Source: Nocardiopsis halotolerans DSM 44410
GTDB taxonomy: Bacteria; Actinomycetota; Actinomycetes; Streptosporangiales; Streptosporangiaceae
Direction of reading: 5' to 3'
Length of the DNA stretch: 34,020 nucleotides
Assembly (NCBI RefSeq): GCF_000341065.1
Contig: NZ_ANAX01000174.1
Location: 2,257-36,276 of the forward strand
The translations under genes were made by a program, and so were the position numbers. Positions within the stretch are counted from its first letter, which is position 1. The number at the start of each line of letters is the position of its first letter. A model generated the notes under the pieces. That model worked only from the letters and a program-made list of their open reading frames with translations, was not told the origin of the DNA and ran no database searches. Positions 1-34,020 of this stretch are shown here, piece by piece.

Positions 1-210
1 GGCGAGCATGGCCAGGTGGGAGGCGTAGGTGAAGCTCGCGGGGGCGTGCCTGCGCTCCCACCGTCCGCCCGGCAGCAGGCGGGCGAGGTTGGGGGTGCGG
101 CCCGCCTCTGCCAGCTCGGCGGCCACGTCGTACCGGAGGGTGTCCAGGGTGAGCAGCAGGATGTCGTGCGTGCCCACCACGGCGTTCATGTCGGGTGCGG
201 TGCTGTTCAT
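1..210 (-). CDS. STM4013/SEN3800-type hydrolase, alkaline phosphatase superfamily (partial, N-terminus)
   Basis: Only the first 70 codons are inside the window; the gene continues past the left edge. The N-terminus has the sulfatase/alkaline phosphatase-superfamily layout: a beta strand ending in a metal-binding Asp (DILLLTLDTLRYD), a TPNLARL segment, and ASFTYASHLAM, where a Thr or Ser would be the nucleophile. The ATG (208-210) overlaps the stop of the upstream ATP-grasp gene as ATGA, so the two are translationally coupled. Order and sequence match the STM4013 family of the STM4011-4015 cluster, which is known only from conservation. The substrate is unknown. The assignment rests on recognition of the N-terminus and on synteny. 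Confidence 0.75.
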   Translation of the reverse strand, partial: MNSTAPDMNAVVGTHDILLLTLDTLRYDVAAELAEAGRTPNLARLLPGGRWERRHAPASFTYASHLAMLA

Positions 211-1316
211 ACTCTCTCGGGAAGGGGGAAACGGCCGGTGGCCAGGGCGTGCAGCTGTTCGGCGTAGGTGTCGCGGCCCTCGTGCAGCACCCCGGGGATC
301 AGGTCGCCGAAGGCGTTGACCTCGCACACGGTGAACTCGCGCCAGCCCGGGGAGGCCAGCAGGTCCACCCCGGCGTACAGGGTGCGGGGGAAGCACGCGG
401 CGGCGGCCTCGGCGGTGGCCATCGCCTCCGCCCAGGCGCGCGGCCCGACCGACGCCCGCAGCGCCTCCAGATCGCCCCGCGCGTTGCCCAGGTGCAGGTT
501 GGTCAGGGGTGAGGCGGACGAGCGCACCACGACGTGGGAGGCCCGGCCCGCGACCACCACCACGCGCAGGTCCACGGTCCTGCCGCCGAACCCCGCCTTG
601 GGCACCCACCGCTCCACGTGCAGGCCGTCCGGGGCGAGCGCGTCCACCACCGCCGCGACCCGCTCCTCCCGGGTGTAGGTGCGCAGCCGCAGGCTGTTGT
701 ACAGCTCCACGGAGCCGTCGGCGCCCCTGACCAGGTCGGCCGAGGTCACCGCGCGGACCTGGCCTCTGGGGGAGGTCGCCAGCGCCACCACGCCGGATGC
801 GGAGGAGCCGTGCGCGGGCTTGACGAACACCCGCCGCCAGCGGTGCGCGTCCATCAGGGCGCGCAGCGTCGCGTAGTCGGTGACCGGCCCGGGCAGGGCG
901 GGCGCCACGGGCACCCCGGCCGCGTCCAGACGCGCGTGGCAGCGCCGCTTGTCGCACATGTCCACCAGATCGGCGGGTTCCTGGAGCAGGTGCGCGCCCG
1001 GGGTGGCCGCCACCGCCTCCGCGAGCCGGGCCAGCGCGGCCCGGAACCCGGCGTGCTGGTCGGCGGTGCCCTCGGCCCGGTACAGGTCGGGGGCGTGCTC
1101 CCATCCCCGCAGCAGGCGCTCGGTCTCCACGTCGCCGCCGGGGGAGTCCACCCGGACGAGGGCGTCCTCGGGGAGCCCCACCGGACCGGTGGCCAGGTCG
1201 CGCCACGGCACGATTTCCGGTTCGGGCAGGCCGGAGGACTCGGCCGCCGCGCGGAACAGGTCCAGGCGCCGGTTGCCGGGTACCCCCACCACGACCAGGG
1301 GACGTCCGCCGATCAC
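207..1316 (-). CDS. STM4014-type ATP-grasp protein
   Basis: A 369-residue protein starting at GTG 1316, which overlaps the upstream stop as GTGA. The C-terminal two thirds reads as an ATP-grasp fold: a lid/P-loop-like segment FVKPAHGSSASGV (Lys166), ERWVPKAGFGGRTVDLRV (about 235-252, with Asp249 and Arg251), GVDLL (Asp318) and the metal-binding CEVNAFGD (Glu332, Asn334). The N-terminal 100 residues resemble a pre-ATP-grasp domain (VVVGVPGNRRLDLF). ATP-grasp enzymes activate carboxylates with ATP to join them to an amine, thiol or hydroxyl. The substrate here is unknown. Overlaps on both sides indicate a stoichiometric operon with the hydrolase and the LRR protein. Family knowledge: STM4014 proteins accompany two radical SAM proteins. 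Confidence 0.82.
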   Translation of the reverse strand: MIGGRPLVVVGVPGNRRLDLFRAAAESSGLPEPEIVPWRDLATGPVGLPEDALVRVDSPGGDVETERLLRGWEHAPDLYRAEGTADQHAGFRAALARLAEAVAATPGAHLLQEPADLVDMCDKRRCHARLDAAGVPVAPALPGPVTDYATLRALMDAHRWRRVFVKPAHGSSASGVVALATSPRGQVRAVTSADLVRGADGSVELYNSLRLRTYTREERVAAVVDALAPDGLHVERWVPKAGFGGRTVDLRVVVVAGRASHVVVRSSASPLTNLHLGNARGDLEALRASVGPRAWAEAMATAEAAAACFPRTLYAGVDLLASPGWREFTVCEVNAFGDLIPGVLHEGRDTYAEQLHALATGRFPLPERV

Positions 1317-2326
1317 TCCGCGACCGCCGTGTAGTAGTAGACCTCCCGGTCCTCGTCGTCCTCGTCCCCGTCGATCTCCGGTTCCCGGACGTCGGAGAGG
1401 TCCACCTCCACCCCGGGCAGGGCGGCGCGGACGCGTTCGCACATGTCCTCGGACAGGTAGTGGTGGTGCAGGTCGAGTCGCTTCAGTCCCCGGAAGGCGG
1501 GGGCGAGGTCGATCAGAGCCCGTGCGCCCTCGTCGGAGAGGTCCCCCAGGGACAGGTCGAGGACCTCCAGAGAGGACAGGACGGGCGCCTCGGCCAGGAC
1601 CGGGAACCAGGACCGGAGGTTCTCGGTGTTGCGCAGTCCCAGCGTGCGCAGCTTGGGGAACGCCTCGCCGGACAGCACCGGTCCGAGGTCCTCCGGGGCG
1701 GTGTCGCCGCCGTAGTCCTCCACCCCCAGCCACAGTTCCAGGTGTTCCAGGCTGGGCAGCCGCGCCCCGACGACCTGCCGGGCGAGCTTCCGGGGCAGCC
1801 CGCCGCCCTGGAGGGTGAGTCCGCGCAGCCCGTCGTGTTCCAGCGCCTCCATGCTCAGGTGGCTGGTGCCGCGCACCGCGAACCCGGTCAGCCCGGGGAA
1901 GGCGGCCACCAGCGGGGACAGGTTCCCGTGCCGGATCCACGACGCCTCGCACTCCTCGACGACGAGGTCCGCGTAGAAGAGGGAGCGCAGGCCCGGGAGG
2001 CGGGGTGCGAGTTCCACCAGGAGGTCGCGGACCTCGTCGGAGGACTCCACCTCGAAGGCCTCCACCAGGCTGCCGATGACCACCGCGGTGACCGCGGCCG
2101 GGTCGGACACGGACTCGACGAAACCGGTGAGGTAGCGCCGTGCGGACCGGGGGTCCCCCATCTCGTCGTAGTAGTGGGACAGACCCCAGGCCACCGCGCC
2201 GGGATCGGCGAGGGTACCCGGATCCAGGTCGGGCTCCCCGGACCACTCGCGCACCTCCTCACCGGGGAGGTTCAGGTAGTTCACGACGGGCAGCCCGGCG
2301 AACTCGGTCAGGTGGTTGGTGAACAT
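1313..2326 (-). CDS. STM4015-type leucine-rich-repeat protein
   Basis: A 337-residue protein with ATG 2324-2326 preceded by CGGGAG. The N-terminus MFTNHLTEFAGLPV is the family hallmark as I recognise it. Residues about 140-310 contain irregular leucine-rich repeats (LRGLTLQ, LEHLELWLG, LRTLGLRN, LEVLDLSLGDLSDEG, LKRLDLHHHYLSE). The C-terminus is unusual: an acidic stretch GDEDDED followed by a tyrosine triplet and a short tail ending AVAE. There is no catalytic motif, signal peptide or membrane segment, so a scaffold, sensor or substrate role is possible. It overlaps the upstream merR gene by 19 bases and the downstream ATP-grasp gene by 4. Confidence 0.8.
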   Translation of the reverse strand: MFTNHLTEFAGLPVVNYLNLPGEEVREWSGEPDLDPGTLADPGAVAWGLSHYYDEMGDPRSARRYLTGFVESVSDPAAVTAVVIGSLVEAFEVESSDEVRDLLVELAPRLPGLRSLFYADLVVEECEASWIRHGNLSPLVAAFPGLTGFAVRGTSHLSMEALEHDGLRGLTLQGGGLPRKLARQVVGARLPSLEHLELWLGVEDYGGDTAPEDLGPVLSGEAFPKLRTLGLRNTENLRSWFPVLAEAPVLSSLEVLDLSLGDLSDEGARALIDLAPAFRGLKRLDLHHHYLSEDMCERVRAALPGVEVDLSDVREPEIDGDEDDEDREVYYYTAVAE

Positions 2327-2778
2327 GGTCGCTCCCGGGAGGACGGAGGGTACGTGCGTCCAGGCCTACCAACGCACTCCGACGTTCCGGACTCCTCCAG
2401 CACCGCCCGCATCCTCGGGCACTCCAGGATGTCATCGGCGTCGCACGCCATGGCGTGCGACACCAGTTCGCGTGCGGCCCGCAGCTTCTCCAGACGCTCG
2501 TCGAGCCTGGCCAGGTGCTCGGCCAGACGCGCGCGCCGCTCGGCGCCGTCCGGCGCACCGGTCATCTCCCGGATCTGCGCCAGGCTGAACCCCGCCTCCT
2601 GCGCGCGCAGCACCAGCGCCACCCGGAGGCGGTGCTCGTGCGTGTACCGGCGCTGGCCCCCGGAGCGGCGGGCGGGTTCCAGGACACCGGCCGACTCCCA
2701 GTGCCGCAGCACGTGTGTGGCCAACCCGAACGGCTCGGCCAGTTCACCGATGGACAGTTCCGCGTCGCTTGACTTCAT
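2308..2778 (-). CDS. MerR-family transcriptional regulator
   Basis: The 156-residue reading from ATG 2776-2778 starts MKSSDAELSIGELAE and has a clear MerR winged helix-turn-helix (SIGELAEPFGLATHVLRHWE, then RRYTHEHRLRVALVLRA to about residue 72), followed by a coiled dimerisation helix at 80-108. His108, Cys112 and Cys120 lie close together (SHAMACDADDILECP) and could bind a metal or sense thiol/redox state; this is inference. The tail after about residue 130 looks like run-through sequence. The gene overlaps the start of the STM4015-type gene by 19 bases, so it heads that operon. An upstream TTG would add 12 residues but would cross the promoter region. Confidence 0.85.
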   Translation of the reverse strand: MKSSDAELSIGELAEPFGLATHVLRHWESAGVLEPARRSGGQRRYTHEHRLRVALVLRAQEAGFSLAQIREMTGAPDGAERRARLAEHLARLDERLEKLRAARELVSHAMACDADDILECPRMRAVLEESGTSECVGRPGRTYPPSSRERPCSPTT

Positions 2779-2825
2779 GTGGACATGAACTTCCAGACTG
2801 GGGTTCCCTGTCAAGGACCTAGGGT
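2769..2825. promoter_or_regulatory. Divergent merR/methyltransferase promoter region with dyads
   Basis: The 60 bases between the divergent starts hold a near-perfect dyad TTCATGTGGACATGAA (2774-2789), which covers the merR start codon, and a second small dyad CCAG-T-CTGG (2793-2801). On the minus strand TTGACA (2814-2809) is followed after 19 bases by TTCATG, the long spacing typical of MerR-controlled promoters; this would make the merR transcript leaderless or nearly so. On the plus strand TTGACT (2769-2774) and TAGGGT (2820-2825) are promoter-like hexamers but are too far apart to be one promoter. The elements are visible; their control by the MerR protein is inferred. Confidence 0.4.
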
Positions 2826-2838
2826 GAGGGGCATCACC

Positions 2839-3429
2839 ATGGACGAGCGGACGGAACGGGTGCGCGGGGACTGGGACCGCATGTCACGGGGGTACGACCA
2901 GGGTGAACGGTTGCAGCGCCTCGTGCTCGGCGCCACCCGCGCCCGGCTGTGCGGGAGGGCCCGCGGGCGGGTCCTGGAGGTCGCCGTGGGCACCGGGCAC
3001 AACCTGCCGTACTACCCGGACGGGGTGGAGGTCACCGGGGTGGACCTGAGCCCCGGCATGCTGGCGCGGGCCAGGGCACGGGCCGCCGGACTGGGCGGGA
3101 GGGTCGACCTCCGGGAGGGCGACGCCCAGGACCTGGCCTTCGGCGACGGGGAGTTCGACACCGTCGTGTGCGCGCTCGCCCTGTGCACGATCCCCGACCA
3201 GTACCGGGCCCTGTCCGAGATGCGCCGGGTACTCCGGCCGGGCGGACTCCTGCTGCTCGTGGACCACGTCGAGTACACCCGCTGGCCCTTCCGGCTGTGG
3301 GAGGCGCGCAAGGAGCGCCCCCGGAGGCTGCCGAGGAGCGTCGCCGTCGAGGCGGGTTTCACGGTCGACCACCACGACCGGACCGCTCTGGGGTTCGTCG
3401 AGCGCGTGGTCGCCCGCCGCGGAGCCTGA
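2839..3429 (+). CDS. Class I SAM-dependent methyltransferase (METTL7/UbiE-like)
   Basis: A 196-residue protein; ATG 2839 follows GTGAGGGG at good spacing. Motif I is VLEVAVGTGHN (45-55), then GVDLSPGMLARAR, the motif II region FDTVVCALALCTI and motif III RRVLRPGGLLLLVDHVE. The LCTI and VDHVE features resemble the METTL7-like small-molecule thiol or phospholipid methyltransferases more than the protein or RNA classes, but the substrate cannot be read from sequence. It is transcribed divergently from the MerR gene across 60 bases, which suggests it is a MerR target and possibly a detoxification enzyme (inference). Confidence 0.85.
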   Translation: MDERTERVRGDWDRMSRGYDQGERLQRLVLGATRARLCGRARGRVLEVAVGTGHNLPYYPDGVEVTGVDLSPGMLARARARAAGLGGRVDLREGDAQDLAFGDGEFDTVVCALALCTIPDQYRALSEMRRVLRPGGLLLLVDHVEYTRWPFRLWEARKERPRRLPRSVAVEAGFTVDHHDRTALGFVERVVARRGA

Positions 3430-3555
3430 GGGCCCAGGTTCCGGCCGCTCAGCCCTCAACAGCCAGGTTGTCCGAAACCCGCGCGGAGGCGGTTCGGTGG
3501 GGCCGTTCCGGCGCTGCGGCGGGACATCCCGCGGGCGCGGTGTGACAGTGTTCCC

Positions 3556-4347
3556 ATGGCTACACACAGCGAACTCCGAGAATTCTGGGAACACCGCCTC
3601 GAGGAGGACTGGACCGAGAGCGGCGTCGGCTACCGGGCCCTGGGCCGCCCCTTCAACACGTGGATGTACCGGGTGCGTGAGGAGGTCTTCCTGCGCGAGG
3701 TCTCCCGGATGGAGCCGGGCCGGGCCAGCGTCCTCGACGTGGGCAGCGGCACGGGCTTCTACGTGGGCCTGTGGGAGCGGATGGACGTCGGTGACATCAC
3801 CGGGTGCGACATGACCGGCGCGGCCGTGCGGCGCCTGCGCGGCAGGTTCCCCGACCACCGGTTCGTCCGCCAGGACGCCGCCGACCTCGACGCCTTCGAG
3901 GACGACTCCTTCGACGCGGTGTCCTGCATGGACGTGCTCTTCCACATCACCGACGACGAGCGCTACACCCGGGCGTTCGGCGAGTTCGCCCGGGTCGTGC
4001 GCCCCGGCGGCCTCCTCGTGATCTCCGAGAACTGCCTTCAGCGCCCCGAACAGCGCGGGGAGCACCAGGTCAACCGCACCCTGGAGTGGATCGCCGGCAC
4101 CGCCGACAAGGCCGGGTTCGACCTGGTCCGCCGCGTCCCCATGCTCATGCTGATGAACGCCCAGGTGGACGCCCCCGCGCCGTGGCGCAAGGCGTGGGGC
4201 GGGGCCCTGCGCGCGGCCACCCTCACCGCGCCGACCGGGTGGCTCGCGGGCGCGGCCCTCTATCCGCTGGAGCGGCGCCTGGTCCGGGGCCGCACGGAGA
4301 GCACGACCACGGAGCTCGTGGCGTTCCGCCTCCGGGAACAGGGGTAG
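3556..4347 (+). CDS. Class I SAM-dependent methyltransferase
   Basis: A 263-residue protein from ATG 3556. Motif I is VLDVGSGTGFYVG, with GCDMTGAAVRRLR downstream, then SFDAVSCMDVLFHITDD and VVRPGGLLVISEN. The N-terminus (FWEHRLEEDWTESGVGY, about 8-25) and the C-terminal basic, hydrophobic stretch WLAGAALYPLERRLV suggest a lipid or membrane-associated acceptor, but this is weak. It shares little beyond the fold with the upstream methyltransferase and lies 126 bases after it, so the pair need not be functionally linked. No clear Shine-Dalgarno precedes the ATG. Confidence 0.82.
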   Translation: MATHSELREFWEHRLEEDWTESGVGYRALGRPFNTWMYRVREEVFLREVSRMEPGRASVLDVGSGTGFYVGLWERMDVGDITGCDMTGAAVRRLRGRFPDHRFVRQDAADLDAFEDDSFDAVSCMDVLFHITDDERYTRAFGEFARVVRPGGLLVISENCLQRPEQRGEHQVNRTLEWIAGTADKAGFDLVRRVPMLMLMNAQVDAPAPWRKAWGGALRAATLTAPTGWLAGAALYPLERRLVRGRTESTTTELVAFRLREQG

Positions 4348-4488
4348 GGGTCAGGCCGATGTGACGGGAACACCGGGCGGACGTACACACCGTTCGAGGG
4401 TGTCCGGGGATACGGTTGACGTCCACCTTGTGTCGGGGCCTCCGGGGGCGGACCCGGCACCGCGGACGTCCTTGTTCGGGAGGCGACT

Positions 4489-5730
4489 GTGCGACGCTCC
4501 ACCATCACGTCGGTGGCCAAGTGGGGGCTCGTGGGAGTGGTGACCACCCAGGTCGCCGTGGCGGCGACGCTCATGGGGATCAACCACTGGCGTCGGAAGG
4601 TACGGCCGCGCCGGGCGCACTTCCCCCGCACGGCGCCGGTCGAGCTGCCGGTCGGCGACACCGAGGCCACCGCCACCGTGTACACCTACGGTGAGGACCT
4701 GTTCGAGGACATGCTCGCGGCGGTCCGGAGGGCCCGGCACCGCGTCCTGTTCGAGTCCTACATCATCAAGGACGACAAGGTGGGCGGGGAGTTCAAGAGC
4801 GCGCTCATCGAGGCGGCCGAGCGGGGCGTCGAGGTGTACGTGATCTACGACGGCTTCGCGAACCTGGTGGTACCCCGGTCCTTCTTCCACTTCCCGCCCG
4901 ACGTCCACGTGCTGCGCTACCCGGCGTTCCGGCCCGGTGTGCTGCTGATGAACATCCGCAAGTCCGGCCGCGACCACCGCAAGATCCTCACGGTCGACGG
5001 CGAGGTGGGGTTCGTCGGCGGGTACAACGTGGGGTCGTTGTACGCCACCGACTGGCGCGACACCCACCTGCGGGTGACCGGGTCGACGGTGTGGGAGCTG
5101 GAGAACGCCTTCTGCGACTTCTGGAACATGAACCGCGCCGCCAGCCAGCCCGAGCTGGAGAACCTCGGCGAGGCCGACTGGGAGGCGCACGTCCGGGTGC
5201 ACCGCAACGTGCCCGAGCTGCTCATCTACCCCATCCGGGCGATGTTCCTGGAGGCGATCGACCGGGCCAAGGAGCGGGTGCTGTTCACCCAGGCCTACTT
5301 CATGCCCGACCGGGAACTCCAGAACGCCCTGATCGAAGCGGTGGAGCGCGGCGTGGACGTCAACGTCCTCGTACCGGAGGACTCCAACCACGTCGTCGCG
5401 GACTGGATATCCCGCAGCCAGTACGCGGTGCTGCTGCGCGGCGGCGTGCGCCTGTGGCTGTACCGCAACGCCATGGTGCACGCCAAGACGGCCACGGTGG
5501 ACGGGAAGTGGTCCACGATCGGCACCGCGAACGTGGACCGGCTGAGCCTGACGGGCAACTACGAGATCAACGTGGAGATCTTCGACGAGGGCGTGGCCGG
5601 GCACCTGGAGGAGATCTTCGCGAACGACCTCACCAACGCCCGGCGGCTGACCGAGCGGGAGTGGCGGGACCGACCCTGGTACGCCAAGTTCGGTGAGTTC
5701 GTCCTGGCGCCCTGGAGGCCGTTCCTGTGA
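4489..5730 (+). CDS. Phospholipase D-family protein, cardiolipin synthase-like
   Basis: A 413-residue protein starting at GTG 4489 behind GGGAGGCGACT. An N-terminal hydrophobic helix (about 12-31) anchors it in the membrane. It carries two HKD motifs: His163-x-Lys165-x4-Asp170 (DHRKILTVDG, followed by GFVGGYNVG) and His331-x-Lys333-x4-Asp338 (VHAKTATVDG, followed by IGTANVD). The YTYGEDLFEDMLAAVRRA and FESYIIKDDKVG segments are typical of cardiolipin synthases, which join phosphatidylglycerol with another phosphatidyl donor. A phospholipase D hydrolase remains possible. Length agrees with ClsA/B-like proteins that have one N-terminal helix. Confidence 0.88.
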   Translation: MRRSTITSVAKWGLVGVVTTQVAVAATLMGINHWRRKVRPRRAHFPRTAPVELPVGDTEATATVYTYGEDLFEDMLAAVRRARHRVLFESYIIKDDKVGGEFKSALIEAAERGVEVYVIYDGFANLVVPRSFFHFPPDVHVLRYPAFRPGVLLMNIRKSGRDHRKILTVDGEVGFVGGYNVGSLYATDWRDTHLRVTGSTVWELENAFCDFWNMNRAASQPELENLGEADWEAHVRVHRNVPELLIYPIRAMFLEAIDRAKERVLFTQAYFMPDRELQNALIEAVERGVDVNVLVPEDSNHVVADWISRSQYAVLLRGGVRLWLYRNAMVHAKTATVDGKWSTIGTANVDRLSLTGNYEINVEIFDEGVAGHLEEIFANDLTNARRLTEREWRDRPWYAKFGEFVLAPWRPFL

Positions 5731-5737
5731 GGGGCGC

Positions 5738-5765
5738 GCGGGTCGCCGTCCCCCCGGGGACCCGC
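5738..5765. terminator. Hairpin between the convergent PLD gene and small ORF
   Basis: GCGGGTC (5738-5744) pairs with GACCCGC (5759-5765) across a C/G-rich loop, just after the phospholipase D stop. There is no T-run, which is common for actinobacterial terminators. Confidence 0.35.
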
Positions 5766-5771
5766 CCGCCG

Positions 5772-5990
5772 TCAGGGGCGGCGGCGTTGGGGCGGAGGTC
5801 CCAGCCGGTTGGGGAAGAAGGGGTCCGGATCCATCTTGCGGGGCCGGGGGCCGCCCCAGTGCTGGGGGCCCGGGTGCGGGGTGCGGTGGAGCGCTCCGGC
5901 GATCGCGGTGGGCGACCCGCCCCGCTGTCGGGCGGGTGCCCTGTCGTGCTCCTCGGGCTGTTCGTCCCGGGAGTCTTCCGCGTGCGTCAT
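5772..5990 (-). CDS. Small proline/arginine-rich hypothetical protein
   Basis: A 72-residue ORF with ATG 5988-5990 preceded by a strong GGGGGAGGT ribosome site at 8-base spacing, which is the main reason to accept it. The sequence is hydrophilic, rich in Pro, Arg and Gly, with an ordered-looking end (KMDPDPFFPNRLGPPPQRRR). There is no membrane helix or known domain. It lies between the end of betT and a convergent gene. In DNA of this composition a 72-codon open frame can occur by chance, so confidence is limited. Confidence 0.4.
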   Translation of the reverse strand: MTHAEDSRDEQPEEHDRAPARQRGGSPTAIAGALHRTPHPGPQHWGGPRPRKMDPDPFFPNRLGPPPQRRRP

Positions 5991-6150
5991 CCGTGTGACC
6001 TCCCCCGACCGGCCTGTACTGGGGTTCCATGATCGGACGACGTGCCCCCCGGTGTCATGGCGACACGGTGGGGGGACCGGGACCGATCCCAGGAGAGGGG
6101 ACCCGCCTCCGGGAGCGGCGCGCGCTCCCGGAGGGCGGATATCCGGAGCG

Positions 6151-8301
6151 TCAGCGCTCCTGTTCCTCCTGGGCGTCGGCCGTGCCGGGCCCGTGGTCGG
6201 GCATGGCCGAGCGGGCGACCGCCTCCCGGTGCAGACGCAGGAACTCCAGGTGCCGCTCGTACTCGTCGAGGATGTTCCCGATGAGCTGTTCCTTGGTGTA
6301 GCCCATCACGTCGTAACCCTGGCTGCCCTCGGTGAGGTAGACCTCGAAGCGCACGTAGGTGTCACTCTCGGCGAGCGAGCGCGTGGCGAACGCGGGGGTG
6401 GGCACCTCCATCGGCCACACCCAGTACTTGAAGTCCTCCTCCTCGCCCATCGGCACCCTCAGCCCCACGTGCGGGATGCCGGTCCTCTCGTCGGGCTCCT
6501 CCAACACCGACGCCTCCGCGCCCTGCCTGCGCAGCTCCTCGGAGACGTCCCGGAACGCGGGGCGGCACACCTCGCGGACGAACCTGTTGGCCGCGCGCTT
6601 GCCGGGGAAGGACACCGCCCGGGCGATGCGCTGACGCCAGTTGCGCTCCGGTCCCCGGCGGTCGTCCGTGATCCGGTCCGACAGCGACGACGTCAGGGTG
6701 GTCCGGAACGCCTCCCGTCGGAAACCCTCGACCCGCAGTGCCTTGTACAGGCCCCAGATGATCAGGAACATCACGAACGAGAACGGCAGGCCCATGATGA
6801 TGGTCGCGTCGTACAGCGCGTTCACCCCGCCGACCAGAAGCATGGCCAGGGTGAGCAGGCCGGTCACCGCCGCCCAGAAGACGCGCAGCCACGGGGGCGC
6901 GTCGGTGAGCGGTGTCGGCAGGTGGGAGCTGAGGTTGCCCATCACCAGGGCGCCGGAGTCGGCGGAGGTGACGTAGAGGAGCAGGCCCACGACGGTCGCC
7001 AGTCCGGCGCTGAACAGGACGCCCGGGTACTGGTCGAGCAGCGTGTAGAAACCCTGCTCCGGTTGGTTCATGGTGAGCTGGCCGAACTCCAGGTTGCCCT
7101 GGCTCACGATGCTCAGCGCGCTGTTTCCGAAGATCGACAGGAACGTCAGCGTGTACAGGAGGGGGACCACCAGTGTCGCCGCCACGAACTGACGGATGGT
7201 GCGACCGCGCGAGATCCGGGCGAGGAACAGGCCGACGAACGGTGCCCAGGCCACCCACCAGGCCCAGAAGAACAGCGTCCAGCTGTTGAGCCACTCCACC
7301 GGCGGGTCGTAGCCGAAGGTGTTCAGCGTCATGGAGGGGAAGCGGCTGAGGTAGTCCCCGATGTTGAGGACGAGTTTGTTGAGCAGATCGACGGGCCCCT
7401 CGAAGACCATCACGTACAGCATCAGGAGGATGGCGAGGATGACGTTGATCTGGGACAGGCGCCGGATGCCCCGGTCGACACCCGACACGGCCGACACCGT
7501 GGCCATGATCACGGCGATGACGATCAGTCCGATCTGCACCGCCGTCCCCTGGGGGACGTCGAAGAGGAAGCCCAACCCGAAGTTGAGCTGTACGACGCCG
7601 ATACCGAGCGACACGGAGATGCCGAAGATGGTGCCGAGGATGGCCGCCAGGTCGACCGCGTCACCGATGCGCCCGTGGATGCGTTTGCCGATCAGCGGGT
7701 ACAGGGCGGAGCGGATGGCCAGGGGCAGGTTGTAGCGGAACGAGAAGTAGCCGAGGGCCATGCCCATCAGCGCGTACATCGCCCACCCGGTGATGCCGTA
7801 GTGGAAGAGCGTCCACACCACGGCCTGCCGGGCCGCCTCGACCGTCTCCCCCTCGCCCACGGGAGGCGCCAGGTAGTGGCTGACGGGCCCGGAGACGGAG
7901 AAGAACATCAGGTCGATGCCGATACCCGCGGCGAACAGCATGGAGGCCCACGCGAACACGCCGTAGTCGGGTCGGGAGTGCTGTGGTCCGAGCTTGACCG
8001 CGCCGTAGCGGGAGAGCGCGATGAACACCACGAACGCCAGGTAGAGGGTGGCGGCGAGGAAGTAGTACCAGCCGAACACCTCGGTGATCCACCCGACCAC
8101 GGAGCCGATGACGTTCGCGGCGCCCGTCGGCGTGATGATCGACCAGATCGAGAGCGCGAGGATCAGGGCGGCCGAGCCGAAGAACACGACCGGCTTGAGT
8201 CGGGCCTTCCCGTTCTCCGCCTTGTCCGGGGTCTCGGCGCTGGCCGGGCCGCCTACTTCGCCTGGTTCATCCGTTTTGTCATGTCCTGTGTTGCTATCCA
8301 C
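6151..8301 (-). CDS. betT: BCCT-family choline transporter, BetT-like
   Basis: A protein of about 716 residues. GTG 8301 is chosen (AAAGG 9 bases upstream); a TTG three bases earlier is the alternative. Twelve hydrophobic segments span about 35-515. The BCCT core signature is present: WTLFFWAWWVAWAPFVGLF, followed by the basic ARISRGRTIR. GVDRGIRRLSQINVILA is also typical of BetT. A long cytoplasmic C-terminal domain (about 540-716, with GEEEDFKYWV and SDTYVRFEVY) is the E. coli BetT-type regulatory tail, which in that family tunes transport to osmotic strength. It imports choline, probably with H+ or Na+, for glycine betaine synthesis or as an osmoprotectant. It is single-gene; no bet oxidase is nearby. 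Confidence 0.93.
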   Translation of the reverse strand: MDSNTGHDKTDEPGEVGGPASAETPDKAENGKARLKPVVFFGSAALILALSIWSIITPTGAANVIGSVVGWITEVFGWYYFLAATLYLAFVVFIALSRYGAVKLGPQHSRPDYGVFAWASMLFAAGIGIDLMFFSVSGPVSHYLAPPVGEGETVEAARQAVVWTLFHYGITGWAMYALMGMALGYFSFRYNLPLAIRSALYPLIGKRIHGRIGDAVDLAAILGTIFGISVSLGIGVVQLNFGLGFLFDVPQGTAVQIGLIVIAVIMATVSAVSGVDRGIRRLSQINVILAILLMLYVMVFEGPVDLLNKLVLNIGDYLSRFPSMTLNTFGYDPPVEWLNSWTLFFWAWWVAWAPFVGLFLARISRGRTIRQFVAATLVVPLLYTLTFLSIFGNSALSIVSQGNLEFGQLTMNQPEQGFYTLLDQYPGVLFSAGLATVVGLLLYVTSADSGALVMGNLSSHLPTPLTDAPPWLRVFWAAVTGLLTLAMLLVGGVNALYDATIIMGLPFSFVMFLIIWGLYKALRVEGFRREAFRTTLTSSLSDRITDDRRGPERNWRQRIARAVSFPGKRAANRFVREVCRPAFRDVSEELRRQGAEASVLEEPDERTGIPHVGLRVPMGEEEDFKYWVWPMEVPTPAFATRSLAESDTYVRFEVYLTEGSQGYDVMGYTKEQLIGNILDEYERHLEFLRLHREAVARSAMPDHGPGTADAQEEQER

Positions 8302-8699
8302 CAAAATAACCTTTCACTCCTGTGGTGCCGGAACGGTGTACCACGGGAGGCGGTGGTGGGGCATACCGAGATGCCGCCCCGGCGTCACGAGGTCGACAGG
8401 GAACGAACGACGGGACCCGTGCGGTCCACGGCCATACTCACGGATCGCACGGTCGTGGCGTGAGGTTCCACGAACGGCGGCGTGGCGCGACATCGGTGGA
8501 TATAAAGGGCGATCGAGACAGTCCGCTCGTCAGGGTTCGCCGGTTGGGCGGGGAGGACGGCGCACTGGAGCGGATCGCGGCGGGCCCGGTGCTTCCGGGG
8601 GCGCGAGAGGGGACGAAGCCCCGCGGACTGCGACTCGGATCACTGTCCACAGGGCCCCATCGTCGGCTACGCTGCGAAAAAATCGCAGGTCGCCCTGGG
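8302..8699. other. Intergenic region betT - tRNA-Arg
   Basis: About 400 bases without a convincing gene; it must contain the betT promoter (minus strand) and the tRNA 3' trailer. GGGGCAT...ATGCCGCCCC near 8363-8383 can form a stem. I identify no riboswitch or operator. Confidence 0.5.
8672..8688 (-). terminator. Hairpin after tRNA-Arg
   Basis: Perfect 6-base arms CTGCGA and TCGCAG around five A/T bases, 12 bases beyond the tRNA 3' end. On the tRNA strand the T-run lies in the loop rather than after the stem, so this may be a processing or pausing hairpin as well as a terminator. Confidence 0.4.
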
Positions 8700-8772
8700 C
8701 GGCCCCGGCAGGATTCGAACCTGCGACACCCGCTTTAGGAGAGCGGTGCTCTATCCCCTGAGCTACGGAGCC
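8700..8772 (-). tRNA. tRNA-Arg (anticodon CCU)
   Basis: A 73-base cloverleaf on the minus strand. The acceptor GGCTCCG pairs with CGGGGCC (one G-T), the D-arm is GCTC/GAGC, the anticodon stem CCGCT/AGCGG carries loop CTCCTAA (anticodon CCT), and the T-arm GCAGG/CCTGC carries loop TTCGAAT. The discriminator is G and CCA is not encoded. It reads AGG codons. Confidence 0.97.
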
Positions 8773-9191
8773 ATGGGTCTGGCGGAGGTATGACGTACCC
8801 CGTCGCCGGACCAAGCCTAACCCAGGATGGGCGTGCTTGGGGTGTCGGTCCGTGCCGAGGGGCCCCGACTGGGGAACTCTGCCTGCATGGCGGAGTACGC
8901 TGACCTACGATTGGTTGTCCTGGTGCGGTGTGACGTTTTTCACGGCACGTGTCGTGTTGTGGCCGCATACGCACCCTCGACGACCTCGGGAGTTGGGGCG
9001 TGGCGTTGACCCACCCAGCGATGACCAGGTGTTTCGCCGACGACCGGCAGCAGGGGAGTGGGGACGGGCGCGGCCCCGTCCGTGCCCCGATCGGTTCGGT
9101 GAAGCGACCCCGTGTGGCCGCATGTGGACATGTAGTACGTTGCGTTGCGGCCACGGGCAGGTGTTCTAGGAAAGCAGCCGGAGGATCATTC
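8773..9191. promoter_or_regulatory. 419-base region upstream of the M15 peptidase, with a repeated 9-mer and stems
   Basis: No gene fits. A perfect-looking hairpin ACTCTGCC/GGCGGAGT (8876-8896, one T-G pair, 5-base loop) lies in the middle. The 9-mer GTGGCCGCA occurs at 8959-8967 and 9114-9122 and inverted at 9146-9154; the last two form a 9-bp stem ending 37 bases before the start codon. The first two copies extend to an 11-base direct repeat. These may be a regulator's binding sites. I looked for the ydaO (c-di-AMP) riboswitch common before actinobacterial cell-wall hydrolases and did not see its conserved core. Confidence 0.4.
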
Positions 9192-10298
9192 GTGCCGTTC
9201 ACCTCTGACCCGGCGCGGCGCGGGTTCCGCGCACCGGGTGTCGGCGGGGTGCTCACCACCTCCGCGACGTCCTACCGTGTCCGCCTCGTACAGGCGCTGA
9301 CGCTCGTGCTCGTCACCGCGTTCCTCGTCGCCCCGGTGCCGACCGGCGCGCTGGAACCGGCCGAGGCCAGCCTGGACGAGCTCCGGGAGAGGGCCGAGGC
9401 CGCCTCCCAGGAACTGGAGGAGGCCAACCAGGAACTGGTCGAGCGCCAGGAGACGTTGGAGGAGTCCCAGGAGAGCCTGGTCCAGACCCTCTACGACCTC
9501 CAGCAGACCGAACTCGAACTCGGCGAGATGCGCGAGCCGCTGGCCCAGCTGGCCAGCACCCTGTACAAGCAGCCCAACGGCGGCATGCTCGGCGTGCTGG
9601 TGATGGGAACGCTCGACGAGAACCTCCAGACCCAGGCCTACGCGTCGAAGATCGCCCAGGACAACCAGGCGCTCATCCAGGACGCCACCGACCTGCGCGA
9701 GGAGCAGATCGACCTGGCGAGCCAGGCGCAGGAACTCCAGACCACGAACCAGCTCGAACAGGTCGAGCTGGCCGAGGAGATCGAGCGGCTGCGTGAGCGG
9801 TCCGAGGAGACCACGAACGAACTCGTCCAGGAGTTGGAGGACCGCGGTATCGACCCCGAGGCCTACATGGCCGCGGCCGACTGCGACCCCGCCGCGGCGG
9901 CGAACGCCCAGGGCGCGCCCAACGGGCTGCTCCCGGGAAACGCCCTGTGCGACCTCTACGACGACAAGAGGCTGCGCGCGGACGCCGCTGTGGACTTCCT
10001 CAAGCTCAACGCCCTGTACGTGGAGGAGTTCGGCGAGAACATGTGCATCACCAGCGCCTACCGCGACCTGCCCAACCAGCACCGCGTCTACGCGCAGGTG
10101 GCACCCGGTTTCGCGGCCGTCCCGGGCACGAGTAACCACGGCCTGGGGCAGGCGATCGACCTCGGCTGCGGCATCCAGAACTACCGATCGGAACGCTGGC
10201 TCTGGATGGAGGAGCACGGTCCGGACTTCGGATGGATCCATCCGGCCTGGGCCAAGTCCAACCCCTTCGAGCCCTGGCACTGGGAGTACACCCGCTGA
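9192..10298 (+). CDS. Secreted coiled-coil D,D-peptidase, M15 (VanY/DacB-like) family
   Basis: A 368-residue protein; GTG 9192 follows CCGGAGGATCATTC. A basic N-terminal region and a hydrophobic helix (about 35-52) form a signal peptide or anchor. A long Glu/Gln/Leu-rich coiled coil runs to about residue 215, as in secreted NlpC/P60 proteins. The C-terminal M15 domain keeps the zinc and catalytic pattern: SAYRD, SNHGLGQAIDLG (His316, Asp323) and PWHWEY (His363). Such enzymes cleave D-Ala-D-Ala or related peptidoglycan stem bonds. Cys residues near the domain start could pair. It is monocistronic and followed by a strong terminator. Confidence 0.92.
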   Translation: MPFTSDPARRGFRAPGVGGVLTTSATSYRVRLVQALTLVLVTAFLVAPVPTGALEPAEASLDELRERAEAASQELEEANQELVERQETLEESQESLVQTLYDLQQTELELGEMREPLAQLASTLYKQPNGGMLGVLVMGTLDENLQTQAYASKIAQDNQALIQDATDLREEQIDLASQAQELQTTNQLEQVELAEEIERLRERSEETTNELVQELEDRGIDPEAYMAAADCDPAAAANAQGAPNGLLPGNALCDLYDDKRLRADAAVDFLKLNALYVEEFGENMCITSAYRDLPNQHRVYAQVAPGFAAVPGTSNHGLGQAIDLGCGIQNYRSERWLWMEEHGPDFGWIHPAWAKSNPFEPWHWEYTR

Positions 10299-10302
10299 TC
10301 CA

Positions 10303-10331
10303 CGGGGGCGGCCCGCGCGGGGCCGCCCCCG
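10303..10331 (+). terminator. Terminator after the M15 peptidase
   Basis: A GC-only hairpin (GGGGGCGGCCC pairing with GGGCCGCCCCC around GCGCGG-type loop bases) starts 5 bases after the peptidase stop. It would also be read through by the stop-less mscL remnant on the other strand. Confidence 0.7.
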
Positions 10332-10338
10332 ACCGTTC

Positions 10339-10746
10339 TCGGACGGCGGTCCCGGGCACCACCACGCTGGTGCACCGGGCGCGGCGGACGGCCTGTTCGC
10401 TGGTCTGACTGAGGCAGTGGGGGCGCTCCCGGGCGGTGGCCTCCTCGGCCCTGGCGAACCGCTCCACGGCCTTGCCGGCGGGCACGACCACGAAGAAGTA
10501 CGGGACCGCCGCGGTGAGCGGAAACGGGACCAGGGCGTCGACGAACGCGCCGTACGGGAAGCGGCCTCCGTTGATCTCGAAGTAGAGGCCGGCGAAGGCG
10601 GGAACGCCGCCGAAGATCCCGATCAACGGGGTCGAGAAACCCTCGGTGAACGCGGTGACGGGCTCGGCGAAGACCGCGCCGAGCACGACCGCGACCGCCG
10701 GTCGCACCGGGTTTCCCCGGAGCGGGAACGCCTCGAAGCCCTGCAT
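10339..10746 (-). pseudogene. mscL: Decayed large-conductance mechanosensitive channel (mscL)
   Basis: From ATG 10744-10746 the reading frame aligns along its length with actinobacterial MscL: RGN at 10-12, TPLIGIFGGVP, LYF-IN--RF-YGAFVDAL, TAAV-YFFVVVP--KAVERF, and the zinc-ribbon-like tail (PHCLS ... RCTS). Many conserved positions are changed, mostly by T-to-C on the coding strand: Leu or Val to Pro at 8, 13, 16, 64, 74, 76 and 82 (inside TM1 and TM2), Leu38 to Ser, and two ribbon Cys to Arg (108, 122). There is no ribosome site before the ATG and no stop; the frame runs on antisense into the peptidase gene. It sits where actinobacteria usually keep mscL, next to the SAF and FmdB genes. 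Best read as a non-functional remnant; the alignment is from memory, not a search. Confidence 0.65.
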
Positions 10747-10848
10747 GGAACAGCACTGCGTGCTCGTGGTGTCCGTGTTGGTGCCGGAGGGGGACGACTC
10801 GGGGGAGCTTCCCGGCGATCGCCAGCCTTTCCTGCTGCGCGTAGCTGG

Positions 10849-11508
10849 TCAGCCTCGGATGGTGATGGACAGCCGTGAGGCGGTGGCGTGACCCGCCAGG
10901 CTTCGGGCCTCGGCGGGGGTGGCGGCGATGACGATCAGGGACCCGCCTCCGCCCGGGCCGCCCACGCTCCCCTCCTCGGGGACGGCGAGGACGGGCCGGT
11001 CGCTGACCACCTCCACGGCCGGGCTCGCGCGGGAGGGGAGGGGGCCGTCGTGCCCTCTGGCGGCCAGGACGTCCACCCGGCTGCCGGGGGAGAGCAGACC
11101 GACGGCTCCGGGGTCGGCCACCCGTACCGGGACGGCGACCATGCCGGGGCCGTAGGGCCGTGCGGGAGGGTCGGCGAGCCGGGCGTCGGTGATCACCTCG
11201 CCGCGGCGTACCGGGGCGTTGAGGGAGAGCCCGGCCGTCTCGGTGTCGGCCGCCAGCGCTCCGCCCGGTACCGCGTCGGCGGGCAGGGGCACCACGGTCA
11301 GGTCGTGCTCGGTGAGGGGCCCCGAGGCGTCGAGGTCACGGGAGGCGGCGAGGACCCGTGCGGTGGGCGCGGGCGGGGGACGCACGGCCAGGACGGCGCT
11401 GACGAGCGCCACGGCGGCCAGGAGGGCGGCGATGGCGCGCCGGTACCGGTTCAGAAGTCGGGTGAGTGCCCGGCGGTGCCGGTAGGGAGGTGACGCGGCG
11501 TCGGTCAT
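10849..11508 (-). CDS. SAF-domain / CpaB-like membrane-anchored protein
   Basis: A 219-residue protein from ATG 11506-11508. A basic N-terminus and one hydrophobic helix (about 25-43) precede a SAF-like segment (RVLAASRDLDASGPLTEHDLTVV, about 50-72, and APVRRGEVIT) and an RcpC/CpaB-type beta region (GMVAVPVRVADPGAVGLLSPGSRVDVLAA). CpaB proteins line Flp/Tad pilus assembly channels, but no tad genes are present here. Actinobacteria commonly carry this solo gene between mscL and fmdB. Its function is not established. Confidence 0.75.
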   Translation of the reverse strand: MTDAASPPYRHRRALTRLLNRYRRAIAALLAAVALVSAVLAVRPPPAPTARVLAASRDLDASGPLTEHDLTVVPLPADAVPGGALAADTETAGLSLNAPVRRGEVITDARLADPPARPYGPGMVAVPVRVADPGAVGLLSPGSRVDVLAARGHDGPLPSRASPAVEVVSDRPVLAVPEEGSVGGPGGGGSLIVIAATPAEARSLAGHATASRLSITIRG

Positions 11509-11759
11509 ACCCCAACGCTAGGTCGCCGAAGGCCCGTTCGGGCGTTGTCCACAGGCCCGGTACGCCTTGACGGCCCTGGAACGCGCCTCGGGGAATGCGC
11601 GGGCGGGACGCGGTCGAAGGTTCGTCGGGCACTGCCCGTGGGCCGGACACGCACCGCCCGCGCCCCAACGGCCCTGTGGGCACCCGGTCCAGCGGGGCCC
11701 GACATACCGCGCGCCGCCGAGTACTCGGCGGCGCGGTGGCGGTCAACGGCCCGGTGGGC

Positions 11760-12092
11760 TCAGTCGCTCGCGGCGCTGGCGCCGCTGCTGGCCGTGCTCG
11801 CGGTGCCGCTGCTGGCCTTGCTGGTGTCGGAGCTCTTGGCGTCCGAGGAGGAGTCGGAGCCCTTGGACCCGTTGTCCGACTTGCCCTCGCCGGTCAGGAC
11901 GGAGCTGTTGGAGGACTTCCCGCTGTCGGTGCGGTAGAAGCCGGAGCCCTTGAAGACGACGCCCACGGCGGAGTACACCTTGCGCAGGCGGCCCTCGCAC
12001 TCGGGGCAGACGGTCAGCGAGTCGTCGCTGAAGCTCTGCACGACCTCCATCTGGGCGTCGCACTCGGTGCACGCGTACTGGTACGTAGGCAC
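11760..12092 (-). CDS. FmdB-family zinc-ribbon protein
   Basis: A 110-residue protein starting at GTG 12090-12092, behind AGGAGG; the longer upstream frame lacks a ribosome site. The ribbon is Cys8-x2-Cys11 ... Cys29-x2-Cys32 (YQYACTECDAQMEV, VCPECEG), followed by VYSAVGVVFKGSGFYRTD, the family signature. The C-terminal 50 residues are Ser/Lys/Asp-rich low-complexity sequence, typical of actinobacterial members. It is a putative regulatory protein named after Methylophilus FmdB; the exact role is unknown. Confidence 0.9.
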   Translation of the reverse strand: MPTYQYACTECDAQMEVVQSFSDDSLTVCPECEGRLRKVYSAVGVVFKGSGFYRTDSGKSSNSSVLTGEGKSDNGSKGSDSSSDAKSSDTSKASSGTASTASSGASAASD

Positions 12093-12285
12093 TGTTGGGG
12101 TCCTCCTTGCTGGCACTCTCGCCCGTTGACTGCTAAATAGTACGCGCTCGCCGACCGGAGCCGTGACAGGGTCTCGCGCCGAACGCGGACGCGGGGGGAG
12201 CGCGGTGCCGGATCGGGCTCGCCGCTCGCGACGCGACCGCCAGCGACAACGCCCCCGCTGGTCGTGTTAATCCCGTCCGCCCCGT

Positions 12286-12903
12286 TCAGGGGCGTTCGCC
12301 CGGCCACACCCCCGCGTCGAACACCCGCACACCACCGCCCGGGGTCACCACGGCGTCCACGGGACGGTCGTGCGGCTCGGCGGGCAGCGAGTCCACGAGC
12401 TCGTCGTCGTGGACCAGGGCGATGGCCGGGGAGTGCGGGCCCCTGCGTGCGAGGGCGCGGTCGTAGCACCCGGCGCCGCGTCCCAGGCGCGTTCCGCTCC
12501 GGTCCACGGCCAGCGCCGGGCAGATCACCGCGTCCGCCCGGGCCAGCGCCTCAGGGCCGTACCGGTGCCCGACGGGTTCCAGCAGCCCGTGCCCGGCCGG
12601 AGCCAGGGTGTCCGGTCCGTCGAAGGCCGCCCAGTCCAGGTCACCGCCGGGCAGGAACACGGGCAGCAGCACGTAGGCGCCGCGCTTCCACAGCGCCGTC
12701 ACCAGCTTGCGGGTGTCGGGCTCGCCGCCGACGGAGTAGTAGCAGGCGACCGTCCCGCCCATGGCCAGCCACGGGACGTCCATGAGCGCGTCGCGGACCG
12801 CGGAACCCGCGCGGGCGCGCTCCTCGGGGCCCCGGGCGCGCCGCCGCTCCAGGATCCCCCTCCGCAGCCGGACCTTGGCCTCACGCGGTTCGCTCTCGCT
12901 CAT
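12286..12903 (-). CDS. 5-formyltetrahydrofolate cyclo-ligase
   Basis: A 205-residue protein from ATG 12901-12903. It has the family pattern: basic N-terminal helix (AKVRLRRGILERRRA), VACYYSVGGEPDT, VLLPVFLPGGDLDWAAF, the nucleotide-binding stretch RLGRGAGCYDRALAR and a closing VDAVVTPGGGVRVF. It converts 5-formyl-THF to 5,10-methenyl-THF using ATP. It is divergent from galU, a conserved actinobacterial arrangement, and upstream of fmdB on the same strand with a 193-base gap. Confidence 0.93.
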   Translation of the reverse strand: MSESEPREAKVRLRRGILERRRARGPEERARAGSAVRDALMDVPWLAMGGTVACYYSVGGEPDTRKLVTALWKRGAYVLLPVFLPGGDLDWAAFDGPDTLAPAGHGLLEPVGHRYGPEALARADAVICPALAVDRSGTRLGRGAGCYDRALARRGPHSPAIALVHDDELVDSLPAEPHDRPVDAVVTPGGGVRVFDAGVWPGERP

Positions 12904-13057
12904 GGCCCCAGTGTGGCACCGCCGCCGTGCCGCCGGACCGGGCGCCTACCGCGCGCGGTGAACACGCGATGGCGGCCTCCCCTCACCCGCGCGAAACCGC
13001 CGGGACTTCTTGACGCCTCGCTGTGTGTGGAGACGCCGAGACGGCGGGTCGCTGTCC

Positions 13058-13063
13058 TAAAGT
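13058..13063 (+). promoter_or_regulatory. -10 element for a leaderless galU transcript
   Basis: TAAAGT ends 6 bases before the galU ATG, the spacing expected if transcription starts at the start codon. No Shine-Dalgarno is present. A matching -35 is not evident. Confidence 0.4.
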
Positions 13064-13069
13064 GCGGAC

Positions 13070-14002
13070 ATGAACGACTCCATCGACCAGAAGAGACCTT
13101 CCGGCTCCGCAGCCGTCACGAAGGCGGTCGTGCCCGCGGCGGGCCTCGGCACGCGGTTCCTGCCCGCGACCAAGGCCACGCCCAAGGAGATGCTGCCGAT
13201 CGTGGACAAGCCCGCGATCCAGTACGTCGTGGAGGAGGCGGTGGCCGCCGACCTCCAGGACGTACTGATGATCACCGGCCGCAGCAAGCGCTCCATCGAG
13301 GACCACTTCGATCGGGCCTACGAACTGGAGGAGGCCCTGGAGGCCAAGGGCGATGACGCACGACTGCGGTCGGTGCGCGAGTCCAGCGACCTCGCCCAGG
13401 TGCACTACGTCCGCCAGGGCGAGCCGCGCGGCCTGGGGCACGCGGTGCTGTGCGCGGAGGCACACGTGGGCGACAACCCGTTCGCCGTGCTGCTGGGCGA
13501 CGACCTCATCGAGTCCGCCGACCTGCTGCGCCGCATGATCGAGGTGCGGGAGAGGCACGGGGGCAGCGTCGTCGCCCTCATGGAGGTGGAACCCGAGCAG
13601 GTGTCCCTGTACGGGTGCGCGGGCATCGAGCCCACCGACGAGGACGACGTCGTCACCGTCACCGACCTGGTGGAGAAGCCCGCGCCCGAGCAGGCGCCGA
13701 GCCGCTGGGCGATCATCGGCCGCTACGTCTGCGACCCGGAGGTCTTCCCGGTCCTGCACGAGACCCCGCCCGGCCGCGGCGGGGAGATCCAGCTGACCGA
13801 CGCCCTGCGCGAGCTGGCCAAACGCGACCCCGAGGACGGCGGCACGGTGCACGGCGTCCTCTTCCGCGGCAGCCGCTACGACACCGGCAACAAGGCCGAC
13901 TACATCAGGACGGTCGTGGACTTCGCCTGCCGCCGCCCCGACCTCGCCGAGGAGTTGCTGCCCTGGCTGCGCGGCTTCGTCGACCGGGCCCAGCGGTCCT
14001 GA
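13070..14002 (+). CDS. galU: UTP-glucose-1-phosphate uridylyltransferase
   Basis: A 310-residue protein from ATG 13070. The nucleotidyltransferase signature is AVVPAAGLGTRFLPATKATPKE (about 19-40), with VDKPAIQYVVEEAV, GLGHAVLCAE, FAVLLGDDLI (metal-binding Asp), VEKP and GGEIQLTDAL following. It makes UDP-glucose for cell-wall and glycan synthesis. In actinobacteria galU heads the conserved neighbourhood with glp and sepX/glpR, as here. Its transcript is probably leaderless. Confidence 0.96.
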   Translation: MNDSIDQKRPSGSAAVTKAVVPAAGLGTRFLPATKATPKEMLPIVDKPAIQYVVEEAVAADLQDVLMITGRSKRSIEDHFDRAYELEEALEAKGDDARLRSVRESSDLAQVHYVRQGEPRGLGHAVLCAEAHVGDNPFAVLLGDDLIESADLLRRMIEVRERHGGSVVALMEVEPEQVSLYGCAGIEPTDEDDVVTVTDLVEKPAPEQAPSRWAIIGRYVCDPEVFPVLHETPPGRGGEIQLTDALRELAKRDPEDGGTVHGVLFRGSRYDTGNKADYIRTVVDFACRRPDLAEELLPWLRGFVDRAQRS

Positions 14003-14103
14003 CGGGGCCCGGCGCGCACGGCCGCGCCCCGGAGTGTCGGGGACACGCCGTGGACGGGGTCGGGCACGGGGAGAATGGAACGCCACCGGGGGACGACACC
14101 ACC

Positions 14104-14128
14104 GGGGCCCGTCCTCGGACGGGGCCCG
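14104..14128 (+). terminator. Probable galU terminator
   Basis: GGGCCCGTCC (14105-14114) pairs with GGACGGGGCCC (14117-14127), one bulged G, 100 bases after the galU stop and 160 before glp. It suggests galU and glp are separate transcripts. Confidence 0.45.
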
Positions 14129-14287
14129 GCCCCGGTGGGGTGGTCCGGGCGTCCACGGGGTTCTCGTTCTCCGGCGCCCGAACAAGGAAAGTACCGCGGC
14201 CGAAGGCCGTCCGTTGAGGGTGGTGGAAGGGTGACGGGCGGGAGCAGCGGAGGCCCCAGAAACACTGCCTAACCGGGAGGAACCCCC

Positions 14288-15520
14288 GTGAAGAGCGTCG
14301 AACAGCACGTCGCCGATGTCCTGGCTCTGACCGCCGAGCCCGAGCCGACCGAACTGGACCTGTTCCAGGCGCACGGCACCGTGCTGGCCGAGGCCATCAC
14401 CTCGCCCGTGTCCCTGCCCGGCTTCGACAACTCGTCCATGGACGGGTACGCGGTGCACGCCGCCGACCTGGCGTCGGCCTCCTCCGACGCTCCCGTGCGG
14501 CTGCCGGTGGTCGCCGACATCCCGGCGGGGGGCCCCTCCCCGACCGCCGTACTGCCGGGCATGTCCGCCCGCATCATGACCGGCGCGCCCATGCCCTCGG
14601 GGGCCGACGCGGTCGTCCCCGTCGAGTGGACCGACGGCGGCACGGCCAGGGTGACCTTCGACCGTCCGGTCAAGATCGGCAACGCCGTGCGCCGGGCCGG
14701 GGACGACGTCATCGAGGGCGCCACCGTGCTGAGTCCCGGCGTGCCCATCGGACCGGGGGAGATGGGCGTCCTCGCGGCCGTCGGACGCCGCTCGGTGCCC
14801 GTGTACCCCCGCCCCCGCGTGATGGTGCTGTCCACCGGCGAGGAACTGGTCGAACCCGGGCGCCCGCTCGGCCCCGGCCAGATCTGGGAGTCCAACAGCT
14901 TCATGATCGCCGCCGCCGCCCGCGAAGCCGGGTGCGAGGTCCACCGCCACGGGTTCGTGGGCGACGACCCGCAGACGGTGCTCGACACCCTGGAGGACCT
15001 GCTGGTCCGCGCCGACATGGTGGTCACCACCGGCGGGGTGAGCATGGGCGCCCACGACGTGGTCAAGGAGGTGCTCACCCGCCAGGGGACCGTGGAGTTC
15101 ACCCAGGTGGCGATGCAGCCGGGCAAGCCCCAGGGCTTCGGGACGATCGGGCCGGACCGGACCCCGATCGTCACGCTGCCGGGCAACCCGGTGAGCGCCT
15201 TCGTGTCCTTCCAGGTCTTCGTCCGCCCCGCGCTGCGCAGACTGCGCGGGCTCGACCCCCGGCCGCTGCCGAGCATGCGGGCCCTGCTCACCTCCCCGGT
15301 GACCTCGCCGAAGGGGCGCCGCTCCTACCTGCGCGCGGTGCTGGAGGAGTCCCCGTACGGGCACGACGCCGAGTCCACGGTGTCCCCGGCGCTCCACCAG
15401 GGGTCGCACCAGCTGTCCGCGCTGGCCGGGGCCAACGCGCTCGTGGTGGTGCCCGAGGCGGCCACCGAACTGGTCGCGGGTAGCCGCGTGGAGGTGCTGC
15501 GCCTGCCCGAGCCGTTCTGA
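14288..15520 (+). CDS. glp: Gephyrin-like molybdotransferase Glp / MoeA
   Basis: A 410-residue protein; GTG 14288 is preceded by GGGAGGAACCCCC. MoeA residues are kept: FDNSSMDGYAV (Asp of the MDGYA motif), RIMTGAPMPSGADAVVP (Thr), LSTGEEL (Glu), GDDP, TTGGVSMGAHDVVKEVL, QPGKPQGFG and TLPGNPVSAF, so molybdenum insertion chemistry looks intact. In Corynebacterium and Streptomyces the equivalent gene product (Glp) also works in cell division with FtsZ/SepF and the membrane partner GlpR/SepX; sepX is 2.6 kb downstream. Followed by moaC and mog, it probably serves both Moco synthesis and division here (inference). Confidence 0.93.
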   Translation: MKSVEQHVADVLALTAEPEPTELDLFQAHGTVLAEAITSPVSLPGFDNSSMDGYAVHAADLASASSDAPVRLPVVADIPAGGPSPTAVLPGMSARIMTGAPMPSGADAVVPVEWTDGGTARVTFDRPVKIGNAVRRAGDDVIEGATVLSPGVPIGPGEMGVLAAVGRRSVPVYPRPRVMVLSTGEELVEPGRPLGPGQIWESNSFMIAAAAREAGCEVHRHGFVGDDPQTVLDTLEDLLVRADMVVTTGGVSMGAHDVVKEVLTRQGTVEFTQVAMQPGKPQGFGTIGPDRTPIVTLPGNPVSAFVSFQVFVRPALRRLRGLDPRPLPSMRALLTSPVTSPKGRRSYLRAVLEESPYGHDAESTVSPALHQGSHQLSALAGANALVVVPEAATELVAGSRVEVLRLPEPF

Positions 15521-15756
15521 GTCGTTCTGAGCCGGTCTGGAGCGGGGTGACCGGAACCGTTGCCGGTGTGACACACGGGATGCCACGGGCATGGGGTCTG
15601 TGGACCTTCCGGTCACCGTCCAGGAACCGCCCCGAGGCGACCACCGCCGGTCGCGCCGCCTCCGGAGTGCCGTACGGTCGTGGTGGCGCGTTCCGGCGCG
15701 CCCGGACGCGGCCGACCGGCGGCGTCCCGTGTTCGAGCGGAGGAGCTTCCGGGCCG

Positions 15757-16266
15757 ATGAGCGACACCCCACCACGGCAGGGGACCGACCACCCCTCCGG
15801 ATTCACCCACCTGGACGAGTCCGGCGCCGCACGCATGGTCGACGTCTCGGGGAAGGGGGTGAGCGCGCGCACCGCCACGGCCACGGGCCGGGTACTGCTC
15901 AGCCCGGAGGCCGTCGCAGCGCTGCGCGGGGGCGGGGTGCCCAAGGGGGACGCCCTGGCCGTGGCCCGGATCGCGGGGATCCAGGGGGCCAAGCGCACCC
16001 CCGACCTGGTGCCCCTGTGCCACCCCGTCGCCGTGCACGGGGTGGACGTGGATCTCACCGTCGTGGACGAGGGCGTGGACGTCAGCGCCACGGTCCGCAC
16101 CGCGGACCGCACCGGTGTGGAGATGGAGGCGCTCACCTGCGTCATGACCGCGGCCCTCGGGCTGATCGACATGGTCAAGGCGATCGACCCCGAGGCCGAG
16201 GTCACGCGGGTGCGCGTCGAGGAGAAGACCGGCGGCAGGAAGGGCCACTGGAGGCGTGGTGGGTGA
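15757..16266 (+). CDS. moaC: Cyclic pyranopterin monophosphate synthase
   Basis: A 169-residue protein from ATG 15757, with GGAGGAG upstream. Family motifs: ARMVDVSGKGVSARTATA, PKGDALAVARIAGIQGAKRT, the LVPLCHPV signature, and GVEMEALTCVMTAALGLIDMVKAID. It catalyses the second part of the conversion of GTP to cyclic pyranopterin in molybdenum cofactor synthesis, with MoaA, which is not in the window. The 3' end overlaps mog by 11 bases, showing coupling. Confidence 0.95.
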   Translation: MSDTPPRQGTDHPSGFTHLDESGAARMVDVSGKGVSARTATATGRVLLSPEAVAALRGGGVPKGDALAVARIAGIQGAKRTPDLVPLCHPVAVHGVDVDLTVVDEGVDVSATVRTADRTGVEMEALTCVMTAALGLIDMVKAIDPEAEVTRVRVEEKTGGRKGHWRRGG

Positions 16267-16777
16267 GTCGGCGGTCCACGTGCCCCGTGTCGCGGTCGTG
16301 ACGGCGTCCAACCGGGCGGCGGCGGGTGTCTACCCGGACCGCTCCGGTCCGGTCGTCGCCGAGCGCCTGCGATCGATCGGCTGCGAGGTCGTCGGCCCCT
16401 GGGTGGTGCCCGACGGTGACCCGGTGGCGGAGGCGGTCGGGCGCGCCCTGGACGAGCGGCTCGACGCCGTCATCACCAGCGGGGGGACCGGGCTGACCCC
16501 GCATGACCACACGCCGGAGGTGACGCGCCCGCTGCTGTCCTACGAGGTCCCCGGGATCGCCGAGGCGCTGCGGGCGGCGGGCCGGGACAAGGGCGTGCCC
16601 ACGGCGATCCTGTCGCGGGGCCTGGCCGGGGTCGCCGAGCGCGACGGGCACCGGATGCTCGTGGTGAACCTGCCCGGTTCCCGGGGCGGCGCCAGCGACG
16701 GGATGGAGGTGCTGGCCCCGGTGCTCAGGCACGCCGTGGACCAACTGCGGGGCGGGGACCACAACCGTCCCGAATGA
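16256..16777 (+). CDS. mog: Molybdopterin adenylyltransferase-type protein (Mog/MoaB)
   Basis: A 173-residue protein; the start is taken as GTG 16256, though GTG 16259 is equally reachable from GGAGG. It has the MoCF fold: VAVVTASNRAAAGVYPDRSGP, VPDGDPVAEAV, TSGGTGLTPHDHTPE and VPGIAEALR, ending with NLPGSRGGA. Mog adenylylates molybdopterin before molybdenum insertion by MoeA; MoaB-type relatives have the same fold. It overlaps the end of moaC. No moaA, moaD or moaE is visible. Confidence 0.92.
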   Translation: MVGESAVHVPRVAVVTASNRAAAGVYPDRSGPVVAERLRSIGCEVVGPWVVPDGDPVAEAVGRALDERLDAVITSGGTGLTPHDHTPEVTRPLLSYEVPGIAEALRAAGRDKGVPTAILSRGLAGVAERDGHRMLVVNLPGSRGGASDGMEVLAPVLRHAVDQLRGGDHNRPE

Positions 16778-16871
16778 CACCGAACAATGACCGGAATCAC
16801 ATCTCGGGCATTCCGTCTGTTGAGAATTCCTTGGGTTGGGGTCCGGTTTTCGGTACGGGAGTATTGTAGTT

Positions 16872-16889
16872 AGGAATCATCCGATTCTT
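16872..16889. promoter_or_regulatory. Inverted repeat in an AT-richer patch before rimJ
   Basis: AGGAATC (16872-16878) and GATTCTT (16883-16889) form an inverted repeat with one mismatch and a 4-base centre, inside a patch (about 16800-16890) much richer in A/T than the surroundings. It could be a regulator site or a weak terminator for mog. Nothing more specific is visible. Confidence 0.3.
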
Positions 16890-17027
16890 GTTCGGCGGGG
16901 TGACGCCCGCCACAGCGCACCCCGGGAGTGGAATACTGGGCACCGTCACCGGTGACGGGAACCCGACGCCTCCGTGTCCGGTGTCGCACCGCTGGGCTAC
17001 GGTGCCGAGGGCATCGAAGGGACGGTC

Positions 17028-17747
17028 GTGAATCGCAGACGAGGGTGGCCTGTCACCTTGCAGGAGGGACCGGTGGTGCTCCGGCCGCTGCGGCTCCGCG
17101 ACGCCGCCGCGCTCCGCGACACGCGCTCGCGGAACGAGGAGTGGCTGCGTCCGTGGGAGCCGACCTATCCCGAGATGCCGTTGCGCACCACCGGGCTCAC
17201 CCCCTACGTCTCGATGGTCCAGGCGATCCGCAGGGAGGCCAGGCAGGGCCTGTCCATGCCCTGGGCGGTCGTCTACGACGACCAGCTCGTCGGGCAGCTC
17301 ACGGTGGGGGCCATCGTGTGGGGTTCGGCCAGGTCGGCGCAGGTCGGGTACTGGATCGACAGTGCCCATGCCGGGCGCGGTATCACCCCCACGGCGGTCG
17401 CGCTGGCCGTCGACCACTCCTTCTTCCGCGTCGGACTCCACCGGATCGAGGCCAACATCCGACCCGAGAACCGGGCGAGCAGACGCGTGGTCGCCAAGCT
17501 GGGCTTCCGGGACGAGGGCGTGCGCAGACGCCAGCTCCACATCGACGGGGCCTGGCGCGACCACATCTGTTACGCGGTCACCGTCGAGGAGGTGCCCCAG
17601 GGCCTGGTCTACCGGTGGCGTCACGGCCTGACTTCCGGACCGTCCGTCGAGCCCGGTTCCGGGCCTGGTTCCGCTTTGGGGCCACAGGGCCCGAACGGCG
17701 GTTGGGATCCGCACGATCCGGCGAGTCCGCACCCGGGGCCGAACTGA
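17028..17747 (+). CDS. rimJ: RimJ/RimL-type GNAT N-acetyltransferase
   Basis: A 239-residue reading from GTG 17028 (GAAGGG upstream); an in-frame GTG at 16974 is less likely. It has the RimJ/RimL layout: VVLRPLRLRDAAALRD, PWAVVYDDQLVGQLTV, GYWIDSAHAGRGITPTAVAL (acetyl-CoA site), HRIEANIRPENRASRRVVAKLGF and a closing YAVTVEEV. The last 40 residues are a Gly/Pro-rich disordered tail. It acetylates an N-terminus or small amine; the substrate is unknown. It occupies the conserved slot between glp and sepX found in actinobacteria. Confidence 0.88.
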   Translation: MNRRRGWPVTLQEGPVVLRPLRLRDAAALRDTRSRNEEWLRPWEPTYPEMPLRTTGLTPYVSMVQAIRREARQGLSMPWAVVYDDQLVGQLTVGAIVWGSARSAQVGYWIDSAHAGRGITPTAVALAVDHSFFRVGLHRIEANIRPENRASRRVVAKLGFRDEGVRRRQLHIDGAWRDHICYAVTVEEVPQGLVYRWRHGLTSGPSVEPGSGPGSALGPQGPNGGWDPHDPASPHPGPN

Positions 17748-18132
17748 ACGTGGCAACATCACGGATGCATCCGGAACTTAAACCTCACTTTAGTGACATT
17801 GATTCATTACTTTGCGTTGAATTGGGACTGCACTCCGCAGTCATGTGCTGACCTGCACTTTCGTGGACGAAGGCAGGAAGACCGAAACTGGGGATCCACA
17901 ATCTTGCGACACTCCGGTCGGAATGTGGCGCATTTATGGACACGGGGTCGTACCGTGCGGAACATAGACGCATTGACGATGCGGGCAACGCGTGGATAAG
18001 GCGCACCGGAAACTCTCCGGGTCCGGGGAGGGGCGGGCGCCCCGGAACGTCTCCGTTCCGGAGGACACCACGCGGCGCGGTGTCGACGAGGTGTCGATCA
18101 ACGTCCAGTGGCCGTCATCGTGAGGAGGGGTG
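17748..18132 (+). promoter_or_regulatory. Long sepX upstream region with palindromes, promoter and 5' UTR hairpin
   Basis: There are 385 bases without a gene, distinctly AT-richer at 17760-17830. A perfect palindrome CGGATGCATCCG (17762-17773) and TCACT-TT-AGTGA (17785-17796) lie side by side. A GACAC (17908-17912) resembles the core of WhiA sites, which is weak evidence by itself. A promoter-like pair TTGACG (17973-17978) and TAAGGC (17997-18002) has 18-base spacing. In the implied 5' UTR, CCGGAACG/CGTTCCGG (18042-18061) forms a perfect 8-bp hairpin. This suggests sepX has its own, developmentally regulated promoter. Confidence 0.45.
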
Positions 18133-18750
18133 ATGAGCAGCTCTCCTCTGTACCTGGCCATCGTGGTGGTGTGGCTCATAGTCCTGGTGCCGATGTTGCT
18201 GCGGAAGGACTCCGTGGAGGCGTCCCACGAGGACCCGCGCCGTGAGGACGAGGAGCCCGAGGAGATCGGGGCCGAGGAGTTCGACGACGTCCGCGAGGAG
18301 CGTGGGGGCGACCCGGACGCCACCGGCCCCGCGGGCGCCCCCGAGGCCGATGGGGACGTGTCGTCGGAGACGTACCGCGCCGCCCCCGAGGCCGGCTCGC
18401 GGGCCCGCGTCATCGCCCGCAGACGTCGTCGCACCACCGTGCTGCTCCTGGTGAACGTCGCCACGGTCGTGGCCGTCGCCCTCGGCCTGGGGCCCTGGTG
18501 GGTGACCGTCCCGCCGGTGCTGCTGCTCGCCGGCCACCTGGTCCTGCTCAGGGAGGCCGCCAAGGCCGACGCCGAGCGCAGGCAGGCGGCCGTGAGGGCC
18601 CGCCGCCGCGAGGCCCTCCGTGCCCGTCGCGCCGAGGAGGAGCGGCTCCAGGAGGCCGAGCGCGAGGCCGAGGTGATCGCCCTCCAGGAACGGCGCAACC
18701 AGGTGTACGACCAGTACGCGGACGCGCGGCTCAGGGCGGCCGGGGACTGA
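18133..18750 (+). CDS. sepX: Cell-division membrane protein SepX / gephyrin-like receptor GlpR
   Basis: A 205-residue protein from ATG 18133 behind GAGGAGGGG. The N-terminus MSSSPLYLAIVVVWLIVLVP is a transmembrane helix with the hallmark sequence of SepX/GlpR. An acidic disordered linker (about 35-85) leads to RRRRRTT and two further hydrophobic segments (about 96-135), then a Glu/Arg-rich coiled coil. In Streptomyces SepX supports FtsZ ring stability and septation; in Corynebacterium GlpR is the membrane partner of Glp. The presence of glp upstream supports this. The identification rests on N-terminal sequence and synteny. Confidence 0.88.
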   Translation: MSSSPLYLAIVVVWLIVLVPMLLRKDSVEASHEDPRREDEEPEEIGAEEFDDVREERGGDPDATGPAGAPEADGDVSSETYRAAPEAGSRARVIARRRRRTTVLLLVNVATVVAVALGLGPWWVTVPPVLLLAGHLVLLREAAKADAERRQAAVRARRREALRARRAEEERLQEAEREAEVIALQERRNQVYDQYADARLRAAGD

Positions 18751-18821
18751 CCCGCGACCCGGGCCGGGACGACCGCGTTCGGACCACTCCGGGTTTCCTG
18801 CTAGTCTGGTTCTCGTCTTCA

Positions 18822-18895
18822 GGGGCTATGGCGCAGTCCGGTAGCGCACCTCGTTCGCATCGAGGGGGTCTGGGGTTCAAATCCCCATAGCTCCA
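18822..18895 (+). tRNA. tRNA-Ala (anticodon CGC)
   Basis: A 74-base cloverleaf. The acceptor GGGGCTA pairs with TAGCTCC, D-arm GCGC/GCGC, anticodon stem CCTCG/CGAGG with loop TTCGCAT (anticodon CGC), T-arm TGGGG/CCCCA with loop TTCAAAT. The discriminator is A and CCA is not fully encoded. TAGTCT (18802-18807) is a suitable -10. Confidence 0.96.
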
Positions 18896-18904
18896 CCGAA
18901 GGTA

Positions 18905-18939
18905 GAAGGCCCTGTCCCACCAGGTGGGACAGGGCCTTC
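18905..18939 (+). terminator. Terminator of tRNA-Ala
   Basis: GAAGGCCCTGTCCCAC pairs almost perfectly with GTGGGACAGGGCCTTC, beginning 9 bases after the tRNA, with a 3-base loop. A classic strong hairpin. Confidence 0.85.
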
Positions 18940-19233
18940 GTCGTGTACGCGCACGGTGGTGGAGGCCCGCGGGGAAGGCGCCCAGGTGCCCCTGGGGAGA
19001 TCTTCGGGAGGCGGCCCGGTGTGTCCTTCCGCACCCGTTCCCGTCCGGGCGCCAGCGTGACCGGTGGGGCCGGTCCGGAGGATGTTCTGCCATTCCCTGC
19101 GGCGGGCGGTCGTGTCCGGACCGGAGCCCCGAGTGTCACCGGCGAAGCGGCTATCCCCTGTCGCGGGGCGGCCGGTGTCCACTCCAGCGTACTCCGAGGC
19201 CCACCCCTCGCGGGGAAGCCGGGCCAGAATATC
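18940..19233. other. Intergenic region between tRNA-Ala and the TetR gene
   Basis: About 290 bases of GC-rich sequence in which I see no gene, RNA or repeat. The TetR promoter begins at its right end. Confidence 0.5.
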
Positions 19234-19262
19234 TTTACAGCGGTAACTTTCCACCGTATAGT
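19234..19262 (+). promoter_or_regulatory. TetR-gene promoter with overlapping operator-like repeat
   Basis: TTTACA (19234-19239) and TATAGT (19257-19262) are separated by exactly 17 bases, an unusually good match to the housekeeping consensus. Transcription would begin at or next to the ATG at 19270, giving a leaderless mRNA. The -35 is embedded in an imperfect dyad TTACAGCGGTAA (19235-19246), and CGGT/ACCG arms span the spacer, fitting autorepression by the TetR protein (inference). Confidence 0.6.
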
Positions 19263-19269
19263 TCAAGGC

Positions 19270-19887
19270 ATGGCAGACGACTACCACCACGGGAACCTCA
19301 GGGCCGCCGTCCTGGAGAAGGCGGCGGAGGTCATCGGCAGGGAGGGGCCCTACTCCTTCAGCCTGCGTTCGCTCGCACTCGAACTCGGGGTGAGCCACAC
19401 CGCTCCCCGGCACCACTTCGGCAGCCGGGAGGGCGTGCTCAACGCCCTGGCCACCGAGGGGTTCCGTGAGCTGGGGGACCGGCTGAGGGCCAACCGCGAC
19501 GCGGGCGGCGACTTCCTGGACGCGGGCGTGGAGTACGTGCGCTTCGCGACCGACCACCCCGCACACTTCGACGTGATGTTCACGCCCAGCCTGCTGGGCG
19601 ACGGCGACGAGGAGCTGAACGCCGCGCGGACGGCCGCCTTCGGTGAGCTCCGCGCCGGAGTGGACTCCCTGGCCGACGACGACCGCGGGGTCGAGGACGC
19701 GGCGGCCGGAATGGTCGCCGGGTGGTCGATCGTGCACGGCGTCGCCACGCTCGCCCTCACCGGGAACCTCGACAGGTCCGGACTCAGGGACCTGTTCCGG
19801 GACACCGATCTGCTCTCCATCACCCGACGCAGCGCCGGACTGCTGTTCGGCCCGCGGACCCCTTCCTCCCCTCCCCAGAAGGAGTAG
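19270..19887 (+). CDS. TetR/AcrR-family regulator with WHG-type C-terminal domain
   Basis: A 205-residue protein. The N-terminal helix-turn-helix is YHHGNLRAAVLEKAAEVI ... FSLRSLALELGVSHTAPRHHF (about 5-55). The C-terminal domain contains HPAHFDVMFTP and WSIVHGVATLAL, the W-x3-HG pattern of the WHG/TetR_C_33 type, so it should bind a small hydrophobic ligand. Its stop is 2 bases before the start of the membrane-protein gene, so the two are co-transcribed. It most likely represses this promoter and the partner gene. Confidence 0.9.
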   Translation: MADDYHHGNLRAAVLEKAAEVIGREGPYSFSLRSLALELGVSHTAPRHHFGSREGVLNALATEGFRELGDRLRANRDAGGDFLDAGVEYVRFATDHPAHFDVMFTPSLLGDGDEELNAARTAAFGELRAGVDSLADDDRGVEDAAAGMVAGWSIVHGVATLALTGNLDRSGLRDLFRDTDLLSITRRSAGLLFGPRTPSSPPQKE

Positions 19888-19889
19888 AC

Positions 19890-20300
19890 ATGTCCTCCGC
19901 CCAACTCATCTCGTCCGGCGTGGTCCTGCTGACCGTCATCGGCATCGCGTACGGCGGCACCTTCCTGCTCCGGGTGGCCGGGGGCGGGGTGCCCGCCAAC
20001 GAGCTCCAGCGCTCCTTCTTCCGCGCAGGACACGCACACGCGGGGGTTCTGGTGATCCTGGGGCTGGTGGTGCGCCTGTTGCTCAACGAGCCCACAGTGC
20101 CCGACTGGAGCCGCGCGGTGGGGGATCTCGTCCTGCTGGCCGCCATCCTGATGCCCGCCGGGTTCTTCCTGTCGGTCGTCGGCCGGGATCCCGCCGCCCC
20201 CAACCGCCTCAGGGCGCTGCTCTGGCTGGGCGCGGCCAGCCTGGTCGTGGGCCTGGCGGGGGCGGGTGTGGGGCTCATCGTCGGCGGCATGGCCCTCTGA
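19890..20300 (+). CDS. Four-helix integral membrane protein of unknown function
   Basis: A 136-residue protein from ATG 19890, preceded by AAGGAG. It has four hydrophobic segments (about 6-28, 46-66, 77-98, 112-133) and a conserved-looking polar turn NELQRSFFRAGHAHAGVLVI with two His residues, which could bind metal or haem. I do not recognise a characterised family. Direct coupling to the TetR gene suggests a function in export or membrane response to the regulator's ligand (inference). Confidence 0.85.
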   Translation: MSSAQLISSGVVLLTVIGIAYGGTFLLRVAGGGVPANELQRSFFRAGHAHAGVLVILGLVVRLLLNEPTVPDWSRAVGDLVLLAAILMPAGFFLSVVGRDPAAPNRLRALLWLGAASLVVGLAGAGVGLIVGGMAL

Positions 20301-20510
20301 GGCCGTCGCGTGGGGGCGGTCCGGGTGCCCGCGGGGATCTCCCGTCGAAGGACGGCCGAACGAGCGGCGTGTCGTGTGCGCGGCGCCGGGGAGAGGGGGA
20401 GAGCGGATCGGGTGCGCGCCGGTACGGGGCGGCACGACGCTGACTGCCCTGGGAGGCCCCGTTGTCCAGGAAACCTCCCGGCACCATCCCCGGTCCCCGC
20501 CTGTGGACGG

Positions 20511-20590
20511 CCGCTCAGCGGCCGGAGGCCACCGGTTGGGGGCGACTGGTGGGCGCTGAGCTCCCACGGAACACCGCTCAGCGGCCGGAG
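20511..20590. repeat. 17-base direct repeat at the response-regulator 3' end
   Basis: CCGCTCAGCGGCCGGAG occurs at 20511-20527 and at 20574-20590, 63 bases apart. The second copy encodes the C-terminal residues and stop of the response regulator (minus strand); the first lies downstream of it, so the gene end seems to have been duplicated. Confidence 0.8.
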
Positions 20591-21300
20591 ACGTACTCGG
20601 CCCGGACGGCGTAGATGGCGGCCTCGGTGCGCGAGTGCACCTGGAGCTTCTCCAGGATCTTGCGCACGTGGTTCTTCACCGTGTTCTCGGTGATGAACAG
20701 CCGCTCGCCGATCTCCCGGTTGTTGAGGGAGCGCGCCAGCAGCTTGAGCACCTCGGTCTCGCGCCGGGTCAGCTCGGGGACGCTCGGGCGGCTGGGCGGG
20801 GTGCTCTCCTGCTTGGCCAGCTCGGCGAACTCACCGATCAGCTTGGTGGCCATGGACGGATCGACGAAGGACTGCCCCTCGGCGATGGAGCGCACCACGC
20901 GCGGCAGGTCGGTGACCGCGATCTGCTTGAGCAGGTAACCCGTGGCCCCCGCCTTGAGCGCGTCGAAGAGGTCGGACTCCTCGTCGCTCATGGTCAGCAT
21001 GACGAACTTGGCGTGCGGTACCGCCTCACGGATGCGCGAGCAGGCGTCGATACCGCTGAAACGCGGCATCATCACGTCCATGATGATGACGTCCGGCCGC
21101 AGTTCCGTGGCCAGCCGGACGGCTTCCTCCCCGTCCCCGGCCTCGTCGACGACGTCGATGCCCTTCTCGTCCAGTACGGACACCAACCCGCGGCGGAACA
21201 GCGCGTGGTCGTCCACGACCATGACGCGGATCGGGGCGGCAGGGGCGGAGGGCTCCTCGGGATGGGGGGTTCGGGCGGGGAAGAGGGGGTGCGCACTCAT
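20578..21300 (-). CDS. NarL/FixJ-family response regulator (orphan)
   Basis: A 240-residue protein from ATG 21298-21300. The receiver domain (about 24-140) has the acidic pair Asp30-Asp31, phosphoacceptor Asp75 (VIIMDVMMPRFSG), LTMS and the YLLK lysine. A linker with TPPSRPSVP precedes a LuxR-type helix-turn-helix (LTRRETEVLKLLARSLNNREIG ... TVKNHVRKILEKL). The N-terminal 22 residues are a disordered Pro/Ala extension. No histidine kinase is adjacent, so its kinase is encoded elsewhere or it acts without phosphorylation. Confidence 0.93.
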   Translation of the reverse strand: MSAHPLFPARTPHPEEPSAPAAPIRVMVVDDHALFRRGLVSVLDEKGIDVVDEAGDGEEAVRLATELRPDVIIMDVMMPRFSGIDACSRIREAVPHAKFVMLTMSDEESDLFDALKAGATGYLLKQIAVTDLPRVVRSIAEGQSFVDPSMATKLIGEFAELAKQESTPPSRPSVPELTRRETEVLKLLARSLNNREIGERLFITENTVKNHVRKILEKLQVHSRTEAAIYAVRAEYVSGR

Positions 21301-22155
21301 CGACTCTTATCCGTTCCGTTCCTCACGGTGGAACGGGCTCTCGTGCACCGTCGCCCCGGACCTGTTCGGGCGGTCGCGGTACGGGCGTGTCCACCCGCTG
21401 GCCAGCGGGAGAAGAGCTGACCGGGGGAAAGAGACGTGCATGGAAACCTCCTGCCGGGTTTGTCCATCCTCTCATGTGCGGTCGGTCGGCGGGGCGGTAA
21501 CGGACGAACCCACCCGGCGGTACTCGTGCCGTCTCGGTGGAAAACGGTGCGAACGCCGACACGGAGATGCCACCTGCGCGGTGTCTCCAGGGGGAGATCG
21601 CGGTGTAGGGGAAGGGTTGAATATTCGCTTTTCGGCATGACCGAAATGGTCTCCTCGCCCCCCTGTGTCCGAGGGGGAGGAGTTCGTCGACGCGAGGTGT
21701 CGTGACGGAGGGTGGTGGAATGGTGGAGTGGATGTAGGGGGGCAAAGTCGGGCATACCTCTGGTTCCTGGCATTCTGGTCAACAGGTCCTGCCTGGTGTC
21801 GGGCCGCAACGTTCCGTGTCGCCGCTCCCACGCGCCCCCGGCGATATCCGATTTCCGCCTCCGCGGTAATGGGAACGCCGTCGCTCTCCGTTATGTCCAT
21901 GGTGTTGATTTGACCCGCGCGATGTCTTGTTTTGGCAGGTCGGTGGGATCGCTGGTCTTCTGGGGGCGGCAATGTAATGCTCCCTGAGCTGCGAGAACGT
22001 GCCAGGATTCGGTTATTGGGGCGATGCGTTCGCGAGCTTTGGTGGTGTCCGCGCCATAAAACGATGAACATTCGACTACAGGTCTTGCGGGTCGCGAGTG
22101 TTCTACGCCATCGTGGTCGTGGGATGGGCTGGAAGCCATACGAAAGGTAGATGCC
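21301..22155. other. Gene-poor region, lower GC than its surroundings
   Basis: There are 855 bases with no open frame that I can support: frames on both strands lack ribosome sites, domain motifs and the expected third-position GC bias, and the AT-richer part (about 21600-22150) uses rare codons such as TTA and CTA in any frame. It must carry the response-regulator promoter. One inverted repeat, TTTCGG-catga-CCGAAA (21630-21646), is clear. It could be an eroded gene, a regulatory RNA region or foreign DNA. Confidence 0.5.
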
Positions 22156-22206
22156 ATGACCATGCACATGATTACCGCCCGTAAGCACGGGTGGTCCTGG
22201 CAGTAA
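22156..22206 (+). CDS. Possible 16-residue leader peptide with two Trp codons
   Basis: ATG 22156 follows GAAAGG at suitable spacing; the peptide reads MTMHMITARKHGWSWQ and ends in TAA, a rare stop at this base composition. Two of the last four codons are TGG. Codons 8-12 form a small hairpin, CCCGT/ACGGG (22178-22191). Directly downstream lie segments that can fold in two exclusive ways, one of them a terminator, the arrangement of a transcription-attenuation leader. No trp gene is in the window. It could also be a chance mini-ORF. Confidence 0.4.
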   Translation: MTMHMITARKHGWSWQ

Positions 22207-22280
22207 CCAGCCCCACGGGTTCCGCCGAACCCCGACGTCGGCCCGGCCGGTCCCCATGGGTTCGGCCGGGCCCCTGTTGT
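22207..22280 (+). promoter_or_regulatory. Attenuator-like leader with mutually exclusive hairpins
   Basis: Segment 1 GGGTTC (22217-22222) pairs with GAACCC (22227-22232). Segment 2 GCCGAACCC (22224-22232) is also perfectly complementary, over 9 bases, to segment 3 GGGTTCGGC (22258-22266). Segment 3 overlaps the right arm of the terminator hairpin at 22240-22272. So 1:2 pairing permits termination, while 2:3 pairing blocks it. The complementarities are visible; function is inferred. Confidence 0.45.
22240..22272 (+). terminator. Intrinsic terminator of the leader
   Basis: GGCCCGGCCG (22240-22249) and CGGCCGGGCC (22263-22272) form a perfect 10-bp stem with a 13-base loop, followed by CCTGTTGTG. 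Confidence 0.65.
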
Positions 22281-22332
22281 GTCCCGTGCGCCTTCTCCTC
22301 CCCCGATGCCGGGAAGCCCGCGTGTCGGGGAT

Positions 22333-22359
22333 TTGACCGCGCACGGCACCGGGTAGGGA
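22333..22359 (+). promoter_or_regulatory. Possible promoter of the downstream membrane-protein gene
   Basis: TTGACC (22333-22338) and TAGGGA (22354-22359) are 15 bases apart, slightly short. If real, the gene at 22426 does not depend only on read-through from the leader. Confidence 0.3.
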
Positions 22360-22425
22360 TCCGAACACCGACCCCGGCCCCCGTCGGGGGCCCGTACCGC
22401 GCGACCGTGAAGGGGCGGATCACCC

Positions 22426-22992
22426 GTGTCCGACTCCCCCAGGCACCCCGGCGGCCACCAGCACCCCGAGGACCCCGTGCCCCGGCCGGAGGCCGTGCCG
22501 CCGGGCGAACCCGCGGGAGGCTACGAGCCGCCGCCCGAACCGCCACCGCTCCCTCCGCGCAGGCCCCGGAAGACGACGGTCGAACCGGTGGAGGAGGAGC
22601 CCGCGGTCGCGGCTGAGCGCTTCCGGCGCACCACGCCGGCCCGGCGCAAGACCATCCCCGTCCGCAGGGCCAGGGGACACTGGCGCCTGCTCGCGGGGAC
22701 GTTGACCTACGTGATGGTGGTCGGCGGGATGGCCGACTACGTCGAACCGGAGACCCGCGCGATCGCCCACCTGGTGTTCTGGCTGCTCATCGGGGTCGCG
22801 TTCCTGATCTCGGTCGGCCGTGAGCGACGCCACGACTGGGCGCCCGGACCGCGCTGGCCCTGGTTGGCCGGCGCCTTCGGCGGCGCGCTGGCGGTGGAGG
22901 GCCTGATCCTGGCCGTCGGTTCCCCGACGATCATCGTCGGCTCGCTGATCCTGGTGGGCCTCGCCCTGTTCGTCCTCATGCTCGTGGGATGA
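22426..22992 (+). CDS. Membrane protein with proline-rich cytoplasmic N-terminus
   Basis: A 188-residue protein from GTG 22426. The first 80 residues are disordered, rich in Pro and charged residues (PPPEPPPLPPRRPRK). Four hydrophobic segments follow (about 86-104, 110-128, 144-163, 166-187). I do not recognise a family. The 3' end is convergent with tatB, 33 bases away. It lies 154 bases after the attenuator-like terminator, so it may be the gene that leader controls. Confidence 0.8.
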   Translation: MSDSPRHPGGHQHPEDPVPRPEAVPPGEPAGGYEPPPEPPPLPPRRPRKTTVEPVEEEPAVAAERFRRTTPARRKTIPVRRARGHWRLLAGTLTYVMVVGGMADYVEPETRAIAHLVFWLLIGVAFLISVGRERRHDWAPGPRWPWLAGAFGGALAVEGLILAVGSPTIIVGSLILVGLALFVLMLVG

Positions 22993-23025
22993 GGGGCCCG
23001 GAACCGGCGGCCGCGGGGGAGGGGG

Positions 23026-23334
23026 TCAGGTGGCCTCGTCGTCGAAGGGCGGACGCTTGCCGTTCAGCCTGGCCGCGGGCTTGCCCTCCGGCTCCTCGTC
23101 CTCCCAGAAGTGCTTCTGCACGAAGCGCTTGGGGTTGAGGTCCTGCACGTCGAAGTCCTTGAACTCCGGGCCCAGCCCCTCCCGGATGTCGTTGGAGGCG
23201 GAGTTGGCCATGGTCCGCAGCTGGCGCAGCACCCTGCCGATCTGCTGGGCGGCCTTGGGCAGCTGGTCGGGGCCGAAGATCAGCAGTGCGAGCAGGAGCA
23301 GGAGAACGAACTCCATTCCTCCGATGTTCAACAT
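23026..23334 (-). CDS. tatB: Sec-independent protein translocase TatB
   Basis: A 102-residue protein from ATG 23332-23334, with GAGGATC upstream; the longer frame lacks a ribosome site. N-terminal MLNIGGMEFVLLLLLALLIFGP gives one transmembrane helix ending in the FGPDQLP hinge typical of TatB, then an amphipathic helix (KAAQQIGRVLRQLRTMANSA) and an acidic tail. With TatA and TatC it exports folded proteins. No tatA or tatC is nearby, the usual state in actinobacteria. Confidence 0.9.
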   Translation of the reverse strand: MLNIGGMEFVLLLLLALLIFGPDQLPKAAQQIGRVLRQLRTMANSASNDIREGLGPEFKDFDVQDLNPKRFVQKHFWEDEEPEGKPAARLNGKRPPFDDEAT

Positions 23335-23432
23335 GCGCGATCCTCGTCCCTCGGCGTACCAACCGGCTCCAAGCAGGTTAACCGGTATCGGTGGGCTTGA
23401 GTAACCCTGTCCCCCTCCGACCGGACACGGGA

Positions 23433-23463
23433 CCAGCCCCCCACTCACCGAGTGGAGGGCTGG
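23433..23463 (-). terminator. Terminator downstream of cspA
   Basis: CCAGCCCCCCACTC and GAGTGGAGGGCTGG pair over 14 bases with one mismatch and a 3-base loop, between cspA and the upstream region of tatB. Confidence 0.65.
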
Positions 23464-23574
23464 ATGACGCCGTAGGAGCCCCGAGCCCGGCCGCTCGGGT
23501 GTACCGGTAAGAAAAGGAACGCGGGCGGTGGCGCCGGGCTGTGGAAACCCGTCGACCGCGTGGGACCGGGGACT

Positions 23575-23778
23575 CTAGACCGTTTTGACGTCAGCGGCCT
23601 GCGGGCCCTTCGGACCCTGGATGATGTCGAACTCCACCTTCTGGTCCTCTTCCAGGTTCCGGAAGCCGGTGCCCGCGATCGCCGAGTAGTGGACGAACAC
23701 GTCGGGCTGGCCGCCCTCGACGGCGATGAACCCGAAACCCTTCTCAGAGTTGAACCACTTCACGGTGCCCTGAGCCAT
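23575..23778 (-). CDS. cspA: Cold-shock protein
   Basis: A 67-residue protein from ATG 23776-23778 (GGGAGA upstream). It has the full cold-shock domain: [20 protein letters not shown] (RNP1), DVFVHYSAI (RNP2), [11 protein letters not shown] and GPQAADV. A single-stranded nucleic-acid binder and RNA chaperone. It is monocistronic. Confidence 0.97.
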
Positions 23779-24080
23779 GTGCTCTCCCTTGGGGACTACT
23801 GCGGGGCCGCACCCTGCTGGCCCCGGGCCGCCGGGCGCCTGACCGGCGGGTAATCCCGCAACCGACGAGCGCCCACGTGAAGTTCCGCGAGGCGCCTCGG
23901 GCATCCATGGAAACTACAACAGCAACCAGTTGCTGACAGTACCAGGGAGGGTACGGCCCTGCCGAGGCTTTCCACGCGGGAATCGCCTTCTTCCCGTGTC
24001 CTGTTTCGGCTACGCGGAACTGTTGATTTCCGGCAGCCGGACCACTAATGGAGATCGGTGGAATGCGGGGCCGCCGGTGT
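23779..24080 (-). promoter_or_regulatory. cspA upstream region with a perfect dyad
   Basis: About 300 bases holding the cspA promoter and long 5' UTR. CAGCAAC-CA-GTTGCTG (23920-23935) is a perfect 7+7 dyad. On the minus strand, TAGTTT (just downstream of it) and CTGTCA 17 bases before that make a plausible promoter, which would place the dyad in the spacer as an operator. No other element is evident. Confidence 0.4.
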
Positions 24081-25718
24081 TCAGGAACCCCCGTTGCCGT
24101 AGATCCACACGTCGAACCACAGGCGTTCGCGCCACATCCCCTCGTCGATCGGATACGCCGACAACACCGGATAGAAGTACGCGAAGTTGGCCACGATCAA
24201 CAGCAGGACCACGCCGTAGACGATGCCGCCCACCGCTCGCAGGTACGGGGCGAAACGCGGACTGTCCTCCCCCGCCCCCATCGCCAGGCCCAGCGCCAGC
24301 ACGATCGCCAGGACGAGGAACGGCAGCAGGGGGGCCGCGTAGAACAGGAACATGGGACGGTCGGGGTAGGCGAACCACGGCAACCACCCCGCGGCCACGG
24401 CCAGCAGCACGGCACCGGCGCGCCAGTCGCGGAAGGTCACCCACCAGCCGAACATCACCGTCAGGGCGAGCAGGCTCAGCCACCAGATGACCGGCGTGCC
24501 GATGGAGACCACCGAGGTGACGCAGTTGCCCGTACCGCACCCGATGGCCTCGCCGTCGTAGTGGAACATCACCGGGGTGCGCATGACCAGCCACTCCCAC
24601 GGCGCGGAGATGTAGGCGTGATCGCTGGTCAGCCCGGTGTGGAAGTCCATCATCCGCTTGTGGTAGTCCGCCAGACTCACCAGGGCCTCCAACGGTGAGC
24701 TCAGGAACCCCGGTACCCAGTCGGGCAGCAGTCCGTCCGCGTAGTCGCGGTTGTAGCCTCCCCGCGTGAACAGCCACCCCGACCACGAGACCAGGTAGAC
24801 GACCGCCGCGACCACCACGGTCTGCGCGAACGCCGGGACGGCGTCGATGCCCAGCCACCGCCAGACCGGGCGCTGCTGGCCGACACTGGTGCGTGCCCCG
24901 TAGTCCCACGCCACCGTGAGCAGGCCGAACGCCGCGACGAAGAACAGGGCCGACCACTTGGTGCCGACCGCCAGGCCGAAGCACAGGCCGGCCGCCAGCC
25001 GCCACCAGCGCATCCCGAGCCACCCCACCGAGGTCAGGTCGGCCCCCGCCTCCGCCAGACGGGCCAACCGTTCCCGGGTCCTGTCCCGGTCGATCACCAG
25101 ACAGGCGAACCCGGCCAGGATCCACAGGGTGAGGAAGACGTCCACCATGGCGATGCGGCTCAGCGTGAAGTGCAGGCCGTCCAGCGCCATGATCAGGCCC
25201 GCGGTGCAGCCCAGCAGCACCGAACGGGTCATCCGGGTGGCCAGCCGGACCAGGATGAGGACCGAGACCAGACCGGCCAGGGCGGAGGCGAACCGCCACG
25301 CCTCGGGGGTCATGGTCGTACCGAACGGCAGGAGCGACCAGAGCCAGTCGCCCGCGGCGATCATCCACTTGCCGACCGGCGGGTGCACGATGAAGTCGCC
25401 CGCGCCGGTGAAGATGTCCTGCTGGCCCTGGGCGAGCAGGTCGTCCGCCTCGACGGGTTCCTCGACGGTCTCGTGCTCGTAGCCGAACTTCTGAAGCCCG
25501 TAGGCGTCCTTGGCGTAGTAGGTCTCGTCGAAGTAGATCCGGTCGGGCTGACCGATGTTGAAGAACCTCAGCGTCCCGGCGAACAGCGCGACGAGGGCGG
25601 CGCCCAGCCAGTTCAGCCAGAGGGGCGTGGGATTGACGGGCAGGAAGCGGGCGCGGATCGAGGCCGACCGCGGCGGGGACGAGGACGTCGCCTCGGAGGA
25701 AGGTGCGGTGGTGGTCAT
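24081..25718 (-). CDS. pmt: Dolichyl/polyprenyl-phosphate-mannose protein mannosyltransferase
   Basis: A 545-residue multi-pass protein from ATG 25716-25718. After a disordered N-terminus, the first external loop carries the catalytic acid pair in RIYFDETYYAKDAYG (Asp64-Glu65), then HPPVGKWMIAAGDWL, WRFASALAG, LDGLHFTLSRIAMVDVFLT and the WLFTRGGYNRDYA loop, all typical of bacterial PMT. It O-mannosylates exported proteins using polyprenyl-phosphate mannose. It is divergent from rsmI, a conserved actinobacterial pairing. The start has only a weak ribosome site; longer upstream frames would run into the rsmI region. Confidence 0.93.
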   Translation of the reverse strand: MTTTAPSSEATSSSPPRSASIRARFLPVNPTPLWLNWLGAALVALFAGTLRFFNIGQPDRIYFDETYYAKDAYGLQKFGYEHETVEEPVEADDLLAQGQQDIFTGAGDFIVHPPVGKWMIAAGDWLWSLLPFGTTMTPEAWRFASALAGLVSVLILVRLATRMTRSVLLGCTAGLIMALDGLHFTLSRIAMVDVFLTLWILAGFACLVIDRDRTRERLARLAEAGADLTSVGWLGMRWWRLAAGLCFGLAVGTKWSALFFVAAFGLLTVAWDYGARTSVGQQRPVWRWLGIDAVPAFAQTVVVAAVVYLVSWSGWLFTRGGYNRDYADGLLPDWVPGFLSSPLEALVSLADYHKRMMDFHTGLTSDHAYISAPWEWLVMRTPVMFHYDGEAIGCGTGNCVTSVVSIGTPVIWWLSLLALTVMFGWWVTFRDWRAGAVLLAVAAGWLPWFAYPDRPMFLFYAAPLLPFLVLAIVLALGLAMGAGEDSPRFAPYLRAVGGIVYGVVLLLIVANFAYFYPVLSAYPIDEGMWRERLWFDVWIYGNGGS

Positions 25719-25830
25719 CTCGGGCTCGTAGCGTTGGGGACGGAGATGGTTGTCCTTTGCGGACGGACCACGAAACCAGGTTTCGGGTGGCGTGACAGGC
25801 CAACCGTAGCGTGACAGGACGGGGATCACA

Positions 25831-26706
25831 GTGGTTGAGGGTGGAGCTGGTGCGAGTGGGACGGGAACCCTGACGCTCGCCGGTGTACCCATCGGAAACG
25901 TGGAGGACGCGCCGCCCAGGCTGCTGCGCGCTCTGGAGGGCGCTCGCGTCATCGCGGCCGAGGACACCCGCAGGCTACGTCAGTTCGCCTCCCGCGCGGA
26001 CGTGCGCCTGGGCGGGGGCGAGGGAGCCCGCGTGGTGTCCTACTACGACGCCAACGAGAACCGCCGCACCGACGAGCTGCTCGGCGACCTGCGGGGCGGT
26101 CGCGACGTCCTCGTCGTCACCGACGCCGGGATGCCCGGCGTGTCCGACCCCGGATACCGGCTGGCCGCAGCCTGCGCGGCGGAGGGCATCCCGGTGACCG
26201 CAATCCCCGGTCCGTCCGCCGTGACCACCGCGCTCGTCGTCTCGGGCCTGCCCACCGACCGCTTCTGTTTCGAGGGGTTCCCGCCCCGCAAGGGACTGTC
26301 CGGCCACCTGGCCGACCTGGCGTCCGAGCGCCGCACGATGGTGTTCTTCGAGAGCCCCCACCGCGTCGCCGCCACCCTGGAGGCGATGGCCGCCGCCTTC
26401 GGAGCCGACCGGCGCGCCGCCGTGTGCCGCGAGTTGACCAAGACCTACGAGGAGGTGCGCCGGGGCGGTCTCGGGGAGCTGGCCGCATGGGCGGCCGAGG
26501 GGGTGCGGGGCGAGATCTCCATCGTGGTGGAGGGCGTCCGCAGGCGCCCGGACGCGGTCAGCGACACCGACCTGCTCGCCGCGGTCTCCGCCCTGGAGGA
26601 GGAGGGCGTGCGCCGCAAGGAGGCGATCACCCGCGTGGCCAAGGAGAACGGGGTTCCCAAGCGCCGGGTCTACGATCTGGCGCACGGGGTCGTGACCGCC
26701 AGCTGA
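25831..26706 (+). CDS. rsmI: 16S rRNA (cytidine1402-2'-O)-methyltransferase
   Basis: A 291-residue protein from GTG 25831 (AGGACGGGG upstream). Signature segments are LTLAGVPIGNVEDAPPRLL, VIAAEDTRRLRQFA, VVTDAGMPGVSDPGYRL, IPGPSAVTTALVVSGL, FEGFPPRKG and VFFESPHRV, with KTYEEVRRGG downstream. RsmI methylates the 2'-O of C1402 in the ribosomal P-site. Confidence 0.96.
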   Translation: MVEGGAGASGTGTLTLAGVPIGNVEDAPPRLLRALEGARVIAAEDTRRLRQFASRADVRLGGGEGARVVSYYDANENRRTDELLGDLRGGRDVLVVTDAGMPGVSDPGYRLAAACAAEGIPVTAIPGPSAVTTALVVSGLPTDRFCFEGFPPRKGLSGHLADLASERRTMVFFESPHRVAATLEAMAAAFGADRRAAVCRELTKTYEEVRRGGLGELAAWAAEGVRGEISIVVEGVRRRPDAVSDTDLLAAVSALEEEGVRRKEAITRVAKENGVPKRRVYDLAHGVVTAS

Positions 26707-26791
26707 GGAAACCGGGGGCCCGGGCGGAACCTTTCCCGGTCCCGCGCGTCTGACCAGGTGAACAAGCCGGTTCGTCGATGAGGAGCGTTCC

Positions 26792-27454
26792 ATGAGAAGT
26801 CATCTCTTCCAGCAGGCCCAGGAGACCAACGAGCCGGGTATGCACCTCCAGAACTCCAAGATGCTCCGGGTGGGCCTCAACGGCGAGTTCTTCGCCCGGC
26901 AGGGCGCCATGGTCGCCTACCAGGGACAGATCGACTTCTCCTACGAGGGTTCCGGCAGTGTCGGCAAGTTCTTCAAGAAGGCCTTCACCGGCGAGGGGAT
27001 GCCCTTGATGAAGGTGACCGGGCGCGGTGACGTCTTCCTGGCCAGGGACGCCTGGGACGTGCACCTCATCGACCTGGAGGACGACCAGCTCACGGTCAAC
27101 GGCGACAACGTGCTCGCCTTCGAGTCCGGCCTGAGCTGGGACATCCGTCGGGTGGAGGGCGCGGGCATGACCGCCGGCGGGCTCTTCAACACCGTCTTCG
27201 GCGGGCGCGGCAGGGTGGCCATCGCCTGCCACGGCGCCCCGGTGCTGATCAACGTCGACCAGCCGACCTTCGCGGACACCGACGCCGCGGTCGCCTGGTC
27301 CAGTTCGCTGCGCACGGGTGTGCGCCGCACGATGAAGGCGGGCGCGCTCATCGGCCGGGGCAGCGGTGAGGCGCTCCAGCTCTCCTTCGAGGGCCAGGGC
27401 TTCGTCCTGGTGCAGGCCTCCGAGGGCGCTCCGACGCCCACCCAGACGGCCTGA
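26792..27454 (+). CDS. AIM24-family protein
   Basis: A 220-residue protein from ATG 26792, with GAGGAGCG upstream. It is a beta-rich AIM24/DUF124 fold: MLRVGLNGEFFARQGAMVAYQG, KAFTGEGMPLMKVTGRGDVFLA, VNGDNVLAFESGLSWDIRRV and LINVDQPTFADTDAAVAWS. In mitochondria AIM24 affects inner-membrane organisation; the bacterial function is not established. It has no signal peptide. It ends in a strong terminator shared with secDF. Confidence 0.92.
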   Translation: MRSHLFQQAQETNEPGMHLQNSKMLRVGLNGEFFARQGAMVAYQGQIDFSYEGSGSVGKFFKKAFTGEGMPLMKVTGRGDVFLARDAWDVHLIDLEDDQLTVNGDNVLAFESGLSWDIRRVEGAGMTAGGLFNTVFGGRGRVAIACHGAPVLINVDQPTFADTDAAVAWSSSLRTGVRRTMKAGALIGRGSGEALQLSFEGQGFVLVQASEGAPTPTQTA

Positions 27455-27478
27455 CCGGGACGCACCCGTACGAACGAC

Positions 27479-27510
27479 GAGGGCCCCGGGGACACGTCCC
27501 CGGGGCCCTC
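27479..27510. terminator. Bidirectional terminator between AIM24 gene and secDF
   Basis: GAGGGCCCCGGGGAC (27479-27493) and GTCCCCGGGGCCCTC (27496-27510) are perfectly complementary with only two bases between, so the hairpin works for both convergent genes. Confidence 0.85.
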
Positions 27511-27546
27511 TCCGTGCGTCCGACTCCTGTCGGAGCGCTGCGCCCG

Positions 27547-30240
27547 CTACACGACGGCGCCGTCGTCGGCCTCGCGGGCGGCCTTGGCGGCCACCCTCTG
27601 CTTGGCCTTGCGCTCCTTCACCACGTGCGGCGGAGCCGTCCTGTCCCACCGCTGGAGCCAGATGGCCAGCGGGACGGCGACGAAGATCGTCGACAGGACA
27701 CCCGTGGTCAGACCCACCAGCATGGCGATGGAGAAGTCCTGGAGCGAGGACCCTCCGAGGAAGGTCAGGAAGCCCAGGATGATCAGCGCGCCGACCGAGG
27801 TGTTGACGGTACGCGGCAGGGTGTTGAGCACCGCGCGGTTCGCGATCTCGGAGAACTTCGACTTCTCGTCCCGCGCCCACTCGTCGCGCACCCGGTCGAA
27901 CACCACCACCGTGTCGTTCACGGAGAAACCGATGACGCTCAGGAGCGCGGCGAGGAACACGCCGTCGATCGGCTTGCCCAGCCAGATGAACAGCCCGATC
28001 ACCAGGATCAGGTTGAAGGCCAGGGACAGCATGGTGGACACACCGAACGACCAGCGGAAACGCCAGGCCAGGTAGACCATCTGGAGCGCGAGGGCCGCGC
28101 CCAGGGCGATCAGCGCACGGTTGCGCAGTTCGTCACCCATGCTCGGACCGATCAGCTCGTCGCTGAGCAGTTCCACGCCGCCGGTCTGCTCGTCCAGGGC
28201 CTCGGCGATCCGCTCCGCGTCCTGGTCGGAGAGGTCGCCGGTGCGCACCGAGATGTCGCCGTTACCGGACTCCTGCACCACGGCGGTGTCCGACCCCGGG
28301 AAGTCCAGCGCGGAGATGGCCGAGCGCGCCTCGGCGACCGAGACGTCCTCCTCCCCGGTGACCTGGTACTCCAGCACGCGCCCGCCGGTGAACTCCACAC
28401 CGAGGTTGGTGTCGCGGATCAGCGGCGCGGCGACGGCGGCGGCCACGATCAGACCCGCCACGAGCAGGCCCTTGCCGCGCCGCTTCATGATGTCGGGGTT
28501 CTTCTCGACCAGCCAGGTGCGGATCCGGCCGATCCTGGCCAGACCGCTGACCGCCGGGTTCTTGCGGACGACCGCCCGGCGCACCGCCCACTCGACGAAC
28601 ACGCGGGCGATGACCAGCGCGGAGAACATCGAGACGAGGGTTCCGATGCTCAGGGTCACACCGAAGCCCTGGACGGTGCCGGAGGCGAAGAAGAACAGCA
28701 GGGCCGCGGCGATGAGCGTGGTGATGTTGGTGTCCAGGACGGCGCTCCACGCCTTGCGGGAGCCCGCGACGAACGCCTTCTCCAGGCTCGGCGGGACCGC
28801 CCTGCGGCGCCTCCGGGTGAGCACCCCGGCGTCGGCCTTGGCGGTCTCCTCCTCGTTGGCGTCCCGGAGCCCCGCGGACTTGTTCGCCTCGTAGATCCTC
28901 GTCTGGCGCTCGTGTTCCTCGCGTGCGCGCTCGAAGATCAGCACGTTGGCGTCGATGGCCATACCGATCGCCAGCACGAAACCGGCCAGACCCGGCAGTG
29001 TCAGTGTGGCGTTGATGGCGACCAGGGCCCCGTAGGCGATGAGCGTGTAGAACGCCAGCGCGAAGGAGGCCAGGAGGCCGACCAGGCGGTAGACCAGCGT
29101 GATGTACAGCGCGGTGAACGCCAGGCCCAGGACGGCGGCGATGGCGCTGGCCTGGATGGCCTCGGCGCCGAGGGTCGGTCCGACCGTCTGGCGCTGGACC
29201 TCGGTGACCGGCAGCGGCAGGGAGCCGCCCTCGATCAGCACGGCCAGGTCGTTCGCCGTCTCACTGGTGAAGTCGGGGCTGGTGATGGTGGTGGAGCTGC
29301 CCGGCATACCCACGTCACAGGCGAACTCCGGGTTCACCTCCGGGGCGGAGATGATCTGCCCGTCCAGCACGATCGCCACCCGGCGGCGCGGGTCGCCCGG
29401 TTCGTAGCAGGCGGCGTCGGCGGTCAGCTGGGTCCACTGGTCGCCGCCCTCGCCCTCGAAGTTGACGTTGACGACCCACTGGGTGCGGTTGGCGTTGTCC
29501 AGACCGGCCTCGGCGCTGTCCACCTGGTCGCCCTGGATGACCCTCTCACCGAGCTGGAGCTGGGTTCCGCTGGAGTCCGGGAGCGTCATCACGACGTCCT
29601 CGGGGTTCTCCGCGCTGGGACCGCCCTGGCCCTGGCCCTGCTGGCCGCCCATGCCGCTCATGAGCTCTTCCAGCTGCTCCTGTGTCATCTCCTGACCGCT
29701 GCCGCCACCGGAGCCGCCCTCACCACCGCCGGAGGACTCCCCGTCGCCGCCCTCGGCGTCGGCCGGGGCGCGGGCCTCGTCGGCGGTGGCCTGCGGGGCG
29801 TTGGCGGAGTCGCCGGTGGGAGGCGCCTGCACGCCCTGGCCGCCCGCCTGGCCGACGCCCAGCACCGGGTGGAAGGACAGCTGGGCGGTCTGGCCGATGA
29901 TCTGCGCGGCCTCCGCCGGGTCCTGCACACCGGGCAGCTCGACGATGATCCGGTTCTCACCGGAGCGCGACATGGTCGTCTCCGACACACCGAGGCGGTC
30001 GATGCGCTGGCGCAGCACCTCGACGACCTGGTCGGTGTTCTCGGAGTTGGCCTCCGTGCCGTCGGGTCCGTCCTGGGTCTCCAGGACGATCTGCGTGCCG
30101 CCGCTGAGGTCGAGCCCCAGACGCGGCGGGATGAACCACGCCGCGCCGAACGCGACGAGGATGACGAGAAGGGAGATGAGCGCACGTGTCCAGCGCGCTC
30201 CCGCTCCCGTTTGACTGGACAAGGACCTGGTACCTCTCAC
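27547..30240 (-). CDS. secDF: Fused protein-export membrane protein SecDF
   Basis: An 897-residue protein from GTG 30238-30240. SecD half about 1-570: helix 19-35, LGLDLSGGTQIVLE (periplasmic domain start), then GLAGFVLAIGMAIDANVLIFER (418-438). SecF half about 585-897: NLGVEFTGGRVLEYQ, AWRFRWSFGVSTMLSLAFN and IGFSVNDTVVVFDRVRDEW. SecDF uses the proton gradient to pull exported proteins from SecYEG. Two features are odd: a Gly/Ser/Gln-rich insertion at about 129-212 in the periplasmic part, and a charged insertion at about 447-485 in the cytoplasmic loop after FERAREEH. A fused gene away from the usual ruv-yajC context suggests a second SecDF copy (inference). Confidence 0.93.
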   Translation of the reverse strand: MRGTRSLSSQTGAGARWTRALISLLVILVAFGAAWFIPPRLGLDLSGGTQIVLETQDGPDGTEANSENTDQVVEVLRQRIDRLGVSETTMSRSGENRIIVELPGVQDPAEAAQIIGQTAQLSFHPVLGVGQAGGQGVQAPPTGDSANAPQATADEARAPADAEGGDGESSGGGEGGSGGGSGQEMTQEQLEELMSGMGGQQGQGQGGPSAENPEDVVMTLPDSSGTQLQLGERVIQGDQVDSAEAGLDNANRTQWVVNVNFEGEGGDQWTQLTADAACYEPGDPRRRVAIVLDGQIISAPEVNPEFACDVGMPGSSTTITSPDFTSETANDLAVLIEGGSLPLPVTEVQRQTVGPTLGAEAIQASAIAAVLGLAFTALYITLVYRLVGLLASFALAFYTLIAYGALVAINATLTLPGLAGFVLAIGMAIDANVLIFERAREEHERQTRIYEANKSAGLRDANEEETAKADAGVLTRRRRRAVPPSLEKAFVAGSRKAWSAVLDTNITTLIAAALLFFFASGTVQGFGVTLSIGTLVSMFSALVIARVFVEWAVRRAVVRKNPAVSGLARIGRIRTWLVEKNPDIMKRRGKGLLVAGLIVAAAVAAPLIRDTNLGVEFTGGRVLEYQVTGEEDVSVAEARSAISALDFPGSDTAVVQESGNGDISVRTGDLSDQDAERIAEALDEQTGGVELLSDELIGPSMGDELRNRALIALGAALALQMVYLAWRFRWSFGVSTMLSLAFNLILVIGLFIWLGKPIDGVFLAALLSVIGFSVNDTVVVFDRVRDEWARDEKSKFSEIANRAVLNTLPRTVNTSVGALIILGFLTFLGGSSLQDFSIAMLVGLTTGVLSTIFVAVPLAIWLQRWDRTAPPHVVKERKAKQRVAAKAAREADDGAVV

Positions 30241-30295
30241 TGCGAATACGGGTGATCCGGGCGCACGCCGAAGGGGGTGGTGCGTCCGGGGATGG

Positions 30296-30742
30296 TCAGA
30301 CGGCGGTGTTCGCGGTGAGAGGGGGAGCCCGTGTGGGCGGCAGCTCCCCGTGGTCGGCCTGTTCGGGAACGGGGTCGGGGGCGGGGAGCGGCAGCGGCCA
30401 CCAGGGCTGCTCCCAGATCGCCAGACGCAGTGCGCAGCTGGGCACGGCGTCCGGGAGGTCGCGCGGCACCGAGCGTTGGTCGCAGGTGGAGGCGGGCGGC
30501 CCGACGGTCAGCATCGGGTTCTCGGCCAGGTCCGCGCGCTCACGCGGGGATTCCCGGTCCTGTCCGGCGGTCTGGCCCGCGGAGCCCTCGGAGGAGCTGA
30601 GCAGGCCGTTCGGCGGCAGGTGGGGGGTGGTCGACTGCCCGCCGCCGGAAGCGACGGGGAAGGACAGGATGACGAGCAGGACCACGCTGGTGAGCAGCGC
30701 GGTCGTGTGCCGGGCAGGGCGGGGTAGGGCACCGGTAACCAT
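30296..30742 (-). CDS. Small exported or membrane-anchored protein upstream of secDF
   Basis: A 148-residue protein from ATG 30740-30742. The basic N-terminus and hydrophobic helix (about 14-33, TTALLTSVVLLVILSFPVAS) form a signal peptide or anchor. The remainder is a disordered Ser/Gly/Pro region (35-75), a short segment with two Cys (TCDQRSVPRDLPDAVPSC, about 86-103) and a Trp/Pro-rich stretch (IWEQPWWPLPLPAPDP). No family is recognised. Only 55 bases separate it from secDF on the same strand, so it is probably co-transcribed. Confidence 0.65.
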   Translation of the reverse strand: MVTGALPRPARHTTALLTSVVLLVILSFPVASGGGQSTTPHLPPNGLLSSSEGSAGQTAGQDRESPRERADLAENPMLTVGPPASTCDQRSVPRDLPDAVPSCALRLAIWEQPWWPLPLPAPDPVPEQADHGELPPTRAPPLTANTAV

Positions 30743-30945
30743 GGTGACCACCGCCTCTGAGAAAGGGTCCGGGAGAGGGTCGTCCAACACCGCGCGTCCC
30801 GGTGGCACACGGCTCGTCCAGCAGAGCATACGGGTAGGGGCAAGCCCCGGGGAATGTCCCTTCGGTCCCGGTGTACCACCGGTGCGCGGTGGCCCCGGAA
30901 CCGCGCACGTGGGACGTGGGGTGCGCGGCAGGGCGCCGCCCCCTT

Positions 30946-30951
30946 TAGGCT
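30946..30951 (+). promoter_or_regulatory. -10 element for a leaderless metG transcript
   Basis: TAGGCT ends 6 bases before the metG ATG, and there is no Shine-Dalgarno. This predicts transcription starting at the start codon. Confidence 0.5.
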
Positions 30952-30957
30952 TGGGGC

Positions 30958-32775
30958 ATGTCGTCGAATCGTCACATCCTGACCGCGGTCGCCTGGCCCT
31001 ACGCCAACGGACCGCGCCACATCGGTCACGTGTCCGGCTTCGGAGTCCCCTCCGACGTCTTCTCCCGCTTCCAGCGAATGTCGGGCAACCACGTGCTGAT
31101 GGTCAGCGGGACCGACGAACACGGCACCCCGGTCCAGGTCCTGGCCGACCAGGAGGGCGTGACCCCCCGTGAGCTGGCCGACCGCTACAACCGGATCATC
31201 GCCGAGGACCTCGTCGGCCTCGGCCTGTCCTACGACCTGTTCACCCGCACCACCACCGGGAACCACTACTCCGTCGCGCAGCAGCTGTTCACGGCGCTGT
31301 ACGAGAACGGGTACGTGTTCACCCACACCACCAAGGGCGCGGTCTCTCCGTCCACCGGCCGCACGTTGCCCGACCGTTACATCGAGGGTATCTGCCCCAT
31401 CTGCGGTTACGACGGTGCGCGCGGTGACCAGTGCGACAACTGCGGTAACCAGCTCGATCCCATCGACCTCATCTCGCCCCGTTCGCGGATCAACGGGGAG
31501 AAGCCCGAGTTCGTGGACACCGAGCACTTCATGCTCGACCTGCCCGCCTTCGCCGAGGTCCTCACGACCTGGCTCGGGGGCAAGGAGGGCGAGTGGCGGC
31601 CCAACGTCCTCAAGTTCTCCCTGAACCTGGTGGAGGACCTCCAGCCGCGCGCGGTCACCCGCGACCTCAACTGGGGCGTGCCCATCCCGTTGGAGGGGTG
31701 GAACGACAACGCCAACAAGCGCCTGTACGTGTGGTTCGACGCGGTCATCGGCTACCTGTCCGCGTCGGTGGAGTGGGCCAGGCGCATCGGCGAGCCCGAG
31801 GCCTGGCGCCGATGGTGGCAGGGTGACGACGCCCGGTCCTACTACTTCATGGGCAAGGACAACATCGTCTTCCACTCGGTGGTCTGGCCCGCCATCCTGC
31901 TGGGCCACAACGGCGAGGGCGACCGGGGCGGCGACCCCGGCCCACTGGGCCGGCTCGACGTGCCCACCGAGGTGGTCTCCAGCGAGTTCCTCACGATGGA
32001 GGGGCGCAAGTTCTCCTCCTCGCGCCGCGTGGTGATCTACGTGCGCGACTTCCTGGAGCGCTACTCCGCCGACGCGCTGCGCTACTACATCATGGCCGCC
32101 GGTCCCGAGACCCAGGACACCGACTTCACCTGGGCCGAGTTCGTGCGCCGCAACAACGACGAGCTGGTGGCGGCCTGGGGCAACCTGGTCAACCGCTCGA
32201 TCTCGATGGCGGCCAAGAACCTGGGCGAGATCCCCGCCGCGGGCGAGCTGACCGACGAGGACCGCCGGGTGCTGGAGGACTCCCGGGCCGCGTTCGACCG
32301 GGTCGGCGAGCGCCTGGAGCGGTCCCAGTTCAAGGCGGGACTCCAGGAGGCCATGCGCACCGTGGCCGAGGCCAACAAGTACATCTCCGACCAGGCCCCG
32401 TGGGCGCTGAAGAAGACCGACCCGGAACGGATGGCCACCGTGCTGCACGTGGCCCTCCAGCTGGTCCAGGACGCCAACACGCTGCTCACCCCGTACCTGC
32501 CCGCGTCGGCGAACAGGGTGCACGCGATGCTCGGCGGTACCGGCACCTGGACGGGCATGCCCCGCGTCGACACCGGTCACGACACCATCGGCGGCTCGGC
32601 GGAGGAGGTGGACTATCCGGTCATCACCGGGGACTACGCCGACGACGAGGCGCGTTGGGAGTCAAGGCCGATCGTGCCGGGCACGCCGCTGAGCCGTCCG
32701 GAGCCGCTCTTCGCCAAGCTCGACCAGTCGGTGGTGGACGAGGAGCTGGCCCGCCTGGAGGGCGCGGCCGAGTAG
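30958..32775 (+). CDS. metG: Methionyl-tRNA synthetase
   Basis: A 605-residue protein from ATG 30958. The HIGH motif is exact (His21-Ile-Gly-His24, in [13 protein letters not shown]). One zinc knuckle is complete: Cys146-x2-Cys149 ... Cys159-x2-Cys162. The KMSKS loop reads KFSSSR (351-356), the variant usual in this actinobacterial class. [12 protein letters not shown] and the anticodon-binding helices ([15 protein letters not shown], about 390-410; DQAPWALKK) follow. It charges tRNA-Met. No C-terminal dimerisation domain is apparent. Confidence 0.96.
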
Positions 32776-32802
32776 CCCCTCCGGCCGAGGTCAGGGAACT
32801 AC

Positions 32803-32832
32803 CGCGCCGACGGGCACCCGCCCGTCGGCGCG
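32803..32832 (+). terminator. Terminator after metG
   Basis: CGCGCCGACGGG (32803-32814) and CCCGTCGGCGCG (32821-32832) pair perfectly over 12 bases with a 6-base loop, followed by CTTTCG. Confidence 0.85.
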
Positions 32833-32853
32833 CTTTCGTGGAGGAACGTGAAC

Positions 32854-33777
32854 ATGGGCAAGCGCAGCGGGAAAGCGGTCCGGGAGCGCAACGACCAGAC
32901 GCCCCCGCCGGTACCCGAGCCCCTGCGTGTCCCGGTGGCCGACAGCCACACCCACATGGACATGCAGACCCCCGAGATCGAGGAGATCATCGCCACCGCC
33001 GAGGGCGTCGGGGTGACCCCGCTCGTCCAGGTGGGCGTGGACCTGCCGTCCTCGCGTTGGGCGGCCGAGGTCGCCGCGGCGCACCCCGGCCGGGTGTGGG
33101 CGGCGGTGGCCCTGCACCCCAACGAGGCGCCGCGCGTCGTGCACGGTGACGGCGCGCGTGGCGTGGAGGTGGACGACACCGACTGGGCGGGCAAGCTCCG
33201 TGAGCCAGGCGGGACGGCGGAGCTGGAGGCGCAGCTGGCCGAGATCGACGCGCTGGCCGCCCTGCCCCACGTGGTGGCGGTCGGTGAGACCGGCATGGAC
33301 ACCTTCCGTACGGGTCCCGAGGGCGCGCGGGCGCAGGAGGAGTCGTTCCGCCGCCACATCGACGTCGCCAAGCGCCGCGGCAAGGCCGTGATGATCCACG
33401 ACCGGGAGGCGCACGAGGACGTGCTGCGGATCCTGGCGGAGGAGGGCGCGCCGGACCGGGTCGTCTTCCACTGCTTCTCCGGTGACGCGGCCATGGCCAA
33501 GGTGTGCGCCGAGCACGGCTACTTCATGAGCTTCGCGGGCAACGTGACCTTCGCCAGCGCGGAGTCGCTGAGGGAGGCCGCGGCGGTGGCGCCCCCGGAG
33601 TTGATACTGGTGGAGACCGACGCGCCCTTCCTCACCCCGAAGCCCTACCGGGGCCGCCCCAACGCCCCGTACCTGATCCCGCACACGCTGCGGACGCTGG
33701 CGGAGGTCAAGGGGATGGACGAGGACGAGCTCGCGGGGGTCATCGCGGGCAACGCGGGGCGCGCCTTCGGCTTCTGA
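32854..33777 (+). CDS. tatD: TatD-family metal-dependent hydrolase
   Basis: A 307-residue protein. ATG 32854 is preferred: GGAGG lies 9 bases upstream, whereas for the in-frame GTG 32848 the spacing is only 3. The metal site is present: ADSHTHMD (His32, His34), AVGETGMD (Glu), MIHDREAHED (His), FHCFSGD (His) and VETDAPFLTP (Asp). TatD enzymes are 3'-5' DNA/RNA exonucleases or quality-control nucleases. It follows metG, a widely conserved order. Confidence 0.93.
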   Translation: MGKRSGKAVRERNDQTPPPVPEPLRVPVADSHTHMDMQTPEIEEIIATAEGVGVTPLVQVGVDLPSSRWAAEVAAAHPGRVWAAVALHPNEAPRVVHGDGARGVEVDDTDWAGKLREPGGTAELEAQLAEIDALAALPHVVAVGETGMDTFRTGPEGARAQEESFRRHIDVAKRRGKAVMIHDREAHEDVLRILAEEGAPDRVVFHCFSGDAAMAKVCAEHGYFMSFAGNVTFASAESLREAAAVAPPELILVETDAPFLTPKPYRGRPNAPYLIPHTLRTLAEVKGMDEDELAGVIAGNAGRAFGF

Positions 33778-33849
33778 TCCCTCGGTGACGTGAACGGGGC
33801 GGGGTCCTCCCGCCGAAGGAGTCCACGCCGCGCCGGGAGCCCTCGGGGG

Positions 33850-33898
33850 TCCCACACGAATGAAGGGGACCGCCTGTCTCCTCGTCGTCCGTGTGGGA
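33850..33898 (+). promoter_or_regulatory. Nested stem-loop after tatD
   Basis: TCCCACACG (33850-33858) pairs perfectly with CGTGTGGGA (33890-33898); inside, GGGGAC and GTCTCC can form a second 6-bp stem (one G-T). It may be a tatD terminator or a structured leader of the next gene. Confidence 0.4.
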
Positions 33899-33993
33899 GC
33901 ACGGAAGGGGCCCACCGCCTCTGCACCCGGTCCGGTGCACGGGGGACCGCATGGGCGCCACCGCTACCGCCACCGCTTGCGAGGAGGCCGCGC

Positions 33994-34020
33994 GTGAAGC
34001 GCGGCCGTCGGGGGGGGGGG
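33994..34020 (+). CDS. Possible start of a further gene (partial)
   Basis: GTG 33994 is 6 bases after GAGGAGG and opens a basic reading (VKRGRR) that reaches the window end within a G homopolymer. The start lies in the loop of a perfect hairpin GGCCGCGC/GCGCGGCC (33986-34006). The product cannot be identified from 9 codons. Confidence 0.3.

Follow-up and report, generated by a model that had tools for sequence, protein, structure and literature searches.

A conserved C-terminal glutamate on the leucine-rich-repeat protein of an unstudied radical SAM and ATP-grasp gene cassette

The described systems closest to the locus analysed here are those built on an ATP-grasp ligase or on a SPASM radical SAM enzyme. 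The LysW/LysX and ArgW/ArgX systems, like the present cassette, use an ATP-grasp ligase, and theirs are of the closest fold. A LysW-type carrier is reported to have acidic residues at its end and a C-terminal Glu, to whose gamma-carboxyl LysX attaches an amine (PMC10433800). The leucine-rich-repeat (LRR) protein of the cassette, STM4015, shares the C-terminal Glu (196 of 197 proteins) and the acidic stretch before it but is not a LysW-like zinc-binding carrier: LysW binds zinc through Cys residues and closes with EDWGE (last residue Glu54), whereas STM4015 is a 337-residue LRR protein ending in YYYTAVAE. Its partners are radical SAM enzymes, which the LysW pathways are not known to use. The ligase of the RimK/ribosomal protein S6 system has the ATP-grasp fold of STM4014 (Z about 22); we know of no radical SAM or hydrolase partners in that system, nor of any relationship between S6 and STM4015. 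SPASM radical SAM peptide maturases, which include SkfB and PqqE, act on small precursor peptides; SkfB is the only PDB sequence match of STM4011 at E ≤0.01. RiPP systems start from a short precursor peptide with leader and core, whereas the recurrent substrate candidate seen in the cassette is a folded 337-residue protein. In the portions of text retrieved from the literature, the names STM4011 to STM4015 appear as gene-table entries. DUF6745, SEN3800 and "STM4015 family" were not found in the literature searched, nor was a leucine-rich repeat together with radical SAM and ATP-grasp or with SPASM and radical SAM, nor four of the five enzyme terms together, and the cassette, 2RA8 and Q64V53 are unnamed among the literature matches listed.

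The window, that is, the whole 34,020-nucleotide stretch of Nocardiopsis halotolerans DNA that was analysed, corresponds to G000:C174:2257-36276, so that 2,256 bases of the contig remain to its left. The features of the locus are as follows.

1..210, minus strand: STM4013/SEN3800-family AP-superfamily hydrolase (NF038075), N-terminal part, the gene being cut by the left window edge
207..1316, minus strand: STM4014-family ATP-grasp ligase (NF038074, 453.2 bits; cut-off 175)
1313..2326, minus strand: STM4015-family LRR protein, 337 residues, proposed substrate or carrier (NF038076, 344.1 bits; cut-off 275)
1316..1339, minus strand: conserved STM4015 C-terminal tail YYYTAVAE, last residue Glu337 (197-protein comparison)
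1340..1396, minus strand: acidic, length-variable STM4015 linker, residues 311-329 (197-protein comparison)
2308..2778, minus strand: MerR-family regulator (PF13411) with a C-x8-C-P motif, first gene of the run
2791..2814, minus strand: MerR promoter box TTGACAGGGAACCCCAGTCTGGAA, pattern TTGAC-N8-10-CAGT[CG]TG[GA]AA
2839..3429, plus strand: class I SAM methyltransferase (PF08241, 88.7 bits), divergent from MerR

Gene content, gene order, co-occurrence, tail conservation and the predicted fold of STM4014 were all computed. The MerR, STM4015, STM4014 and STM4013 genes overlap successively by 19, 4 and 4 bases, with coordinates that agree with the original prediction of four overlapping minus-strand genes. 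That prediction had also called for a search for two radical SAM genes to the left of position 1, and both are there: the 2,256 bases hold the remainder of STM4013, the entire STM4012 gene and the first 79 residues of STM4011, which is interrupted by the end of the contig. The expected co-occurrence of the families extends well beyond this genome, as all five stand in the same order in 76 of the 80 best relatives in our genome collection, an arrangement that is therefore not due to chance. STM4014 was present in 96 of 97 relatives with STM4015 in a family sample, the two occurred in the same 6 of 6 genomes in a phylum sample, and the counts in Streptomyces were 105 for STM4014 and 108 for STM4015. 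STM4014 is nearly always single, while STM4015 is present in one to seven copies per genome, often in tandem. The locus is thus one copy of a widespread, unstudied bacterial gene cassette, and the NCBI catalogue lists its families without a function, in line with the original prediction.

Comparison with the operons of other genomes revealed the MerR gene as a real but lineage-limited partner of the cassette. The protein has a MerR helix-turn-helix domain (PF13411, 68.1 bits; PF09278, 45.4 bits) and falls below the equivalog cut-offs of the specific types CueR, SoxR, MerR and ZntR, the best being CueR with 58.4 bits against 147.4. Orthologues scoring above 100 bits adjoin the cassette in 15 of the 80 best loci, all within the closest 24, in Nocardiopsis, Streptomonospora, Thermobifida, Actinorugispora and one record filed as Glycomyces fuscus. 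The near-invariant promoter box precedes 19 of 19 MerR genes (17 distinct), and its pattern has a single match in this genome. In all 15 of these loci a divergent methyltransferase gene lies 58–107 bases from MerR, with which it probably shares a promoter region; its constant presence argues that MerR is not simply the cassette's own regulator.

Profile searches assign STM4015, STM4014 and STM4013 to their own NCBIfam families, each above its cut-off. The Lys, Glu and Asn ligands attributed to the ATP-grasp protein correspond to K123/K166, E332 and N334 of STM4014; across 61 rows K123, K166 and N334 do not vary, and E332 is conserved in at least 90%. The closest folds to its structure model (pLDDT 92.3) are ArgX, LysX and RimK (Z 22–23), which are ligases of protein C-termini; the ArgX–LysW complex 3vpb (Z 23.1, rmsd 2.9, 272 aligned) is tied with LysX (Z 22.5) and RimK (Z 22.3). 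Other ATP-grasp folds follow close behind, with D-cycloserine synthetase and PurK-type enzymes at Z 21.4 and Ddl at 20.5, and the top PDB sequence match is biotin carboxylase (E 8.1e-5), so that the substrate of STM4014 cannot be read from its fold alone. The weak sequence matches include RimK and LysX, and the Foldseek matches also include PsnB.

The part of STM4013 inside the window matches NF038075 with 100.9 bits over 63 of 261 positions, and a longer reading of the contig, containing one unknown base, scores 376.5 bits (cut-off 250), in agreement with the superfamily N-terminus first recognised in the sequence. Asp23, Thr61, Asp233 and His234 are invariant in nine rows. Sulfatases have a motif with a Cys or Ser that is converted; since STM4013 has an invariant Thr at that position, a role of STM4011 in anaerobic sulfatase maturation acting on STM4013 is not favoured. 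STM4012 matches NF006067 with 630.1 bits (cut-off 380). STM4011 reaches 112.9 bits against NF038073 on the 79 residues available before the contig ends, below the whole-protein cut-off of 200; it has CX3CX2C and C-terminal cysteines, and its Radical_SAM and SPASM matches are both sub-threshold.

The leucine-rich repeats ascribed to the third protein are confirmed by the family match and by an LRR fold model (pLDDT 91.6). The model aligns with 2ra8 (Z 31.0, rmsd 2.8, 287 aligned) as far as residue 337. Like the window's protein, 2ra8 (Bacteroides fragilis Q64V53) is a member of the STM4015 family, matching nearly the whole profile (E 8.9e-102); it was deposited as uncharacterised, and its resemblance to the Bacteroides protein of locus L094 hints at a possible WGR domain, which is absent from the STM4015 protein of the window. 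Residues on or beside the LRR strands are strongly conserved, namely R/K152 and N/D233 (both 197/197), W199 (189/197), H288 (175/196) and H289 (180/196). Mean entropy is 1.32 bits in strands and 1.73 in helices, a comparison confounded by the buried leucines that the strands contain.

Conservation extends to the very end of the protein. We compared 197 distinct STM4015 proteins, mostly from Actinomycetota with single examples from each of five other phyla, after leaving out 9 of 210 matches (score below 200 bits or at a locus edge). A linker of 1–32 residues, in which Asp and Glu make up 41% compared to 16% in the body, leads to a tail of the form Tyr/Phe-x4-Glu, as in DDDWRYVAVAE of relatives. 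The Glu is flush with the stop codon in 196 of 197, and Tyr or Phe occupies position -6 in 195 of 197. The lone protein without the final Glu comes from a gene that is interrupted, with the tail still encoded in its 3' stretch. In the same loci the entropy of the last residue is 0.05 bits for STM4015, compared to 3.0–3.1 for STM4011, STM4013 and STM4014 and an intermediate 1.62 for STM4012. Fixed C-termini also occur in a small partner protein and in DUF6745, so STM4015 is not alone in this respect. The tail contains no invariant Ser, Thr or Lys, which disfavours an internal ester or amide of the microviridin type as a universal product. In 100 relatives the strict DNA pattern W-R-Y-V-A-V-x-E-stop has 26 matches in 21 genomes and none in the reversed control; as all 26 fall in STM4015 frames, the tail does not appear to serve as a tag on other proteins. 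At equal body identity, tail identity is not consistently higher within a locus than between loci, which gives no clear sign of concerted evolution of the tails of a locus and counts against the acceptor reading.

The tail also differs between copies near and away from the cassette. Glu is the last residue in 195 of 196 STM4015 copies beside the cassette, defined as having an enzyme above 100 bits within 12 kb, compared with 13 of 17 copies away from it (Fisher p = 1.4e-4, kinship ignored); the retention of Glu in these 13 counts against its being an acceptor. The definition has one exception, in that copies more than 2.5 kb away in loci L162, L232 and L233 were taken as uncoupled; without it two copies move and the counts become 197 of 198 coupled and 11 of 15 uncoupled. 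The tally left out 10 matches (below 200 bits or at a locus edge), mostly the same ORFs as the 9 above; of these 10, 7 end in Glu, that of G675 only through truncation in the linker. The uncoupled set includes one Calothrix plasmid copy, represented by plasmid sequence only, and the contig of L237 measures just 5.2 kb. Both copies located in cassette-less genomes lack the final Glu (...FPAIID in G064, ...ICVEGLP in G700); STM4015 also occurs in two more Streptomyces genomes without the cassette, G635 and G676, which stand outside this comparison. Of the four uncoupled copies that lack the tail, those of G700, G641 and G686 end similarly and may represent a single loss event.

The near-constancy of this short tail and of its terminal Glu suggests that the neighbouring enzymes chemically modify the end of STM4015. 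We lean towards a reading in which STM4015 is a substrate or carrier, STM4014 uses its C-terminal Glu as acceptor, and the product is tailored by the hydrolase together with the radical SAM enzymes. The folded LRR protein would be the cassette's substrate or covalent carrier, and its free C-terminal Glu, displayed on the Tyr/Phe-x4-Glu tail, would be the acceptor. With ATP, STM4014 would activate a carboxylate of that Glu and join to it an amine (an amino acid or similar), as LysX/ArgX do with LysW and RimK with ribosomal protein S6. The next step, on either the added group or the tail, would fall to the SPASM-like STM4011 and the HemN-like STM4012, which might link the aromatic residue to the Glu or methylate it, and STM4013, with its metal-dependent phosphodiesterase/sulfatase fold, would remove or transfer a phosphate-type group. 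One enzyme set may serve several LRR paralogues. This C-terminal mechanism is a new hypothesis, in which we infer the role of Glu as acceptor, the order of the steps and all of the chemistry. A narrower version, in which the LRR proteins are encoded C-terminal carriers whose Glu is loaded by the ATP-grasp enzyme and built by the two radical SAM enzymes into an aromatic–Glu group, is put forward more tentatively and is somewhat less likely than not. The original prediction had envisaged peptide or protein modification with the LRR protein as scaffold or substrate. The substrate side gains from the invariant Glu tail, the RimK/LysX/ArgX-like ATP-grasp enzyme, the SPASM-like STM4011 and the alteration of the tail only in uncoupled copies (one interrupted gene apart); the protein may still be a scaffold.

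An unlikely alternative is that the tail serves for docking or recognition, with STM4015 acting as an adaptor whose tail binds an enzyme while its LRR face holds the real substrate, either a small molecule or a protein such as DUF6745. The polar and aromatic residues conserved on and beside the LRR strands would fit such a face, and so would the confinement of the strong DUF6745 subfamily (above 300 bits) to cassette genomes (74/74) and its own C-terminal Y-x-P-x-x-[EQ]-[TA] (41/41). A docking signal has no need of an open terminus, yet all 196 cassette-linked copies lack any extension past the Glu, and the 11 Nocardiopsis genomes listed contain no DUF6745 match at E 1e-10. The tail may instead do no more than cap the C-terminal side of the LRR solenoid, as it is modelled as ordered (block pLDDT 96, 93 and 89 over residues 311-337), the 2ra8 alignment reaches its last residue, and its positions -6 and -3 are occupied by aromatic and aliphatic residues. 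We consider this improbable: the tail follows a linker of variable length, in cassette-linked copies it is flush with the stop save in the one interrupted gene, and it is otherwise altered only in uncoupled copies. A role of the often tandem paralogues in immunity- or effector-like target recognition, as diversified proteins armed by the enzymes, is very improbable, because the polar residues on and beside their strands are conserved, whereas recognition LRRs usually vary at such positions, and PADLOC found no match for six of the seven proteins (MerR was not scanned) and a weak one for STM4012, which likewise does not favour a defence system.

If the more tentative carrier version is correct, the cassette would represent a class of protein modification or natural product that lies between amino-group carriers and RiPPs and occurs in hundreds of bacterial genomes. 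If the C-terminal Glu of STM4015 is indeed an acceptor, radical SAM and ATP-grasp enzymes would be paired on a type of substrate, a folded LRR protein, that was unreported in our searches, and product discovery would become possible in genomes that each encode one to seven of these substrates. Five families that are function-less in annotation, found in Salmonella, Streptomyces, Deinococcus, Paenibacillus and others, thereby gain one concrete, falsifiable prediction, which concerns the last residue of STM4015.

This locus is one ordinary copy of a catalogued gene cassette with no assigned function, which comprises STM4015 (a leucine-rich repeat, LRR, protein), STM4014 (ATP-grasp), STM4013 (an alkaline phosphatase superfamily hydrolase) and the radical SAM proteins STM4012 and STM4011. 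Four minus-strand genes, overlapping by 19, 4 and 4 bases, occupy positions 1–2778 of the window:

2308–2778, minus strand, MerR, first of the four overlapping genes
1313–2326, minus strand, STM4015, NCBIfam score above the cut-off
207–1316, minus strand, STM4014, NCBIfam score above the cut-off
to 210, minus strand, STM4013, gene start only, NCBIfam match over 63 of 261 model positions

The window starts 2,256 bases from the contig end. In this left flank (L006) STM4013 runs to completion, STM4012 is complete (630.1 bits) and STM4011 is present as its first 79 residues, so that both radical SAM genes placed there by the original prediction were found. A single unknown base lies within STM4013 at L006:2256, directly left of the window, and the reading of STM4013 there is about nine residues shorter than its relatives; the window thus seems to begin at an assembly gap.

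A scan of the genome collection with two peptide patterns yielded 533 stretches encoding relatives, and comparison was limited to the best 80, whose titles are all actinobacterial. The order 4015(n)-4014-4013-4012-4011 is maintained in 76 of these 80. The exceptions are L106 and L117, both cut by contig ends, and, within the DNA read there, L130 (no 4012 or 4011) and L152 (no 4013 to 4011). Among 200 genomes sampled from the family, STM4015 exceeds the cut-off in 97 and STM4014 in 96, with both in 96; STM4014 never occurs alone and STM4015 does so once (G064). In 396 genomes of the phylum, both proteins exceed their cut-offs in the same 6. Of 234 Streptomyces genomes, 108 contain STM4015 (E ≤ 1e-20) and 105 STM4014 (E ≤ 1e-30), and comparison of the lists leaves three with STM4015 alone (G635, G676, G700). 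In the plasmid collection, 12 records matched STM4014 and 14 matched STM4015 by tblastn, from Streptomyces, Embleya, Nonomuraea, Deinococcus, Methylobacterium, Paenibacillus and Salmonella, with matches to STM4015 only in Calothrix and Bacteroides; the Bacteroides record (L094) has a 4014 gene, with 4013 and 4012 reduced to short remnants beside STM4015. In two genomes, G809 and G760 (L238 and L239), the cassette has no 4014 match and a 4014 gene lies elsewhere in the same genome, as though the ligase acted in trans. A search of open-licence PMC papers found no description of the cassette.

The 97 genomes hold 230 copies of STM4015, 1 to 7 per genome, and STM4014 is matched once in 92 of 96 genomes, three of the other four having one gene matched as two pieces. 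One enzyme set with several LRR proteins fits a relationship of enzymes and substrates. Contig C210 of the genome under study bears two further STM4015 copies; no cassette enzyme appears in the 19.5 kb read there.

The C-terminus of STM4015 was compared in 197 distinct proteins from 201 frames (9 further matches were left out). The final residue is Glu in 196 of 197; 195 have Tyr or Phe at position -6 (Phe in 30), and 192 have Val, Ala, Leu or Ile at -3. The sole exception to the final Glu, L147, is an interrupted gene, and the stretch downstream still encodes a Glu-ended tail. The tail is preceded by a linker 1 to 32 residues long, with 41% Asp plus Glu compared to 16% in the body. The final Glu persists in Salmonella (...YMNAMYTE), Paenibacillus (...WRYPSLTE), Methylobacterium (...YRSIAVSE), Bacteroides (...WYYPMITE) and Calothrix (...RYCSVAE) despite 29–42% identity to the window's protein. 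At the same loci the last-residue entropy is 0.05 bits for STM4015 versus 3.0–3.1 for 4011, 4013 and 4014, with 4012 intermediate (1.62 bits, mostly Arg or Lys). STM4015 is not alone in having a fixed end, which also occurs in two neighbours, DUF6745 (0.38 bits) and a small partner protein (0.17 bits).

DUF6745 (at least 100 bits) and this small protein of about 100 residues adjoin the cassette in 29 of the best 80 of 533 loci. The DUF6745 C-terminus, Y-x-P-x-x-[EQ]-[TA], is fixed in 41 of 41, and a strong subfamily (>300 bits) occurs in 74 of the 200 relatives, all 74 with STM4014. DUF6745 had no match in any of the 11 genomes listed from the window's genus and is thus not essential. By eye, the DUF6745 proteins of Deinococcus (L096:11043-12044) and Methylobacterium (L093:4613-5635) begin with LRR-like repeats; their tail is fixed as Y-x-P-x-x-E-[TA], and they are possibly a second type of substrate.

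STM4015 copies were classed by the presence of a cassette enzyme (>100 bits) within 12 kb, except that in L162, L232 and L233 those lying over 2.5 kb away were treated as uncoupled. The final Glu is present in 195 of 196 distinct copies beside the cassette compared with 13 of 17 away from it (p = 1.4e-4 by Fisher's exact test, which ignores relatedness). Two uncoupled copies without it, in G064 (...FPAIID) and G700 (...ICVEGLP), belong to genomes with no STM4014 match; the other two, orphans in G641 (...VGPLSY) and G686 (...VGPVSY), come from genomes in which STM4014 is present. A single loss may account for three of the four, which could leave only two independent events. In G675 the cassette is fragmented and STM4015 is truncated before the tail. 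The orphan paralogues on C210 (L007:8766-9791 and 12471-13538) retain the tail (YYTAAAE and YYTAASE). A different MerR-like gene (L007:9930-10667, minus strand) lies just upstream of the former, which is therefore MerR-linked too.

STM4014 retains the ATP-grasp catalytic positions, and its structural model (mean pLDDT 92.3) is closest in fold to the ArgX-LysW complex, LysX and RimK (Foldseek E about 1e-11 to 1e-10; Z 23.1, 22.5 and 22.3 for ArgX, LysX and RimK, rmsd 2.8–2.9 over 265–272 residues). PsnB, a RiPP ATP-grasp ligase, also ranks high in Foldseek; other ATP-grasp enzymes follow from Z 21.4 downward. Sequence matches in the PDB are weak: biotin carboxylase (8.1e-5), RimK (9.1e-5) and LysX (1.2e-4). 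As passages of PMC10433800 describe, the C-terminal Glu of LysW, part of the motif EDWGE, is coupled by LysX at its gamma-carboxyl to the amine of aminoadipate.

STM4011 carries cysteines of the radical SAM and SPASM-like kinds; scores of the Salmonella protein against both Pfam models fall below the cut-offs, and the one PDB sequence relative is SkfB. The closest matches to STM4012 are HemN and NocN, a radical SAM methyltransferase. STM4013 is nearest to nucleotide pyrophosphatase-phosphodiesterases within its superfamily, with an invariant Thr at the nucleophile position. A solved structure exists for a relative of STM4015, 2ra8, which was deposited as uncharacterised. Several polar and aromatic positions at or next to the strands (R/K152, W199, N/D233, H288 and H289) are almost invariant, and their probable exposure to solvent was judged from LRR topology. 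The Bacteroides STM4015 (L094:6611-7684) has an N-terminal WGR domain (PF05406, 65.1 bits).

A MerR orthologue (>100 bits) accompanies the cassette in 15 of the best 80 of 533 loci: 15 of 24 in L101–L124 and 0 of 56 in L125–L180, with less than 150 bases of upstream DNA in L106 and L174. Its orientation relative to the cassette is the same in 12 and opposite in 3. A divergent class I methyltransferase (2839–3429 in the window) adjoins MerR in all 15, 58–107 bases apart, so that the cassette sits behind either arm of a MerR-methyltransferase pair. In 19 of 19 MerR genes (17 distinct), the DNA 5' of the ATG is nearly invariant: TTGAC, 8–10 bases, CAGT[CG]TG[GA]AA, then a TTMATGT-like element near the ATG, an arrangement that suggests a MerR-type promoter whose spacer is long. 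A search pattern for this box matches once in the window's genome and once each in 9 of 21 genus genomes, with no match in the other 12 or in the reversed control. All nine matches lie at a MerR gene, followed by STM4015 in eight and by an STM4011 piece in one. The original hint of regulation was thus right in kind, and the methyltransferase also belongs to the unit. The ninth locus (L209:1480-2446), where MerR and its box directly precede the STM4011 piece (53 bits), is apparently a deleted cassette. In many Nocardiopsis loci the region upstream of the cassette also contains a second class I methyltransferase gene (3556–4347 in the window, plus strand, PF08241). The STM4014 of L105, filed as Glycomyces fuscus, is 88% identical to the window's, like the closest Nocardiopsis, and the name of this record may be wrong.

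In the best-supported reading, STM4014 would load the free C-terminal Glu of STM4015, and the radical SAM pair and the hydrolase would then modify the loaded tail. In PQQ biosynthesis, PqqE joins a Glu-x3-Tyr pair, which the Tyr/Phe-x4-Glu spacing of STM4015 recalls; the Phe at -6 in 30 of 197 proteins implies that a phenol is not needed. No Ser, Thr or Lys is invariant in the tail, which favours an external amine over an internal ester or amide. The tail is predicted to be ordered, so it could also have a structural role. The Glu-ended tail, the link between it and STM4014, and the STM4014 fold make the cassette a testable system.
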